From: Vulcanisaeta souniana JCM 11219 | Lineage (GTDB): Archaea; Thermoproteota; Thermoprotei; Thermoproteales; Thermocladiaceae | NCBI RefSeq assembly: GCF_026000775.1 | Contig: NZ_AP026830.1 | Location: 1,697,056 to 1,761,055 of the forward strand | Length of the DNA: 64,000 nt | Direction of reading: 5' to 3' | Shown: positions 1-64,000 of the stretch, piece by piece | Layout: every line of letters begins with the position of its first letter | How positions within the stretch are numbered: the stretch's first letter is position 1 | Translations under genes and position numbers: made by a program | The notes under the pieces: generated by a model | The model's database searches: none | What the model saw: the letters and a program-made list of their open reading frames with translations, nothing else | Told to the model about the DNA's origin: nothing

Positions 1-1606
1 TATTTGCATAATTATCGAAGATCCCAGCTATTACGCTAAGTCTATTATTACTTAACTTACTTACGTCAAGTATTGGTAACGCTCTCCACTGACCAATATT
101 TAACCTTGTTAGTGCTCCTTCGGTCTCCTCCCTATTAGCCAATATTATCAATAATCCAAATGTAGTGTTTAACCAGGTCACTAACGCTTTTTCTTTACTC
201 GCATTTTCGTCCTTGAGCTTAACCATGAAGAACCTATTGGCTATTAACGGTTCATCGCCGTAAACAGTAATGACCCTCCAGGTATTCCACCTAACCCTAT
301 CGGGGACCAGTAGCCTAGACCTCAGTTTGATTATTCTCTCAGCCCTGGGCCCACTGCCCACGACCCACGCGTTTGGCTTAACGAGCATGGTCATCCTCAA
401 CTCCTCCTCACCACTGCAGAGCATGGGTACTGAATTGGGAATGGGGCTCTTCGGCAGTGCATTGCAGTCAACCCGTGTGCCACTACCGCAGGCTAGGTCT
501 GCAACCTTGACTTCCTTAATTCTACGTATGAGTTCCTCGGGATCACCAACCCCATCAATGGCCCTCTTGATCTCATCCTCAAGGCCCAGTAATGCCCTAA
601 CTGCTAACGTGGCGAGTAGGTACGCGGCGGGTACCTGCGTGTAGAACGTTGCAAAGCCCTTCCTCGTCGCAATATCCCCAGTGATCCTGTGATAGACCCT
701 ACCTGCGAAATCGCGCCTAAGGAACGTCCTGTTTTGAGCAATGCCAACACCCTTATCAATCAAATCCCTAACCCTACCAGTAGCGTTTGACGGCAGTCTA
801 TCGAGAATCTCCCTTGCCAATCTAACGGCCTCCCTATAATCAATCTTCAGTAATTCATCAAGAGCCCTCTTGAAGCCCTCAATTGCACCGTATTTTTCCA
901 CATACACACTCAATGGCCCTAGCCTTGGGTGAGTGTTCCTAATGTGTTCGTAGAATGTCGCCGTTAGTAGTGATGATAGTGCTGCCTGGGCTAGGACTAG
1001 TTCCTCATCCCTCGGGCTTTGCATTCCATATAACCTGTACATAACCTCGTAAATACCCTCATACACCCCACGGTTTTTTAATGAATCAACGAAATTATTA
1101 ATTACCTGTATGGTGTTTTCCAATTCCTCCTCAACCTCACTCTCCTGGATTAGGTACTCCACTGCGTACTTAATTACGTTGATTAATGTGGGTATATCAA
1201 CGGCGAACCACTCGGTCAACAATTTCTTCCTCCCCAATTGCTGGATTATGAACTGAAGCAAGGAGCCCATCTTAACGTACTTGGGTACGATGATTTTTAC
1301 GTTGAATTGCGACCTCTTGATTTGCTCCACGAGTTCCTTACCAGCCACATCACGGTACCTAATTGGGTATTGCAGGGCTATTGCTAAGTCGACAAGCCCC
1401 TGGTCAACCCTATTCCTTGCATCGCCCTCGGCATCAGGCGCCTGGTAGGATGCCTCAATGCCGATTATTAAGCCGTTGTGGAAGCACCTGATGTCTGGCC
1501 TACGCCTACCACTAACCCTCTCAGGCCTACAGTCAAGGCCCAACTCATTCAGTGCATCAGCAAGCCTAATATTGACCTTCTCCTCATGAACAAAGCCATT
1601 ATTCAC
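1..1606 (-). pseudogene. Eco57I-like N6-adenine DNA methyltransferase, internally deleted, runs off left edge
   Basis: My own minus-strand translation is open from a GTG at 1606 (Shine-Dalgarno-like GGTGATGAGG just upstream) to base 1, so the C-terminus lies outside the window. The N-terminal ~110 residues look like a nuclease or specificity-type domain (RRPDIRCFHNGLIIGIEASY). A typical methylase entry follows (FATFYTQVPAAYLLATLAV) and then SAM motif I (VADLACGSGT, about 500-480). The C-terminal target-recognition end is also recognisable (LLVPDRVRWNTWR, then ALVTWLNTTFGLL and NREETEG). Only about 70 residues separate motif I from that end. The family normally has several hundred there, including motif IV (NPPY/W), and no NPP motif is present. 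The deletion is in frame, near base 480. The product is probably inactive as a methylase. Confidence 0.8.
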
Positions 1607-2136
1607 ACCTCATCACCCTCCTTACCTTTACCTTACTGTTTTCGAACGCCCACTTTATTTGGTCCCTGTCGTTTATTTCCCGGCACTGTACTCGCTTCCT
1701 TTGGTGTTGTTGTCCTCTCATTGTGCCAAGCCTTAGACCTAGCGAGTACGGGCACTGCGCTGGTAAAAACGCTGGCCAAACTAATAAGCGCTTTTCTCAA
1801 GCAGTATACATACACCGCATTAAAACTTGACTAATTAGTGCGTTTTGGTGTAGATGTTCCTCGGAGGCGCATTAATCATCATCTGCAATGCATGTCCGTG
1901 AGTCATCAATTCCTGGAGCAATTCATTGATGCTGGCGGCAACCTCATCATACTCTATGAAATCAGGTAAAACACTAACAACCCTAAGAAAATACCTAAGA
2001 AAACGATCTTTACCGCTAAAGTAGTACTCAAGAGAACTTAATATGAGTAATGAGGCGTCTGGTGGTAAATTGGTGTGGGTTTAAGGTGGTACGAAAATCA
2101 GCATTAACCTGGAGGTATTGGCATTTATTGCTGTGT
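1607..2136. other. gene-poor stretch with remnant coding sequence
   Basis: This 530-base gap lies between the decayed methylase and the SDR gene. A minus-strand open segment at 1835-2080 looks like the C-terminal part of a lost protein and is listed separately. The rest (1607-1834, 2081-2136) shows no convincing gene. The short open frames there have unlikely composition. Confidence 0.5.
1835..2080 (-). pseudogene. C-terminal fragment of an unidentified protein
   Basis: This minus-strand frame is open for 81 codons from a stop at 2081-2083 to a TAA at 1835-1837, with no ATG, GTG or TTG near its 5' end. The translation has the composition of a real helical protein (for example YYFSGKDRFLRYFLRVVSVL and INELLQELMTHGHALQMM). 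I therefore read it as the tail of a gene whose front is gone. I do not recognise the family. It sits beside the truncated methylase and may be debris of the same locus. Confidence 0.4.
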
Positions 2137-2886
2137 TTATGTTATTGTCCAGCCTCCATCGACCACTATTAGGGCTCCCGTAATATAACTCGCATCATCT
2201 GATGCCAGAAAGGCCACTGCGGATGCTATGTCCTCTGGCTCCGCAAGTCTTCCCAGTGGTATTATTTGTTCCATCATCTTTACTTGTTCCTCACTACCCG
2301 GCTGCATCGCGCCTGGCGTCCTAACGGAGCCAGGGGCTATTGCATTTACGGTTATTCCATAACGGGCCAATTCCAGTGCTAGGGCCCTTGTGAAACCTAC
2401 AATGCCCGCCTTGGATGCGCTATAATGCGTTAATCCTGCGAAACCCATGATATTTCCTGCTACCGATGATATGCTCACTACCCTACCGTACTTCTGCTTA
2501 ACCATGTATGGCACTACGGCCCTCGTCACGTTGAATGTACCGTTTAGATTTATGTTAATTACCTTATACCAGTCGTCAAACGTCATTTCAAGGAATGACT
2601 TGAATGGGTATATCCCGGCATTGTTCACTAGAATGTCGATGCGTCCATACGCGTCATAGACCCTCTTGGCCACGTCCTCGGCCATCCTTGGATCAGTAAC
2701 ATCGAGTCTCAATGCCATTCCCTGGCCGCCAAGGTTCCTTATCTCATTGAGGGTTTCATTCTCCTTGCCCGTTATATCCGTGACAACGACAGTAGCACCG
2801 TCCTTTGCCAACCTCAGGGCTATGCTCCTACCGATTCCTTGACCGGCCCCCGTGACTATTGCGACCCTATTCTTTAATGTGGGCAT
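2137..2886 (-). CDS. short-chain dehydrogenase/reductase, FabG-like
   Basis: A 249-residue classical SDR, probably a cytoplasmic NAD(P)-dependent oxidoreductase of 3-oxoacyl-ACP/CoA reductase or sugar/alcohol dehydrogenase type. Visible motifs are the Rossmann glycine pattern VTGAGQGIG (residues ~11-19), NNAG (~88-91), the catalytic Ser in ISSVAG, the YSASK catalytic Tyr/Lys, and the C-terminal VAFLASDDASYITG and VVDGG typical of FabG. Length fits the family. Its ATG at 2886 has an AT-rich TATA-like element 25 bases upstream, so the mRNA is probably leaderless. It is a single gene with no operon partner, and the substrate cannot be read from sequence. Confidence 0.88.
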   Translation of the reverse strand: MPTLKNRVAIVTGAGQGIGRSIALRLAKDGATVVVTDITGKENETLNEIRNLGGQGMALRLDVTDPRMAEDVAKRVYDAYGRIDILVNNAGIYPFKSFLEMTFDDWYKVININLNGTFNVTRAVVPYMVKQKYGRVVSISSVAGNIMGFAGLTHYSASKAGIVGFTRALALELARYGITVNAIAPGSVRTPGAMQPGSEEQVKMMEQIIPLGRLAEPEDIASAVAFLASDDASYITGALIVVDGGWTIT

Positions 2887-2903
2887 AATTATATTTTAAT
2901 GAT

Positions 2904-2917
2904 CCAAATATATAAGC
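2904..2917 (-). promoter_or_regulatory. TATA-like promoter element for the SDR gene
   Basis: On the minus strand, GCTTATATATTTGG is centred about 25 bases upstream of the SDR ATG (2886). This is the spacing expected for an archaeal TATA box driving a leaderless transcript. Confidence 0.5.
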
Positions 2918-3106
2918 TTTTCTACAACAAGTTATAATAATTAAATATTATTTCATTTTATTATAGATAGAAGTAATGCTTTATAGATTTTTATCTTTAA
3001 TAACATGCCATTATTAACTACACATTCAACGCCCTGTCTCATAAATATGCAAATATCAAGAGTAGGTAATTTAAATGACACGTGTTCCTCTACGTAATTG
3101 GTTTAT

Positions 3107-4103
3107 ATGCAGGTCATTGAGGTACGTGATTTAGTTAAGATCTATAGTAATGGCGTAAAAGCCCTTGATGGTGTCTCATTGAGTGTGGATGGGGGGTGAA
3201 GCCTTTGCTATGCTTGGTCCTAATGGCGCTGGTAAGACTACACTCATGAGGATATTGACGACACAGATAAGGCCAACCTCTGGCTCGGCCTATGTGATGG
3301 GTTATGACGTGGTTAGGGAGGGTGATAAGGTTAGGAGAGTTATTGGTTATGTTCCTCAGGAGTTCAGTGTTTGGATGGATTTGACTGGTTATGAGAACCT
3401 ACTCATTTATTCAAAGGTTTATGGAGTAACTGGTAATGAGGCGCGTAGGAGGATTAGGGAGGTTTTAGAGCTCATGGATTTAACAGATGCTGCCAATAGA
3501 TTGGTTAGTACGTACTCAGGTGGTATGATAAGGAGGTTAGAGATCGCCGCTGCATTGATAATCGAACCTGAGGTTTTATTCCTGGACGAGCCAACGGTTG
3601 GTCTGGATCCAGCGGCCAGGAGACTTGTGTGGGAGAAGTTAATTGCGCTTAATAGGGAAGGGGGCATTACCATTTTCTTTAATTCTCATTACATGGATGA
3701 GATGGAGATGTACGCCGGTAGGGCTGCGTTACTTAATAGGGGTAGGGTTATCGCGCTGGGTACTATTGATGAGTTGAAGAGTTCTGTCAGTAATGACGTT
3801 GTTGAGTTCGCGGTTAATGACGCTAAATTAACCATGAAGGTATTGAAGGAGGTTAGTAATGGTGTTATAGATGTTAATATCATTGATGAGGATATTGTTA
3901 GGGTTATGGTGAGGAATGCCGATGAGTCATTGCCTATATTAATAAGTACTATTTTTAATCATGGTATATCGATAAGGAGGGTATCAGTACATAAGCCATC
4001 ACTTGATGACGTATTCCTGAAATACGTCGGTAAGAGGATTAGTGAGATTGAGGGTAGTATGAGTGAGTTGAGGACTGTTAGGAAAGCTGTTATGAGGGGT
4101 TGA
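3107..4103 (+). pseudogene. ABC transporter ATP-binding protein (DrrA-like) with a one-base frameshift
   Basis: The N-terminal frame starts at ATG 3107 (MQVIEVRDLVKIYSNG...) and hits TGA at 3197-3199, right after a run of six G (3191-3196). Dropping one G joins it smoothly to the downstream frame (GEAFAMLGPNGAGKTT), giving a normal ~332-residue ABC ATPase. Motifs are Walker A GPNGAGKTT, Q-loop YVPQEFSVW, signature YSGGMIRRLEIA, Walker B LFLDEPTVGLDP and the H-loop NSHYMDEME. The long C-terminal extension is typical of DrrA/CcmA-type exporters. The permease starts 4 bases before this stop. The frameshift could be a true mutation, polymerase slippage on the G-run, or a sequencing error. A start inside at GTG 3183 would lack the first beta strand and is unlikely to be native. 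Confidence 0.8.
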
Positions 4104-4868
4104 GTATGGGCAATTTCATTAATGCTATTCTTGCCTTTGTGGAGCTTGAGGCTCGTAGGCTTAAGTATAATAGGACTGAGCTTTATACGAGGGCTGTTCA
4201 GCCAATACTTTGGCTCGTTGTCTTTGGCCCCGTGATGGCTAGGGTTAGGGCATTACCCACCGGTGGTATTCCCTACATCGCATTCATAACGCCTGGCGTG
4301 ATTATGCAGTCTGTGACCTTCGTATCTATATTCTATGGCCTAACAATTGTTTGGGAAAGGGAGTCTGGGATTTTGAAGAAGCTGCTGGCGATGCCGGTTT
4401 CCCGCGTGTCCATTATACTTGGTAGGTCCTCAGCATCAATAAAGGGCATTGTTCCAGTTCGTAATAATAATGCCAATAGCCATAGCATTAGGCGTTAGGA
4501 TCGAGGCGAACCCAATTTATCTATTGCTTTCATTATTCATAGTGGTAATTACGGCCATTGGATTCTCAGCGTTCTCAATATGGATTGCCTCCTATATGAA
4601 GACTAGGGAGAGGTTTATGGGGATTGGGCAGGCAATAACAATGCCCCTGTTCTTCGCGAGTAACGCCATATACCCAATAAACATCATGCCTACGCCAATC
4701 AGGGTTATCGTACTCGTAAATCCACTGACCTATTCCGTTGACGCCCTGAGGAAATCAATGATAATAGGCTCCCTCAATGGGCTAACAATTGATTTATTGG
4801 CATTAATGATATTTGCGGTATTATTCATCATATTAGCGTCCATTGGATTTGGGAGAATGATTGAATGA
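4100..4868 (+). pseudogene. ABC-2 type permease, frameshifted
   Basis: The first frame (TTG 4100 or ATG 4106 to 4498) encodes the N-terminal half of an ABC-2 permease: a first membrane segment (PILWLVVFGPVMARV), a second (ITPGVIMQSVTFVSIFYGL) and the family-typical cytoplasmic WERESGILKKLLAMPVSR. After SASIKGI the frame degrades (VPVRNNN...). The +1 frame from about 4449 continues the expected membrane helices (FQFVIIMPIAIAL, LLLSLFIVVITAIGF, a MPLFFASNAIYPI-type loop, and a final helix). One extra base near 4446-4450 explains the break. The whole gene would be ~255 residues and partner the ATPase immediately upstream as a drug or lipid exporter. Confidence 0.78.
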
Positions 4869-5057
4869 GAGTTAACGTTGTGTTTAGAAAAGTATAGATA
4901 TGAATAATCAATATATTAGTTTTATTTAAGTTCGTAGTATTAAATTAACTTATTGCTTTTTATCATATTACTAAGTACTAAAATATTTTTGTTATTCTAC
5001 ATTTGACGTGAAATACAGTTTATTATTCACTTGAATATAATAAGGACTGGTGATAGT

Positions 5058-5480
5058 ATGGGTGGTAAACAGAAGAGGATGACGGTTTCCGTGTTCTCAG
5101 GAAGTGTGGATAGGTTAACCGGATTGGCCATGCTTGTTTCCGGCGCGGTGGCCATGGGTATGGAAGTTGAATTATTCCTACAATTGTGGGGAGCGTACAC
5201 CTTCAGGAAGGATGTTATTCAGAAGAACATGAACTTCAGTGAGTTTCAGAACCTGGGTCCTGAGGTGGGTAGGAGACTGCAGGAATTGAAGTTGCCGTCA
5301 TGGTTCGATTTATTGAGGGAAGCTAAGAAGACGGGTAACTTAAAGATCTATGTGTGCTCCACGGCGGCCGCTATATGGAACGCCAGGAAGGAGGATTTCG
5401 TTGACTTGGTTGATGACATAATAGGTGCAGGTGAGTGGGTGGATAAGATGTCTGAGGCCGACATAACACTCTTCGTGTAG
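5058..5480 (+). CDS. DsrE-family protein (DsrE2/DsrE3-like)
   Basis: A 140-residue DsrE/DsrF-like protein, first gene of the sulfur/electron-transfer operon. I chose ATG 5058 because GGTGAT lies just before it; an in-frame start at 5031 has no such signal. The N-terminal hydrophobic strand-helix (RLTGLAMLVSGAVAMGMEVEL) and the motif KIYVCSTAAAIWN with a single conserved Cys fit DsrE proteins that receive and pass sulfane sulfur from a thiol. The next gene is TusA-like, its usual partner in Hdr-linked sulfur oxidation or Dsr clusters. Expected role: cytoplasmic persulfide relay. The assignment to subgroup is less certain than the family. Confidence 0.82.
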   Translation: MGGKQKRMTVSVFSGSVDRLTGLAMLVSGAVAMGMEVELFLQLWGAYTFRKDVIQKNMNFSEFQNLGPEVGRRLQELKLPSWFDLLREAKKTGNLKIYVCSTAAAIWNARKEDFVDLVDDIIGAGEWVDKMSEADITLFV

Positions 5481-5490
5481 GTGATGGAAC

Positions 5491-5766
5491 ATGAGCGAGA
5501 CAAAGGGTGAATTAAGTCCGGAGGAGCTTAGGAGGCTCAAGCCAAGTAAGACTGTGGATGCCAGGGGCATGTCATGCCCTGGCCCCCTACTTGCTGCGAA
5601 GCAGGCAATAACCGAGGTGCCAATTGGAGGTATACTTGAGGTTCTTTCATCAGATCCCGGAACAAAGAGGGACCTACCTCTTTGGGCTAGGAAGATGGGG
5701 CATGTGTACCTAGGCACGATTGAGGAGCCAGGTTACTGGAGAATATTCGTAAAGAGAATGAAGTAA
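5491..5766 (+). CDS. tusA: TusA/SirA-like sulfur carrier protein
   Basis: A 91-residue TusA-family protein. The hallmark CPGP is present (DARGMSCPGPLLAAKQAI), with the Cys that carries persulfide in known family members, followed by the expected beta-alpha-beta pattern (GGILEVLSSDPGTKRDLPLW). An unusual charged 20-residue N-terminal extension precedes the core. It starts 10 bases after the DsrE-like stop with a GGTGATGG ribosome site. Together with the DsrE-like protein it probably delivers sulfur to, or takes it from, the Hdr/Qmo-like proteins encoded downstream. Confidence 0.92.
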   Translation: MSETKGELSPEELRRLKPSKTVDARGMSCPGPLLAAKQAITEVPIGGILEVLSSDPGTKRDLPLWARKMGHVYLGTIEEPGYWRIFVKRMK

Positions 5767-5784
5767 TGGGTGGGGTGACATGAG

Positions 5785-6210
5785 ATGGTTCTTAAAAAAT
5801 CAAATCCGCAAATTCTTATTTTTACAACTAACATAATCTCAGACCCTGGGGTATGCTCGGCAGGTTTGATGCACCTGAGTTATCCTGCCCAGACCACAAT
5901 CATTAAAGTCCCATGTTCATCTATGATAAGGCCCGAGTGGATTGCACTGGCGCTCGAGAGTGGTTTTGATGGGGTGTTCGTAGCTGCTGATGGTACGGAC
6001 TGCCCATACCTAACGGATTGCACTAATAGGACCGCAAAGCGTGTTAGGGAGGCCCAGGAATTACTGAGCAATAAGGGTATAGAGCCCGAGAGGGTTAAGA
6101 TGGCTGCCATATGCTCTGTATGTGGTGAGGCCTTTACTAGGTTGGTGAACGATTTCTATTCCAGATTAATGGAATTAGGGCCCATTAAGGTGAGAACACA
6201 TGAGGAGTAA
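5785..6210 (+). CDS. MvhD/FlpD-like iron-sulfur electron-transfer protein
   Basis: A 141-residue protein of the MvhD family (methyl-viologen-reducing hydrogenase delta subunit type), which carries electrons between a donor and HdrA flavoproteins. Cysteines are at VCSAG, VPCSSMIRPEW, TDCPYLTDC and ICSVCGEAF. The core runs from SSMIRPEWIALALESGFDGV to the C-terminal segment GIEPERVKMAAICSVCGEAF. In bacterial QmoB this module is fused to the C-terminus of an HdrA-like chain; here it is a free gene directly ahead of two HdrA genes (1 base to the next start). The second-cluster pattern is somewhat diverged. Confidence 0.85.
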   Translation: MVLKKSNPQILIFTTNIISDPGVCSAGLMHLSYPAQTTIIKVPCSSMIRPEWIALALESGFDGVFVAADGTDCPYLTDCTNRTAKRVREAQELLSNKGIEPERVKMAAICSVCGEAFTRLVNDFYSRLMELGPIKVRTHEE

Positions 6211-6211
6211 T

Positions 6212-7579
6212 ATGTCACGGAGGATCCTTGAGAAGGCGGAACCCACCCCAGGTCTGCTTAATTATGATGCTGTGGTGATAGGTGGTGGTATTGCGGGCAT
6301 GGAGGCTTCGCTTGATCTGGCAGAAATGGGGTTTAAGGTATTGCTTGTTGAGAGGGAGCCCACTATTGGAGGCAAGATGTTCCTGTTGAGTAAGGTGTTC
6401 CCAACGCTTGACTGTGCAAGCTGTATTTCAACTCCTAAAATGGCCGCCGTGGCTCACCACCCAAATATAGTTCTATGGACGTACTCAGAGATCACAAGGA
6501 TCGATATTAAGGGTAAAGGTGATTTTGAGATCACCATATTGAGAAAACCAAGGTTTGTTAATGAAGAGCTATGCACAGGCTGTAGTACATGCGAGGAGGT
6601 TTGTCCTGTGGTTTTACCTAAGGAGTATGATTATGGCCTCAGGGGAAGGAAGGCTGCGTATATTCCATTTGATACTGCAGTGCCTAAGAAGGCCGTAATT
6701 GACATAGATAATTGCATATTCTGCGGGCAATGCGAAAGGGCGTGCCCCGCTGGCGCCATTGACTTCATGCAGAGGCCCAGGATATATAGGGTTAAGGCTC
6801 ATGCAATAATAATAACCACTGGGTATAGGTTATTCCCTGCCGAGAGGAAGGAGCAGTATGGTTATGGCAAGATCCCCAACGTTATAACCGCAATGCAGAT
6901 GGAGAGGTTATTATCACCAACGAGACCATTCAACTCAGTGCTTAGACCATCAGATGGTAAAGAGCCAAATAGCATTGGGTACGTGCTTTGTGTTGGATCT
7001 AGGGATAGGACAGTGGGTAACCCAAGGTGCTCCCAGGTTTGTTGCATGTACTCAATAAAGCAGGCCCAGCTAATCCTTGGTGCGTTACCGTTGGCTGATG
7101 TAACTATTTACTACATGGATATAAGGGCCTATGGTAAGGGTTTCGAGGAGTTTTACCAGAAGGCCAAGGCAATGGGCGTTAAGTTCGTGCGCGGTAGGGT
7201 GGCTAAGATTGAAGGGTTACCCAATGGCAATGTGAGGTTGATTTATGAAGATATTGATGAGGGCAGGGTGAAGTCGGCAGAGCATGACTTAGTGGTTTTA
7301 TCCGTGGGCCTATTGCCAAGTAATGATGATATTATCTCGACAATCCATGGAGAAAAATTAGCCGTGGACGAACTAGGATTCATAAGGGTGGATCCATCAA
7401 CACCTACCCAGACGAATATAGAGGGTATATTCGCAGCGGGTTGTGCAACGGGCCCAAAGGACATTCCTGATACCATACTAGAGGCTGCGTCAGCCGCGGC
7501 GAGGTGCGCGGCTTACCTAAAATCACTCAGGCAGGAAAAGGCGGTACCAGTTGAGGCGGTCGCTAATGGAGGAAGGTAA
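6212..7579 (+). CDS. HdrA-like FAD/iron-sulfur protein, QmoA-type
   Basis: A 455-residue flavoprotein. The FAD-binding Rossmann motif is VVIGGGIAGMEASLDLAE near the N-terminus. The HdrA-specific LDCASCISTPKM Cys pair follows, then two 4Fe-4S motifs, CTGCSTCEEVCP and CIFCGQCERACP, and a second Rossmann-like region with GYVLCVGSRDR and CSQVCCMYS. The C-terminal GIFAAGCATGPKDIPDTI binds the flavin tail in this family. Length and order match QmoA rather than full-length HdrA. I start at ATG 6212, which has GAGGAG upstream; ATG 6200 overlaps that site. Probable role: one of two flavoprotein subunits passing electrons between quinone and a cytoplasmic sulfur enzyme. Confidence 0.9.
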   Translation: MSRRILEKAEPTPGLLNYDAVVIGGGIAGMEASLDLAEMGFKVLLVEREPTIGGKMFLLSKVFPTLDCASCISTPKMAAVAHHPNIVLWTYSEITRIDIKGKGDFEITILRKPRFVNEELCTGCSTCEEVCPVVLPKEYDYGLRGRKAAYIPFDTAVPKKAVIDIDNCIFCGQCERACPAGAIDFMQRPRIYRVKAHAIIITTGYRLFPAERKEQYGYGKIPNVITAMQMERLLSPTRPFNSVLRPSDGKEPNSIGYVLCVGSRDRTVGNPRCSQVCCMYSIKQAQLILGALPLADVTIYYMDIRAYGKGFEEFYQKAKAMGVKFVRGRVAKIEGLPNGNVRLIYEDIDEGRVKSAEHDLVVLSVGLLPSNDDIISTIHGEKLAVDELGFIRVDPSTPTQTNIEGIFAAGCATGPKDIPDTILEAASAAARCAAYLKSLRQEKAVPVEAVANGGR

Positions 7580-9536
7580 TAGGGTCAGGGTCGGTGTATA
7601 CGTGTGCCATTGCGGCGGTAATATTTCTGACGTTGTTAATGTAAAGAGGGTTGTTGAGGAGGCTCGTAAGGAAGGGGATGTAGTGGTTGCTAGGGACTTT
7701 ATGTTCATGTGCTCTGAGGCCGGTCAGAAGTTGATTGAGGATGATATAAGGAGTGGTAAGGTAAATGCAGTTATTGTCGCTTCATGTTCTCCAAGGCTTC
7801 ATGAGGCGACGTTTAGGGCCGCGATAACGAGGGCTGGCGGTAACCCGTATATGTATTACCACGTTGATATTAGGGAGGAGTGTTCGTGGGTTCATGAGAA
7901 CGATAAGGAGGAGGCCACTAATAAGGCGATAAGGCAGGTTAGGGCGGCTATAGCATACCTAAGGCGTGCCGAACCCCTTAACAGGATTAGGGTGGATTGC
8001 GAGCGTTCGGTGCTCGTGATTGGTGGTGGTATTGCTGGATTAAGGGCGGCGCTGGACTTGGCTGAGTCAGGGCTCACTGTATACCTTGTTGAGCGTGCCC
8101 CATTCCTTGGCGGCAATGCAGCTAAAATAGGTAGGGTTAAGGTATTTCCCTACGAGAAAACAGCCATTGATGTAGTGAGGGGGTTAATAGAGGTGCTTAG
8201 GAAGGTGGGTAGTGTGGCTATATACACGAATGCCGAGGTAGAGGGTGTGTCTGGTTATGTGGGTAACTTCGATGTTACTATTAGGGTGAACCCACGTTAT
8301 TTCAGAGACAGGCCTAATGAACAAGAGATTGAGGAACTTAAAAGGATATGCTCGAGGAAGACCAGGGATGAATTCAGTTTTGGGATCTCCGAGAGAACAG
8401 CATTAGTGCTACCGCCATTCAATGGCGCATACCCCGAAATACCTGCAATAGACATGGCGTTATGTGATAAATGCGGTCTGTGCACTAAGGCATGTGATAA
8501 GGTTGATTTTTCGCAGGAACCACAGGTTGTTCATTTAAGGGTTGGTGCAATAGTCGTAGCCACCGGATTTAAGCCATACAAACCTGAAAAGGGTGAGTAT
8601 GGGTATGGATTGCCCGGTGTAATTACACTTCAGGAGCTGGTGGGCTTGATCAACAAGTACGGTGATGTGGTTATTAATGGTAAGAGACCAAGGAGTATAG
8701 CCTTCATTTACTGCGTGGGAAGTAGACGAAGGAGAGAGGAAGGCAAAAAAGCGAATGAGTACTGCTCAAGGTACTGTTGCGTAGCCGCACTGGATGTCGC
8801 AACAACTATTAAGGAGTTAATGAGAGACGTTAAGATCTACCATGTAGTTAGGGATGTTAGGTCTTATGGAATAAATGAAATCTTGTTTGAAGAAGCAAGT
8901 AGGCAGGGACAGGTATTCATAAAGTATGACGTTGACGAGGGAGAGCCCCAGGTTTTGTATGATAATGGCAAACCCATTGTTAAGGTTAAGGATGTTTTAA
9001 CAGATCATACAGAGTTGGAATTACCCGTTGATTTAGTAGTTCTTGTTACTGGAATGGAGCCATCGGATGGTACGGTACGCATTGCAGAGAAGCTGAAGAC
9101 ATCCAGGGGTATTGATGGTTTTCTCCAGGAGGTTCATCCAAAGCTTAGGCCTGTGGAGACAATGCTAAGTGGAATATTCATTGCCGGTACTGCGCAGGCG
9201 CCACGTGGTATCAGTGAGACCCTGGCATCCGCATCGGCGGCCGCGGCGAAGGCCATGTCATTGGTCCTTAAGGGATATACAGAGTTAGAACCCTTTGTTG
9301 CTTTTGTTGATCAGGATAAATGCAGGGGATCTGGTTTATGCGTGAGTGAATGCCCCTATGGCGCCATTGAGATTAGGGGCGAGGTAGGTGGTAAGAGGGC
9401 GTGGGTTAATGAGGCGCTTTGTAAGGGTTGTGGTGCCTGCGTTGCCGTATGTCCAAGTGGTGCCATGCAACTTAGGGGCCTTAGGAACACGCAAGTTGAG
9501 GATATGATAAGGGCAGCGGGTGGTGCCCATGCCTAG
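7566..9536 (+). CDS. HdrA-like FAD/iron-sulfur protein, QmoB-type
   Basis: A 656-residue second HdrA paralogue, overlapping the end of the first by 14 bases. ATG 7566 is preferred over TTG 7551. Domain order: an N-terminal HdrA domain (VGVYVCHCGGNISD); FAD-binding VLVIGGGIAGLRAALDLAE; a reduced iron-sulfur motif CDKCGLCTKACD; a second nucleotide-binding region with IYCVGSRRR and YCSRYCC; and a C-terminal ferredoxin pair, CRGSGLCVSECP and CKGCGACVAVCP. The usual MvhD extension of QmoB is missing and is encoded separately upstream (5785-6210). It belongs to the same operon and probably forms a heteromer with the preceding subunit. Confidence 0.9.
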   Translation: MEEGNRVRVGVYVCHCGGNISDVVNVKRVVEEARKEGDVVVARDFMFMCSEAGQKLIEDDIRSGKVNAVIVASCSPRLHEATFRAAITRAGGNPYMYYHVDIREECSWVHENDKEEATNKAIRQVRAAIAYLRRAEPLNRIRVDCERSVLVIGGGIAGLRAALDLAESGLTVYLVERAPFLGGNAAKIGRVKVFPYEKTAIDVVRGLIEVLRKVGSVAIYTNAEVEGVSGYVGNFDVTIRVNPRYFRDRPNEQEIEELKRICSRKTRDEFSFGISERTALVLPPFNGAYPEIPAIDMALCDKCGLCTKACDKVDFSQEPQVVHLRVGAIVVATGFKPYKPEKGEYGYGLPGVITLQELVGLINKYGDVVINGKRPRSIAFIYCVGSRRRREEGKKANEYCSRYCCVAALDVATTIKELMRDVKIYHVVRDVRSYGINEILFEEASRQGQVFIKYDVDEGEPQVLYDNGKPIVKVKDVLTDHTELELPVDLVVLVTGMEPSDGTVRIAEKLKTSRGIDGFLQEVHPKLRPVETMLSGIFIAGTAQAPRGISETLASASAAAAKAMSLVLKGYTELEPFVAFVDQDKCRGSGLCVSECPYGAIEIRGEVGGKRAWVNEALCKGCGACVAVCPSGAMQLRGLRNTQVEDMIRAAGGAHA

Positions 9537-9549
9537 GAGGGAACTCACA

Positions 9550-9822
9550 ATGGATAGGTTAAAGAGGGAACTTGGGGTTCAACCGCCTAAGGAGCTTACG
9601 GATTACGTTAAGGAATTAACGGCAGTAAGAAACAAGGTCATTAATTGCCTAAGAGGGGGTGGGGAATTAACCGTGAAGGAGATATCAGTTAAAACAGGGC
9701 TTCCTGAGAGCGTTGTCTTTTGGCATCTCATGACTATGTTTAAGTATGGATTAATCGAGGCTGCCGAGAAGACTGATGATGGTTATTATAGGTATAGGTT
9801 GAGGGGTGAGACCCATGGCTAA
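9550..9822 (+). CDS. small winged-helix protein inside the Hdr/Qmo-like operon
   Basis: A 90-residue protein. The central segment LTVKEISVKTGLPESVVFWHLMTMFKYGLIEAAE is a clear ArsR/MarR-style helix-turn-helix followed by a short wing (GYYRYRL). ATG 9550 follows TAGGAGGG and is preferred; ATG 9529 and GTG 9520 are alternatives. Its stop overlaps the next start by 8 bases, so it is translated with the membrane subunit. It may regulate this operon. It could also be a structural partner, since it has no obvious ligand or metal site. The precise family is not recognised. Confidence 0.75.
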   Translation: MDRLKRELGVQPPKELTDYVKELTAVRNKVINCLRGGGELTVKEISVKTGLPESVVFWHLMTMFKYGLIEAAEKTDDGYYRYRLRGETHG

Positions 9823-10930
9823 GGTGAACCCTAAGTTAATGGATGAGTTAAGGGAATTAGGCGCGTTTGATGTATCGGCTTGCTATAGTTGCGGTGTCTG
9901 TACAGCGACATGCCCACTGTCTCAGGAGGGGCATGAGTTCCCAAGGAAGATAATAAGGTATGCAATGCTTGGGCTTGAGGATAAGTTGGTCTCAAGTACC
10001 GAACCCTGGCTATGCTACTACTGCGGTGAGTGCACTGAATCATGCCCAAGGGGTGCAGATCCAGCGGGCTTCATGATGGCTGTTAGGAGGTACTTAACCA
10101 CGCGTTATGATTTCACTGGCTTCTCAAGGAGGTTCTACAGGTCAAAAGTAGTGGAGTTTGTCTCAACGATCCTCCTCTTTACCATTACAGTGCTCGGTGT
10201 ATACCTCGTACACGGGCCAATCATCCTCACGGGGGTGGATCTAGATTCCTTTCTGCCGCCGCATATTGTTGAACTAGGTGACGTGGCAATACTGGTGGTG
10301 CTTTCCGCCTTATTACTGACTAATGTTTATAGGATGTATAAATTCACAGTTGCGGTTAAAGGCATACCCTTCATGACGTATATAAGGGAGTTGGTAAGTA
10401 CCGTGATACCGCACTTCCTAACACAGGCCAGGATGTTGAGGTGCAATAGGAACACGCTGAACTGGGTGATGCATATATTGATTGTTTATGGTTATGCAAC
10501 AATATTCATATTTGTAATAGTATTCCTGGACCTATTCCAGACAAATGCCCTTTACCCAATATACAACCCGATAAGGCTTGGCGGATACATAGCATTAGCA
10601 GTATTGCTCGTTGGCGCTGGATACGCTATTTATGGACGTATAAAGAAGAACGCAGTAATGAGGCAGTACTCCCACTCCACGGATTGGTTCTTCCTAACCT
10701 TGCTATACCTTGTAGTGATTACTGGAGTACTGGTTGACGTGTTTAAGTACCTGGGACTACCAATGGAGACTTACATAGCATATACGGTACACCTTGGTTT
10801 CGTAACACCACTACTCGTGTTAGAGGTACCCTTCGCCAAGTGGTCGCACCTGGCATATAGGCCCTTTGCCATATATTTCGCAAGGCTTAATGACATGACT
10901 AAGGCAAAAAGCATACAAACCACTGCATAG
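9815..10930 (+). CDS. HdrC-HdrE-like fusion, QmoC-type membrane subunit
   Basis: A 371-residue two-part protein. Residues ~15-80 hold two 4Fe-4S motifs, CYSCGVCTATCP and CYYCGECTESCP, as in HdrC. The rest is a membrane domain with about six helices (starting at roughly residues 108, 148, 206, 238, 277 and 310) resembling the cytochrome b-like part of QmoC and the NarI/HdrE superfamily. Several His residues in or near helices (WVMHIL, YTVHLGF, KWSHL) could bind heme b. It is probably the quinone-reactive anchor of the complex, with the iron-sulfur domain in the cytoplasm. ATG 9815 follows GAGGGGTGAG. It is the last gene of the operon. Confidence 0.9.
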   Translation: MAKVNPKLMDELRELGAFDVSACYSCGVCTATCPLSQEGHEFPRKIIRYAMLGLEDKLVSSTEPWLCYYCGECTESCPRGADPAGFMMAVRRYLTTRYDFTGFSRRFYRSKVVEFVSTILLFTITVLGVYLVHGPIILTGVDLDSFLPPHIVELGDVAILVVLSALLLTNVYRMYKFTVAVKGIPFMTYIRELVSTVIPHFLTQARMLRCNRNTLNWVMHILIVYGYATIFIFVIVFLDLFQTNALYPIYNPIRLGGYIALAVLLVGAGYAIYGRIKKNAVMRQYSHSTDWFFLTLLYLVVITGVLVDVFKYLGLPMETYIAYTVHLGFVTPLLVLEVPFAKWSHLAYRPFAIYFARLNDMTKAKSIQTTA

Positions 10931-11051
10931 TTTAAATTAAAATTATTAATTTTTATTTCCAAATTACTAAGCATCAATAGATCAAGTATCCCTCATTGCC
11001 TGCCGGGTCCAATCCCCATAATTGTGGGTCGCGTTGTATGTTTTAGCGTAA

Positions 11052-11061
11052 TTTTTAATTT
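11052..11061 (+). promoter_or_regulatory. TATA-like element for the LysE-family gene
   Basis: TTTTTAATTT is centred 27 bases before ATG 11084. The spacing is consistent with a leaderless archaeal transcript. Confidence 0.5.
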
Positions 11062-11083
11062 TAGGTAATAGTGAATTAAATCA

Positions 11084-11677
11084 ATGCTTCAGCAGTTTTA
11101 TGATTTCGCACTTGGGATGGCGTTTGGTTTCCTCCTTGCAGCTCCTCCTGGTCCCATGAATGCCTTGATTGCTGCCGAGGCTACCCGTTCGCCGATTCAC
11201 GGCACCAGCGTTGGCCTTGGCGCCATGTCTGCTGATGGGATACTCATGGTCATTACCTACTTCTTTTCAAGGGTTTTGGGTTATTATGCGCATTACCTTT
11301 ACTTCGTTGGCTTTGCGGTGATGATCTACCTTGCAGTGTCAATACTTAGGTCCACCTTTTCACCAAGGAATTCCGGTAGTAATAGGTCTCCATTCCTTAA
11401 TTACTTCATGGGAGTCTCCATGGGTTTAACGAATCCGTACCAAGTCTTTTGGTGGCTTACGGCGGGGCTATCCTTCATGAGCATCTTTGGTATATTTAGT
11501 GTTGTTGGTTTGTTCACGGCCATACTTATTTGGGTCCTTGTGTTTCCGTACGCCGTCTATGTTGGTAAGGTCTATGGTGGTTCCAGGGTTGATTTTGCCG
11601 TTAAGCTAATCTCTGCGTTAGGTATTATGGCCTTTGCCATTTATATCCTTGCAAATGCATTGTGGCTTCTCACGTAG
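11084..11677 (+). CDS. LysE/RhtB-family amino-acid exporter
   Basis: A 197-residue polytopic membrane protein with about six hydrophobic helices. The LysE hallmark is at the N-terminus (AFGFLLAAPPGPMNALIAAEA), and the second family motif is mid-protein (MGLTNPYQVFWWLTAG). Members export amino acids or other small metabolites from the cytoplasm. The substrate cannot be told. It is a single gene with its own promoter; the next gene also has its own TATA-like box. Confidence 0.83.
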   Translation: MLQQFYDFALGMAFGFLLAAPPGPMNALIAAEATRSPIHGTSVGLGAMSADGILMVITYFFSRVLGYYAHYLYFVGFAVMIYLAVSILRSTFSPRNSGSNRSPFLNYFMGVSMGLTNPYQVFWWLTAGLSFMSIFGIFSVVGLFTAILIWVLVFPYAVYVGKVYGGSRVDFAVKLISALGIMAFAIYILANALWLLT

Positions 11678-11685
11678 AGGTAGAT

Positions 11686-11693
11686 TTATAAGG
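11686..11693 (+). promoter_or_regulatory. TATA-like element for the pilus-platform gene
   Basis: TTTATAAG is centred about 26 bases upstream of GTG 11715. This supports that GTG as a leaderless start. Confidence 0.5.
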
Positions 11694-11714
11694 GTTGAAA
11701 TTATAGAATAGAAT

Positions 11715-13574
11715 GTGGACCTCGACGAACTTGCACTATCAATAATGGGACCATTAATACTCAGACTAAGGGGTACAAAGACCTATGAAAAAATGCTGAG
11801 GAGCCTTAATGCGTCCCTATCCTTCACAAGCCCTGAGAGGTACCTTGCCAGGGTCATGTTCATAACAATGATAATGCTCGTAATAGCCGCACCGCTTGGC
11901 GTGATCCTCATAATGATGAACCTAAATAATGCCCTGATCCTTCTAAAAATGAAGCTATTGTTCTCGACGCAATACGGCATTAGGGATCTTGTCTTCATAA
12001 TAATGGGCATAGTCCTCATATCCGCACCACTCATTGTGTATGAGTTAATGATCGGCATGCCCAGGATAACCGCAAGCGACCTAGCCTTTAAGGTGGATAC
12101 CGAGCTACCATTCTTCGTGGCTTACGTCTCTGCAATAACCAATTCCGGGCTTTCCGTGTTCAGAGCCGTGGAGAGGATCGCTGAGGCCAAGATCCTCGAA
12201 GTCATGGGTAAGGTGGCCAGGTGGACGTACATTAGGTTTAAGGTTTTCGGTGAAGACCCGCTTACGGCATTGTCCAACGTATCCTCTGTAATAGAGAGTA
12301 GGCCACTTAAGGAGTTCATCAGTGGCTACGTGACTACAGTGAGGACCGGGGGCGACGTGGTTCACTACATAAACACAAGGCTCCACGACATAGTTAGTAA
12401 CGCCATAGAGCATATGAACAGGGCTGCCGAGTTCCTGGGAATGCTCATGGAGAGTTACATAGGGTCCGCTGCAATCCTCCTAATTGGCCTCGACGTGCTT
12501 TACCTGGCCCAGGCCGTGACACCCTTCGGCAATAGATATGCCGCCTTCATGCAGGCAATAAACTCGAACTTCATGTTTGGTCTATTCATCGTGCCAGCCA
12601 TATCCGTTGCCTTCATATACCTTGGGGAGGTCTCGGCCTTTAGGTCCCCATACACTGATTACAGGCCGTATAAGTGGGCCGGTGGTTCCATTGCTGTGGC
12701 GGCCATACTTGGGATGATTGAGTACATGGTTCTCTTTCACAGGGACTTGAGCAGTAGGATCTATGTACGTGGGCTTCCCATACCACTTGACTACACGATA
12801 GTCTTTGGACTAACCCTCGCCATTTCCTTCATACCGACAGCCCTATACTCAATGAGAGTAGTTGGGGAGAGATGGGAGATCGATAAGGAGTATGCGGAGT
12901 TCCTTAGGGATGTCACTGAGCTTAGGAAGAGTGGCTTCACCCCGGAGAAAACCTTCGAGACCCTAAGGTATACCAGGAAGTATGGCGCCTTTGATAAGTA
13001 CCTGGACACGATGGTTAGGCAGATTAGGTATGGCGTGCCGATAAGGGACGTGCTCTCCTCAGTAATGAATAAACTACATAGTTACTACTCAAAGATCTTC
13101 ACGTTCCTACTCACAGAGACAATAGACCTCGGTGGTGCTTCACCCCAAGTCCTAGACATGCTCGCCAACTTTGCATCGTCTATAATCAGCGTTCAGGAGA
13201 ATATGAAAGCCAGACTGAGGCCCCTAAGGTACGTACCGTACATAGGAGCCGTCATATTGATAGTGACACTCGTTGTCCTGATATTCTCAGTCGTAGCCAT
13301 AGTCACTAGGGTAGGCCCTGGTGGTGTTACGGCAGGCTCCACGTCTAATTACCTGGTTAACCTACTGGCAACATCATTCTCCTTCACAATAACCATTGAC
13401 TCCTTCATAATGGGATTAATAGCGGGGAAACTCGGTGAGGGTGAGTTATCGCTTGGGTTCAGGCATGCAGTGGTATTAACAATAATGGTGGTTATAGTCT
13501 ACGCAATGTCGCCATTCCTAGCAAACGCCCTATTCGGATCAATGTCAGGACTATCAACAAGCGTCCCGTATTGA
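11715..13574 (+). CDS. type II/IV secretion F-domain membrane protein (pilus assembly platform, TadC/ArlJ-like)
   Basis: A 619-residue integral membrane protein with two copies of the T2SS-F helical domain. The first is around ELPFFVAYVSAITNSGLSVF and RTGGDVVHYINTRL. The second is around EYAEFLRDVTELRKSGFTPE and LTETIDLGGASPQVLDML, separated by membrane helices. This is the usual layout of crenarchaeal platform proteins that anchor type IV pilus assembly and work with a VirB11-like secretion ATPase. No such ATPase is in the window. A MinD/ParA ATPase lies tail to tail 15 bases away; in Tad pili a ParA-like protein (TadZ/CpaE) localises the machine, so a link is possible. Confidence 0.86.
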   Translation: MDLDELALSIMGPLILRLRGTKTYEKMLRSLNASLSFTSPERYLARVMFITMIMLVIAAPLGVILIMMNLNNALILLKMKLLFSTQYGIRDLVFIIMGIVLISAPLIVYELMIGMPRITASDLAFKVDTELPFFVAYVSAITNSGLSVFRAVERIAEAKILEVMGKVARWTYIRFKVFGEDPLTALSNVSSVIESRPLKEFISGYVTTVRTGGDVVHYINTRLHDIVSNAIEHMNRAAEFLGMLMESYIGSAAILLIGLDVLYLAQAVTPFGNRYAAFMQAINSNFMFGLFIVPAISVAFIYLGEVSAFRSPYTDYRPYKWAGGSIAVAAILGMIEYMVLFHRDLSSRIYVRGLPIPLDYTIVFGLTLAISFIPTALYSMRVVGERWEIDKEYAEFLRDVTELRKSGFTPEKTFETLRYTRKYGAFDKYLDTMVRQIRYGVPIRDVLSSVMNKLHSYYSKIFTFLLTETIDLGGASPQVLDMLANFASSIISVQENMKARLRPLRYVPYIGAVILIVTLVVLIFSVVAIVTRVGPGGVTAGSTSNYLVNLLATSFSFTITIDSFIMGLIAGKLGEGELSLGFRHAVVLTIMVVIVYAMSPFLANALFGSMSGLSTSVPY

Positions 13575-13589
13575 TATTTCCAAGCCCAA

Positions 13590-14393
13590 CTAGCCAGGCG
13601 GTACCGCCTCAATTAGGTAATCCACGTACTTGAAGATGGAGTCCAGCGCAGGTGACTCGTAGAAGGATAACTTCAGGCTCTCTATCTCCAGGGCTTGCCT
13701 GGCTATAATGAACAACTCGTCATAGGGTATAACGTGCGGCTCAATACCCACTATATCCCTCATCAGTTTTGTCCAGGGCGAGTTACTGAGGGCGTCCATG
13801 GGGTACTTAACATTGAGCATGTTGAGTATTGGCTTTATCAACCTACCCATTATACCCATTTCCCGCATTAAATTAACGACATTACCAACTGCCTTTAAGC
13901 TACTGCGGTCTGGTATCGCCACAAGCATCACGTTAGTGCTGACCTCAAGTAATGTGGCCAATACATCGTATGACAGGCCAAGGGCTGGCGTATCTATCAA
14001 TACGTATAGAGGCGACACGGCGCTTATGGCATTCATTAAACCCCTAAGTAGGTACCTATCAATCTTCACCTGCCCGGGGATCGGGCTTAGTGAAGCCGTG
14101 AAAACCAGCTTAAATGAATCGCCATTGATCTGCCAAGTCTTTACATAGAGTGTCGATAATGGGTCAGGCACCCTACCCATGAAATAATCGGCTAAGCTAT
14201 ATGGCACCTGCTCCTCAATGCCGCCCAACAACAGCATCGACGTTGTACCACTATCCAGGCCCAGGTCCACGAGAACCACTGGATACTGTGACTTGTCCCT
14301 TAACTCATAGGCTAGGATTACGGACATATTCACGGCTATTGTGGTCTTACCAGTACCACCCTTGGTACCGCTAGTTATTAGTATTGATTTCAC
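13590..14393 (-). CDS. MinD/ParA-type ATPase
   Basis: A 267-residue ATPase of the SIMIBI class. The deviant Walker A is KGGTGKTT (residues ~10-17), followed by VVLVDLGLDSG with the switch Asp and by a LIDTPALGLSYD switch II. The first Lys of the deviant motif is present, so dimer-type ATPase action is likely. It is convergent with the pilus-platform gene. Possible roles are polar positioning of a pilus machine or DNA/protein partitioning. The next gene upstream on this strand is 105 bases away, so it probably has its own promoter. Confidence 0.85.
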   Translation of the reverse strand: MKSILITSGTKGGTGKTTIAVNMSVILAYELRDKSQYPVVLVDLGLDSGTTSMLLLGGIEEQVPYSLADYFMGRVPDPLSTLYVKTWQINGDSFKLVFTASLSPIPGQVKIDRYLLRGLMNAISAVSPLYVLIDTPALGLSYDVLATLLEVSTNVMLVAIPDRSSLKAVGNVVNLMREMGIMGRLIKPILNMLNVKYPMDALSNSPWTKLMRDIVGIEPHVIPYDELFIIARQALEIESLKLSFYESPALDSIFKYVDYLIEAVPPG

Positions 14394-14497
14394 GAAATCA
14401 CCGTTATTCTATACCTAGGTAATTGGTAAATAAGAATTACTAAAAATGCCGCCTAAAGAGTGTAATAAATGTACGTGAATGCCGCCTAATTGGGTTA

Positions 14498-14800
14498 TCA
14501 TTTCTTTGGTTTCCTAAGCGGCCTGTTTCTTATGTCCTCAGGGCTTGGTTTACTGCTCTGTACCTCAAGTTTGAGTATTAGGTTTTCGATGTCCCTGTTA
14601 ATCATTAGTATACCCAGGATATTAAGGAGGAAGCCTATTATGAAGAGGGATGATGGTAATAATATGTTGTTAAGTATTGATAGTACGGTGAAAGCGATTA
14701 CCATAAGCACGAGTCCGATTATGGCAATTATCAAACCAGTCCTCATACTGGGAATAAGAAGATCTTTAAGGTATTTATACTTAGTGAGCCGTATGAGCAT
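14498..14800 (-). CDS. small two-helix membrane protein
   Basis: A 100-residue protein with two adjacent hydrophobic helices (roughly residues 20-42 and 46-67) and a charged, Pro- and Lys-rich C-terminal tail. Its ATG overlaps the last base of the RNase HII stop (TAATG), so the two are co-translated. I do not recognise the family and suggest no function. Confidence 0.65.
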   Translation of the reverse strand: MLIRLTKYKYLKDLLIPSMRTGLIIAIIGLVLMVIAFTVLSILNNILLPSSLFIIGFLLNILGILMINRDIENLILKLEVQSSKPSPEDIRNRPLRKPKK

Positions 14801-15447
14801 TAAATGTAATTATCCAGGCCGCCCAGTATTTTCTTAACCGTGGACCAACTCCTCCTTACGATGGGCGGTAAGTCACCATGTTCCCTAACCCAATTCTTGA
14901 GGAACCTTATGGTCCTCGGATCACTGGGATACCCACTGCCGAAGTCGCCATATTCTCTATGTAGTTCATTAATAATGGTGTCCCTAATAACCTTGGCTAT
15001 TATACTCGCTGCAGAGACTATGGGTATTAACTTATCAGCCTTGTTCATGGACACAATCTCTACGTCACCATTGACTCCCCTCCTGATCAATTCACCGTAC
15101 CTCTCGGCTCTTGGATCCGGCGAATCCACATAAACCGTGTAAAGCCTTAAGCTACCCATGGCCTTGGTAATGAGCTTAACAGTAACCTCTGCCTCGAGCT
15201 TATTAAGCGCATTCCTGTATACGTACTCATCAATAGTCCCTGTCCCAATAACCTCGTAATCCATATAATTCAGGACAGACTTGAGTATATTGAATAGTTG
15301 TTCCCTACCTCGTGGGCTTAACTCCTTGGAGTCCCTCACACCGAGCCTTTTTACCTTGTCCATGTCATCGGTAACCACCAGCGCAATAACCATGGGTCCA
15401 ATAATGGGGCCTCTACCTGCCTCATCGACTCCTCCTACGAACCTCAT
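14800..15447 (-). CDS. rnhB: ribonuclease HII
   Basis: A 215-residue RNase HII, which removes RNA primers and misincorporated ribonucleotides from RNA-DNA hybrids. The signature GGVDEAGRGPIIGPM (catalytic Asp and Glu) is at the N-terminus. The acidic residue in YVDSPDP, the ADKLIPIVSAASIIAKVIRD block and SGYPSDPRT, with its Asp, all fit the archaeal type. It overlaps the gene before it by 26 bases and the gene after it by 1, so it sits in a three-gene minus-strand operon. Confidence 0.95.
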   Translation of the reverse strand: MRFVGGVDEAGRGPIIGPMVIALVVTDDMDKVKRLGVRDSKELSPRGREQLFNILKSVLNYMDYEVIGTGTIDEYVYRNALNKLEAEVTVKLITKAMGSLRLYTVYVDSPDPRAERYGELIRRGVNGDVEIVSMNKADKLIPIVSAASIIAKVIRDTIINELHREYGDFGSGYPSDPRTIRFLKNWVREHGDLPPIVRRSWSTVKKILGGLDNYI

Positions 15448-16327
15448 TAAGTACAGCCCTAACTAATTCCTTAAATTCCTCACAGTTAACATCCCCATTG
15501 CCGTAAATAGCCACTTCGTAATAATTAATTAGCCTATTAACGGCATCATTATTAGCACCCAAGCTACCTACCAAGTAATTACCAATGTCTCTATGGGTTA
15601 ATGAGGGATTCCTGAGACCAAGTCTCCTTACTAACCCTGTAAAGGATGTATTAATGCAGTCTCTGTAATTACGTGAGTCCAGTTCTATGAAGGGTGTTAA
15701 AATTAGTATGGTTATTAGTAATAATGTGGTAATTACTGAGGAATCAAGTAAGACGGCCCTTAATGATGAAGCCCTAGTGGGTTCCCCACCTGCGGTGAAT
15801 CGCGTGGGCGTGGGTGCGGCATTAACCGCCTGGTTAGTGCCGTTATTGGCAATGCCAGTGCCCTTAAGACCACTCGGTAACTGCCTGATTCTTATTTGCC
15901 CTACGCCGTATGTTCGACCACCAATAACCACATGCTCGAAACCTCCATATGCCGAATTATTACCGGTTCCGCTAATTGCATTGCTCACACCACCTGAACT
16001 CATTGATGCGTTTACTGGTGTTAGTGAGGCTATGTTTATTGTGCCATTTGCGTAGATCACGCCATTAATTAAAAAGTAGTGATCACTAATCAGTCCAATC
16101 CCTGAAAAGGCCTCATATTGCTGGTTCAATGGGTTCTCGGGAGTTATCACTATCACCACGCCATTACCTGTTGATGTACCATTGTAAAGAACAACGCTAA
16201 TCACGGGCCAATTAATAATGTTGTAAAAACCCACGTAAGTGCCACCAATTGCATAAAGCGGTGTAAAAAGTGCAATAATCAAGAGCAGCGCTGTTAATAC
16301 AGGTATGAATGGTTTATTAATTTGCAT
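15422..16327 (-). CDS. secreted/membrane protein with DUF4129-like cytoplasmic tail
   Basis: A 301-residue protein. It has an N-terminal signal anchor (VLTALLLIIALFTPLYAI), a ~170-residue extracellular part rich in Asn, Gly and Thr with several N-x-S/T sites, a second membrane helix (VITTLLLITILILTPFI), and a cytoplasmic tail. The tail ends RLGLRNPSLTHRDIGNYL...YYEVAIYGNGDVNCEEFKELVR and resembles the DUF4129 tail found in MoxR/DUF58/transglutaminase operons. Such an operon starts divergently 16 bases away. The DUF4129 match is by pattern only. Confidence 0.7.
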   Translation of the reverse strand: MQINKPFIPVLTALLLIIALFTPLYAIGGTYVGFYNIINWPVISVVLYNGTSTGNGVVIVITPENPLNQQYEAFSGIGLISDHYFLINGVIYANGTINIASLTPVNASMSSGGVSNAISGTGNNSAYGGFEHVVIGGRTYGVGQIRIRQLPSGLKGTGIANNGTNQAVNAAPTPTRFTAGGEPTRASSLRAVLLDSSVITTLLLITILILTPFIELDSRNYRDCINTSFTGLVRRLGLRNPSLTHRDIGNYLVGSLGANNDAVNRLINYYEVAIYGNGDVNCEEFKELVRAVLNEVRRRSR

Positions 16328-16343
16328 TATTCACTATTTATTG

Positions 16344-17612
16344 ATGGGGCTATTAATAATGCTTTTGCTGCTCAGTGCGTTGGGTAATGGTTTATTGCAG
16401 GGTAATGCATCAATGATACCGCTGAACGCCTCACTAACATACATTGGGAACGCCTTCTCAATAAGTATTTACCAAGTAAATAGTACTAATTCCTCAGGTT
16501 ACTTAATTGCCACCCAGGGAGAGTACCAGGGTGACTTTGTAGGTGTGCTTAGGATAGGCAATGCCACCCTTATTGGCACATATAGTGGTGTACTGGTTCG
16601 TTCAGTATTTACGGGTTACTTCATGCCAATAGCCAGTTACGAATCAATAAGAATACCCACAGTGCTTGCATTAAGTAATTACACGTATTTTGAGGCAACG
16701 GTACAATCAAAGGTGCCCGTCTACCTAAGGTACCTGGTGTTTAATGTGTATGGTAATGGGACATTACTAAACACATTGCCGCTGATCACCGTTGAAGCCT
16801 CAATGCCACCATTAACTATTTGGTTCAGCAATGGCTATGATTGCAGTGAGTATAGGATTAACGCGACGTATGGTAACCCGATGCAGGTGGTGCCGATACC
16901 CGTCGTCATTAATACCCAGCCCCCATTAACCTACTTCGTGAGTAACGTATCAATAGTGGGGACGTCACCCCAAACGGAGTTGATGCTCCTTGAACCAGGT
17001 GATGTGGTGGTTGCCGAGTCCCCAGTTACTGCTGTGAATTACACGATGTATGTGTGCAAGGAAGTAATAGGTTATCCAGGTAGTGAGTATGGCTTGTTGT
17101 ATGCCATGGAATACCTAGGCCCCGGTGGTATTTCCATACCTAGTGATATTAGTAATAATGTATTTAGAGTAAAGTACTCCGGTAATGACTCGATGGTCGT
17201 TGTCAATCACGTATTTAGTGTATTGTCGAGCGGTAAATACAGCTTAGTGACTTACTCGGTAGGTCCAGGTAACTTATTTATTGCCGGTAAGGGTTCGGTG
17301 ATCGACTTTGCTGCGGCGGCTATGGCCGTATTGAGGAATTACGGTATACCGACCAGGATTGCCCTTGGCTTTTACGGTACGAATAAGGACGGGCTTTATT
17401 TCTTCAACTCAGCTATGGGTATTTTATGGGATGAATCATACGTTGGTGATGAGTGGGTCATGTACATGCCGATACCCTCCCAAGTTAATTCCGTGCTTGG
17501 CCCTATCCCTGGTAATGAGATTTCCTCAGTAATCACTGGTTTAATACTCGCGCTGCCCTGGATTGTTGGCTTCTTAATATACCTATTAATAAGTAAGGTA
17601 AAGACGCGATGA
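16344..17612 (+). CDS. extracellular transglutaminase-like protein lacking catalytic residues
   Basis: A 422-residue protein. A signal helix at the N-terminus (MGLLIMLLLLSALGNGL) precedes a long extracellular region with many N-x-S/T sites, and a C-terminal anchor helix is followed by a short basic tail. Near residue 330 the pattern KGSVIDFAAAAMAVLRNYGI PTRIALGFY matches the transglutaminase core (RGxCxxFA...LR..GIPAR...G), but Val occupies the Cys position, and the usual His before Trp is absent. It is therefore probably a non-catalytic relative. I start at ATG 16344, not 16305, which would overlap the divergent gene. Confidence 0.7.
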   Translation: MGLLIMLLLLSALGNGLLQGNASMIPLNASLTYIGNAFSISIYQVNSTNSSGYLIATQGEYQGDFVGVLRIGNATLIGTYSGVLVRSVFTGYFMPIASYESIRIPTVLALSNYTYFEATVQSKVPVYLRYLVFNVYGNGTLLNTLPLITVEASMPPLTIWFSNGYDCSEYRINATYGNPMQVVPIPVVINTQPPLTYFVSNVSIVGTSPQTELMLLEPGDVVVAESPVTAVNYTMYVCKEVIGYPGSEYGLLYAMEYLGPGGISIPSDISNNVFRVKYSGNDSMVVVNHVFSVLSSGKYSLVTYSVGPGNLFIAGKGSVIDFAAAAMAVLRNYGIPTRIALGFYGTNKDGLYFFNSAMGILWDESYVGDEWVMYMPIPSQVNSVLGPIPGNEISSVITGLILALPWIVGFLIYLLISKVKTR

Positions 17613-17645
17613 ATTTAAAATGCACTGGGCATGGGTAGATAAATA

Positions 17646-18590
17646 ATGAGTGCAATGGATGCAAGGCAAACCGCGGATAGATTGATAAAGGAGGTCTCTA
17701 AGTCCGTGATTGGTTACGAAAACGAAGCAAAACTCCTACTTGCATGCCTAATCGCAGGTGGCCATGCCCTAATTGAGGGTTATCCGGGGCTGGCCAAGAC
17801 CACGTTAGTTAAGGCCTTTGCTAAGGCATTGAGCCTCTCCTTCAGCAGGGTTCAGTTTACGCCTGACCTACTGCCCAGTGACATAACTGGTTCCCTTATT
17901 TTCAATCCTAAGATTGGCGACTTCGAAGTTAGATTCGGCCCCATTTTCGCGAATATAGTCCTTGCTGATGAGGTTAATAGGGCTCCTCCTAAGGTTCAGT
18001 CTGCCTTGCTTGAGGCTATGCAGGAGGGCCAGGTGACAATTGGTGGTAAGTCCTATGAGTTACCGAAGCCTTTTATGATAATAGCCACGCAGAATCCCAT
18101 TGAGCTCGAGGGAACATACCCACTACCGGAGGCACAACTGGACAGGTTCATGATAAGAATAAGACTAGGATACCCAGGGGACGAGGTTGAGTTGAGGCTG
18201 GCGGAGGACGTAGACCTGGGTAGTGTTGACTCCGTAAATGCCGTATTGAGTGGGGAAGATATTATGAATTTACGGTCGTTAATGCGCTCAGTCCATGTTG
18301 ATGCCTCAGTAATTAAATACATCGTAAACCTAGTTAGGGCTACAAGGAGCGCCCATGATGTGAAGCTTGGCGCGAGCCCAAGGACAACGCAGGCCCTTAG
18401 TAAGTTGGTTAGGGCCTGGGCATTATTAAATGGTAGAGACTACGTAATACCTGACGACGTAAAGTTATTGGCACCCTATGTGTTAAACCATAGGGTAATA
18501 ACAACGGGTGTTGACCCCAACGTAGTGATAAGGCAATTACTCCAGCAGGTGCCAACACCATTAATGGAGAGGGTGCTTCATAAATCATGA
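17646..18590 (+). CDS. MoxR-family AAA+ ATPase
   Basis: A 314-residue MoxR ATPase. Walker A is EGYPGLAKTT, Walker B is VLADEVNRAPPKVQSALLEA, sensor 1 is FMIIATQNPIELEGTYPLPE, and sensor 2 is ASPRTTQALSKL. Family members act as chaperones that remodel or load cofactors into partner proteins, often VWA or DUF58 proteins. Here the DUF58 gene follows with a 4-base overlap. A TATA-like AATTTAAAAT about 30 bases before the ATG indicates that transcription starts here, separately from the transglutaminase-like gene. Confidence 0.92.
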   Translation: MSAMDARQTADRLIKEVSKSVIGYENEAKLLLACLIAGGHALIEGYPGLAKTTLVKAFAKALSLSFSRVQFTPDLLPSDITGSLIFNPKIGDFEVRFGPIFANIVLADEVNRAPPKVQSALLEAMQEGQVTIGGKSYELPKPFMIIATQNPIELEGTYPLPEAQLDRFMIRIRLGYPGDEVELRLAEDVDLGSVDSVNAVLSGEDIMNLRSLMRSVHVDASVIKYIVNLVRATRSAHDVKLGASPRTTQALSKLVRAWALLNGRDYVIPDDVKLLAPYVLNHRVITTGVDPNVVIRQLLQQVPTPLMERVLHKS

Positions 18591-19702
18591 TACGTATCAT
18601 ACCAAGCGATAGATTACTGGTGATGTACCTATTGTTCTCTGGAATTACGTATATCGGCCTATTAATGAATAATCAATTTGGTGTGTACTTCGGTCTGATG
18701 CTATTCATTGTGTTTACAACGTACGTACTATCATGGTACCTATTAATGACCATAACAATACTATATACGCAACTATTGTTTAGCCAAGACAGGGTAGAAC
18801 TTATCATAGGTACATCATCAACGATTGGCATTAAGTTAGTATCGAAAATACCACTACGCCCAATGGTAAGGTTGGCCTTAATACATTCACCCCATGTATT
18901 AACCAGCACGCAAGAGATTAGGATAAATGGCGGTGAGTATGCCGTGAAGTTGATCGGTCGGTGGATTGGCGTTGCCAGGATCATTTACAGCATAGCCACA
19001 CTTGAGGAACCACTGGGTCTCCTAACCATTCAAGGCATGTTATCCAGTGATGGTGTTAATATTGTTATAAGGCCGAGGAGTACCCATGAAACTGGTAGTG
19101 GGGTGAGTATTGGCGGTTATACCGAACTAGGTACTACAATGGAAGGTAGGTTAGGTGACCTTAGGTCATTGATTGAGTATGACTATGAGAAACCAGCATC
19201 GATGATCCATTGGTTAACCAGTGCCAGGGTTAATGAGTTAATGATGATTAGCAGGGGCGATTATGGTTCATGCCCCGTATTCATCATGAATGCGTCATCG
19301 AGAATACTTGTACCAAAGAACGGCAAGAGACCCATTGATGACATGCTTCAGATGATTTATGATTCACTTCATCAATGTACAGAGGCTAAGGTGGTGCTTG
19401 TGGGCAGGAATTACGTAGAGGAACGAACAATAAGTAGAGGCATGATTTCTTTCTTGGAGTACAGTGTGAGGACTAAGATAATCAATGACATGAACATGAA
19501 TGACCTGGCCGTGGATATGCCAAGTTACTTCCTGATTTACGTGAAACGTGGCGATCTACTCGACATTGCGTACATAAGATCCTCCCTGAATGACGAACCA
19601 ACCATTGAGGACATAAACAGGGCAATGAACCTAGTGGGTACCAGGAATAGGGTGGTTCTGCTGGGTATTAATTTAGGTCCTGGTGTAGGTGACACGCGGT
19701 GA
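18587..19702 (+). CDS. DUF58-family membrane protein
   Basis: A 371-residue protein with two N-terminal membrane helices (roughly residues 8-50) and a large soluble part. The DUF58 core is visible as LGDLRSLIEYDYEKPASMIH WLTSARVNELMMISRGD, the usual R-x-Y..D...IHW...AR pattern, followed by a VWA-like fold (SCPVFIMNASSRI...). It is normally the partner of a MoxR ATPase, as here. The usual DxSxS metal site is reduced to MNASS, so metal binding is uncertain. It overlaps both neighbours by 4 bases. Confidence 0.8.
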   Translation: MIRIIPSDRLLVMYLLFSGITYIGLLMNNQFGVYFGLMLFIVFTTYVLSWYLLMTITILYTQLLFSQDRVELIIGTSSTIGIKLVSKIPLRPMVRLALIHSPHVLTSTQEIRINGGEYAVKLIGRWIGVARIIYSIATLEEPLGLLTIQGMLSSDGVNIVIRPRSTHETGSGVSIGGYTELGTTMEGRLGDLRSLIEYDYEKPASMIHWLTSARVNELMMISRGDYGSCPVFIMNASSRILVPKNGKRPIDDMLQMIYDSLHQCTEAKVVLVGRNYVEERTISRGMISFLEYSVRTKIINDMNMNDLAVDMPSYFLIYVKRGDLLDIAYIRSSLNDEPTIEDINRAMNLVGTRNRVVLLGINLGPGVGDTR

Positions 19703-20217
19703 TCCACATGAGATTGAGTAATTACGTTTCCTACATCATGATCAGCATTGCGTGGTTATTCCTGGAGCTATCCATCGCCCAATACTCCACTGCCGCTTTT
19801 CTTGGTTTATTAATAAACGTGGTATCCACGGTAATAATATCATATAGACCCACCTACCATAGGTACCTGTTTATCGTGAATGCCACGGTGCTGACTTACG
19901 TGGGCTTCACAATACCCAGTTCATTGGCGTTTGCATACTCAATAGTCCTAGTGGCAAGTGTGGTAATTTACCTATTGCTAACTGGGATGCTTGAGATCAG
20001 CGCAATGGCCCTGTCCCTCTTCTTGGTTTATTTATTATACGTAATCGAGAGACTCCTCTCCAAGGCACCCATAGTTAACCTACTGGGTTCCCTCATAAGG
20101 AATTCAGGTCTGAATACATCTTTATTCATGGCCGTGTTTACATGGTACTTTTCTCTATTTATTGTTTCAGTAGTTATAATACTATTAATAATAACTCTAG
20201 ATAAGAAAATATTATAG
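19699..20217 (+). CDS. polytopic membrane protein of the MoxR/DUF58 operon
   Basis: A 172-residue, almost wholly hydrophobic protein with about five to six helices and a short basic C-terminus (TLDKKIL). GTG 19699 overlaps the DUF58 stop (GTGA); ATG 19708 is an alternative. I do not recognise the family. Position and overlap suggest it is the membrane partner of the DUF58 protein. Confidence 0.7.
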   Translation: MIHMRLSNYVSYIMISIAWLFLELSIAQYSTAAFLGLLINVVSTVIISYRPTYHRYLFIVNATVLTYVGFTIPSSLAFAYSIVLVASVVIYLLLTGMLEISAMALSLFLVYLLYVIERLLSKAPIVNLLGSLIRNSGLNTSLFMAVFTWYFSLFIVSVVIILLIITLDKKIL

Positions 20218-20234
20218 TACTGCCATTTACAGTA

Positions 20235-20244
20235 ATATTTATTA
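20235..20244 (+). promoter_or_regulatory. TATA-like element for the acyl-CoA dehydrogenase pair
   Basis: ATATTTATTA is centred about 28 bases before ATG 20269, which argues for this start over TTG 20254. Confidence 0.45.
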
Positions 20245-20268
20245 GCATATAATTTGATTAAGATAAAT

Positions 20269-21432
20269 ATGCCAGACCCCCTCCTAACCGAAGAGCACCA
20301 GCTCATTAGGGGAAGCGTTAGGGAGTTTGCTGAGAGGTACATAGTGCCAGTAGCCAGGAGGATGGACCTCGAGGATTATTATCCAAGGGACCTAATAAAG
20401 GACCTCGGTAAGCAGGGCTTCCTAACGCCATCAGCGCCCCCTGAGTATGGCGGGCCAGGTATTGACCTCAGGGGTAGTGCCGTAGTTGTCGAGGAATTAA
20501 GTCGGTACAGCCCAACCCTCGGTTTCATCACAGAAATCGTAAATGACAATATAGTATATGCACTGCTCAGATATGGCAACAATAGGCAGAGAGAGGAAAT
20601 ACTGCCAAAGGTTGCCAGTGGCGAGTGGGTTGCATCCTACGCCCTCACTGAGCCGTGTTGTGGTAGTGATGCAGCAGCCATTGAAACTAGGGCAGAGAAG
20701 AGGGGCGGCGAATGGATCATAAACGGTAGGAAGATTTGGATCACGCAGGGAGCCTATGCAGACATTTACCTACTTTTTGCCAGGACTGGTCCCAGGGAAG
20801 CTAGACACAGGGCAATAACAGCATTCCTTGTAAGGAGGAATGATTGCGTTGAGGTTAGTAGGTTGGAGATGATGGGTATGAGGGGCGCTGGTGAGGCTGA
20901 GATCAAGTTTAATGACTGCGTGGTTAGTGACGATGACGTGCTGGGTAATGTTAATGAGGGGTTCAGGATCGCGATGGTGACTCTGGACCTGGCGAGAATT
21001 GGTATTTCCGCTGTGGCCCTTGGGCTCTCCCAGGGCGTTCTTGATGAGGCTCTCGAGTGGGCAAAGACAAGGACTGCATTCGGTAAGCCCCTGATTGACT
21101 GGGAATGGATCCAGTTCCAGTTAGCTGATATCAAGGCTAGGCTGGAGATTGGTAGGACGGTGACGTATAAGGCGGCCTGGCTTTATGATAATAAGGACCC
21201 GTCATTCGTGCTCTACGCCTCAATAGCCAAGTTATATACCGCTCAAATGGCCGTTGATATTGCGAGGGACGGAGTTCAGATACTTGGTGGTTTCGGTTAT
21301 TCAAAGGAGAGTTTCTCGGAGAGGGCTTATAGGGATGCCAAGGTCCTAGAGATTGCTGAGGGAACTAACGAGATCCAGAAGATGGTAATTCACAAAATAC
21401 TAATGAGGGGGTTGCCAGAGGTAGAATTATGA
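20269..21432 (+). CDS. acyl-CoA dehydrogenase (first of tandem pair)
   Basis: A 387-residue flavoenzyme that oxidises acyl-CoA to enoyl-CoA in fatty-acid or branched-chain acid breakdown. The all-alpha N-terminal domain is followed by the FAD/substrate segment YALTEPCCGSDAAAIETRAE and KIWITQGAYADIYLLFARTG. The C-terminal domain has RTAFGKPL, the flavin-contacting QILGGFGYSKES and the YRDAKVLEIAEGTNEIQ end. The catalytic Glu is probably in EIAEGTNE. It overlaps the second copy by 4 bases (ATGA). Bases 20649-20831 are identical to a block in that copy. Confidence 0.92.
   Translation: MPDPLLTEEHQLIRGSVREFAERYIVPVARRMDLEDYYPRDLIKDLGKQGFLTPSAPPEYGGPGIDLRGSAVVVEELSRYSPTLGFITEIVNDNIVYALLRYGNNRQREEILPKVASGEWVASYALTEPCCGSDAAAIETRAEKRGGEWIINGRKIWITQGAYADIYLLFARTGPREARHRAITAFLVRRNDCVEVSRLEMMGMRGAGEAEIKFNDCVVSDDDVLGNVNEGFRIAMVTLDLARIGISAVALGLSQGVLDEALEWAKTRTAFGKPLIDWEWIQFQLADIKARLEIGRTVTYKAAWLYDNKDPSFVLYASIAKLYTAQMAVDIARDGVQILGGFGYSKESFSERAYRDAKVLEIAEGTNEIQKMVIHKILMRGLPEVEL
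20649..20831 (+). repeat. 183-bp perfect direct repeat, copy 1
   Basis: By eye this block matches 21818-22000 base for base, with mismatches immediately on both sides (CTCACTGAG against CTCAGTGAG on the left; TTGTAAGG against TTGTGAGA on the right). It covers the FAD/substrate-binding region of the two acyl-CoA dehydrogenase genes and keeps the reading frame in both. Confidence 0.95.
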
Positions 21433-22589
21433 TCCCGGTAAAGCATACATTACTTACTAGGGAGCATGGAGAGTTCATGGATTTAGTGGATGAATTGAGT
21501 AGGAGGTATATTGAACCCGTGGCGGATAGGATAGATAGGGAGAACTACTACCCGCGTGAAGCCATTAGGGGACTTGGCGAGAACAGAGTATTATCGCCAG
21601 TCCTGCCCAGGGAGTATGGAGGGTACGGCATGGACATACTGGGCACGGCATTATCAATAGAGGTTATATCCAGGTACAGTGGTTCAATGGGTATACTGAC
21701 GGAGGTACAGGGTTTCCTTGTGACGGATGCCTTCTACACGTATGGTACCAAGGAAATGAGGGAGGGGCTCGTCCCTCGACTTGCTAGGGGTGAATTAATA
21801 GGTTCATTTGCGCTCAGTGAGCCGTGTTGTGGTAGTGATGCAGCAGCCATTGAAACTAGGGCAGAGAAGAGGGGCGGCGAATGGATCATAAACGGTAGGA
21901 AGATTTGGATCACGCAGGGAGCCTATGCAGACATTTACCTACTTTTTGCCAGGACTGGTCCCAGGGAAGCTAGACACAGGGCAATAACAGCATTCCTTGT
22001 GAGAAGGAGTAAGTGCATTGAGGTAAGCCCAATAAATGTCATGGGCATAAGGGGTACAGGCACCTCCGAGTTAACATTCAGCGATTGTGTTGTTGGTGAT
22101 GATGACATTGTAGGTAAACCCAATGAGGGTTTCAGGATAGCCATGGAAGCATTGAACCTGGGCAGAATTGCCGTAGCCTCAGTAACCCTGGGGCTTGCCG
22201 AGGCGGCGCTCATGGAAGCCATGGAGTGGATCAGGAATAGGAAAGCGTTTGACCAACCACTAAGTAACCTGGAGTGGATCCAGTTCCAGTTGGCTGACAT
22301 AATAACGTATATAGAGACCATGAGATCCATCGTATATGACGCAGCCTCACGCCTTGACCGTAGGTATGAGGATTACTATGCACATGCATCAATGGCTAAG
22401 TTGGCCTCCGTGCTCATAGGCATGGACGTAATCCGAAGAACCGTGCAGCTAACGGGGGCGTATGGTGTATGGAACGGCAGCAAACTGAACAGAATCTATA
22501 GGGATGCCAAGCTGATGGAGATTGGCGAAGGTACAAACGAGGTTCAGAGGATGGTCATTTATAGGTGGTTAAGTAAATACCTAGGTTAA
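21429..22589 (+). CDS. acyl-CoA dehydrogenase (second of tandem pair)
   Basis: A 386-residue paralogue of the preceding enzyme, translated from an ATG that overlaps its stop. It has the same domain order: FALSEPCCGSDAAAIETRAE, KIWITQGAYADIYLLFARTG, RKAFDQPL, LTGAYGVWNGSKLNR, MEIGEGTNEVQ. Outside the shared block the two proteins are clearly diverged, so they probably form a heteromer or have different chain-length or branch preferences. The C-terminus overlaps the convergent UDG gene by 9 bases. Confidence 0.92.
   Translation: MIPVKHTLLTREHGEFMDLVDELSRRYIEPVADRIDRENYYPREAIRGLGENRVLSPVLPREYGGYGMDILGTALSIEVISRYSGSMGILTEVQGFLVTDAFYTYGTKEMREGLVPRLARGELIGSFALSEPCCGSDAAAIETRAEKRGGEWIINGRKIWITQGAYADIYLLFARTGPREARHRAITAFLVRRSKCIEVSPINVMGIRGTGTSELTFSDCVVGDDDIVGKPNEGFRIAMEALNLGRIAVASVTLGLAEAALMEAMEWIRNRKAFDQPLSNLEWIQFQLADIITYIETMRSIVYDAASRLDRRYEDYYAHASMAKLASVLIGMDVIRRTVQLTGAYGVWNGSKLNRIYRDAKLMEIGEGTNEVQRMVIYRWLSKYLG
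21818..22000 (+). repeat. 183-bp perfect direct repeat, copy 2
   Basis: Second copy of the block at 20649-20831, in the second acyl-CoA dehydrogenase gene. The copies start 1169 bases apart in the same orientation, consistent with gene conversion between tandem paralogues. Confidence 0.95.
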
Positions 22590-23258
22590 CACACAACCAG
22601 CGTACTCCATAGCCATTCTAAAAATACTCACCAAATCCTCCATCTTTAACCTACCAGTGTTGGTGTTTCTTGGGCTTGGATGATAACTCATGAATATTCT
22701 AATGCCACTAAAATCGACATGATCATTATGCCTAAACTCAGCCCTAATCCCTAGGGCAAGTTTAATGCCGAGAAACGCTACGTGACCAAGGGCAATTATT
22801 GCCCTAGGCCTGACATACTCAAGCTCATACCTAAACCAATTATTCACACAGGTACGGATCTCCTCATTACTAGGCCTATTATTTGGCGGTGCGCACTTAA
22901 CTACCGATGTTATGTACACGCACCTAACCGCAACACCATCATCCCTAGAAATACTATAGGGCTTATTGGACAGGCCGGCCTCGTACAAGGCCCTAAACAG
23001 GAATTGGGCGCTACTATCGCCAGTGAACATACGCCCAGTCCTATTACCACCGTGCGCGGCTGGTGCTAATCCAACAATCATTATCCTAGCATTACCTAGG
23101 TCACCCCACGGTGGTACTGGCCTCCTCCAGTAATCATACCTCATGAACCTCGGCAATGGCTTAACACTCTCCCTATAACCCACTAGTCTTGGGCATGCCC
23201 TGCACTGTATTAATCTACTTACGAAGTCGTTATACCAACTCACAGTTTTAATACGCAT
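22581..23258 (-). CDS. uracil-DNA glycosylase, family 5 (UDGb)
   Basis: A 225-residue DNA repair enzyme that removes uracil and related deaminated bases. The N-terminal QCRACPRLVGYRE carries two of the iron-sulfur Cys; others are in VVKCAPPNNRPSNEE and RTCVNNW. Motif A is GLAPAAHGGNRTGRMFTGD, the family 5 form that lacks the usual catalytic Asp/Asn after GxxPG. The C-terminal motif is SYHPSPRNTNTGRL. It is convergent with the acyl-CoA dehydrogenase genes and divergent from the PUA gene. Confidence 0.92.
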   Translation of the reverse strand: MRIKTVSWYNDFVSRLIQCRACPRLVGYRESVKPLPRFMRYDYWRRPVPPWGDLGNARIMIVGLAPAAHGGNRTGRMFTGDSSAQFLFRALYEAGLSNKPYSISRDDGVAVRCVYITSVVKCAPPNNRPSNEEIRTCVNNWFRYELEYVRPRAIIALGHVAFLGIKLALGIRAEFRHNDHVDFSGIRIFMSYHPSPRNTNTGRLKMEDLVSIFRMAMEYAGCVLT

Positions 23259-23296
23259 TAAACCTTAAATTAAGCCAATTCCATAAGTACGGAGAG

Positions 23297-23755
23297 ATGG
23301 ATCAATTAACCAAGGACATAGTCAGGGGAGTATTATCGTACATTTACGGACCTGGCATACTAAAGAAATTAAGTGGTGAGTTTAGGATTGAGGTTAGTAA
23401 AACGGGTGGTTTAAGGAGGATTTACCTGGGCGATAGGCTTGTATTCACGATTAGGGCTAGTGATGGTCGTCCATTACCGACATTGGAGGGTGCGCGGTTG
23501 ATTGATAAGGTGGTTGTTGTGAGTAGGGATGCCGCCCCATTTGTGAAGCAGGGTAGGAGCGTCATGGCTAAGTTCGTTGTTGATATCAGGAATGCTGTCC
23601 CCGGTGATGAGGTTGCCATTTACTCTGAGGATGGTGAATTGCTGGGTGTTGGTAGGCTGATGCTCTCTAGGGATGAGGCACGGAGTGTTGGTAGGGGCGT
23701 TGCCGTTAAGTTGCGGCATCACGTTAAGGGTGATGCTGAGAGAAGCAACCAATAA
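23297..23755 (+). CDS. PUA-domain RNA-binding protein
   Basis: A 152-residue protein. The N-terminal half has SYIYGPGI and KTGGLRRIYLGDRLVFTIRA, and the C-terminal half (VVVVSRDAAPFVKQGRSVMA KF, PGDEVAIYSEDGELLGVGRL) is a PUA domain as in the end of archaeosine tRNA-guanine transglycosylases. It could be the stand-alone PUA part of a split TGT or a related tRNA-binding protein. No catalytic domain is present. It overlaps the TrpRS reading frame by about 23 bases, so the two are co-transcribed. Confidence 0.8.
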   Translation: MDQLTKDIVRGVLSYIYGPGILKKLSGEFRIEVSKTGGLRRIYLGDRLVFTIRASDGRPLPTLEGARLIDKVVVVSRDAAPFVKQGRSVMAKFVVDIRNAVPGDEVAIYSEDGELLGVGRLMLSRDEARSVGRGVAVKLRHHVKGDAERSNQ

Positions 23756-24923
23756 TGCTTATATTTACTCAATTCTTCAGGGATGCGGTGGTTACTATCT
23801 GGCGAACGAATATTCAGTAACGCCCTGGGAGGTTAAGGGTAAAGTAGACTATATGAGGCTTGCCCGTGAATTCGGTGTTCAATTGATAACAGAGAATGAA
23901 ATAAACACAATACGGGAATTAACTGGCGAAGTTCATTACCTAATAAGGAGGGGCTTCTTCTACGCTCATAGGGACTTGGTACCAATACTAAGTAGGCAAA
24001 GGAGTGGGTTGAAATGGGCCTTGTATGACGGCAGGGGACCCAGCGCTGACCTGCATATAGGCCACCTAGTTCCCTGGATGCTCAGTAAGTGGTTTGTGGA
24101 TAAGTTCAATGTTGATTACTTCTTTGAGTTGACGGATGATGAGAAATTCCTGGTCAAGGAGGGGTACACCCTTGAGCAGACGAATAAGTATGCCTATGAA
24201 AACGCCCTGGACCTAATAGCCCTCGGTTTCACACCAGATAAGCTACACATAATTATTGATAGTGAGGACATCAAGTACCTATACAAGATAGCAGTTAGGG
24301 TGGGTAAGAAACTAACGTTATCAACCGTGAAGCACACCTTTGGGTTCACGGACTCAACGAACGTTGGCGCAGCCTTCTTCCCAACGCTGGAGATATCCGT
24401 GGCATTCCTACCCACTGAGCTTTATGGTGAGCAGGTACCTGTGTTAATACCAACAGCCATTGATCAGGACCCGTACTTCAGGCTCGCTAGGGATATAGCC
24501 GATGAGTTGGGTTACCCCAAGCCATCCACAATATACAGCAAGTTCATACCTGGACTAACGGGTGAGGATAAGATGAGTGCCTCAAACCCGGACTCGGCCA
24601 TTTACGTGACGGATAGCGAGAGGGACGTTAGGAGGAAGATAATGAATGCCCTAACTGGTGGTCAGCCAACTGTGGAGCTTCAGCGTAAGTACGGTGGTGA
24701 CCCAGACAACTGCGTTGTCTATAAGTACCATCTATTGTTCCAGGACAGTGATGAGAAGGTTAGGGATATTTACGAGAACTGCAGGGCAGGGAAGTTGTTA
24801 TGTGGTGAGTGTAAGATTATGCTTTTCGAGAGGATCAGGGAGTTTATGAAGGAGCATAATGAGAGGAGGGAGAGGGCGAAGGATGCAATACAACAATACA
24901 GGATCTCGGTTAAGTTCCGGTAA
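23733..24923 (+). CDS. trpS: tryptophanyl-tRNA synthetase, archaeal/eukaryotic type
   Basis: A class I synthetase charging tRNA-Trp. It has VTPWEVKGKVDY at the N-terminus, the HIGH motif as DLHIGHLVPW, PTAIDQDPYFRLARDIA, and the KMSKS motif as EDKMSASNPDSAI. A C-terminal Cys set (NCRAGKLLCGECK) is typical of the archaeal type. The start is unclear: conserved sequence begins near VTPWEVKG (23819), but no ATG, GTG or TTG lies between it and ATG 23733, which falls inside the PUA gene. I use 23733 (396 residues). A TATA-like TTATATTTA near 23759 would suit a later, non-standard start. Confidence 0.9.
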   Translation: MLREATNNAYIYSILQGCGGYYLANEYSVTPWEVKGKVDYMRLAREFGVQLITENEINTIRELTGEVHYLIRRGFFYAHRDLVPILSRQRSGLKWALYDGRGPSADLHIGHLVPWMLSKWFVDKFNVDYFFELTDDEKFLVKEGYTLEQTNKYAYENALDLIALGFTPDKLHIIIDSEDIKYLYKIAVRVGKKLTLSTVKHTFGFTDSTNVGAAFFPTLEISVAFLPTELYGEQVPVLIPTAIDQDPYFRLARDIADELGYPKPSTIYSKFIPGLTGEDKMSASNPDSAIYVTDSERDVRRKIMNALTGGQPTVELQRKYGGDPDNCVVYKYHLLFQDSDEKVRDIYENCRAGKLLCGECKIMLFERIREFMKEHNERRERAKDAIQQYRISVKFR

Positions 24924-24927
24924 AACC

Positions 24928-24937
24928 TTAATTAATA
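24928..24937 (+). promoter_or_regulatory. TATA-like element for the dipeptidase gene
   Basis: CTTAATTAAT is centred 25 bases before GTG 24957 and supports a leaderless GTG start. Confidence 0.45.
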
Positions 24938-24956
24938 CCAGCCAGTTAATAAAAAC

Positions 24957-25976
24957 GTGGCTAATTACCAGGTCATAGACCTACATGAGGATATAGCCTA
25001 TTACCTCATGAATTCGGGAAGACTCGAGGAGGAGTTTCAGGACTTTGATGCCGATGTACCAGGCAGGCAATCAGATATACCTAAGCTAGTTAAGGGTAAT
25101 ATAAAGGTAGTATTTGGTGCGGTATTCCCGATCCACGACACCTACAACCCAATGATCGGGGAACGGATTTCGTCAGGTTATGGAACGCAGTCAATAAAAT
25201 CCTACACACCTACCGCATCGAAGGCCATAGGACTCGAGATGATCAAGATTTACCTAATACTAACAAGGAGATTTAGTAATAGGCTTAGGATCATTGAGAA
25301 TTACTCAGACGTTGAGCAGGTTATGAATAGCGACCTAATAGGTTTATTAATGTCCGTTGAGGGCGCCGACATGCTTGATGACACCTATGACCTACTACTT
25401 CTTCATAGGCTCGGTGTCAGGGTTCTGGGCATTACCTGGAATTTTGACAATAGGTACGGTGCCTCATGCTTTACCAAGAAAGATTACGGATTGACGATGG
25501 ATGGTGAAGAACTGGTTAAACTTGCTAATGAGCTTGGGGTCATTATTGACCTGGCGCACGCAAGTAAGAATACTATGATCGATGCGCTGAATGTAGCAAG
25601 GAAACCCGTGATTATTAGTCACGCCAACACGCAGGGTGTTCATAGGCACCCAAGGAATGTTGATGATGAAGTGCTGGAACTTCTTGCTAGAAATCATGGG
25701 GTGATCGGCATAACCATGATACCGTCCACCATAGGACCAAGGCCCAACATAGACTCGTTGGTGAAGCACATACTCTATATACACGAGAGATTCGGACCTG
25801 ACCTAATAGCACTGGGTACTGACTTCCTGGGTATTGAGAAAACGCCGGAGGACCTAACTAACATTGGTGAAATAGGCAGGCTAATAGATAAACTGGCTGG
25901 GTATGGGATTAATGATAATGACCTTAGGAAAATTACTTTTGAAAATGCGCTCAGGATAATTAGGAACAACCTTTAA
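24957..25976 (+). CDS. membrane dipeptidase-like metallopeptidase (M19)
   Basis: A 339-residue TIM-barrel amidohydrolase of the renal dipeptidase family. Probable zinc ligands are visible in order: IDLHEDI (His, Asp), the bridging Glu in MSVEGADML, DLAHASKNTM (His), VIISHANTQGVHRHPRN (His) and the Asp in LGTDFLG. Family members hydrolyse dipeptides; many archaeal ones are intracellular. No signal peptide is seen despite the family name. It overlaps the convergent FBP gene by 4 bases. Confidence 0.9.
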   Translation: MANYQVIDLHEDIAYYLMNSGRLEEEFQDFDADVPGRQSDIPKLVKGNIKVVFGAVFPIHDTYNPMIGERISSGYGTQSIKSYTPTASKAIGLEMIKIYLILTRRFSNRLRIIENYSDVEQVMNSDLIGLLMSVEGADMLDDTYDLLLLHRLGVRVLGITWNFDNRYGASCFTKKDYGLTMDGEELVKLANELGVIIDLAHASKNTMIDALNVARKPVIISHANTQGVHRHPRNVDDEVLELLARNHGVIGITMIPSTIGPRPNIDSLVKHILYIHERFGPDLIALGTDFLGIEKTPEDLTNIGEIGRLIDKLAGYGINDNDLRKITFENALRIIRNNL

Positions 25977-27178
25977 TCATGACTTGGCCCAGTCGTGGTC
26001 TGCGATCCCTGTGATGTTAGGAATTGCAGGTATTGAGATCTGTTTTTCTCATATTCATCGACAGGTATGGGCTTAAGCCTCGATAGTATCTGTGGTAATG
26101 TCGTATATTCCATCTCCTCAGGCGGCAGTCTATGCGGCATTACAGGGCCCATCCTCCTTATGTAGTCCGTTATTTGGGCAGCCAACTGCCTACTATAGTC
26201 GAAGGCCGGGTCGTCAAATAGATCAACGGGGCCCTCTAGGTAACCGTCATGTATTTGGAAGCCGAGGGCTATGACCTTCGGTGGGCCATCGAACCTCGTC
26301 ATTTTTGGTCCAGTGGCTATTTTCCTATCCATGTCAATGTTTATCATTTTTGCTGGCATTAGTGGACCGACGTGGCTGCCCCTCATCCAGCCCTCAACTA
26401 GGTGTGGATATGCGAAGGCCTCAAGCACCTCACCAACCGCCGGTAAGCCATGCTGCGCCCTAACTATGGCCACCGGGTCGTCCTTACCAACGTAACGGCC
26501 AGCGATTAAGTTCAGTCTCTCGACACTTGTCACGGAGGCTTGTACAAGGTCCGCCCTCCTATAGACCCTTCTCACTATGTACCTGCCCGGTGTGCCTATT
26601 AGGCCAAGTATGTCATAACTATTATCAGGGGCGTCAAGTAGGTATACCTTACCCTCAAACACGTCCAGTATCTCAAACTTAAATCCCTGGTGCATTGCGG
26701 GGTCTATAACGAGGCCCGCCGTGTTGAAGGGATCAGCAAATATCTTGTAAAAGGGAAGGTTGAAGGCGCCAGGCTCGGTCTTATCGGCGGCAAATATAAT
26801 GAGCGGATCACTAGGTCTCTCCTCAAACTCCATCTCAGCTACCTGGGGACCCAGGCCCCTAATATTCCCGCTGAATGTATCCTTAAGCAGGTCTTGACCA
26901 GCACCGTAGAGTTTAACCTTCTTTGCGATGTTCTCCGTGGCTTCCTTAAATATTGACCAGGCTAAACTATGGACATCCGGGTTATTCTCACCCTTGGTAT
27001 GTGTCATGAGTAGTGACATGTCGTCGCCTACATTATACACGAAATAATCAACCAACAACCCTCTCTTCTGCTCATCCCTGAGTCTCTCAGCGGCGAACTC
27101 AAGTATCTTAGGATGCACCCACGCATGTCCTGGCAAACCGCCAATGTCGGCCTTTATTATAGAGACAGTAACCTTCAT
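25973..27178 (-). CDS. fbp: fructose-1,6-bisphosphate aldolase/phosphatase
   Basis: A 401-residue bifunctional archaeal gluconeogenic enzyme. It condenses triose phosphates to fructose 1,6-bisphosphate and removes the 1-phosphate. The whole sequence follows the family: MKVTVSIIKADIGGLPGH at the N-terminus (metal site), NVGDDMSLLMTHTKGENN, FAADKTEPGAFNLPFYK, VARAQHGLPAVGE-like HGLPA, GSHVGPLMP, and the C-terminal GPVMPHRLPPEEMEYTTL. The archaeal TIM gene (53747-54418), which acts one step earlier, is elsewhere in the window. Confidence 0.96.
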   Translation of the reverse strand: MKVTVSIIKADIGGLPGHAWVHPKILEFAAERLRDEQKRGLLVDYFVYNVGDDMSLLMTHTKGENNPDVHSLAWSIFKEATENIAKKVKLYGAGQDLLKDTFSGNIRGLGPQVAEMEFEERPSDPLIIFAADKTEPGAFNLPFYKIFADPFNTAGLVIDPAMHQGFKFEILDVFEGKVYLLDAPDNSYDILGLIGTPGRYIVRRVYRRADLVQASVTSVERLNLIAGRYVGKDDPVAIVRAQHGLPAVGEVLEAFAYPHLVEGWMRGSHVGPLMPAKMINIDMDRKIATGPKMTRFDGPPKVIALGFQIHDGYLEGPVDLFDDPAFDYSRQLAAQITDYIRRMGPVMPHRLPPEEMEYTTLPQILSRLKPIPVDEYEKNRSQYLQFLTSQGSQTTTGPSHD

Positions 27179-27232
27179 TAACTGGACATATAAACCGAGG
27201 TATTAATACTTTACCTCATAGTTAGTCACTGT

Positions 27233-28228
27233 TCAAAAGGTGATTTGGTTCGCCTCATAGGGAGCATTACCGTTTAGGTATTTAAGGACAAAACTGGCGA
27301 TTGCACGGGCAAGCGGTGGTGGTACTGCCTCACCAATTTGATTAAACTGCGAATCCTTAGGTCCAAGGAAAACATGATTGTCGGGAAAACCCATGAGTCT
27401 CGCTTGCTCCCTAACGGTCAGTACCCTATCCTCGATGGGATGCACGAAGCGCACACTGCCCATTACTGTAGGTGCAGGTTTCCATGGATTTAGCCTAATG
27501 AAGTTCCTAAAGAAGCCCGTGGCGCCCCTGAACTTATAAAGAGCTTCATCCCAATTAAGCTGGGTAATACCCCGGAGCTTCCTGTCACTAATCGTCACGT
27601 ACTCATGATTAGGTATGCTGGGGTCACCAGGGCTTGGTAAATCACCAATGGCATCCCACACGGTTAATACCCTGCCCGTCTTCCTTGGCTTTATGGGTAT
27701 GTTACTAATGAATACCCTGCGCCTAATACTTGGTGTTCCGTAATCCTCAGCATGAAGCACATTGAAGTATATCCTCTCATAACCAACCCTGGCAAACTCA
27801 TTAACTAAGGCATCCCTCAATGGTCCATCCATTATGCGAACCACATTCTCAAGAACAAAAACCCTAGGCCTCAACTCACCAACCAGCCTAATGAACTCGA
27901 GGGTCAACCTACCCAACTCATCAACATAAAGCCTATCAAGTGGGTCCTTAGCCCTCCTTGGGTTGGTCTCAGTGAATGCCTCGCAGGGGCTACCACCAAT
28001 AATGACATCGGGCCTACTGCCAATGTACTTAATAATGTCCTCTCCATTAACGTTCCTGATGTCATTGAGAAGCATGACTGCGTTCGGGAAGTTGTAGCTG
28101 TATGTTCGTGCGGCATTACCATCAATTTCAATACCAAGTGCCACATCAAAGCCAGCATCTAGGAAACCCCTACTGAACCCTCCAGCGCCGGCAAATAAAT
28201 CAACTACGGTATACCCCATTATTGCCAT
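27233..28228 (-). CDS. DNA (cytosine-5-)-methyltransferase
   Basis: A 331-residue C5 methylase. Motif I is VVDLFAGAGGFSRGF, motif IV is IIGGSPCEAFT with the catalytic Cys, motif VI is VFVLENVVRI, motif VIII is SIRRRVFI, and motifs IX-X are RLMGFPDNH and NQIGEAVPPPLARAI. I use ATG 28228, preceded by AATAGGGAGTGC; a longer frame to 28426 is only an overlap with the zinc-ribbon gene. No restriction endonuclease is adjacent, so it may be an orphan methylase. The target-recognition region is short, and the target site cannot be predicted. Confidence 0.92.
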   Translation of the reverse strand: MAIMGYTVVDLFAGAGGFSRGFLDAGFDVALGIEIDGNAARTYSYNFPNAVMLLNDIRNVNGEDIIKYIGSRPDVIIGGSPCEAFTETNPRRAKDPLDRLYVDELGRLTLEFIRLVGELRPRVFVLENVVRIMDGPLRDALVNEFARVGYERIYFNVLHAEDYGTPSIRRRVFISNIPIKPRKTGRVLTVWDAIGDLPSPGDPSIPNHEYVTISDRKLRGITQLNWDEALYKFRGATGFFRNFIRLNPWKPAPTVMGSVRFVHPIEDRVLTVREQARLMGFPDNHVFLGPKDSQFNQIGEAVPPPLARAIASFVLKYLNGNAPYEANQITF

Positions 28229-28253
28229 GCACTCCCTATTCCGGGTTAAATTC

Positions 28254-28532
28254 TTAATCCTCCTCTTGCTCGCTCTCTGTCTCGTAAAGGTTGTCAAGAA
28301 GTTGCTTAACGTAGTCCTCCTTAAGCTCCTTCTCCTCCTCATCGGGCTTCTTCTCCTCATAACTCTCCACAATAACTGCGCCCTTCTTCTCAACACTCTT
28401 CTTATCGACATAAGACTTGGCATCACTTCCCTTCATCTCCTCCTCATAACCGCACCTCTGGCACCTTAGGTAGGCCTTCCCATCCTTCTTAACGGGAACC
28501 ATCAAACCTCCACATCTAGGACAAAATCTCAT
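28254..28532 (-). CDS. TFS/RpoM-like N-terminal zinc-ribbon protein
   Basis: A 92-residue protein. The N-terminal zinc ribbon CPRCGG...CQRCGYEEE matches the first ribbon of archaeal transcription factor S and RNA polymerase subunit M. The rest is a highly charged Lys/Glu tail instead of the catalytic second ribbon (no DE-containing C-terminal CxxC). It cannot stimulate transcript cleavage in the usual way and may be a TFS-like regulator or polymerase-associated protein. The methylase gene starts 25 bases downstream on the same strand. Confidence 0.82.
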   Translation of the reverse strand: MRFCPRCGGLMVPVKKDGKAYLRCQRCGYEEEMKGSDAKSYVDKKSVEKKGAVIVESYEEKKPDEEEKELKEDYVKQLLDNLYETESEQEED

Positions 28533-28667
28533 GCGAGTTAACGAAACTAAAGAACTTACTTAAAAACCTTATGACCACCTTAACCAGGAATCACGCATTA
28601 TAAGGAGGGACTTAATCAAGGCAGCCTGGGAAAGTAAAATAAATAGCCTAACGGCAATATCGAAAAT

Positions 28668-29246
28668 GTGAGTGAGTATTGGGTAACGATAAACGGCAAA
28701 TCAGTGAGGTACTTGGTTAAGGGTGATGGTAAACCCATGGTGATGGTTCACGGTTACAGCTTTAACGCCAATGATTGGATCAACTGCTGCGGTGACCACT
28801 TCCCTGGGTTTAAAATATACGCAGTGGACATGCCCTATGGGCCGAAGTCCAGGAGTGACCACTTCATGCCTAGGGATGATGGTTACGCCAATCACCTATA
28901 TGCCGTGATCAAGGCTTTGAATATCGAAAGCCCAGTACTCATTGGGGCCAGCTTAGGCGGTGAAACAGTCCTTAGGTACTTGGCGCTTAACTACCCGGCT
29001 ACCGCGGGTATAGTCATTGGTCCCGTGAGAACGCCCAGCATTGACTTATCCAGGATAAGGGTTCCAGTGATGGGCATTTGGGGAAGTAATGATGGGGTCT
29101 CAGGTAGGGAGAACATGGAGGCCATGAAGAGGGCTGGCTTTAGGGTTGAGGTAATCGATGGAGCTGGCCACCCTGCCTACCTCGATAAGCCCGGGGAATT
29201 CGTGAGGCTTGTGATTAATTTCCTAAGGTCCATTAACGCCGTTTAA
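28668..29246 (+). CDS. alpha/beta-hydrolase
   Basis: A 192-residue alpha/beta-hydrolase, short for the fold. The oxyanion region is MVMVHGYSFNANDW, the nucleophile elbow GASLGGETV (Ser), the acid is probably the Asp in GIWGSNDGVSG, and the catalytic His is in DGAGHPAYLDKP. A cap domain is nearly absent. Esterase or related activity is likely; the substrate is unknown. GTG 28668 has TATA-like AAAATAAATA 27 bases upstream, so it is probably leaderless. Confidence 0.87.
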   Translation: MSEYWVTINGKSVRYLVKGDGKPMVMVHGYSFNANDWINCCGDHFPGFKIYAVDMPYGPKSRSDHFMPRDDGYANHLYAVIKALNIESPVLIGASLGGETVLRYLALNYPATAGIVIGPVRTPSIDLSRIRVPVMGIWGSNDGVSGRENMEAMKRAGFRVEVIDGAGHPAYLDKPGEFVRLVINFLRSINAV

Positions 29247-29328
29247 CGTTATATTCATGTATTACCTACGTAATAAATACTTATTATAAGGCATAACATA
29301 ATTTATTTCCGTAGCCATTAGGGATTCT

Positions 29329-29850
29329 GTGGATAGGGTTGACCTGGCTTACGTGATTGGTGCCGTGCTTGGTAAGGAGGATGCCGACGGCATTAGGGTT
29401 GCGTACATCACTTACACGAGCACGCTGGGTAAGTGGGTTAGGGACCCGGAGGGTGTTGTTCAGTATCTGGTGAATATTGGTAAGGCCAGGGTGGTTAGGA
29501 GCGGTCAGGGTAGGAGCGTGATGTTGATGGATAGGGAAATGATGAATAGGGTAAATGATCTATTAACACCTAGGGAGGATGTTGACCCATTAACTCTGGT
29601 GACTGAGGGCATTAGGAAATTGGCGAATCCCTTGTCTGGCTATGCGGATATTGGCGATGTTATTAAGTACATAGAGGGTAGGTTAAATGCACCGACCAAG
29701 GAGGCTGAGGAATTACTGATCAAGGTCATAAAGTTTCATAGGGGCAGGTTTGTATTTGCGCATGGTGGTTCCCGCAGACTGAAAATCGGTTCCTCATACT
29801 ACGGCTTGATAAAGGTGGTGAGTGATGCAGAGACTCTTGGTACCCAGTAG
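29329..29850 (+). CDS. unknown protein paired with a P-loop NTPase
   Basis: A 173-residue protein, leaderless GTG start with TATA-like AATTTATTT 24 bases upstream. I do not recognise a family. The first ~85 residues (AYITYTSTLGKWVRDPEGVV ..., KARVVRSGQGRSVMLMDREM) have the spacing of a winged-helix-like fold, but this is weak. Its end overlaps the start of the NTPase gene by 26 bases, a strong hint that the two proteins work together. Confidence 0.65.
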   Translation: MDRVDLAYVIGAVLGKEDADGIRVAYITYTSTLGKWVRDPEGVVQYLVNIGKARVVRSGQGRSVMLMDREMMNRVNDLLTPREDVDPLTLVTEGIRKLANPLSGYADIGDVIKYIEGRLNAPTKEAEELLIKVIKFHRGRFVFAHGGSRRLKIGSSYYGLIKVVSDAETLGTQ

Positions 29851-30649
29851 GGGCTCTGGTGTAAGGTTGCTTGGCCCATCGTGGAGGGCCGCCAGGGATA
29901 AAATACTGAGCATGATCCATGAGGATTACCAATTAATCGCAATAATTGGTAGGGCAGGCGCTGGGAAGACAACACTCCTACTTAGCCTTGAGGGTGTGGT
30001 TGACGGCGTTTTCATGTATGCGGACATGACTGAGACTAGGGATAGGGACTTGTCTGCTATTGTACATACGGTATTTACTGACAACATACGCAGAATTCAG
30101 GAGATCCAGGAAAGGCTGAGAAGGGTGGGTGTTAAGGGATTACTCAGGGCATTCGCCAAGGCAGGTGTTGACGAAGTTCTTGAAAGCGCTGGATTAAGGC
30201 CCATGGAAACACTGAAACTACTGAATGACGCAGTGGAGTTGCTGGGCATGACGCCACTGGTGGTTGGGATTGATGAGGGCTTGCTCAGTCAGGATGACTC
30301 AAGGACCATGGACTTCATAAACGCAGTACATGCGCTCAGGAATAACATGCAGGCAATACCATCAACCAAGGTAATAATTACCCTACTCCCTGATGTGGTT
30401 AACCTAATATCGAAGGTTGACACACCACTATTCGACATACTAAGGCTAGGGGCAATAATGCTTCCGGACTACGTAACGCCAGAAGACCTAAAGGAGGTGG
30501 CCCAGGAATACGGGTTAGGCGGTACTGAATTAAGTAAGATTGAGGCATTAGGCCCACTAACTATGAGACAACTCATATGCCTAATGAACACTAAGATGGA
30601 CGTAATAAAGTGCGGAATAGACACGGCAGGAGAAATATCAATAGAGTAA
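29825..30649 (+). CDS. P-loop NTPase (AAA/Orc-like)
   Basis: A 274-residue ATPase. Walker A is AIIGRAGAGKTTLLLSLEG, Walker B probably PLVVGIDEGLL, and sensor 1-like TKVIITLLPDVVNL. A C-terminal all-helical region (VTPEDLKEVAQEYGLGGTEL ...) suits an ORC/STAND-type lid. ATG 29825 follows GGTGGTGAGTG. The upstream unknown gene overlaps it. A role in DNA handling, defence or signalling is possible, but nothing in the sequence decides. Confidence 0.75.
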   Translation: MQRLLVPSRGSGVRLLGPSWRAARDKILSMIHEDYQLIAIIGRAGAGKTTLLLSLEGVVDGVFMYADMTETRDRDLSAIVHTVFTDNIRRIQEIQERLRRVGVKGLLRAFAKAGVDEVLESAGLRPMETLKLLNDAVELLGMTPLVVGIDEGLLSQDDSRTMDFINAVHALRNNMQAIPSTKVIITLLPDVVNLISKVDTPLFDILRLGAIMLPDYVTPEDLKEVAQEYGLGGTELSKIEALGPLTMRQLICLMNTKMDVIKCGIDTAGEISIE

Positions 30650-30691
30650 TCCTAGTCTTAATTAAACGTCCATTAAGGACGGGGAGTTTTG

Positions 30692-30949
30692 TTAGGCAGT
30701 AAAGACGTAATGCCACACAGGATAAGTAACCAATCGCCCTCCAAAATTCCAGAGGAATGAACTAACAGACCAATAATCCCAAGTACTGCTATATGGTGGA
30801 AGCGCTGGACAGTTGCATATAGAGTTTGAAGGGTTTGGAGAACATACGCAGTTTACATTTTCACGAACTGGCACAACCGGCGCAAATACGATAAACGCCG
30901 AAGCCATCAGTACAACCATCAGAGAAACAAATAATAATCGCCCACTCAT
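30692..30949 (-). CDS. small Cys-rich secreted or anchored protein
   Basis: An 85-residue protein from ATG 30949: a hydrophobic N-terminal helix (LLFVSLMVVLMASAFIVFAP), then a short extracellular part with CVCSPNPSNSICNCP and an aromatic C-terminus (WDYWSVSSFLWNF). The four Cys could form disulfides. The longer frame to 31009 adds a basic, unlikely leader. I do not recognise a family. Confidence 0.5.
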   Translation of the reverse strand: MSGRLLFVSLMVVLMASAFIVFAPVVPVRENVNCVCSPNPSNSICNCPALPPYSSTWDYWSVSSFLWNFGGRLVTYPVWHYVFTA

Positions 30950-31219
30950 GCCAAGCAATGTCGATCTCCTCTCCTCATCCTTATGAACCCGACCAGAAAA
31001 GGGTACCACAAAGAAATCTCCATAAAATGGCCTTTAAACACTTACTCAGCCATAAATAACGAAGTTCGCCTTTTCTTTATCAAACAAGAAACATAAAACC
31101 TACTACCCAATTAAGTTAGAACATTTTACAATATGAGAGAACCAACGTTATCACAATCACATTAAATGAGAGCATCGTAATGAATTACGGATATAAGATG
31201 TGAAGAATTATTATATGAC

Positions 31220-31311
31220 TGGAGCCCCGGCCGGGATTCGAACCCGGGACCTCCCGCTCTCTCGGTTAGCCTACAAGGCGGGCGCTCCAGACCGGGCTGA
31301 GCTACCGGGGC
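31220..31311 (-). tRNA. tRNA-Thr (anticodon UGU), with a 13-nt intron
   Basis: The minus strand folds into a full tRNA. The acceptor is GCCCCGG/CCGGGGC, the D-arm GCTC/GAGC, the T-arm CCGGG TTCGAAT CCCGG, and the anticodon stem CCCGC/GCGGG with loop C-T-TGT-A. Between position 37 and the closing stem lie 13 extra bases (about 31259-31271), at the canonical 37/38 intron site for archaeal splicing endonuclease. Discriminator U73 fits archaeal tRNA-Thr. CCA (31220-31222) is encoded. Confidence 0.93.
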
Positions 31312-31407
31312 GGTTCTCTTGTTTCCCTGCGGAGTTTTAAGTTTTTCGTGAGGACTTGCCCTACTTACCTATTGATTGTTGTAGGGCTTTGTTTGCAAGT
31401 TTCCTCT

Positions 31408-31597
31408 CTATTGATTAGTGTCCCTAGCCGTAGATTCATTATCTGGATATGGACTTAATATGGCTTGCCAGTGGGCGTTTCTTACGAGTCCCTGAATTAG
31501 GAATGATTCAGCGAGTTCAACCTCATAAAGTGCCTCTTTCAAGCCAAACCTCTCTGTACATGCTTAGGCCGAACCAGGGCCTCGGTAATTGTTCCAT
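31408..31597 (-). pseudogene. PaREP1-like gene remnant with frameshift
   Basis: From ATG 31597 the minus strand reads MEQLPRPWFGLSMYREVWL and then stops after a shift of frame. The next frame continues LKEALYEVELAESFLIQGLVRNAHWQAI and stops at 31408-31410. Together these match the N-terminus of PaREP1-family proteins (short Pro-Trp leader, then a helix ending G-x-x-R-N-A). The C-terminal two-thirds are missing. It lies next to the tRNA-Thr gene, a common place for integration scars. Confidence 0.55.
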
Positions 31598-31652
31598 ATG
31601 TAGGAGGAGGCCGCCCTCGCCTAAAACACTTGGTTATTAACGGGTGAGGAAA

Positions 31653-33089
31653 TTATGGTTTATTCACTATCTTTTTCTGCTGGGTCATTGGTACTCGCGT
31701 CCTGCTCCAGGAGGTCGCAATCGCAACGGCTATTAGGACTAGGGATACCCTGAAGGCCAGGTGTAGGCTGTTTATGAATGGCGCCATTAGGCTTGGGGTT
31801 AGCGTCGATGATCCCACGAATATCTGGAAGGCTATACTCCTTGGTATTGCCATTGAGGAGACCACAATGGCTATTATGAAGCTGAGCAGTATGCCTATGT
31901 TGCCAATGGTTCTATTAGTCCCCGAGGCTATGCCGTACATACCCCTCGGTACCTCGAACATGACCATCTTACCATTAGCCGCAAAGAACATACCAGCTCC
32001 AATACCGCTTATTGATGAGATCATTGTTATGTAATAGAACGGCGTTGCCAGCGTTAATAACGTATCATACAGCACGTAGGCAACCGCCTGAAGCGTAAGA
32101 CCAATTGAGGCTATTACCCTTGCATCAGACCTATCCGCTAACCTACCACCGAAGGTAGCCGCTATCGAACCAAGTAGGTAACCGGGAACGAGCCATAGGG
32201 ACGCATAGAACGGATTCAACCCCCTGACCCCCTGCAAATACATTATCAGTAGGAATAGTATTGCGTTATTGGCCATGTACTGGAAGAAGTAGGAGAAGCT
32301 TGATAGTGTGAACATCCTAATCCTGAAGAGGCTGAGACTTATCAAGGGTGACCTCGCCCTGGACTCTATGTAAACAAACAATAGGAGCAGGACTATACCC
32401 AGTATGGTCATTGCGCCCACGGTGGCGTCATACCCAACACCTGCGTATGTGACCCCTGCCATTGATAGGAGACCCAGGGATAGACCCAGGGTTATTGCAC
32501 CGTATACATCGAATTCCTGCCTAACCCTAACACCCCTATCCCTTAGGTATATCAGGCCCGCCATGAAGCCTAGTATGGCTATGGGCACGTTGATGTAGAA
32601 TATCCACCTCCAACCAATGAAAGTCGTTATAACGCCTCCAGCCAGTATACCAGCCACGGCACCGAGGTTCCAGCCCATTGACGTGGTTCCAAACACGAAA
32701 CCCCTCTCCTCAGGCCTGAAGTAGTCACTGGCTATGGCCATTGTGTTGCTGGACATTAATGAACCACCGAATGCCTGTATCGTCCTGAACCCAATGAGTT
32801 CTATGGCATTGGTTGATAAACCACACAGAGCGCTACCCACGCCGAATAGTATCATACCTAGGTTAAACATCCTAGCCCTTCCTCTCAGGTCACCAAGTTT
32901 TCCAAATTGTGTTGAGAATATTGTGACGGCCAGTATGTAGATCAGTATTACCCAGACGAGTGTTGATAGGTCGCTATGTAGTGCCGTTAGCATTACGGGT
33001 AGCGCAAGGACAACTATGGTGCTGTCCAGGGCAACCATGAACGAAGAGAGAGTCATTAATAGTAATACCATGAATTGCGGCCTGTCCAT
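31653..33089 (-). CDS. MFS transporter, DHA2 (EmrB/QacA-type) exporter
   Basis: A 478-residue drug:H+ antiporter-type transporter with about 14 helices. The N-terminal LDSTIVVLALPVMLTALHSD is motif D1 of the DHA2 family. GKLGDLRGRARMF is motif A. A further GWRWIFYINVPIAI and the long GxaxxGP-like motif C region are typical of EmrB. Members export toxic lipophilic compounds using proton entry. It is a single gene, in the same direction as the thermopsin-like gene 95 bases upstream. Confidence 0.92.
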   Translation of the reverse strand: MDRPQFMVLLLMTLSSFMVALDSTIVVLALPVMLTALHSDLSTLVWVILIYILAVTIFSTQFGKLGDLRGRARMFNLGMILFGVGSALCGLSTNAIELIGFRTIQAFGGSLMSSNTMAIASDYFRPEERGFVFGTTSMGWNLGAVAGILAGGVITTFIGWRWIFYINVPIAILGFMAGLIYLRDRGVRVRQEFDVYGAITLGLSLGLLSMAGVTYAGVGYDATVGAMTILGIVLLLLFVYIESRARSPLISLSLFRIRMFTLSSFSYFFQYMANNAILFLLIMYLQGVRGLNPFYASLWLVPGYLLGSIAATFGGRLADRSDARVIASIGLTLQAVAYVLYDTLLTLATPFYYITMISSISGIGAGMFFAANGKMVMFEVPRGMYGIASGTNRTIGNIGILLSFIIAIVVSSMAIPRSIAFQIFVGSSTLTPSLMAPFINSLHLAFRVSLVLIAVAIATSWSRTRVPMTQQKKIVNKP

Positions 33090-33184
33090 TGAGGAGTATG
33101 ACCACTGAAGCCTCTTTAAATCTTTATTACAGAATTCAGAGGTTATTATCAGGACTTCGGTGGATAAGGCCCCTTGGCGGCATG

Positions 33185-34369
33185 TTAATTGTTCAGTTGC
33201 TGGTAATTATTACCTCCTGTCGTTAGTTCCACGGAGGCGGGGCCAATGGGTAACGCATGTACGTTAACTGCATATTCACCTGTACTAATACCGAAGGTGT
33301 AGGTTATTGGGTATGGAGCCCATGAAGTGCCATTCCAATAATAAAGCGATAGGTACGCATTTAGGTCCCTGAAGGTAACGCCGCCACCATTGCCTGGGCC
33401 ACCAATCACGAACTCAGTGTCCATGGGCCAATCGTATGGTCCTCGCACGGGACTTGTTATTATGTAGGCAGTTGCATTGGGTATCGGTATTAACCCATGG
33501 GTGAACCAAATAATCCTAGGACTGAAGGTCTCATTACCCAACTGCAGCAGTGCATAGCCGAAGTTAATAACCACACCGTAGTCAGTGGAGTTAACGGTAA
33601 TTACCAATAAGCCAGACATTGGGGTCTCAAGGCATCCAAGCATGCACTCACCACCCTCATAAATCAGGTTCTTCGATGAACCAATGTAGTTAGTCACATC
33701 CATTTCACCTTGGAACCAATACTGACCACCCACAACCACCAGGGCATCCTGAACCCAATGAATTGAATAATTACTGCCATACTTAACAACCACATAGGCA
33801 TTCAATTGAAGGGAGAAGCCCTGAGCCGTGAGCCCCGTGGAGTTCTCAACATAGGCATTGGTAATGTTGAAGACGCCGAGGACGGCATTGGTGGTTATAT
33901 TGCCGTAGTTAGGGCCATAGTAGGCGGCGACCCCCATGGCAGTGTAGTTAAGAACCCTATAGGTAATGCCCGTATTACCACAAACGAGTAAACTGTAGTT
34001 CCCAGGCCCTGGATTAACAACGTATATGCCAGGCACTACGCTAGACCAGGTGTAATTGCCCGGCGCCTCAGGTCCACCACCCCACCCACGTAATTGGGAA
34101 TTGGTTAGTAGGTAGACGTATGACCCATTCATAACCTCAATAAACAGAGACTCGCCACCTGTTAGGTTTATATTAACGAGCCCCTGAAAACTACATGGAC
34201 CACTTATTGCCGTGGTAATTAACGTAGGTACGCCGGTTGCGTTACTGAATACGTAATTTATAATACCCTCAATACCCGTAGTCACTAACTCATTAATCGC
34301 CGGGTTTGTTAAAACCACGAACACCATTAATGCAATCACTAGTGCTAGGACTAAGTCCCTGAGTCTCAT
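33185..34369 (-). CDS. thermopsin-like acid protease (peptidase A5)
   Basis: A 394-residue secreted protein with an N-terminal signal anchor (LVLALVIALMVFVVLTNPAI) and many N-x-S/T sites. The central part (YTAMGVAAYYGPNYGNITTN AVLGVFNI, SLQLNAYVVVKYGSNYSIHW VQDAL, YWFQGEMDVTNY) follows the thermopsin pattern of short strands with a WVQ/WLQ block. Thermopsins are extracellular acid proteases of thermoacidophilic archaea. The match is by pattern; the active-site residues of this family are poorly defined, so activity is not certain. Confidence 0.72.
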   Translation of the reverse strand: MRLRDLVLALVIALMVFVVLTNPAINELVTTGIEGIINYVFSNATGVPTLITTAISGPCSFQGLVNINLTGGESLFIEVMNGSYVYLLTNSQLRGWGGGPEAPGNYTWSSVVPGIYVVNPGPGNYSLLVCGNTGITYRVLNYTAMGVAAYYGPNYGNITTNAVLGVFNITNAYVENSTGLTAQGFSLQLNAYVVVKYGSNYSIHWVQDALVVVGGQYWFQGEMDVTNYIGSSKNLIYEGGECMLGCLETPMSGLLVITVNSTDYGVVINFGYALLQLGNETFSPRIIWFTHGLIPIPNATAYIITSPVRGPYDWPMDTEFVIGGPGNGGGVTFRDLNAYLSLYYWNGTSWAPYPITYTFGISTGEYAVNVHALPIGPASVELTTGGNNYQQLNN

Positions 34370-34451
34370 TACCCGTTAAATCGTGTGCTCATTAATAAAC
34401 TAATCTCACACACAATACTAACCCCATGCTGACATAGTACTTATCAGATAA

Positions 34452-34459
34452 TTTTATAA
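34452..34459 (+). promoter_or_regulatory. TATA-like element for the AIM24-family gene
   Basis: TTTTATAA is centred 26 bases before GTG 34481, as for a leaderless transcript. Confidence 0.5.
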
Positions 34460-34480
34460 CCCAAGGAAACAGCGCATACC

Positions 34481-35158
34481 GTGGTTGATTTTAAAATAAT
34501 GGGCAACGACATACAACACCTCTACATTGAACTGAGTCCTGGCGAGAAAATCTATGCAGAGGGCGGGCACCTAATCTGGAAGTCCTCCAGCGTCAACATT
34601 AAAGCAACAACAGGCGGCGGCTTACTATCAGGCCTAAGAAGAACCATTACTGGCGCCAGTTTCTTCGTACTTGAACTCGAAGGCCCGGGAGCCGTTGATA
34701 TCGCCGGCTTCGCCCCAGGTAGGATCACGGAAATAGACCTAAGTGGTAATGGGATCATGGTTGAACACAGGGCATTCCTGGCAATGGAGCCCACGGTTAA
34801 CTACGACATTAGGCTCACGGGCCTCGGCTTTGGTTGGCTTGGCGGCGAGGGACTATTAATGGCTAGGCTCCAGGGCAACGGCAGGGTATTCCTACACGCC
34901 ATCGGCGACGCATTAATGCTTGAGCTTGGACCCAGCGACAGTATCGATGTTGAGGCCGGGCATGTACTGGCCTTTGATGAAGGCATGAAGGTTGGCATTA
35001 GGCGCGTCGGTGGCTTGAGGACCATGCTCTTCGGCGAGGAGGGCCTTTGGCTCGCCCATGTGGAGGGGCCGGGCAGGGTTTGGCTAAGGACCCTAAGCAG
35101 ACAACAAATTATCATGGGATTAATGCCAGAGTTGTCCAGGATAGCGAGGTCAACATAA
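34481..35158 (+). CDS. AIM24/TIGR00266-family protein
   Basis: A 225-residue beta-rich protein of the AIM24 family: PGEKIYAEGGHLIWKSSSV at the start, GLRRTITGASFFVLELEGPG in the middle, EAGHVLAFDEGMKVGIRRVG and VEGPGRVWLRTLS at the end. The family forms a beta-roll; its function in archaea is unknown. GTG 34481 has TATA-like TTTTATAA 26 bases upstream. Confidence 0.88.
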   Translation: MVDFKIMGNDIQHLYIELSPGEKIYAEGGHLIWKSSSVNIKATTGGGLLSGLRRTITGASFFVLELEGPGAVDIAGFAPGRITEIDLSGNGIMVEHRAFLAMEPTVNYDIRLTGLGFGWLGGEGLLMARLQGNGRVFLHAIGDALMLELGPSDSIDVEAGHVLAFDEGMKVGIRRVGGLRTMLFGEEGLWLAHVEGPGRVWLRTLSRQQIIMGLMPELSRIARST

Positions 35159-35319
35159 GGACCATAATGATCATGCCATCACTTAATTAAATAATTTTGT
35201 GACTTCCTTAATTACATCACTTGGTTCAATACCCATGGACATCCTACTAACCAGTGAACCCGGAAACCCCATAAGCCCGACTCCATAAAATTATTAAGGC
35301 AGAGAATAACCAACACACC

Positions 35320-36333
35320 ATGGGACTAAGCAACTGGTGGTACTACACAGGCTCAGCAACCAAGGCAATAACAATAATGGGGATCATAGCCATAGCACTA
35401 CTAACCATAGTAATAGCAAGCCCGCACGTTAAGCCTCTCCAGCCCATTGCCAGGTCGCTTGGGCTTGTCCAGACGCAGATAATCTACGTGCCCGTGAACC
35501 ACACGATTATTAAGTACATGAATCAGACGGTTGTTAAGTATGTGAACCAGACAGTGCCTGTGTACATAAACAGGACGGTTTACGTTTATGTGCCTGGCAA
35601 TGCTTCCTTTGGGATACCCATTTACAATGATACTGGCGTTTGCCGCCTATACAGCCTTGTCCTTCCGAATGGGACTATCTGGACGCTGGGTTACTGGATA
35701 CCCACGCAGTGGGCCTGGAACCTATTCCTGCAGAACGGCACAATACTTGAGTGGGAGAAGTTCCCAGCGCCTCAGTACGGGGAGGAGCTTTATGCAGAGC
35801 AGAATGAGATGGCGATATTCCCAGGCCTAGGCACTGCATACCTAAGCGGCATGCAGTTCATAACGGCAATACCCAACACGCCGCAGCCCAACTGGGTGAA
35901 CATGATATACATAGGGGACTTCGCGGGCACAGGCCCACTGATGTATGTGTGGCGCGACTACTGGGGAATTAACAATGGGACTGCGGTACTACTGAATACC
36001 TGGAGCCTCTATGGGCCGTTCTATGGACTATTTAGGAATTACACAACGATAGTGCTTCCAGTGAATAGGACGTACCCAGTAGTAATAGCGTTCCAATCAG
36101 TAACGCACTTCCCAAGCCTGGCAATACCATGCAACTGGACAATAATAGGCCCAGTAAACCCACAGGTAGCACTACAACTACCAGCACCAATGGGCAGGGA
36201 GCTTGCCTCTGAGACTGCATATGTGATCTATGGGAATTATAGTTATCCCAGCTATGGAATAACCTGGGGATGGTGGGTTTGGGACACGACCTATCCGCCA
36301 CTAAATATTACTAACTTACCATGGCCAACTTAA
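35320..36333 (+). CDS. signal-anchored surface protein with NxT octapeptide stalk
   Basis: A 337-residue protein. A membrane helix at residues ~15-35 (ITIMGIIAIALLTIVIA) is followed by a stalk with four tandem octapeptides of form xNxTxxxY (residues 59-90). An aromatic, Asn-rich extracellular domain comes next (many W, Y and N-x-T). There is no C-terminal anchor. ATG 35320 has TATA-like ATTATTAA 26 bases upstream. I do not recognise the outer domain. It is probably an abundant glycosylated surface protein. The gene is convergent with the pilin-like gene after it. Confidence 0.72.
   Translation: MGLSNWWYYTGSATKAITIMGIIAIALLTIVIASPHVKPLQPIARSLGLVQTQIIYVPVNHTIIKYMNQTVVKYVNQTVPVYINRTVYVYVPGNASFGIPIYNDTGVCRLYSLVLPNGTIWTLGYWIPTQWAWNLFLQNGTILEWEKFPAPQYGEELYAEQNEMAIFPGLGTAYLSGMQFITAIPNTPQPNWVNMIYIGDFAGTGPLMYVWRDYWGINNGTAVLLNTWSLYGPFYGLFRNYTTIVLPVNRTYPVVIAFQSVTHFPSLAIPCNWTIIGPVNPQVALQLPAPMGRELASETAYVIYGNYSYPSYGITWGWWVWDTTYPPLNITNLPWPT
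35494..35589 (+). repeat. four tandem 24-bp repeats coding for a glycosylatable stalk
   Basis: Units 35494, 35518, 35542 and 35566 encode VNHTIIKY, MNQTVVKY, VNQTVPVY and INRTVYVY. Each has one N-x-T site at the second residue and Tyr at the end. Codons differ between units, so the repeat is kept at protein level. Confidence 0.9.
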
Positions 36334-36389
36334 TAAATAAAAGTAAATTTTGATAAAAAATTAAAATATTTTCAGAAAACAGTTTTTGA

Positions 36390-38489
36390 TCATGGACCTC
36401 TAATGCTTGAGCATGTGTATGTTATTGTTACTGTGGCTGTTGTTGACCCGCTTGACCCGGAGACTGACGCTGAGCTTGGACTTATGGATTCGCTGGCTGA
36501 TAATAATGTTCCGGCGCTGCACTGTAGGTTTGTTGTCCAGTAGATTGTGTATGACCCGCCGGACGTTGATAACTGAGCCTCTACCTCATAGCTATTTCCA
36601 GTCTGTGGTAGGCTCCAGGCTACCTGGTAGGCGTTGTATGGCCATATGCTCCATGATAGTGTGTAGGTCGCGGTGGTTGTACTGCTGCCTGGGTTTAGGC
36701 TTACGCTTGCTGGGCCGCTGAGTGTTATGTAGTCGTATACGTAATTAGCGGTGGCGGTGAAGCTTGCGGTTACGTTTTGGGTTAGCCCGCTTGGGCAGTC
36801 GTAGATGAAGCTTCCAAAGGTCCTTCCATAGTTCCAAGACGTACCACTACTTACTTGGACACCGTTCCAGTAGAATGTGCCGCTCCCGCTAAAGCTCAAG
36901 CTCCAATCATCGAACTGGTACCAGGACTGGCCTGAACCAGATGAACTACTGCTCACTGAGGACTGAGCACTTATCGAACCACTTAGGGAACTGCCAGACT
37001 GAACAAAGTAAGTCCCAGAGCTTGGGCTCGAACTAACACCACTACTAGCCCCAGACGGGCTTGAGCCAACGCTCAAGGTGAAGAAGCAGCCGTAGACTGT
37101 CTTTGGCGGCGATGGTTGGTTGGTTGCGCAGCTTACCGTGAATGTTACTGAGCCTCCTGGGCTTGCTGATGTTGAGGTTGGGTTTATACTGCAGCTGCTG
37201 TAGTTGCTGGGCACGCTTGTTATCGAGGCCTGGAAGTTTACAGTACTTGAGGCGGTTATCGTCCACTGCGTAGTGCTGGAGCCGCTCTTGCTGCCACTGG
37301 CGCCGCCGCTCCAGGACACGCTCCACCCGGCGCCGTATGGGTCGCTGACGGTCACCGTTATTGAGTTGGACGGTTGCGGCGGTGGCGCTGAGGATGCGCA
37401 GCCTGTGCTCGAGTACACGGCCTTGTACACCATGCCGGGCAGGGTCCATTCAATTAGTGGTTGGAAGTAATCCGTGCCTGCGGGCCCACCAACGTTGTAC
37501 CAGGAGGTCGTGTAATTAATTAATGGGTCTCCGGGGGCTGATAGGTTATAGACACTTAGTGAACCCCCTAGGAAGGCGAGGGCGTCAGCGCCGGCCTGGA
37601 ATTTTAACCAGCCCAACCCGCCATTGTTTGGTGTGTAATACACGGTGTACGTCTTTGGTGAGCCTTTACCACCGACAGACCACGAGCCGTAGTCCGTGGT
37701 CGCCGTAATCCAATACCAGTTATTGCATGGTGCGTAGAGCTCGACAATCACGTAGTATAGAGTATTGCACTCAACGTTGAAGGTCACTGTTGAACCCGCA
37801 CCATAATTACCATTGACCTGGCTGGGGACTATCTGGCATGTGTAATTAATGCCGTTAACACTCGGGTTTTGGGTTATCAATGCGGAAAAGCTTACCTGTA
37901 TTGGGACATAGGGTGGGTTTATGAACCAGGAGTAGGATTGATCCTGGCTTACTGAGTAGGATTGATCGGCGTAACTCCAGGACACCTTCCAATTGGCCCC
38001 ATACGGATCATTAACCTCAACCTTTACCAGCCCAGTCCCAGCGCTTTGCGCCTGCGATACTAGGGTAATTGGGGATACCAATGACACATTGGCGCTGAAC
38101 TCCTTGATTAACTTTGGATAATTGATTGGCGCCACCAATACGGTTACTGAGGTTGGCTCGTAGTCCAGGTTCACGGCATAGACATAGTACTGATTAACAC
38201 CGAGCACCAGATTTGACGCATACCTGTGTAGTGAACCATGACTATCCATTACGTAGATATACCTAACCCACACCTGTTGATAACCAATGTTATACATTGG
38301 TACGTACAGAGTTCCATTAATGTAGGTAGTACCTGGCAGGTAAATGTACGTGCCAGCATAGACGAGCCTAGCATTGTTGGCTGTGGACACCGTGATTGTT
38401 AAGTACGCCAGACCACTGATTAGCACCAGACCAAGTGCAACAGCAAGTACTAGGGTCAAGCCCTCGAGAACAAGGTCAGCCAGCGCCAT
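36390..38489 (-). CDS. large pilin-like surface protein with duplicated domain
   Basis: A 699-residue protein from ATG 38489, which overlaps the preceding pilin-like gene by 14 bases. The N-terminus (LEGLTLVLAVALGLVLISGL) is a class III/type IV pilin-like helix, followed by a pilin-type beta segment (NGTLYVPMYNIGYQQVWV). Two copies of an ~85-residue domain follow (about 37767-38033 and 37128-37364). Both have VxDPYGAxW, W and Ser rich strands, and a closing TVTFxVxC with paired Cys. The rest is Ser/Gly-rich (SSGVSSSPSSG...) and beta-type. It is probably an adhesin or a minor pilin fused to a passenger. No catalytic motif is seen. Confidence 0.72.
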   Translation of the reverse strand: MALADLVLEGLTLVLAVALGLVLISGLAYLTITVSTANNARLVYAGTYIYLPGTTYINGTLYVPMYNIGYQQVWVRYIYVMDSHGSLHRYASNLVLGVNQYYVYAVNLDYEPTSVTVLVAPINYPKLIKEFSANVSLVSPITLVSQAQSAGTGLVKVEVNDPYGANWKVSWSYADQSYSVSQDQSYSWFINPPYVPIQVSFSALITQNPSVNGINYTCQIVPSQVNGNYGAGSTVTFNVECNTLYYVIVELYAPCNNWYWITATTDYGSWSVGGKGSPKTYTVYYTPNNGGLGWLKFQAGADALAFLGGSLSVYNLSAPGDPLINYTTSWYNVGGPAGTDYFQPLIEWTLPGMVYKAVYSSTGCASSAPPPQPSNSITVTVSDPYGAGWSVSWSGGASGSKSGSSTTQWTITASSTVNFQASITSVPSNYSSCSINPTSTSASPGGSVTFTVSCATNQPSPPKTVYGCFFTLSVGSSPSGASSGVSSSPSSGTYFVQSGSSLSGSISAQSSVSSSSSGSGQSWYQFDDWSLSFSGSGTFYWNGVQVSSGTSWNYGRTFGSFIYDCPSGLTQNVTASFTATANYVYDYITLSGPASVSLNPGSSTTTATYTLSWSIWPYNAYQVAWSLPQTGNSYEVEAQLSTSGGSYTIYWTTNLQCSAGTLLSASESISPSSASVSGSSGSTTATVTITYTCSSIRGP

Positions 38490-38853
38490 AACCAAGCACC
38501 TCATAACCACTGGCATTACCCACGGACCTAACAACCACAATACAACCCCTGAGAAAGAACATCACCTCACCATTAGCATTCGATGCATTGACCTCATGAT
38601 AATAACCCGGGCTCACCACACTCGGTACTGAGTACTCCACATAGGCACCGTATGGAAAATACAATGAATCATTCACTAGATATACGGCGCATGATCTAGA
38701 TAAACCAAGGAGCCTAGTATTTATTCTACCCACCACTACCGACGCTTGATACGCAGTGTATAGGTAATCACTTATCATGTATGTTATTAACGACGTAGCG
38801 ATTATTAATAGGGCCAGGATCACTATGCCGCCGACCGTGAAACCCCTTGACAT
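38476..38853 (-). CDS. small type IV pilin-like protein
   Basis: A 125-residue protein starting MSRGFTVGGIVILALLIIAT, a class III signal: Arg-Gly then a hydrophobic helix, where archaeal prepilin peptidase would cut after Gly. The mature part has an alpha-helical stem and a small Tyr/Val-rich beta domain with two Cys (SRSCAVYLV, LRGCIVVVRS) that could form a disulfide. It is first in a two-gene operon with the large pilin-like protein. A TATA-like CTTTAATG lies about 27 bases upstream. Confidence 0.7.
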   Translation of the reverse strand: MSRGFTVGGIVILALLIIATSLITYMISDYLYTAYQASVVVGRINTRLLGLSRSCAVYLVNDSLYFPYGAYVEYSVPSVVSPGYYHEVNASNANGEVMFFLRGCIVVVRSVGNASGYEVLGYGAG

Positions 38854-38920
38854 ATTAATAACTATGCATTGAGGGCATTAAAGCATTACTGTTTATAAAG
38901 TGGTCTTCAATTAATTAGTT
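38854..38920. promoter_or_regulatory. 67-bp divergent promoter between pilin-like and membrane operons
   Basis: Plus strand: TTTATAAA at 38892-38899, 25 bases before ATG 38921. Minus strand: CTTTAATG about 27 bases before ATG 38853. Both boxes lie within this 67-base spacer, so the two operons may be co-regulated. Confidence 0.5.
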
Positions 38921-39742
38921 ATGTCGTCTGCTCAATGGATGGTCACCGTATCTCAGATACTCAACATACTCATGTCCACGGGCATAATAAGCATAGGCAT
39001 AGCCACCCTGGCAATAATGGGACTGACAGCGGTGGTACTATACCTCCTGGGCAAGGTCCATGAAATTTGGGACTTCATTGATGAGGCAGTTAATTACTTG
39101 GCCATAATAGGCGGCGTTATGTTAGCTGTTATGGTGATAAATAAGGTGCTTGTTGGTTCATTAACCCTTGATCCAACCATCATATACAAAACTATATATG
39201 ATTATTCATGGAACGCCATCAGGTACCGTGCATGGCTTATATGGAACACGTGTACTTGCCCCGTAACGTATGCCTGGTGCAGTGTCAGGAGTGTTCAGAC
39301 TGAGAATGCCACGTTGATCCTAGAATCGACTGAGGATACTGTGCCCATGATTTACCTGGCTCAATGGGTGCCGAATTTGTCTGCGTTCTTTATAGCCATT
39401 GGGCTGGGCCTTTCCGTGTCTAGGCTTAGGAGCATTGGTTCCGTGCTTATTGCTGTTGGTCTTGGGCTTTACGTTGTTGTGATTGGTGGTGCTGCCGTGA
39501 TTGCCTCGCAGCCCTTCTTCAATGCCATGGTTAGTGATAGGGGCATTGCCTCGATCATTAATCCGCATAGCTTTGAGACAACTTGGTGTGCAAATACTGG
39601 TTTGAGTGTTCATGGCTTTGGTAATGTGCTTAGTGCCTATAATAGGCTTGCGGTGTATGTTGCCCAGGCGAATGTGATAATTGTGGTCCTTTATGCGTTG
39701 CTCTTTGTGGTTATTTATGCCATTAGGTCGGCCTTGTCGTGA
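38921..39742 (+). CDS. polytopic membrane protein of unknown function
   Basis: A 273-residue protein with about six hydrophobic helices: two at the N-terminus (residues ~15-45), one near 60-80, two near 150-195, and one at the end. An external loop (NTCTCPVTYAWCSVRSV) holds three Cys and another Cys lies at TTWCANTG. It overlaps the following 841-residue membrane gene by 4 bases. I do not recognise it. Size and position suggest part of a secretion, pilus or DNA-transfer channel, which is inference. Confidence 0.7.
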   Translation: MSSAQWMVTVSQILNILMSTGIISIGIATLAIMGLTAVVLYLLGKVHEIWDFIDEAVNYLAIIGGVMLAVMVINKVLVGSLTLDPTIIYKTIYDYSWNAIRYRAWLIWNTCTCPVTYAWCSVRSVQTENATLILESTEDTVPMIYLAQWVPNLSAFFIAIGLGLSVSRLRSIGSVLIAVGLGLYVVVIGGAAVIASQPFFNAMVSDRGIASIINPHSFETTWCANTGLSVHGFGNVLSAYNRLAVYVAQANVIIVVLYALLFVVIYAIRSALS

Positions 39743-42264
39743 TGGTGATGATTGGGTTGATCCTCGTGGTTACGGCGATGATTGGTTCATTGTTAATTAG
39801 GGTTCTCATTAACGTGCCCAGGGGTAGGGGGGTGGGTATTGGTGTTGATGATGTTGCTTGGTGGTTCCTGGCTTTGGCCGTTGTTACGGGGTTCTTTGGG
39901 TTATTGCCGGGCACCATGTACTCGCCATACGCTGCATTGGCCATCATGAACAAATTACTGTCGCTCTATAATGGCTTGATTAATTCGTTGACTTGGTCTG
40001 ATGCGGTTATTTCGGTGACTGTTAATGTTGGTTTGCCCATAGCCGAGGCGGTGTCCTTCGTGGTTACTGGGACAGGTATAGGCTCGATAGTTCTCGTAGT
40101 TGAGGTCCTTGAGCAATTAGTGTCTGCTGTGGTTGGTTACATTGTTCACGTGTTCTCCATTGTGGTGTCTGTTCTTTGGTTTATTAGGTTTGCCATAGCG
40201 ATGGGCATTATCCTTGGGAAGCTCGTTCCTTACCTGGCTTTCCTACTGGTGATGCCGAGGACCAGGAACGCCGCTGTAATACCCATATCCCTGTACCTAC
40301 TGCTTGGTATTGCGCTACCCCTTGGCATTAACGCAGTGCATGCAATACCAATGATCAGTGTTGCCAATGAGTCACAGTTGCCTCCCTGGCGATTTGGCTT
40401 TGCCGATGTGGAGGTTGTTGATGCCCTGGGTAGGCCAATACCGGCTGTCCTATGTATTAATGGTTTCGGTTACCAGTATAATGAGACACTTGGGTTGCCA
40501 AGTGGTTCTGGCCTAGTCGTGTTGCCCATTAGGTTTTCTAAGTATTACGTGAGTCGCTACGTGATTAATTGCGTTGTTGCCCTTTTCATGAGGTTTAGTG
40601 CTGATCACGTGATTACGCCTGTCGTGGATGTAAATGATAGTGTTCCTGTACTTGTTCAATTACCAATGATCAGTGTATTCAACGGTGATTCATTGGCGGC
40701 TCTGTATAATTATACCTGGCGTGGCGTCGGCCTTATTGATTTGGTTTCGGGTGATGGTTATGCCATTATCAATGTAACAACCCCCTGCAATGGAGAATTG
40801 ATTGTTAATGCCTATGCGGCTGGCATTGATCTAAAGGTGATCAATACAAGTGGGAGTAATTGTTCGATAACCTACACAATGAGTCAGGGTAAGCCGGGTA
40901 ACTTGGTTCAAGGGTCCTGGTTGCAGAGTGTTTGGCTTGATCACGAGTTGTTCTGTCAAGACCTTGAGCAGTTAATTAATCCGTCGATTATGCCTCAGGG
41001 TATTGAGGCTCCGCCTCAACTCATTAATCAACTTCTTAATATCATCAATGAGTCATGTAGCGGTATCGGTAACTACACTGAACCCATTAATGAATTGAGG
41101 AGTATTAGGTTGAGTGTTTCCTTTAGGTGCCTTGGTAATTGCAGTGATGTTAATGCGGAGGCCATTGTTAGGGGTGTTAGGCCCTATTCCTTTAATTATT
41201 ATGCTCTGTGGGGTGGTTCATACGTTGATTGGTTGAACGGGTCGCTGGTGATCATTAGGAACGCGGCGAATTTCCTCAGTCTCGGTTTCATCATTGGCAT
41301 GTTCATTAACATTGCTTATTCCTCGGCTCTCGTGCTTGGGTTTGTGGGGATAATAGCGGCTGTGCCCAGGATTAAGTATTGGTCGAGACTCATGGGCATC
41401 GTTAGTGCTAGGTTGGGTATTGGTTATGAGGATCTTGTGTCCGTTGCCGAGTCCGTGGCTGTGAGGATCATCAATAACCGTAGGGCGAACCAGGGTGGCT
41501 TCACCAGTAGGTATGTATTACCCAGGGGTTTACGTGGGTTTGTTAATCGTTGGTACGTGAGACACGTGTTGAGGACTGGTTACTGGGCCTTGAGGGAGTT
41601 GCCGAGGGTTTCGGTGATGCCCTACGTGGAGTTGCCGGCGTTGTACGGCGTGTCCCTTGCAAGGGATTACCTAATGAGGAGGGCCACGAGGATTGAGAAT
41701 CGCGTTCTTAGGGACGCATTGAGGACTGTCGTTGGGATTACTGTCTCGTCAAGTCTAGTGTTGAGGCCTTACTCCTTGGTTAATCCATTGGTTAATCAAT
41801 CGGTTAGTGTCTTAGCGAGGCACTTTGGTTACGCTGTTAGGGAGGCCTCGCAGGCCTATGGTGCATTGAGGGGTTACCTGGGTGGCGCTGCCTTATACGT
41901 AGCCCTTAGATCCGTGGTTAGGGGCGTTAATAGGTTCGTAGTTGATGCTGTGGGTGATATATGGTCTTCACTGGATGATCCATTGAGGGCCCTCGCCGCT
42001 ATGAGTAGTAAGTTGGGTGCTCTTTATGCGTTGGATAGGGACTTGGCGAGGGGTATAGCGGATGAGGCCTTGAGGGTTTTGGTTAGTAGGCATGGCTTGG
42101 TTAGTATCGAGGTTTTGGTTAATGGTGCTGTTGTCAAGCCAATGGATGTGTTTGGGGTTGGTGATTATGAGGTTGTTGCTGTTAGGCTTAATGATAGGTA
42201 TGAGTTTGTTAAGGCGTGGGTTGCCAAGGAGTTCCTTAGGGTGATTGGTTTGGGAGGGATTTAG
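39739..42264 (+). CDS. large polytopic membrane protein, possible channel component
   Basis: An 841-residue protein. Several helices span residues ~1-215. An extracellular domain of about 300 residues follows (~220-520), with many N-x-S/T sites and Cys (FCQDLEQ, ESCSGIG, SFRCLGNC). Two further helices (~530-570) precede a ~270-residue cytoplasmic part that is rich in Arg and amphipathic. The pattern of helices around an outer domain with a long cytoplasmic tail recalls VirB6-like proteins of secretion systems in architecture only. There is no nucleotide-binding motif. It is the second gene of a two-gene operon. Confidence 0.7.
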   Translation: MMVMIGLILVVTAMIGSLLIRVLINVPRGRGVGIGVDDVAWWFLALAVVTGFFGLLPGTMYSPYAALAIMNKLLSLYNGLINSLTWSDAVISVTVNVGLPIAEAVSFVVTGTGIGSIVLVVEVLEQLVSAVVGYIVHVFSIVVSVLWFIRFAIAMGIILGKLVPYLAFLLVMPRTRNAAVIPISLYLLLGIALPLGINAVHAIPMISVANESQLPPWRFGFADVEVVDALGRPIPAVLCINGFGYQYNETLGLPSGSGLVVLPIRFSKYYVSRYVINCVVALFMRFSADHVITPVVDVNDSVPVLVQLPMISVFNGDSLAALYNYTWRGVGLIDLVSGDGYAIINVTTPCNGELIVNAYAAGIDLKVINTSGSNCSITYTMSQGKPGNLVQGSWLQSVWLDHELFCQDLEQLINPSIMPQGIEAPPQLINQLLNIINESCSGIGNYTEPINELRSIRLSVSFRCLGNCSDVNAEAIVRGVRPYSFNYYALWGGSYVDWLNGSLVIIRNAANFLSLGFIIGMFINIAYSSALVLGFVGIIAAVPRIKYWSRLMGIVSARLGIGYEDLVSVAESVAVRIINNRRANQGGFTSRYVLPRGLRGFVNRWYVRHVLRTGYWALRELPRVSVMPYVELPALYGVSLARDYLMRRATRIENRVLRDALRTVVGITVSSSLVLRPYSLVNPLVNQSVSVLARHFGYAVREASQAYGALRGYLGGAALYVALRSVVRGVNRFVVDAVGDIWSSLDDPLRALAAMSSKLGALYALDRDLARGIADEALRVLVSRHGLVSIEVLVNGAVVKPMDVFGVGDYEVVAVRLNDRYEFVKAWVAKEFLRVIGLGGI

Positions 42265-43077
42265 ATTTTCCCGGCGTCATTTCCACTTTTTATGAGGAGG
42301 TAGGGACCTATCGTTGATGAATTCTGCCAGTGTAATCTCATTATTATTTTAATCATTACGTGGGGTCAGGGCAGGTCAGTCTCCTCACTGATCAGCACTG
42401 CAATGAATCATCACAACTAGGTGCTAAGCCTTGGATATTCAAATACGTTACTGTTCACTTAAAATAACACATCCATTCTACTTCTCCAAGCAGGAACAGC
42501 AAAATGATGCGTATTAATACACCATCTCTATGATCTTTAATATGAATTCATTGGACACAATCAACGAGGCTCTGGTATTAATTGGTAGGGCGAGAATGAA
42601 TAGGACCAATTGCCGCGAGACACTCGACGCGCTGTGGGAACTACTTATAAATCTGGACTTTGAATTAAGGCACAACCATGATATGCCCATTAGTTATGCC
42701 CTGGTAAATTGAATTGAGGTGGCTCACTGGCTTTTTATGTATTCCGCGAACTAATTTAACTCCTTAATAATAGGTCTTTGATTTAAATTAGCTAGTATTC
42801 TGTGCTGCTTGATAACATGAAACCTTGGTTGGATGAGATAATACTGAGTAGGTGATGAACTAAGGGATGGGGATGATGATACTAATGAGGTGAGACTTGT
42901 TAATGTGATTGAGTGTGCAGGGATGAGTGTTAATATAATATTCAGGATTATATGGTGTATGGCTCAAGGGTTCTGTACTTTATAATGTATACTGAAGGGA
43001 CTCAGTTACATCTGTAAGGGATGATCGTCAGACTACCTGCCCATATGTGTGGCTTAGTCAAATTTTTGACTATAAAG
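42265..43077. other. gene-poor region with possible coding debris
   Basis: These ~800 bases have no convincing large gene. They hold a small open frame (42542-42712, listed). A short minus-strand tail translates EITLAEFINDRSLPPHKKWK. A broken plus-strand stretch near 42818-42995 reads MKPWLDEIILSR, stops, then continues DELRDGDDDTNEVRLVNVIE in a shifted frame. These look like remnants of lost small genes. Confidence 0.45.
42542..42712 (+). CDS. small helical protein or fragment
   Basis: A 56-residue frame beginning MNSLDTINEALVLIGRARMN and rich in Leu, Asn and charged residues, consistent with a helical bundle. I do not recognise a family. It has no clear ribosome site and lies among gene debris, so it could be a remnant. 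Confidence 0.3.
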   Translation: MNSLDTINEALVLIGRARMNRTNCRETLDALWELLINLDFELRHNHDMPISYALVN

Positions 43078-43088
43078 CATATAAAAAC
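43078..43088 (+). promoter_or_regulatory. TATA-like element deciding the start of the disulfide oxidoreductase gene
   Basis: CATATAAAAAC is centred 25 bases before GTG 43108. This favours that codon as a leaderless start over in-frame starts at 43021, 43045 and 43066, which lie before or at this box. Confidence 0.5.
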
Positions 43089-43107
43089 TGCCAGATTTGA
43101 CCCAATT

Positions 43108-44562
43108 GTGCTTGGTAAATACCCAGTATTTCCACCCGCAGACCGTGAATTTGAGGACCCACCAAAACTTAGTAACTATGACGTTGTCGTAATAGGCGGT
43201 GGAGGCGGCGGTTACCATGGCGCCTTTGAATTAAGCAAGGGTGGTTATAGGGTGCTTATGATTGATGACAAGGGTAACCTGGGTGGTAACTGTCTCTATG
43301 AGGGTTGTATACCGTCCAAGGCCGTCTACATGACGATATACCTAATGGAGAAGGTTAGGGGTATACTCAATAGCGTTGGTAATAAGGACGTGAATGCCGT
43401 TAGGGTTCTTTGGGAGAACGCAATTGATCACAAGGACAACATTCAATACATAAGGTACCTACAGCACATTAGGGAGATTAAGGAGCATGAGAATGTGGAC
43501 TTCATAAAGGGCGTCGCCGAGATCCTAGATCAGCGTAGAATTAGGGTGAGGGCTATCGATGGTTCATGGACGAGGGATATCGAGGCAAGACAATTATTGG
43601 TGGCCACAGGCTCGGTGCCAATCAAAATACCTGTACCAGGCACTGACCTGGCCATTGGTAGCCAGGAACTCTTTGGTTATAAGACTGGCTATAGGAAGGT
43701 GCCTAATGACATAATAATCATTGGTGGTGGTTATATAGGTGTTGAGGTGGCGTCGGTCCTCGGCTCTATGGGCGTTAAGGCAACCATAGTGGAGATGCTA
43801 CCCAGGATACTGGCAGGTTGGGATAATGACATTGTCTCCAGGATTGAGGAGAAGCTCAGGGCTAAGAAGGTTGAGGTGCTAACTAATTCCAGGGTAATCA
43901 GTATTAGGGAGGAGGGTAGTCAGAAGATTGTTGAGTTTCAAAGGCCTGATGGCAGTAAGGGTTATGTGACTGGTTCCGAGGTTATAATGGCCGTTGGTAG
44001 GAGACCAAATGTCGAGGGGCTCGACAACCTAGGTATTGTGGAGAAGGGCCACGTGGAGGTTGAACCATCGATGAAGACCAGGGTACCGAACATATATGCG
44101 GCTGGTGATGTACTGGGCAAATTCATGCTTTATCATGCTGCTGTAAAGGAATCCGTGGTTGCTGCGTGGAACATACTTCACGGTAGGTCCATTTATGAAG
44201 TTAATTTTAACTCAATACCAATGACTATATTCACGGAGCCGGAGGCTGCTATGGTTGGTTTGAACGAGGAGGCTGCCAAGGCCAGGGGCATTAATTACGT
44301 AACTGTTTCGTACCCACTCGAGGATGATGCCTACGCCCAGATAATGGGCGTGAGGGAGGGCTGGGTTAAGTTAGTTATTGAGAGGGAGAGCCAGAGGATT
44401 ATTGGTGGTGTTATTTATGGTGAGGCGGCGTCGATGTTGATAAATGAGGTTGCGCTTGCCGTGGCCGTGAATGCCAGGGTTAAGGATGCTGCATTACTGG
44501 CGCATCAGCATCCGACTATATTTGAGTCCATAGATAGGGCCGCCATTAGGTTCTCGTTGTGA
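43108..44562 (+). CDS. dihydrolipoamide dehydrogenase-like flavoprotein
   Basis: A 484-residue pyridine nucleotide-disulfide oxidoreductase. The FAD site is VVVIGGGGGGYHGAFELSKG and the redox disulfide GGNCLYEGCIPSKA. The NAD site is IIIGGGYIGVEVASVLG; the second FAD-contact motif is NIYAAGDVLG. The C-terminal dimer domain ends HQHPTIFESI with the catalytic His and Glu. It probably oxidises a dithiol (lipoamide or a CoA/protein disulfide partner). No 2-oxoacid dehydrogenase genes are adjacent, so the partner is unclear. An N-terminal ~30-residue leader (KYPVFPPADREFEDPP) precedes the FAD domain. Confidence 0.9.
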   Translation: MLGKYPVFPPADREFEDPPKLSNYDVVVIGGGGGGYHGAFELSKGGYRVLMIDDKGNLGGNCLYEGCIPSKAVYMTIYLMEKVRGILNSVGNKDVNAVRVLWENAIDHKDNIQYIRYLQHIREIKEHENVDFIKGVAEILDQRRIRVRAIDGSWTRDIEARQLLVATGSVPIKIPVPGTDLAIGSQELFGYKTGYRKVPNDIIIIGGGYIGVEVASVLGSMGVKATIVEMLPRILAGWDNDIVSRIEEKLRAKKVEVLTNSRVISIREEGSQKIVEFQRPDGSKGYVTGSEVIMAVGRRPNVEGLDNLGIVEKGHVEVEPSMKTRVPNIYAAGDVLGKFMLYHAAVKESVVAAWNILHGRSIYEVNFNSIPMTIFTEPEAAMVGLNEEAAKARGINYVTVSYPLEDDAYAQIMGVREGWVKLVIERESQRIIGGVIYGEAASMLINEVALAVAVNARVKDAALLAHQHPTIFESIDRAAIRFSL

Positions 44563-44670
44563 TTTTATATATTCATTATTATTCATAATTATGTAAATGA
44601 ATGTTTATATATTCACTTAATTTAGAAGTCAATAAACAGATTAAAAGCCAATCCCCACCCACTACGCGGT

Positions 44671-45000
44671 ATGAGTAGGAAGGTGTGGAAGTGCTATAGG
44701 TGTGGTGAGGACATTGTGGAGGGCATGAAATTCACATTCACTAGGCTTGGTCCAATTCATTGGGAGTGCTTTAGGGCGGAGGTTAGGGATAAGTTCAATG
44801 GTAATGTGCCTGAGGATATCAATGTAATGCTTGAGCTAATGGATTACCTCGCGAATGGGATTGTGAAGGTTAAGGAGCTTGAAGAAAGGGCGTCCTCTGA
44901 TGACGTAAGGCGGTTGTTAATTGATAGGCGGAAGGTTATTGAGGGCGAGACCTCCAGGTTAATGAGCGAATTAAATAAAATGCTCTACGGCGGCGCTTAA
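44671..45000 (+). CDS. DUF2175-like zinc-finger protein
   Basis: A 109-residue protein. Its N-terminal half has a CxxC...HxxC site (CYRCGEDIVEGMKF ... IHWECFR), as in the archaeal DUF2175 family. The C-terminal half is a charged helix, probably a coiled coil (VKVKELEERASSDDVRRLLI D). It may bind nucleic acid or protein; its function is unknown. The AT-rich upstream stretch (44565-44640) holds two TTATATATTCA copies. Confidence 0.8.
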   Translation: MSRKVWKCYRCGEDIVEGMKFTFTRLGPIHWECFRAEVRDKFNGNVPEDINVMLELMDYLANGIVKVKELEERASSDDVRRLLIDRRKVIEGETSRLMSELNKMLYGGA

Positions 45001-45025
45001 TCATATTTTAGTATTTATGAGGAAC

Positions 45026-45033
45026 GTTTAAAT
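45026..45033 (+). promoter_or_regulatory. TATA-like element for the RavA-like ATPase gene
   Basis: GTTTAAAT is centred 27 bases before GTG 45057, as expected for a leaderless start. Confidence 0.45.
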
Positions 45034-45056
45034 TCTGGCATTTTTAGTTATTATCC

Positions 45057-46193
45057 GTGGGCGAAGATTACTTTGGTAGGATTAGGAGCGTTTATACGAG
45101 GTTGAATAGTCTATTCTTCAAGTATGAGAATGAAGTGCTCGGGGCATTAATGGCAACCTTATCAAGGGAGAACTACCTGCTCGTCGGTCCGCCAGGCACT
45201 GCAAAGACAACGCTGGTGTACGCATTGTCTAAGTTATTGAACGCCAAGTGGTTCTATAGGCAGTTGACGAGGTTCACGGATCTTGAGGAGATCCTTGGTC
45301 CGATAAATATAGCGAAGCTTCTTGACGGTAAAGTGGAGAGGATATACGCAAACTCAATTATAGAGAGCGAATTCGCGCTACTCGATGAAATATTTAACGC
45401 CTCAAGTGCAATACTGAACACGCTACTTTCAATACTCAATGAGAGGGTTGTCTATGACGGTGAGAAGGTAGTCCCGGTAAAGACCTGGACAGTCTTTGGT
45501 GCAAGCAATAGGATTCCGGATGAGGAGGAGTTGCAGGCGCTCTATGATAGGTTCCCACTGAGGGTCTTCACGGAGTGGGTTAGTCCTGACGATACCGAGC
45601 CATTGATAATAAAGGGTTGGGAGTTGAGGATGGATCTGGAGAGGATGGAGCCCTTGGCAACCATGGATGATGTTCAAGCTGTTAATAAGATAATAACGCA
45701 ATATGTCTATGAGCATATAAAGGACATATCCAAGGTCATAAGCCCCATGGTTGCCAATTACGTGGAGCACATACCGATTAGTAACAGGACGAGGGTTAAG
45801 GTACCCATGTACGTAGCTACTTACCTAATGTTGCATGGCATAGACATTGGTAATACGGAACTAAGCCCGTCGTTGCTGATGGTCGGCACCATAAAGGTCC
45901 TCAGATACCTAGTGAGTAACAAGGATCAGTTAAATGAGTATTATTCCTTCGCCACAGTCCACATGCCTGAGGACCTACTAAGACTCAGTGAGTTGCTCAG
46001 TGAGGCTAAGGCGTTAATAAATAATGAGGTCTATGACGAGGCAAGACAGAGACTCAGGGATGCAAGGGAATTATTAGATCAAGTAAGGGGTAAGTGGGAT
46101 GCAACAATGGTTAAGCTTTACTCCAATGAACTAAGTGAACTAGAGGAGCTGCTGAAGAGACTAGAGGATGCCTTAGCCGGAAATAGACGATGA
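45057..46193 (+). CDS. RavA/MoxR-type AAA+ ATPase
   Basis: A 378-residue AAA+ protein. Walker A is LLVGPPGTAKTTLVYALS, Walker B FALLDEIFNASSAILNTLLS, sensor 1 WTVFGASNRIPDEEELQALYDRF, and a C-terminal coiled-coil tail follows (ARQRLRDARELLDQ, ELEELLKRLEDALA). This is the RavA branch, which usually works with a VWA protein (ViaA) encoded next to it. No VWA gene is adjacent: the 132-residue minus-strand gene follows tail to tail with a 21-base overlap. Confidence 0.88.
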   Translation: MGEDYFGRIRSVYTRLNSLFFKYENEVLGALMATLSRENYLLVGPPGTAKTTLVYALSKLLNAKWFYRQLTRFTDLEEILGPINIAKLLDGKVERIYANSIIESEFALLDEIFNASSAILNTLLSILNERVVYDGEKVVPVKTWTVFGASNRIPDEEELQALYDRFPLRVFTEWVSPDDTEPLIIKGWELRMDLERMEPLATMDDVQAVNKIITQYVYEHIKDISKVISPMVANYVEHIPISNRTRVKVPMYVATYLMLHGIDIGNTELSPSLLMVGTIKVLRYLVSNKDQLNEYYSFATVHMPEDLLRLSELLSEAKALINNEVYDEARQRLRDARELLDQVRGKWDATMVKLYSNELSELEELLKRLEDALAGNRR

Positions 46194-46571
46194 ACTCCCC
46201 CAACCTCTATAAACATGAAGTATATCACGTGCAATACTCGCTACGGCATTCATTAATTCGGGCGGTGCATTGTAGAGTCTCATGTCAGTAATGACATCAC
46301 TAATTAGCTCACTAATACCCTCAACAATAACCCCAGTACTTGCTAATTCTCTCAATTCCCAATTTAACACCTTGAGGTACATGTAGGACACTATGAAAAA
46401 CCTTGACCTGAAATCATCACCCTCGCCAGGCGGACACCTAAAGCCATTTGCGGGAAAATCCCTGCATAACTCATCAACGTTAACGTTAAGCTCCCTCAGG
46501 TAATCAATTAACAATTGAGGTCTCCTAACCATTGACCAAAACACATCACGGACATTAACCATGAGAATCAC
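46173..46571 (-). CDS. unknown helical protein after the glycosyltransferase
   Basis: A 132-residue protein (ATG 46562 gives 129), mostly helical, with a conserved-looking FWSMVRRPQLLIDYLRELNV start and a Ser-rich end. Its start overlaps the glycosyltransferase stop (GTGA), so the two are co-translated. I do not recognise the family. Confidence 0.6.
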   Translation of the reverse strand: MILMVNVRDVFWSMVRRPQLLIDYLRELNVNVDELCRDFPANGFRCPPGEGDDFRSRFFIVSYMYLKVLNWELRELASTGVIVEGISELISDVITDMRLYNAPPELMNAVASIARDILHVYRGWGSSSSISG

Positions 46572-47761
46572 CCGAGCGGCTTAGCCATCATTAACCTATT
46601 GGCATCAAATACCGTGAACACGCGCCCCCTCCAATTAATGCTCTTAGTGACGACTGTCTTAATTATTGCAAGCCAGGAGAAGTAGACATTAAGTATTGAG
46701 ACAAGTGCAAGCAGTATTGAGTACCTCCTTGTTATATTCATTCCATAGAACGGATCAAGTGACCTAATACTACTTATCCTCACGTAATCCTTAACCGCAC
46801 CAATAATAAATGGTAAAAGTCCAGGTACTATGAACCATGAATTAATGATCGATAGGGCCATGGCAATGGGTAACGTGATCACATACAACGTGTAAGACCC
46901 CGCATACAGTAGAAAGCCCCTAAATCCATAAACTCTAACATACCATAACTGCCTAACGGCCCAGGAGAAGGCCTCCCTAATATTTATGTCCTCAAGTGTT
47001 AGGGCAAGGGACTCAGGAACAAAGTCGATATTAAGACCCTCCTTATGCACAAAATGCGTGATCACATAGTCATCGCTCAAGTAATACGGTAGATAATCAC
47101 GAACACCCCACTTATCGAGGATCCACCTCCAAACAGCCGTAGAACCGCCCCAAGTGAACCTAGCCATTGGATTCTGCATGGCCGTAATACCAATCATATT
47201 AAAGCTGGCCCTTAACAATACCCCAAGACTAAATTCCTTAAGCGGTGCATAGAACCTATACGTTGTGGCTGCGCCTGAACCATTAATCAGTGGCATCACT
47301 AAGTTCCTAAGCCAATGCCTATGGACGAAGACATCGCTATCAACAAAGACGACAACATCACCAGTTATATTACCCAGGGCAAAGGCTAATGCTTCACCCT
47401 TGCTACGCCCACCCCTATTAATCAATACCGAGGCATTTACACTAAACTCCTTAATAAGATCCTTAATAACGCCGTATGCCGGGTCATCCTCACTATCAAG
47501 TACGAAGATGTAGTTCCTACGGCCTGGGTATTCCTGATCCAAAATACTGGCAATATTACCCCTAAGGTTTTGGTCTAAACCCCTCACAGGCATTACCACG
47601 GCTACCCAGGGATGATCACCATCATTATTATTAATTAATTTACTAATTCTCTTCCTATCCCTCCAATACTTAATCTCGAAATAGAGAGATAATAATGATG
47701 ACAATATGGACACAACAATTACCAATGCACCAATAATTACTAATACTGATAACATCATCAC
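46568..47761 (-). CDS. glycosyltransferase family 2, membrane (ceramide-glucosyltransferase-like)
   Basis: A 397-residue enzyme. An N-terminal membrane helix is followed by the GT-A domain. Expected acidic motifs are LDSEDDPAYGV, VVFVDSDVFVHRHW (DxD), the third Asp in YYLSDDYVI, and the acceptor motif RQLWYVRVYG (Q/RxxRW-like). About three to four membrane helices occupy the C-terminal part. Such enzymes transfer a sugar to a lipid at the inner face of the membrane. It heads a two-gene operon. Confidence 0.87.
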   Translation of the reverse strand: MMMLSVLVIIGALVIVVSILSSLLSLYFEIKYWRDRKRISKLINNNDGDHPWVAVVMPVRGLDQNLRGNIASILDQEYPGRRNYIFVLDSEDDPAYGVIKDLIKEFSVNASVLINRGGRSKGEALAFALGNITGDVVVFVDSDVFVHRHWLRNLVMPLINGSGAATTYRFYAPLKEFSLGVLLRASFNMIGITAMQNPMARFTWGGSTAVWRWILDKWGVRDYLPYYLSDDYVITHFVHKEGLNIDFVPESLALTLEDINIREAFSWAVRQLWYVRVYGFRGFLLYAGSYTLYVITLPIAMALSIINSWFIVPGLLPFIIGAVKDYVRISSIRSLDPFYGMNITRRYSILLALVSILNVYFSWLAIIKTVVTKSINWRGRVFTVFDANRLMMAKPLG

Positions 47762-47790
47762 TGAGGATGATTGAGATTATGATTTTTAAG

Positions 47791-48672
47791 TTATTGCTGT
47801 TTAATCAATATCTTCAGTATGGCGGCGAAGTCCTCCTCGGAAAGACCCATCCTCTCAGCCATCCTATAGAGCTGAAGGGCTAGGGACGTCATTGGTATTG
47901 GGACACCGCGCATTGAGACCTCCCTATTAACTATGTCCAGGTCCTTACGCATGTGCTTAAGGGCGAACTGAACCGAGTAATCCCCACTAAGCATCTTGGG
48001 GACCTTTAACTCAGAGGTCGGTGACCTGGCGCTCGATAGTTTTGTCAATAAATCTAAAATAACCGAGTCACTTAAGCCAAAGGACTTGCCCAACTGGACA
48101 GTCTCAGCCAGTGCGATCACGTAGGAACCAAGCAATGCGTTATTTATCAACTTTGCATAAAGCCCATAACCATTCGGCCCAATGTGGACAATGGTCTTGG
48201 CCGTATACTGCAAAACCTCCCTAGCCCTATTAAACGCCTCCTCAGAACCGCCAACAAGCACCACTATTTCCCTCCTCTCAACGGCCACGGAGGTACCAAT
48301 TACTGGGGCATCAACCATGTCACCACCCCTGGACCTAACCATGTTAGCAAGCTCTATTGAGGTGCTCGGCGATATTGTCGACATATCAATAACAAGTGAA
48401 CCCGTCCTCAAGCCATTCAATACTCCATCATTACCCACGATAACGCTTTTAACAGCCTCATCATCACTGAGCATTGTGATTATTACGTCGGAAGCCCTGG
48501 CAAGCTCACTCGGTGTCTTAAATGCCTCAACACCAAACTCCCTACCAAACCTCAGGGCCTTATCAAACGTCCTATTGTAAATACCAATTAATAGACCAGC
48601 ATCCCTTAGGTTCTTGGCTATTCTCCAACCCATGACACCGAGACCAGCCACTCCGACCTTAACTTTAGTCAT
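47791..48672 (-). CDS. 3-hydroxyisobutyrate dehydrogenase-family oxidoreductase
   Basis: A 293-residue beta-hydroxyacid dehydrogenase. The Rossmann motif is VGVAGLGVMGWRIAKNL, the substrate-binding segment VDAPVIGTSVAVERREIVVL VGG, and the catalytic Lys is in YAKLINNALLGSYVIALAE. The all-helical C-terminal domain fits the family. The substrate is one of 3-hydroxyisobutyrate, tartronate semialdehyde, succinic semialdehyde or similar; the specificity is not readable. Confidence 0.9.
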   Translation of the reverse strand: MTKVKVGVAGLGVMGWRIAKNLRDAGLLIGIYNRTFDKALRFGREFGVEAFKTPSELARASDVIITMLSDDEAVKSVIVGNDGVLNGLRTGSLVIDMSTISPSTSIELANMVRSRGGDMVDAPVIGTSVAVERREIVVLVGGSEEAFNRAREVLQYTAKTIVHIGPNGYGLYAKLINNALLGSYVIALAETVQLGKSFGLSDSVILDLLTKLSSARSPTSELKVPKMLSGDYSVQFALKHMRKDLDIVNREVSMRGVPIPMTSLALQLYRMAERMGLSEEDFAAILKILIKQQ

Positions 48673-48852
48673 ACCATCCCTAGCGTTACCTCCTGGGTTT
48701 AAATATCAATCGGGTTTGCAACAAACTACGCATGGAACGAGTTAGATATTATTTGAAGGCCAGGCCATGGATTGTCTCCAATGTATTACCTATGATTTAT
48801 TGAATAGTCACTGAGACAAAACTCTTTAGTTGGTTTTTCAACACATACCTCG

Positions 48853-49710
48853 ATGGCTAGGGTTTACCTTGGACCTGCCGGAATCCCCATAGGCGCCAAG
48901 GAGAGGAAGAGGAGTGCTGGTACAATAGACGGCATTAGGTACGTTAGGGAGGCTGGGCTGAACGCCATGGAGGTTGAGTTTGTACAGGGTGTTAGGATGA
49001 CGAGGGAGGCTGCGATGGATGCCGGTGAAGTCGCCAGGGAACTTGGCGTTAGGCTGTCCGTGCACGCGCCGTACTTCATAAACCTATGTAGCGAGGAGAA
49101 GGAGAAGGTTGAAGCCAGCTTATCAAGGCTTCAGGAGTCCCTTGATAGGGGTGAGGCAATGGGCGCTACGGTGGTTGTCTTCCACCCGGCGTACTACGGC
49201 AAACTCGGCCCTGAGGGTTGCTATAATGCCGTTAAGGATGGCGTTCTCAAGATCGTTGATTGGATGAAGGAAAATGGCATTAAGGGCGTGAAGCTTGGTC
49301 TTGAGGTCATGGCCAGGAAGAACCAGTTCGGTAATTTAGAGGAGACCTTTAGGCTTGTTAAGGATATTAAGCACCCGCAGGTTGTTGCCGTCATTGATTG
49401 GGGGCATGTATTCGCCAGGAATGGTGGTTCCATTGATTACAGGGCTGTGCTTAACATGTGGCATGAGTACTTCGATGATCAACCGATGCATACCCACTTC
49501 ACATGCGTTAAGTTCAAGAGGGGTGAGTGGGTTGATGAGCACGAACCCATAGACACGAATAACCCACCCTTTGAACCTCTGGCGAAGGAGTTGGCTAGTG
49601 AGGATATTGAGATAACGATAATAAACGAGTCCCCGCTCCTGGAGAGGGATGCTCTCAAGATGAAGGAGGTACTACTTAGGTATAATAATGTGCTCGTGGA
49701 ACTCCAATAA
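48853..49710 (+). CDS. endonuclease IV-like (AP2EC) TIM-barrel protein
   Basis: A 285-residue protein of the endonuclease IV/xylose-isomerase-like fold. Probable metal ligands are in order SVHAPYFINL, VFHPAYYG, GLEVMARKNQFG (Glu), VIDWGHVFAR, HTHFTCVKF and the Glu in TIINESPLLER. This order is as in archaeal endonuclease IV, which cuts DNA at abasic sites. The gene is alone, with 180 noncoding bases before it. A related AP-endonuclease-fold sugar isomerase is the main alternative. Confidence 0.82.
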   Translation: MARVYLGPAGIPIGAKERKRSAGTIDGIRYVREAGLNAMEVEFVQGVRMTREAAMDAGEVARELGVRLSVHAPYFINLCSEEKEKVEASLSRLQESLDRGEAMGATVVVFHPAYYGKLGPEGCYNAVKDGVLKIVDWMKENGIKGVKLGLEVMARKNQFGNLEETFRLVKDIKHPQVVAVIDWGHVFARNGGSIDYRAVLNMWHEYFDDQPMHTHFTCVKFKRGEWVDEHEPIDTNNPPFEPLAKELASEDIEITIINESPLLERDALKMKEVLLRYNNVLVELQ

Positions 49711-49962
49711 AGATAACCCTTGGATCACTCACTCTTTCATAACCATCGCCATAAACAAGATTCATAATACATATTAAGGAAGACACGTAATTAAGCAAGC
49801 TTCCCATTTTCGTCCTTATCCTTGGGTTTTTCATTACATAAATTCCTTGGTTTATTCAACTGGGAATTATCGATTTAGTTTCGATTTACCTAATAAATCA
49901 TGGAGTTACATATACTCAGTAGGCAAATAATTAAAAACTCATGAACTTAACAATTATTTCCC

Positions 49963-52695
49963 GTGTCTAAGAACCTACCTAATCCCTGGAATACCCTAAG
50001 CATGATGGATGTTGGTAACGTTAAGGTCCATTACTACTCACTAAGGGCGCTTGAGAGGGAGGGATTTGATATTGCCAGGTTCCCATATACAATAAAGGTC
50101 TTCATAGAGAACCTACTTAGGAATTACGATGGGCAAGCCGTTACCAGGGAGGATATCGAGAACCTACTGCACTGGAACCCGAAGAACCCAGGCACTAAGG
50201 AGGTCCCGATAAAGGTTGCCAGGGTCTTAATGCAGGACTACACGGGAGTACCTGCCTTAGTCGACTTGGCCGTGATGAGGGAGATAGTGGCTAAGTACGG
50301 CATCGACCCAAAGGTAATTAATCCCCAGGTGCCGACGGACTTAATAATAGACCACAGTGTACAGGCCGATTACTGGGGTAGGCCTGACGCTGTTAAGTTA
50401 AACATTAAGCTTGAGGTTGAGAGGAATGCTGAAAGGTATGAATTCCTTAAGTGGGCCCAGGGTGCTTTCAGGAACTTCAGGGTTTTCCCGCCAGGCACTG
50501 GCATAATACATCAGGTGCACCTCGAGCACATTGCCAGAGTAGTGATGACAGAGGACCTAGGCGCTAACGAGAGACTTGCCTATTTCGATACCGTGGTCGG
50601 CATGGACTCGCACACCACGATGATTAATGGACTTGGCGTTGTTGGTTGGGGTGTTGGTGGCGTTGAGGCTGAGGCGGCGCTCCTTGGTCAGCCAATAGCT
50701 GTTCTTCCACCACAGGTTGTTGGCGTTAATCTATATGGTAAACCAAGACCTGGTGTCACTGCCACGGATATAGTGCTGTACATAACTGAGACGCTTAGGA
50801 AGTACAACGTGGTTGATAAGTTCGTTGAATTCTTTGGTGAGGGTGTTAAGGAGTTACCAGTTCCTGATAGGGCTACCATAGCCAACATGGCCCCCGAGTA
50901 TGGCGCGACCACGGGTCTGTTCCCGGTTGATGACCAGACATTAACGTACTTAAGACTCACTGGAAGAGACGAGTGGTTAATATCACTGGTGGAGAAGTAC
51001 TTCATGGAGCAGGGCGTATTTGGCACATCAAGGGAGAACGACATTGAGTACAGCCAAGTAATTAGCATTGATTTGTCAGCGATAGAACCTAATTTGGCTG
51101 GTCCATCACTACCATGGCAAAGGAGGTCGTTGAGTGATGTACCTAAGAGCCTTGAACCCATTATTGAGGACAGGAACAAGAAGAAGAACACCAGTGGTAG
51201 GAGGAGGGCTGTCGTAGAGATTGACGGGAAGAAGGTAGAGCTTGAGGATGGATTTGTGGCCATAGCCGCAATAACAAGCTGCACAAACACGAGTAACCCA
51301 TACTTATTAATGGCCGCTGGCTTAATTGCCAAGAAGGCCGTGGAGCTCGGTATTTCACCTCCACCGTATGTGAAGACCGTGCTTGCCCCAGGCTCGAGAG
51401 TAGTCGATGAATACCTAAGTAAAGCCGGCCTGCTTCAGTACTTGGAGAAAATTGGGTTCTACGTGACTGGCTTTGGATGCATGGTGTGCATTGGTAACAC
51501 TGGTCCTTTACCTGAACCAGTACTAAGCGCCATTAGGAACAATGATCTGATAGCTGCTGCTGTGCTCTCGGGCAATAGAAACTTCGAAAACAGGGTGCAC
51601 CCAGATGTTAGGGCTAATTATCTGGCGTCACCACCAATGGTGGTAGTCTATGCCCTTGCCGGCACAGTCAATAAGGACTTATCAAAGGACCCAGTGACAT
51701 ATACGAACAATGGCAAGCCAGTATACTTAAGGGACCTGTGGCCTAGTGATGATGAAGTCAGGGGCTATGTGGAGAGGTACGTGACTCCAGGTGAGTTTGT
51801 GGAGAAGTATACAAAGATCGGTGACCTAGTACCTGATGAGTGGAATACATTAAAGGCACCGAGTGGTGACCTATATCAATGGAATCCAAGGAACACCTAC
51901 ATAAGGAGGCCACCGTTCTTTGATGATTTCGAGCCAAATAAACTCGTTGAGGTTAGGGATATAATTGGCGCAAGGGCATTGTTGATACTTGGTGATAGCA
52001 TAACCACGGATCACATATCGCCAGCGAGCTCAATACCAGCGGACTCACCGGCTGGTAAATACCTATTGTCACTTGGGGTAAAGCCCAGTGATTTCAACAC
52101 GTTCGGCACCAGGAGGGGTAACTGGGAGGTAATGGTAAGGGGCGCATTCTGGAACAAAGGTGTTAGGAACAGGATGGGTGGTAAGGTGATTGAGGGTGGT
52201 TACACAATTCACTGGCCTGATGGGCAGTTAATGACTGTGTTCGACGCAGCCATGAAGTATAAGGAGGAGAATGTACCACTAATAATACTTGCTGGTCAGA
52301 CTTATGGAGCCGGTAGCTCAAGGGACTGGGCTGCGAAGGGTCCGAAGCTCCTGGGCATAAAGGCTGTCATTGCGAAGAGCTTCGAGAGGATACACAGGAG
52401 TAACCTGGTTGAGATGGGCATACTACCGCTTCAGTTCATGGAAGGTGAGGACGCAGATAAGCTCGGTATAACGGGTGATGAGACCTTTGACATAATAGGG
52501 CTATCCCAGGGATTAAAGCCTAGGCAGACCGTGGACCTTGTTATCCATAAGCCTGATGGTAGGGTTATTAAGACGAAGCTCCTCGTGAGACTTGATACAC
52601 CGATGGAGGTTCAGTACTTCCTTAATGGAGGCATACTACAGTACGTGCTTAGGCAAATAATTAAGAGGCATCACCAGGGAGAAGCACAGTCATAA
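49963..52695 (+). CDS. acnA: aconitate hydratase (AcnA type)
   Basis: A 910-residue TCA-cycle enzyme that converts citrate to isocitrate. The IRP/AcnA-type layout is complete: IIDHSVQADYW, FFPPGTGIIHQV-like VFPPGTGIIHQVHLE, DSHTTMINGLGVVGWGVGG, the 4Fe-4S Cys in SCTNTSNP and GFGCMVCIGNTGPL, SGNRNFENRVHP, GDSITTDHISPA, the swivelling domain NTFGTRRGNWEVM, and YGAGSSRDWAAKG. GTG start at 49963; the weak box TTAAAAA lies ~30 bases upstream. It is a single gene. Confidence 0.96.
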   Translation: MSKNLPNPWNTLSMMDVGNVKVHYYSLRALEREGFDIARFPYTIKVFIENLLRNYDGQAVTREDIENLLHWNPKNPGTKEVPIKVARVLMQDYTGVPALVDLAVMREIVAKYGIDPKVINPQVPTDLIIDHSVQADYWGRPDAVKLNIKLEVERNAERYEFLKWAQGAFRNFRVFPPGTGIIHQVHLEHIARVVMTEDLGANERLAYFDTVVGMDSHTTMINGLGVVGWGVGGVEAEAALLGQPIAVLPPQVVGVNLYGKPRPGVTATDIVLYITETLRKYNVVDKFVEFFGEGVKELPVPDRATIANMAPEYGATTGLFPVDDQTLTYLRLTGRDEWLISLVEKYFMEQGVFGTSRENDIEYSQVISIDLSAIEPNLAGPSLPWQRRSLSDVPKSLEPIIEDRNKKKNTSGRRRAVVEIDGKKVELEDGFVAIAAITSCTNTSNPYLLMAAGLIAKKAVELGISPPPYVKTVLAPGSRVVDEYLSKAGLLQYLEKIGFYVTGFGCMVCIGNTGPLPEPVLSAIRNNDLIAAAVLSGNRNFENRVHPDVRANYLASPPMVVVYALAGTVNKDLSKDPVTYTNNGKPVYLRDLWPSDDEVRGYVERYVTPGEFVEKYTKIGDLVPDEWNTLKAPSGDLYQWNPRNTYIRRPPFFDDFEPNKLVEVRDIIGARALLILGDSITTDHISPASSIPADSPAGKYLLSLGVKPSDFNTFGTRRGNWEVMVRGAFWNKGVRNRMGGKVIEGGYTIHWPDGQLMTVFDAAMKYKEENVPLIILAGQTYGAGSSRDWAAKGPKLLGIKAVIAKSFERIHRSNLVEMGILPLQFMEGEDADKLGITGDETFDIIGLSQGLKPRQTVDLVIHKPDGRVIKTKLLVRLDTPMEVQYFLNGGILQYVLRQIIKRHHQGEAQS

Positions 52696-52921
52696 CCTCC
52701 TAGTCATCTCCTGATAATACAATCTAAAAATCCAGTTTTTGAATTATGCTTAGGTTCACCCCATACAGTAAATTGGCCTGTTAAATCTGACTTAACAATT
52801 CAACTCCCCAGTTTCACACCGGAACTTAGTTCTACCCCGGAACTTAAATGCTAATTAGGAGACTCATGATACATTCAATTTTGGCATAATTAATTAGTTA
52901 AGGTTTAAAGGGGAATTTAAT

Positions 52922-53515
52922 GTGCATAGCTCACGTATGAAGAAGGTGATTTATAAGGAGATCGAGATTACTAATAAGAGAATATCAAGGCCTAAATATG
53001 CATTGCTCTTGCTACTAATAGCCCTAATTGGCGTTGGTGCCTATATACTTACTCAGTACTCCCTCCAACACGTCTTACATAATGCTGTCCTATCATCTTA
53101 CCTAAGCATTCCGGTGGATGCTGTCGTTATTGGTGTTAGTCTTGTTCTCCTAAACAGGTACTTAATTAACCATGGCGTTATGATACCAATATTAAGGAGG
53201 AGAGTTGAGCGGACGGTCTTTATATCACCCGGCGGCGGTCGACCCATTGATGAGGAATTGATTAGGAGACATGAGGATGCCCTGAGGTTTGCCGACAGGG
53301 ATTCGGAGGGTTACGTGACTAGTTTGGCGATGCTTGGCTTTATGTATCTTCAAAATGCCATTGCTTATGGCGATAGAAGCCTTTACTTAAAGGCTAGGGA
53401 TTGCCTGAATAGGGCTAAGGATGCCATGAGGACTGTTGATGTGAACGATGAGATTAGGATACTCGTTGAGAGATTGGAGAAGGAGGTGGAGGGTAGTAGG
53501 TCTAGGTTTGAGTAG
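52922..53515 (+). CDS. two-helix membrane protein with helical cytoplasmic tail
   Basis: A 197-residue protein. A basic N-terminus is followed by two membrane helices (roughly residues 25-45 and 60-80), then a ~100-residue soluble part (EELIRRHEDALRFADRDSEG Y..., KARDCLNRAKDAMRTVD) with TPR-like helix pairs. GTG 52922 has AAAGGGG upstream. I do not recognise the family. The 226 bases before it hold two CCGGAACTTA copies 19 bases apart, of unknown meaning. Confidence 0.62.
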   Translation: MHSSRMKKVIYKEIEITNKRISRPKYALLLLLIALIGVGAYILTQYSLQHVLHNAVLSSYLSIPVDAVVIGVSLVLLNRYLINHGVMIPILRRRVERTVFISPGGGRPIDEELIRRHEDALRFADRDSEGYVTSLAMLGFMYLQNAIAYGDRSLYLKARDCLNRAKDAMRTVDVNDEIRILVERLEKEVEGSRSRFE

Positions 53516-53746
53516 GATTAATAGCCATGGGCTTAACCTGAACAGGAACCCTTCCATCTTATATGCCAGGTCCCAGAACATGCACTACAATTTTCGTACC
53601 CACCCTTGGGCATTCCTTTACTAAGCAGTGGGCCAGTGAAAGTTGTGGCTATTACGTGCCTTGCTTAACAAACTTATACGTGGATTCAATACTTTATATA
53701 GTAAATATAATAACCTTATAAACTTAACCGAGACTGTATAGATAGG

Positions 53747-54418
53747 TTAATGTAATGCTTTGGCTAACTCCATAATCTTCTGTCTCCAATCCCTCGCCTT
53801 AACAATGGCACTAGCCACCAGGACTCCCTGTGTCCCAAGTTCAACGGCCCTTTTAACATCCTCATAGCTCTCAATACCAGCTCCCGTGATGACTGGAATA
53901 CTTGGGTTAACTCTTTTAACGAGTTCCACGGTTTTCACAATGACGTCAGGCTTCTCCCTACTTACGGCCTTACCAGTGCCAATAAGCTCAGGTGGCTCAA
54001 CTGCTACTGCCGTTGGCTCAAGGGCAGCGGCAGCCGCGCTCGTGTATGGGTCCGGCGCACACACGAGAGTCTCTAGGCCGAGGTTCTTCGCCCTGTTAAC
54101 GAGCCAACCAAGGTCATTTAGGAGGAGCCTATTCTCGCTATGATTAAGTATTACTCCCGATGCTCCAGTCTCCTTAATGAACTCAAGCGGTACATGCCCC
54201 GTCCTAGCCCCAGGCTCGACTGGATCAGCGCCCTGAGCATACACGGGTATCTCCACGTTCTCAGCCACAAGTCTAAGCTCAGTAGTCGGCGGAGCAACGG
54301 CAATGGACATGCCCAACTCCCTGGAAACTGCTTCAGTAACCTTAGCAAGCTCAAGGGCCCTCCTACCAAGCACCTCCGGGTATACCTTCATGTTTATGAT
54401 AAGTATTGGTATCTTCAT
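53747..54418 (-). CDS. tpiA: triosephosphate isomerase
   Basis: A 223-residue archaeal TIM, shorter than bacterial ones as is usual in archaea. Catalytic residues are Lys in [10 protein letters not shown], His in [10 protein letters not shown], and Glu in [11 protein letters not shown]. The phosphate loop [21 protein letters not shown] and the VASAIVKA end are present. ATG 54418 is preferred over the start at 54439. It interconverts DHAP and G3P, feeding the FBP aldolase/phosphatase encoded at 25973-27178. Confidence 0.95.
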
Positions 54419-54567
54419 ATGCGCAATAAGCAAGACCAAGGCTTAATAAATTACTGGGTTTAATGAGAATAATGATTACACGCGCAGACTTAGACTAATT
54501 AATAATAATTCCATCCTATCTTGGTATTATTACGATATAGACGATTCATTCGACTATTGAAACAAAA

Positions 54568-54577
54568 CTTTTAAGTA
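54568..54577 (+). promoter_or_regulatory. TATA-like element for the secreted protein gene
   Basis: CTTTTAAGTA is centred 27 bases before ATG 54600, preceded by an A-rich BRE-like stretch. Confidence 0.5.
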
Positions 54578-54599
54578 TGAATATTTCCTAATCCTAAAT

Positions 54600-55649
54600 A
54601 TGCCTGATCGATGTCTATACGTAGTTATTGCCCTAATAATGGTCCTAGCTATCGTTACTACTTACCTAGGTCTAATGGTCAGTACTGAAGAATCGAGAAT
54701 AGTCTCACTACAGAACGAAGTCAATGCTCTATGGACTAATTGTACAATACCTAGACTATACTATGAAATGTGTACACAATTGGAGGAGCAGTACAATAAA
54801 CTGGTGTCAGTATATATGGGCATTGTTAATGAATCCTGCAGGTCAATGATTAGGTTCGAGCCAATACTCTATACATATACCCAGACAGGTAATAACTTCG
54901 AATTAATCTTAAACATAACAAATCTATCGAATAAGCCTATTAACTTAACTATTGGCGTATATGCGGGACCGCCAATAACTGGCGCGTTGGTATCGTATCC
55001 AACCGTAATCCTCCTACCGCCAAATACCACAATCTCATTACCCATGATGTTTGCGTTATTTAATCCTTCGAATATGTACTACGTGGGTTATAATTACCTA
55101 GGTGTATCTGTCGGTAATTATACCATGAGCGAGTTCATGCATTTAAACATGTCAATTACACTACTTCCCAATGAACTAGCCAGCTTGGGTTTACCTGCAA
55201 TCACGTACTATACCTCAATAATGAGGGTAATTCTGATTGATAAACCATTGATTGGCATTGCGATATATCGATTGTCAAGTTCTTGGTTCACACTAAGTGC
55301 TGGTAATCCGCTTCCAACTAACGTGAGTATTAATGGTTATGAAGTGCACGCATACAACGGCTCATTACTAACAACGTGTATTTTAAGTAAACCAATAATA
55401 ATTAATACAACGAGTACTATTACTGATGTATCATTACCGACTAAATCAGGTAAATTTTCGACTAAAATTAGTACGACTGCGCAAGATGGCTGGGTATCAT
55501 CATTAACCCTTTCGTCATCGGTCACCTGCGCTGTGAATTATGTATTCCCAGATAAAGTCGCTGAATTGCCCTATGGTTATGTTGTATTGATTACAAGTAT
55601 TGGGAATATGACAATACCATTGATGCCGATGTATGGCTGGTGCTTCTAG
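54600..55649 (+). CDS. signal-anchored extracellular protein of unknown function
   Basis: A 349-residue protein. An N-terminal helix (CLYVVIALIMVLAIVTTYLG) is followed by a short coiled segment and a large beta-rich outer part with many N-x-S/T sites (NITNLSNKPINLTIGVYAGP). A membrane-proximal immunoglobulin-like fold is plausible (NLTIGVYAGP, PPNTTISLPM). The gene is AT-richer than its neighbours. I do not recognise a family. Confidence 0.65.
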   Translation: MPDRCLYVVIALIMVLAIVTTYLGLMVSTEESRIVSLQNEVNALWTNCTIPRLYYEMCTQLEEQYNKLVSVYMGIVNESCRSMIRFEPILYTYTQTGNNFELILNITNLSNKPINLTIGVYAGPPITGALVSYPTVILLPPNTTISLPMMFALFNPSNMYYVGYNYLGVSVGNYTMSEFMHLNMSITLLPNELASLGLPAITYYTSIMRVILIDKPLIGIAIYRLSSSWFTLSAGNPLPTNVSINGYEVHAYNGSLLTTCILSKPIIINTTSTITDVSLPTKSGKFSTKISTTAQDGWVSSLTLSSSVTCAVNYVFPDKVAELPYGYVVLITSIGNMTIPLMPMYGWCF

Positions 55650-55709
55650 TAAATTATCGTAAATACATAGTAAGCAAAATTAGCATCATTTTATCACTAT
55701 GCTAATGAC

Positions 55710-56582
55710 TTATAACCAATCAAAGTCGTAACCACCTTCACCAGTCTCCTCCCTTATTCTGGCTAGTATATCCATTGTGCCGAGGTACGTCATGTCAGTC
55801 AGGTAAACCTCAATGTTACTTAATATTTCCCAGGTGCGTGCATAGTGAAGTATTGTCTCGACCTCGACGAGGTCCTTTGGGAATATCTCGAACACGTCCA
55901 TGCCCACGGTCAGTGGGTTGAACGTGGGTAGCACAATAATATTCGTGGAACCCGTGGCGCCTACTTCTGTATTGTACATGTTTTTCCCAAATACCGACTT
56001 ATCAACGCGTATTTTGACTATGACGGGTGCTCTCATCACGTAGCCTGTCACGTCCTGAATAAGTATTGCTGGGTGGGTGTGCCCCATTATTATCACGTCC
56101 GCATTCACGAAATCCTCAACCCTAGGCTTTGAATTGCCATGGAGTAGGAGGAGGTTTTTACCATCTTTACTCCTTATCATGAAGCCCCTGGAGTCAACGA
56201 GGTAAATATTGGACTTCGCATCACTGCTGAGTACCAGGTCTAGGTTACCATCATGGTTACCCTTGACCAGGACCACCTTGTTAAACCGGCCACTAACCCT
56301 GTTGAGGAAGTTCCTAACCTCCCTTGCACTATCAACTATACTCGCTATCTCATGCTTAATATCACCAAGTATAGCCAATGAGGTCGCCCCAGTCCCTTCG
56401 GCGAAGTCGAGGACCAACTGCGCAATCCTAGCGGATTGACTAGGAATCCTAACACCCTTCTTACCGAGCTCAACCTCAAGACCAACGTGAGTATCCGCAA
56501 TGAGTAGCCACCTCTCGCCATCCTCAGAATCCACGGCAATACCTCGAAACTCCTCAATAGACACCGCGTTATTAATTGGCAA
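55710..56582 (-). CDS. ICC-like metallophosphoesterase (COG1407 type)
   Basis: A 290-residue calcineurin-like phosphoesterase. Dinuclear metal motifs are in order: LLIADTHVGLE (DxH), AILGDIKHEIAS (GD), VLVKGNHDGNL (GNHD), LLLHGNSKP and IIMGHTHPAI (GHxH). The C-terminal ~90 residues are a family-specific extension. The protein is cytoplasmic; substrates of this group are not established. A ParA-type gene follows upstream on the same strand, 34 bases away. Confidence 0.87.
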   Translation of the reverse strand: MPINNAVSIEEFRGIAVDSEDGERWLLIADTHVGLEVELGKKGVRIPSQSARIAQLVLDFAEGTGATSLAILGDIKHEIASIVDSAREVRNFLNRVSGRFNKVVLVKGNHDGNLDLVLSSDAKSNIYLVDSRGFMIRSKDGKNLLLLHGNSKPRVEDFVNADVIIMGHTHPAILIQDVTGYVMRAPVIVKIRVDKSVFGKNMYNTEVGATGSTNIIVLPTFNPLTVGMDVFEIFPKDLVEVETILHYARTWEILSNIEVYLTDMTYLGTMDILARIREETGEGGYDFDWL

Positions 56583-56616
56583 ATTAATGCCTTAAAATCA
56601 TTTTGCGTATTAACTA

Positions 56617-57339
56617 TTAACTTAGAACCTCCTTAATCAAATACATCAACGCCTCCTTAACGCCAATACCGTACTTACCGTTGCCATCATGAACCCACCT
56701 AATGACCCAGGGATCATAGTGAACAACAACCGGCTCTGAGCTGGCAAGCTTACCCACAGCGGCAATCCACTGTCTACCCAGGGACTCCCTAAACATGTTA
56801 ATCACAGGACGACCAACATTAATCGAAAGCCTCTTAACGAAATGCAGAAGATTCCTCAGTGCAATTACTGAGCCAAGGTCCTGAATACCCACCGGATAAA
56901 CAATATCGCACATACTCAACGCCTCGGTAAATACATGGTCTAAGTTGGGCTCGAATGACGGAAAATCAACAATCACATTATCAACCCCAACCCTATCAAT
57001 TAAGTACTTAATCAACGAGTCCAACTTATCCTTGAAATCACCGTATTCATTGATAAGTGCTAAATCGCCATGTCCAGAGGGAACCAAGTAGGCAGGCCCA
57101 TGCTCCGTTGAAACAATATGAATTACCTCACTAACCTTAGATGCGTTAATCACGTAGGTAGCCAGTGTATGCCTTGGCACGCCACCAAGTAGGTTAAGTG
57201 ACGTGCTTGGATTACCCATGGCTAGGTCGATAACGGCTAGTTTAATGCCGAGCGCCGGCGCAGCCTTCGTGGTCAATATCGTCAGCGTGCTCTTACCAAC
57301 ACCGCCCTTCTGACCGGAAGCAATGCATCTAACACTCAC
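56617..57339 (-). CDS. ParA/MinD-type ATPase
   Basis: A ~240-residue ATPase. The deviant Walker A is SGQKGGVGKSTLTIL, followed by VIDLAMGNPSTSLNLLGG and the switch segment NVIVDFPSFEPNLDHV. I prefer GTG 57339 (after GAGGTG) over TTG 57360. It is in the same direction as the phosphoesterase gene, possibly co-transcribed. It differs from the ParA gene at 13590 and is not its duplicate. A PaREP1-family gene is divergent 81 bases away. Confidence 0.82.
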   Translation of the reverse strand: MSVRCIASGQKGGVGKSTLTILTTKAAPALGIKLAVIDLAMGNPSTSLNLLGGVPRHTLATYVINASKVSEVIHIVSTEHGPAYLVPSGHGDLALINEYGDFKDKLDSLIKYLIDRVGVDNVIVDFPSFEPNLDHVFTEALSMCDIVYPVGIQDLGSVIALRNLLHFVKRLSINVGRPVINMFRESLGRQWIAAVGKLASSEPVVVHYDPWVIRWVHDGNGKYGIGVKEALMYLIKEVLS

Positions 57340-57390
57340 GTCAGTATAGTAACACCTCAATTAATAAGGTACTAACGTTCATGAACAAAC

Positions 57391-57400
57391 ATTTTTAATT
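57391..57400 (+). promoter_or_regulatory. TATA-like element for the PaREP1 gene
   Basis: ATTTTTAATT is centred 25 bases before GTG 57421 and supports a leaderless start. Confidence 0.45.
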
Positions 57401-57420
57401 TTGCATCACCAATGTAAATT

Positions 57421-57897
57421 GTGGAAATACCAAAGCCAATACTCGATGAGGCGGAGAGAAAGGGAATAGACATAATTGACCTAATATCAAAGGCATTATC
57501 ACTTGACCCATCAACAACGAGTAAAGCGCATCTTGAACTCGCAGAAAAATTCCTAAATGAGGGTAGGGATTTAATCGATAGGGATCCCGTGCAGGCCAGC
57601 GAGAAGCTCTACAAGGCGGCTGAGGAGGCCATCAAGGCGATCGCCATAACCCTAGGCCTAGACGAGGCAAGGAGAGCGTCTGAGATTGGTAGGTGGACAG
57701 CGCAGTTGCTATTTGATGCTGTGGATGACGTCGCCGATAGGCTTGGTAGGAGGGAGGTCAGGTGGTGGTGGGGACGGGCATGGTTTTTACACGTGGAGGG
57801 ATTTCATGAGGCAAGGCTTAGGCCTGACCAAGTTAGAAGGGATCTGCCTGACATTGAAGCTCTCGTGAATCTCGCAAGGAGTACTTCAGGGACTTGA
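57421..57897 (+). CDS. PaREP1-family protein (HEPN-like)
   Basis: A 158-residue protein of the PaREP1 family common in Thermoproteales. The hallmark is AHLELAEKFLNEGRDLIDRD followed by PVQASEKLYKAAEEAIKAIA. The C-terminal half holds RRWWWGRAWFLHVEGFHEAR-like sequence (residues ~110-135), with WFLHVEGFHE typical of the family. The helical fold is HEPN-like; its function is unknown. A frameshifted relative lies at 31408-31597. Confidence 0.88.
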   Translation: MEIPKPILDEAERKGIDIIDLISKALSLDPSTTSKAHLELAEKFLNEGRDLIDRDPVQASEKLYKAAEEAIKAIAITLGLDEARRASEIGRWTAQLLFDAVDDVADRLGRREVRWWWGRAWFLHVEGFHEARLRPDQVRRDLPDIEALVNLARSTSGT

Positions 57898-57950
57898 TTA
57901 ATGATTCATAAGGGAAAGAAATTAATTGATGCTTTACATAATTTTAATGT

Positions 57951-58364
57951 ATGGGCCGCCAGGGGTTTAATTGCCGTATTGTCGTAATGAACCGGAGGCT
58001 CGTGATTCTTTACCTGGTTATTGCTGTGCTCTTTTTAATAACGTGGGTATTTAACATGTCTAATTTTACGGGATTAATGGCGTTTTTAATATTTCTAGTG
58101 CTTTCGTTTGTCGCCGTTAAGCCACCTAGGGTCCCGAGTAACGAGGAACGTAGATGGAGTGCGATTATTGGTATTCTTATGATTCTATTTTTCATAGTTT
58201 GTTTACCACTATCCGTTTATCTAGCCGTTAAGCAATCAGTCATTGGCTCAGTACTTATTCGCATTTCCATTAGCACTCTCTGTATTACTTCTCGGCCTAG
58301 TAATTACTTCGTATATAAGGTGTGGCATGTGTCCCTGAGTTACATGGTCATAAATTATTTTTAG
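57951..58364 (+). CDS. small membrane protein, possibly frameshifted at its C-terminus
   Basis: The 137-residue frame has three membrane helices (starting MNRRLVILYLVIAVLFLITW; ATG 57987 is an alternative start). After VYLAVKQS the sequence becomes polar and unlike a membrane protein (LIRISISTLCITSRP). The neighbouring frame from 58225 to TGA 58336-58338 instead reads a clean fourth helix, YLFAFPLALSVLLLGLVITS. A one-base change near 58225-58250 would give a four-helix protein. The family is not recognised. Confidence 0.5.
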   Translation: MGRQGFNCRIVVMNRRLVILYLVIAVLFLITWVFNMSNFTGLMAFLIFLVLSFVAVKPPRVPSNEERRWSAIIGILMILFFIVCLPLSVYLAVKQSVIGSVLIRISISTLCITSRPSNYFVYKVWHVSLSYMVINYF

Positions 58365-58386
58365 CCCTTGATACGGGTGTTTCTCC

Positions 58387-59841
58387 GTGGGTGGATATAG
58401 TTATAGGGTTAGGATTAGGGGTAAGTATGCTACTGCCATTAGTAAGTTGGCGCTTGATCTTGGTTACACCATTGTTCAGGCCTCTGATGTGATAATTAGT
58501 AGGTTTAATATTAATGTTAATAACTCCGCGCCTGATGTTACGATTAAGGATTCAGAGAGAGTTCCTGGGGCGTTAACGGTCATGGGTAAGTGCAGTGCGG
58601 TTAATGATGTTGTTGATAACCTGCTCAGGGTTGTTGAGAAGGAGGCGTTGGTTTGGAGGTCTGTGGTTCCTCTTCATAGGGTTGTTATGGGTATTGTCAG
58701 TGTTGTTGATGGCAATTACCTGGTTGATGTTGGTGGTGGCATTAGGGCTTTGCTTAGGTCGCCAAGTGGTGCGTATAGCAATGGTGATGTGATTCCAGTT
58801 GTTATAAGTAGGACTAGGGTTTACCCGAGTGATGAGTTGGTGGCAATACCGGGCATTAGGGTTGATACTGAGCATGTCTCGATAGTACCGGGTAGTGGTA
58901 CCGTATTATTTAGTAGTCACATTAAGAATTATGAGACGAGGCAGACACTACTAAAGGTTGGTCTTAGGTACATCGGTAAACTGAGCGGTTATAGTATTAA
59001 GTGGAGGAGTAGTGCTCAGTTCCTCACTGAGAACGATGCAGTTAGAGAAATAGAGAACGCATTGAACATTTTCAATGAGGTGAATCACGCAAGTAAGTCG
59101 TCAACACCATATACGATACTACAGGAAGGCGAATGCATCACTGAGATCATGCTCAATGGCAGGGCTAAGCTCCTGCTCGATAATGTCAGGAATAATGTTA
59201 TGCCGACAATAATGGGTCACCATACGTATAAGACGCTTAGGAGGAATACGGCATTGCTGGACCTTGTTGAATCATTCCTTAGCCACTGCAGTGATAGGGC
59301 TAGATTTAGTGCTGAGTTCATGAAGCAATTAATGAGCAAGAAGTATAGGGTCGGTATTATACACATTAAACCAAGTGGTGAAGTTATTAAGCTCGGTAAC
59401 GCCGATGTGCTTAAACTCGAGCCTGATGATGTTGTTTTAATGCGTAGGTTGAGGGGTGGTGGTTTCCTTGACGGCCTCGGTCTCCCTAAGGAGGAGGGTG
59501 ATATGGCAATAACCTGCTCAGCGATTGGTAATGAATATCTAACTCACGTCTATGTTGATCATGCTTGGAGGCCTAAGGGTATTTACATAAATATTAACAC
59601 ACCCATTGAGTTCACTGGAGGTAATATTCTGTACATTGACCTTGCCGTTGATATTGTTAAGAGGTGGAGCTCAACGGAGGCCAGGGTTATTGATTACGAT
59701 GAGTATAAGTCATACGTAAACATGGGCGCATTACCAAGCAAATTACAGGCTAGGGTTGAGAAGCTAATGAATGAGTTATTAGGGAATGTGCATAGGCTTG
59801 GCGAGGAATGCCTCAATAAGGCCAAGGAATTAACTGGATAA
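58387..59841 (+). CDS. fau-1: FAU-1-type RNA-binding protein/ribonuclease (RNase E/G-like)
   Basis: A 484-residue protein with the FAU-1 layout. An N-terminal sheet precedes an S1-like domain (HRVVMGIVSVVDGNYLVDVG, VIPVVISRTRVYPSDELVAI PG). The middle part has KVGLRYIGKLSGYSIKWRSS A with a conserved Arg-rich pattern. A C-terminal DUF402-type domain (DMAITCSAIGNEYLTHVYVD HAW, GIYININTPIEF, YIDLAVDIV) closes it. Archaeal members bind AU-rich RNA and cut RNA, including 5S rRNA precursors. GTG 58387 is the start. The IS607 element begins ~10 bases past its stop. Confidence 0.88.
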   Translation: MGGYSYRVRIRGKYATAISKLALDLGYTIVQASDVIISRFNINVNNSAPDVTIKDSERVPGALTVMGKCSAVNDVVDNLLRVVEKEALVWRSVVPLHRVVMGIVSVVDGNYLVDVGGGIRALLRSPSGAYSNGDVIPVVISRTRVYPSDELVAIPGIRVDTEHVSIVPGSGTVLFSSHIKNYETRQTLLKVGLRYIGKLSGYSIKWRSSAQFLTENDAVREIENALNIFNEVNHASKSSTPYTILQEGECITEIMLNGRAKLLLDNVRNNVMPTIMGHHTYKTLRRNTALLDLVESFLSHCSDRARFSAEFMKQLMSKKYRVGIIHIKPSGEVIKLGNADVLKLEPDDVVLMRRLRGGGFLDGLGLPKEEGDMAITCSAIGNEYLTHVYVDHAWRPKGIYININTPIEFTGGNILYIDLAVDIVKRWSSTEARVIDYDEYKSYVNMGALPSKLQARVEKLMNELLGNVHRLGEECLNKAKELTG

Positions 59842-59850
59842 TCTCCGTTT

Positions 59851-59906
59851 GTCCCTAGAGGGTCGTTCTCGGCATTTTGTGGTTGTTTAGGGTCACCTCT
59901 AGGGAC
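59851..59906. repeat. right-end inverted repeat of the IS607 element
   Basis: GTCCCTAGAGG (59851-59861) and CCTCTAGGGAC (59896-59906) form a perfect 11-bp inverted repeat with a 34-base loop. It includes the tnpB stop. It is likely both a transposase-binding site and the final omegaRNA hairpin. Confidence 0.85.
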
Positions 59907-60036
59907 TTCCACCTCGCCCATAACCCTTTTGGTAGGGTTATGGGATCATGGGTGGCGGTCGAGCCCAACGGCACGGGGCTCCCATCTACGCTTGACCCGC
60001 CTAGGCTTGGAGCATTGCTCCCATCGCCTAGGCGGG
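59851..60036 (-). ncRNA. omegaRNA (reRNA)-like structured region at the tnpB 3' end
   Basis: On the minus strand the 3' part of tnpB and the element's right end contain strong hairpins. One has 11-bp arms CCCGCCTAGGC (59996-60006) and GCCTAGGCGGG (60026-60036) around an inner GGAGCATTGCTCC. One has CATAACCC/GGGTTATG arms near 59920-59942. A terminal 11-bp stem is formed by 59851-59861 and 59896-59906. This is where TnpB guide RNAs are made in known IS605/IS607 elements, with the guide taken from the flank beyond the end. The 5' limit is not defined by sequence alone. Confidence 0.6.
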
Positions 60037-61153
60037 CTCGAAGAAGGAGATTCCAACAAGCAACTGCGTCACGGTGCCATAGCTCACCACCTTTGCTACA
60101 CTTCCCAACCCTAGAGCTATTGCTATAGACAATTACGGCACTATGTATTGGGCATAATCTTGAGGTGTTCTTCGGGTCTACATAAATTATCGGTACACCA
60201 TACTCCTTTGCCTTCTCCTCAATAGCCTTCTGAACACCTCTAAACGAGGCTTGGAAAATCCTGTGCCTCAGTTGCTTATCCCCTATCCTCTTAATCATGT
60301 TACTAGCGGGCTTTTTACCTAGTTTCTCAAGAATAATAGCGTACCGCTTTTCATGAGCAAACCTAACAATTATGTTAGCGATCTTCCACCTTACATCATC
60401 CTTTCTCTTCCTCTCCTTGAGCCTCCCCATAATTCTCCTCTTAATCCTCGACGTCACCCCATAGAGCTTATCATACCTTTCCTGCATCCTTTTCCTACGG
60501 TAATAATAACCGAGAACGAGCTTCTCGGTATTGGTCTCAAAGAGATGGGCTACTCCATCAATAAGCACCGCTACATTGTTCTCATTAACATCAACAGGCA
60601 GATATCCACTAGGCTTATATTCTTCAACCTCCTTAACAAAGGTTAGATAAATTATGACCCTCCTATCTCTCCTGTCAAGCTTTATTTTAGCTTCAGAAGC
60701 TAGCCTCCACCCCCCATTGATGTATCTCCAGTACTGCTTGTGTGGCTCAATCTCTATTGTTACCCATCCCTTATGAGTCACCACCGCAATATAGGTCAAT
60801 CCATTGGGCTTCCAGAGGTGGTCGTCTAACCAAATACTAACACTTCTAACCTCTGGATACTCTTTCTCGGCTAATCCATGCTTCTTCAACTTCAGAAAGC
60901 TTCTAGCTCTAGTAGAAGCGTCTTGGCATGCAGTGTAGACGTAGTGCGATGGCAACTGTGGATAGAGGTTTCTCATCTCGCGGTACTTCAACGCCTTCAG
61001 CTTCGTAAAGCTCTTCACATCGTTTCTAACAGCAAACATCGTCAGCTGCTCAACCATGTTGCGGTACATACCTTCAAGCTCAACAAAAACATTGAACACC
61101 TTCCTCGGCAATGAAGTGCTTCTAACAATAACAGTTCTTGCCACTCTACTCAC
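59855..61153 (-). CDS. tnpB: TnpB RNA-guided nuclease of the IS607 element
   Basis: A 432-residue TnpB. RuvC-like acidic residues are in YLPVDVNENNVAVLI (Asp), AIILEKLGKKP (Glu) and ELWHRDAVACWNLLL (Asp). The zinc-finger insert is a variant: TSRLCPIHSAVIVYSNSSRV GKCSKGGE with CxxH and one later Cys, a form seen in archaeal TnpB branches. The N-terminal Arg-rich and wedge regions are complete. The C-terminal ~55 residues after WNLLLRA are Gly/Ser/Pro-rich and overlap the structured RNA region, so they may be dictated by the RNA. In the family, TnpB cuts DNA with an omegaRNA guide and helps the element persist. Confidence 0.9.
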   Translation of the reverse strand: MSRVARTVIVRSTSLPRKVFNVFVELEGMYRNMVEQLTMFAVRNDVKSFTKLKALKYREMRNLYPQLPSHYVYTACQDASTRARSFLKLKKHGLAEKEYPEVRSVSIWLDDHLWKPNGLTYIAVVTHKGWVTIEIEPHKQYWRYINGGWRLASEAKIKLDRRDRRVIIYLTFVKEVEEYKPSGYLPVDVNENNVAVLIDGVAHLFETNTEKLVLGYYYRRKRMQERYDKLYGVTSRIKRRIMGRLKERKRKDDVRWKIANIIVRFAHEKRYAIILEKLGKKPASNMIKRIGDKQLRHRIFQASFRGVQKAIEEKAKEYGVPIIYVDPKNTSRLCPIHSAVIVYSNSSRVGKCSKGGELWHRDAVACWNLLLRARLGDGSNAPSLGGSSVDGSPVPLGSTATHDPITLPKGLWARWKSLEVTLNNHKMPRTTL

Positions 61154-61784
61154 TCTTCTCCACCTCTTCTAGGAGCTTTTTGAAGCCTTCCACAAGCTTC
61201 TTTTTCCTGTGGCTCCTCATACCATAGAGCTTTCCAGCAAACGACGTTACAATTTCAATCAAGTCCTCTACGAGCTCTTGGTAAGCGTCTTTAGGCTCTT
61301 CACCAAAAACAACCTCTATTCTTGCACCGAACTGTCTGAAGAAGTGTTCGAGATACTCAAAACCAAATCTTGTGAGCCTATCCTTGTAGGTTACAACTAC
61401 AACATCTACCTTCCTGTTAACAACGTAGTTGAAAAGCTTCAGTAATCCTCTGCGATCAGTCTTGAGACCGCTGGCAACATCGCTTAGAATATCTATAATT
61501 CTGTATCCCTTGGCAGAGCAGTATTGTGTTAGATGCTGTATCTGCCTCTCTAAGTCGCTCCTCTGGTCTGAGGAACTAACACGAGCATAGATAACAGCCC
61601 TAACCTCTCCAGCCCCTGTCTTCCCTCCGAGAATACGTTCAACCTCAGAATAAGGTATTCTTATCCTACCGCTAGGAGTCCGCACAACATGTATTCTTCC
61701 CTCTGCTACCCACCTTTTGAAAGTCCTGTAGCTAATCCCAACAATTTCACAGAACTCCTTGGATTTTAACAACTTCTCTGACAT
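61146..61784 (-). CDS. tnpA: IS607 serine recombinase/transposase
   Basis: A 212-residue transposase. The N-terminal MerR/excisionase-like HTH (LKSKEFCEIVGISYRTFKRW, TPSGRIRIPYSEVERIL) is followed by the small serine recombinase domain with the nucleophile Ser in VIYARVSSSDQRSDLERQI. VASGLKTDRRGLLKL and VVVTYKDRLTRFGFEYLE follow, and a basic C-terminal helix. This fusion order is diagnostic for IS607. Its stop overlaps the TnpB start by 8 bases. Confidence 0.95.
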   Translation of the reverse strand: MSEKLLKSKEFCEIVGISYRTFKRWVAEGRIHVVRTPSGRIRIPYSEVERILGGKTGAGEVRAVIYARVSSSDQRSDLERQIQHLTQYCSAKGYRIIDILSDVASGLKTDRRGLLKLFNYVVNRKVDVVVVTYKDRLTRFGFEYLEHFFRQFGARIEVVFGEEPKDAYQELVEDLIEIVTSFAGKLYGMRSHRKKKLVEGFKKLLEEVEKSE

Positions 61785-61786
61785 TT

Positions 61787-61851
61787 GTCCCTAACTGTCA
61801 ACAAAATTCCTCAAAAGACCCTAATAAAGTTTTCTGCCCTCATTAAGGGAC
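61787..61851. repeat. left-end inverted repeat of the IS607 element
   Basis: GTCCCTAA (61787-61794) and TTAAGGGAC (61843-61851) form an imperfect inverted repeat upstream of tnpA. It uses the same GTCCCT core as the other end and has comparable spacing (65 against 56 bases). Confidence 0.7.
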
Positions 61852-61877
61852 AGACTGCGTTAGTCCCCCTTAATGTC

Positions 61878-62558
61878 CTATTCACCACCGAGTACTTGCA
61901 TGATCCTTACTATCTCGAAACCAGTGGTGTCATTACCAACTAAACCGCCATTATTGTTAACAACGAGACCGCTCCTCAGGAAACTCCTACCCCTGTTGAC
62001 AGTGCCTACACTGACAGGTAACCCGAAGTAATCCCTAACCTTCTTCACATCCTCGTCCTTAGCATCAGGACTTAGTAGAACGCCTCTGTCATTTGCCACA
62101 GCTATTGAGCCCACCAGGTATGTACCGCAGATCTCATCGATAATAACCTCGGTACCCAATGTATCCCTTATTAAATTAATGAATTCCTTCTCAATTATTG
62201 GCGACACAACGGTCTTTTTATTATTCGTTAGTATTAGGTTGGCGATTGCTGTATACCTTGTACGTATTACCGACACCCTGAACCCACCCTTTTCCAACTC
62301 ATTAATTTCCTCCTCAGTCACTATACTCGGTATCAATACGCCATTGTCATTACCCACGATGAAAATCCCGATCAATGGTGACTTTGCCAATGATGCCTTA
62401 ACTACCGTAGTACCCAGGGTATCCCTTATGGAATTAATCACCTTGTCTGGGACGTCCATGGGTACCACAGTGAATGCGTTATTTGTAAATATGTAGACGC
62501 CTATTGTTGAGGCCCCGTAAATACTTAATGGCGCCACTTCAAACCTACGCTTACTCAT
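61878..62558 (-). CDS. eif6: translation initiation factor 6 (aIF6)
   Basis: A 226-residue aIF6, which binds the large ribosomal subunit and blocks premature joining with the small one. The five-fold repeated pentein pattern is clear: repeated Ile/Val-Gly strands each ending in N-x-x-G-x-L (GNDNGVLIPSIVTEEE, ANDRGVLLSPDAKDED, VNNNGGLVGNDTTGFE), plus IRDTLGTTVV and IRDTLGTEVI. The IS607 element ends ~27 bases past its stop, so the gene is intact. Confidence 0.95.
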   Translation of the reverse strand: MSKRRFEVAPLSIYGASTIGVYIFTNNAFTVVPMDVPDKVINSIRDTLGTTVVKASLAKSPLIGIFIVGNDNGVLIPSIVTEEEINELEKGGFRVSVIRTRYTAIANLILTNNKKTVVSPIIEKEFINLIRDTLGTEVIIDEICGTYLVGSIAVANDRGVLLSPDAKDEDVKKVRDYFGLPVSVGTVNRGRSFLRSGLVVNNNGGLVGNDTTGFEIVRIMQVLGGE

Positions 62559-62598
62559 TCCTGGTCAGTATATTTACCCGTTTAATAACTATTATGGG

Positions 62599-64000
62599 TT
62601 AACCTATGTGCTGAGTCGGAAGATCTATGCCAACTTCCTTAACATACCTAAGGAGCATTGACTTAAGATTGCCCTCATCAATACCTGGAATCCTTATGTG
62701 GCTCCAGGGTAGTTCACTGTTAAGGGATTTCCATGAATATACATACCTACTAAGTAAACCCTCATACTTCCTAAGCAGCCTCCTCCAGGAACCCCTATCT
62801 AGGCTCGTTAATGACGCCTCAAATATCAAGTCGCTAATATCCCTGTCCCCGAGTGATAGTAATGCCTGAACCTTGGCATCAAACGCACTATATGTTGAGA
62901 ACCCGGTGTATGTATGTATTTCCCTCAAGGCCTTAACTCGGTCATTGATTACATCATCACCAGCCATGGGTAGCCATTGCAATGGTGTATGGGGTTTAGG
63001 TACCCATGGATTAACCGAGAGTGAGAACTTAATACCTAGCCTACGGAGCCTTAGTAATAGGTTGGTTATTGAATTTATATCATCATAAATTTCGCCGGGC
63101 AACCCAACCATGAAGTATAATTTTAAGTGATTAATACCAGCGTCTATCGCGTCCATGGCAACCCTGGCAATATCGTCATCTGAAAATCCCTTGCCCAACG
63201 CCCTCCTTAGTCTCTCGCTTGATTCTGGCGCTATTGTAAGGACCTTTTGACCGCCCCCCGCAATTAACCTAATGGCATCTCTATCCAATGAGTCAACGCG
63301 TAAAGACGGGGAGGAAACACTTAACCCTAGGTCATTTACGAGGAAATTCATTAACTCCTTAAAACCTGGGTGATCAGTTACGGAGAGACCCACCAACGTT
63401 ACCCCATTAACTAACTTCCTATCCCTATTTACATCCCTAAGAATTAAGTCCTTAATTGCAGTAACATCGGCAAATCTAACTGGTCTACTAACGAAACCCT
63501 CCATACAGAATAGGCAACTCCTCGGGCAACCCCTCATAACCTCAAGGACAGCTAGGTTATTAAATAATGATTTAGCGCCGCCGTAACTTAACTCAATTGC
63601 AGTATCATGAACCAATTTTATTGAGTATGATAAATCCCTTACGAAAGCCTTAGTTACGGTATGCTTACCAAGCGACGGGACGTAAAAACCCACTAAGTTA
63701 GCGTACTCCTCAATATTCTTACCATATTCCATATAATAATCAATGAGCGTAGGGATTAATACCTCGGCATCTCCAATGAGTATTATGTCAGCGAAGGACG
63801 ACATGGGTTCAGGATTTGCCATTAGTGTTGGCCCACCCATTACTATTAATGGGTCGTTGGCGGTCCTTTGAAAACCAAATGGATTTATACCACTTACCTC
63901 CATCATTTTTAATATACGTGGGTAATCAAGTTCATAATGCACAGAGAATATAACAATGTCAAAGTCCCTAAGTTGCTTTGTTATAGATCTACCGTCATTG
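62599..64000 (-). CDS. B12-binding radical SAM protein, 5' end beyond the window
   Basis: The minus-strand frame is open to base 64000, so the N-terminus lies outside. The visible part starts in a B12-binding-like domain (DFDIVIFSVHYELDYPRIL, MGGPTLMANPEPMSSFADII LIGDAE). The radical SAM domain follows, with EVMRGCPRSCLFCMEG (CxxxCxxC) and LTIAPESSERLRRALGKGF; KLYFMVGLPGE is the usual beta-strand six motif. The C-terminal region ends near 62599. The TIGR03960-type architecture fits. The reaction is unknown; family members methylate or rearrange unreactive carbons, or act in RNA or cofactor modification. Confidence 0.88.
   Translation of the reverse strand, partial: NDGRSITKQLRDFDIVIFSVHYELDYPRILKMMEVSGINPFGFQRTANDPLIVMGGPTLMANPEPMSSFADIILIGDAEVLIPTLIDYYMEYGKNIEEYANLVGFYVPSLGKHTVTKAFVRDLSYSIKLVHDTAIELSYGGAKSLFNNLAVLEVMRGCPRSCLFCMEGFVSRPVRFADVTAIKDLILRDVNRDRKLVNGVTLVGLSVTDHPGFKELMNFLVNDLGLSVSSPSLRVDSLDRDAIRLIAGGGQKVLTIAPESSERLRRALGKGFSDDDIARVAMDAIDAGINHLKLYFMVGLPGEIYDDINSITNLLLRLRRLGIKFSLSVNPWVPKPHTPLQWLPMAGDDVINDRVKALREIHTYTGFSTYSAFDAKVQALLSLGDRDISDLIFEASLTSLDRGSWRRLLRKYEGLLSRYVYSWKSLNSELPWSHIRIPGIDEGNLKSMLLRYVKEVGIDLPTQHIG

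Follow-up and report, generated by a model that had tools for sequence, protein, structure and literature searches.

The question raised by this locus is how two strongly diverged genes lying in tandem come to share a block of 183 bp without a single difference. The window analyzed here, a stretch of 64,000 nucleotides, sits in the complete 2,432,148-bp genome of Vulcanisaeta souniana IC-059T, whose assembly is an Illumina and Nanopore hybrid with a long-read N50 of 5.7 kb (PMC9872577). Our answer, to which we give a probability of about 0.9, is that two old tandem genes have undergone recurrent short-patch ectopic gene conversion, of which the block is the latest visible trace. The genes, called A and B here, overlap by ATGA, and their positions, with that of the middle domain of A, are as follows.

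20269..21432, + strand: gene A, an acyl-CoA dehydrogenase, with three Pfam domains, PDB relatives, the catalytic glutamate and a GGFGY motif
21429..22589, + strand: gene B, a paralogous acyl-CoA dehydrogenase with the same domains and GAYGV in place of GGxGY
20638..20919, + strand: Pfam Acyl-CoA_dh_M, the middle beta-domain of gene A, residues 123-216 counted from 20272

The ATG at 20269 was assumed as the start of gene A; the open reading frame list begins at the TTG at 20254. A question of start sites also arises farther along the window, where a tryptophanyl-tRNA synthetase-like open reading frame (23673-24923, taken from its first ATG) overlaps the preceding frame at 23297-23755 by 83 bp, and its true start is probably further downstream than that ATG.

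Both A and B have the N-terminal, middle and C-terminal acyl-CoA dehydrogenase domains, well above the Pfam cut-offs, and strong PDB relatives were found for both. Outside the middle domain the proteins are 43-44% identical and the DNA is 50-54% identical. The catalytic glutamate, its position assigned by homology, is kept by both in an EGT motif (IAEGTNE in A, IGEGTNE in B). The QxxGGxGY motif of the FAD site reads QILGGFGY in A and is altered to QLTGAYGV in B. GAYG(V/L) replaces GGxGY near residue 340 of B in all eleven Vulcanisaeta species compared, and GGxGY is retained by A and by the paralogues of a second family, described below. From this motif, B may bind FAD differently or may require a partner.

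The two copies of the block are located as follows.

20649..20831, + strand: donor copy of the identical block, in gene A; 183/183 identical, with A-type residues like those of the A genes of relatives
21818..22000, + strand: recipient copy of the identical block, in gene B; 183/183 identical, with five A-type residues

The copies lie at an offset of 1169, share the reading frame of their respective genes, and form a maximal match, neither end of which can be extended by even one base. Third-position identity between A and B is 1.00 within the block and mostly 0.15-0.55 outside it, so that two observations of the preliminary description, identity that includes silent positions and strong divergence of the remainder of the paralogues, hold. 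That both flanks diverge at once holds only in part. At the same offset, identity does fall to 0.50 on the left (20272-20648) and 0.56 on the right, but the left flank is not at background from its first base, since 20641-20647 also match between A and B, and identity across the whole of 20612-20858 is 91%. Even at the 78% background identity that the domain shows between species, the chance of 183 consecutive identical bases is about 2e-20, and when variable third positions were permuted the run was significant at P<=5e-5, the lowest value that the test could return. The block is the only repeat of at least 40 bp in the 64-kb window, and a search of the whole V. souniana genome revealed no third copy.

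The next match to the block in that genome, 95 bp at 74% identity, is in another acyl-CoA dehydrogenase gene (L107:5970-7109, corresponding to G000:C1:1795975-1797108, outside the window), a more distant member of the family (about 35-40% identical). This third paralogue was tested as a common donor, with no clear within-species excess.

The AlphaFold strands of A span residues 121-218, and the block makes up the opening portion of the middle beta-domain. Its description as coding for the flavin- and substrate-facing region fits by homology.

We searched the genus in 12 genomes, one per species and including that of the window (V. souniana, G000), and found the A/B pair or part of it in 12/12. 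The neighbors and the gene order are the same in the relatives. This shared synteny shows the pair to be older than the species, and it excludes a new duplication as the source of the identity. Both genes could be compared in eleven genomes, with frameshifted drafts projected on the reference by alignment. Two of the genomes, G001 and G010, are metagenome assemblies, and the G001 contig ends inside the conversion interval. Both A and B are frameshifted in several drafts (L097, L098, L100 and L104); these frameshifts are most likely draft sequencing errors rather than marks of pseudogenes.

Identical A-B runs of at least 24 bp within one genome are listed below in coordinates of A, after the interval that contains them.

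20641..20977, + strand: A-B tract interval in A, residues 124-236 of the middle beta-domain, holding all runs of at least 24 bp
21810..22146, + strand: matching interval in B, offset 1169 from A
G000: 20649-20831 (183 bp)
G001: 20641-20720 (80 bp); the contig ends slightly beyond, inside the interval
G002: 20650-20720 (71 bp) and 20908-20977 (70 bp)
G003: 20923-20977 (55 bp)
G004: 20641-20726 (86 bp), 20785-20828 (44 bp) and 20908-20937 (30 bp)
G005: 20680-20705 (26 bp) and 20911-20977 (67 bp)
G006: 20671-20723 (53 bp)
G008: 20794-20828 (35 bp) and 20907-20930 (24 bp)
G009: no run of at least 24 bp
G010: 20641-20977 (337 bp)
G011: 20650-20750 (101 bp) and 20944-20976 (33 bp)

Nine of the eleven comparable species thus have A=B tracts of 53-337 bp, and the other two (G008 and G009) have 35 bp or less. 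Every run of at least 24 bp, in ten species, falls inside the one 337-bp interval, with end points that vary by species. Between the A of one species and the B of another, the longest run has a median of 20 bp and a maximum of 54 bp, so the shortest tracts (53-55 bp) are not longer than the longest between-species run. In the permutation test on third positions, P was at most 5e-5 in eight species, 3e-4 in G006 and 0.011 in G008; the test for conversion fragments was not significant in G009.

The preliminary description treated the block as the trace of a single recent event and missed this recurrence: conversion has taken place many times at this one location, running either way and across the genus. 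In a re-pairing test, the A gene of each species was compared with shuffled B genes of the genus. True pairs showed an excess of identity at 20632-20841 (z=5.9, 5.0 and 3.6; top P=5e-5), which weakened toward 21021; of the flank windows, a single one was marginal (21052-21141, P=0.04) and the others showed no excess. The flanks thus serve, within the very same genes, as a control for composition and codon usage. In trees, each flank separates A from B at 100/100. In the tree of 20641-20750, A groups with B by species in several species, and the AU test rejects an A clade (p=6e-6). When the 337-bp piece is analyzed as a whole, the tree mostly gives the A/B split, because the tracts span just part of the interval in most species, and the grouping by species appears in sub-intervals only. 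Within the converted segment, paralogues of one species are more alike than orthologues, the pattern that defines concerted evolution.

The direction of copying could be read from 20 positions in the domain that are diagnostic for A or B. Residues 157, 159, 165, 172 and 174 of V. souniana B are R, I, A, L and A. All five are A-type; the corresponding residues of most B orthologues are K, M, L (or V/I), V and T. The comparison with orthologues that had been proposed as a way of finding donor and recipient therefore gives a definite answer: the block passed from A, as donor, into B, and the proposal of recent gene conversion is both supported and polarized. In G001, the nearest relative, B is B-type at the first two of these positions, and the other three lie in the contig gap. 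Since G001 carries its own version of the segment, the V. souniana event (or the latest renewal of it) postdates the separation of the two species. Other species record copying of their own. Between the sister species G002 and G003, the interval 20650-20720 matches at 70/71 sites in the A genes and at 59/69 in the B genes, and A and B of G002 match at 71/71; in G002, then, A overwrote 71 bp of B after the split from G003. At 20789-20827, the A genes of the two species agree at 33/39 sites and the B genes at 38/39, with 37/39 between A and B of G003, which hints at B-to-A copying in G003. In G010 the copying went from B to A, with B residues over 337 bp of its A gene, and we give this example less weight because it comes from a metagenome assembly and its tract ends lie at short segments shared by other species.

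Other accounts of the identity have to be weighed against recurrent conversion. A repeat this long can lead short-read assembly astray, so that segments which really differ are merged or mis-joined; the break of the G001 contig within the interval, the metagenomic origin of G010 and the coincidence of its tract ends with segments shared by other species, which are possible mis-join sites, all lend this some color. The V. souniana genome is nevertheless complete, and by the published method its long reads, with an N50 exceeding the 2.3-kb length of the pair, make assembly collapse unlikely (PMC9872577). A pattern of the same kind also appears in independent genomes of other species (two are complete single contigs), where the sequences and end points differ and identities can be intermediate, and we regard an artefact as highly improbable. 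Selection at the level of DNA or RNA, through codon choice, RNA structure or a binding site, could in principle keep A and B identical without copying, and the segment is indeed the most conserved part of both proteins. Strong codon-level selection was also what the preliminary description would have read from relatives with the same A-B identity, and relatives do share A=B identity at the same place. The silent bases decide the matter: they differ from species to species yet are common to A and B of each species, changing jointly in the two genes and not being shared by orthologues. At 20641-20720, for example, the A genes of the sisters G000 and G001 differ at 13 of 80 sites, and 12 of these 13 differ likewise between the B genes. 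Selection for one particular DNA sequence is thereby excluded, and refuted as a sole cause, in favor of repeated conversion; codon usage is ruled out by the flanks, and we can scarcely credit that this class of explanation accounts for the identity.

Two further readings accept the copying and make it adaptive. One holds that A and B form a mixed tetramer, such that selection for matching beta-domains favors converted alleles. The genes are translationally coupled, with the ATGA overlap conserved in 8/8 relatives inspected, and the FAD-side motif of B is degenerate (GAYG for GGFG), as though B relied on a partner; on these sequence features a mixed A/B tetramer would be allowed, and alpha2beta2 acyl-CoA dehydrogenases from adjacent genes do exist (PMC8399759). 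However, the catalytic glutamate is present in A and B alike, which sets them apart from the known alpha2beta2 enzymes, and a weaker signal is seen at the same interval in unlinked paralogues of another family. Background identity also peaks at the same place. Selection for matching is therefore not needed, and we consider it an unlikely driver of the homogenization. The other reading, raised in the preliminary description, is that the V. souniana event was adaptive in its own right and gave B the substrate or cofactor specificity of A. Five B-type residues near flavin-facing strands did turn A-type, but the substitutions are mostly conservative, with no link to substrate choice, and the segment has been exchanged repeatedly and in both directions within the genus, as would be expected of a largely interchangeable domain. 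A reset of specificity is thus very doubtful.

If recurrent conversion is accepted, the restriction to this interval calls for a mechanism. With within-species pairs excluded, A-B DNA identity is 0.75-0.78 across most of the interval, with a dip to about 0.65 around 20812-20946, and is 0.46-0.68 elsewhere in the genes. MutS was not found in the four genomes tested, all of which have the NucS family. We suggest that strand invasion would begin where A and B are most alike, at the start of the beta-domain, which protein constraint may hold at about 78% DNA and 88% amino-acid identity between species. Localized mismatch processing, in cells without MutS, might then fix short patches, and copying would halt in the helical domains, where divergence has brought identity down to roughly 50-60%. 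By restoring identity, each event would make the next one likelier. The enzymes of the recombination steps, and any link of the process to NucS or to the absence of MutS, are inferred. Short-patch conversion has been shown in Sulfolobus acidocaldarius (reviewed in PMC4471258). The two-way exchange suggests a beta-domain interchangeable enough to tolerate it, and suggests that the unconverted helical domains would carry the enzymatic differences between A and B.

A similar but weaker signal is present outside the genus. In a second family of the same order, which we take to be Thermoproteaceae and against which the middle domain is again the best conserved, eleven genomes have two paralogues of this lineage, at distances that range from about 6 kb to more than 600 kb. 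When these eleven pairs were tested by pairing, with the count limited to codons for identical amino acids, identity within genomes was in excess at codons 121-150 (20632-20721; z=5.3, P=0.0002, the lowest value possible in this test) and at codons 201-230 (P=0.0008); the excess was weak or absent elsewhere. One genome (G036) has 60 identical bases at 20632-20691, and another (G035), with its paralogues about 450 kb apart, matches at 84/85 sites at 20644-20728. This family probably also takes part in recurrent conversion. Seven of the 11 pairs have no run above 27 bp, so these data favor, but do not prove, a wider hotspot that is independent of tandem linkage. We raise only tentatively, as a possibility with the odds somewhat against it, that the start of the beta-domain is a standing, order-wide and bidirectional conversion hotspot for tandem and unlinked paralogues alike, a natural domain-swap in which the genes would share one evolving cofactor domain as their helical domains diverge.

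Long-lasting concerted evolution of protein genes is rare among prokaryotes: 26 genes with recurrent concerted evolution have been catalogued, seven of them archaeal and all of those from Euryarchaeota, and acyl-CoA dehydrogenase is absent from the list (PMC6053082). Among the papers listed by our literature search, none was a relevant report of gene conversion in acyl-CoA dehydrogenases or of concerted evolution in Crenarchaeota. Like the catalogued genes, the A/B paralogues are nearer to each other than to orthologues, in five or more species and with synteny kept (PMC6053082); unlike them, the effect spans about a quarter of the gene, so that screens treating each gene as a unit would probably overlook it. 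A tree built from paralogues of this kind can be a mosaic. The two-gene arrangement, with one product bearing a degenerate cofactor motif, resembles the adjacent acyl-CoA dehydrogenase genes of ChsE4/ChsE5 and Scd1AB (alpha2beta2), although in those enzymes the catalytic glutamate is found in one subunit only and in the A/B pair it is found in both (PMC8399759). The short, discontinuous tracts recall those described for S. acidocaldarius, likewise a hyperthermophilic archaeon without MutS/MutL; as reviewed, its tracts arose between alleles after transformation or mating, whereas those of A and B are deduced between paralogues of natural species (PMC4471258). The pair is a natural record of such short-patch recombination in hyperthermophiles that lack MutS.

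The closest parallel is that of mtrA-1 and mtrA-2 in methanogens, where long-lasting gene conversion is limited to one domain (PMC4632066). In both cases old, adjacent archaeal operon paralogues have one domain homogenized within each species and the rest different, synteny rules out new duplications, and permutation and tree tests concur. In mtrA, however, the other domains are not homologous, identity in the homogenized domain averages about 92-99.7%, and the copying described runs from mtrA-1 to mtrA-2; in the A/B pair the whole genes are homologous, the tracts are short and patchy, both directions are seen, and the hosts are Thermoproteota rather than methanogens. The A/B pair joins these known examples of concerted evolution from a phylum and a gene family not listed among them (PMC6053082, PMC4632066). 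It adds a case from Thermoproteota that is resolved below the level of the gene, in short tracts of two directions and varied end points, some polarized between sister species, and it gives an indication of which acyl-CoA dehydrogenase domain can be exchanged and which bears the specialization.
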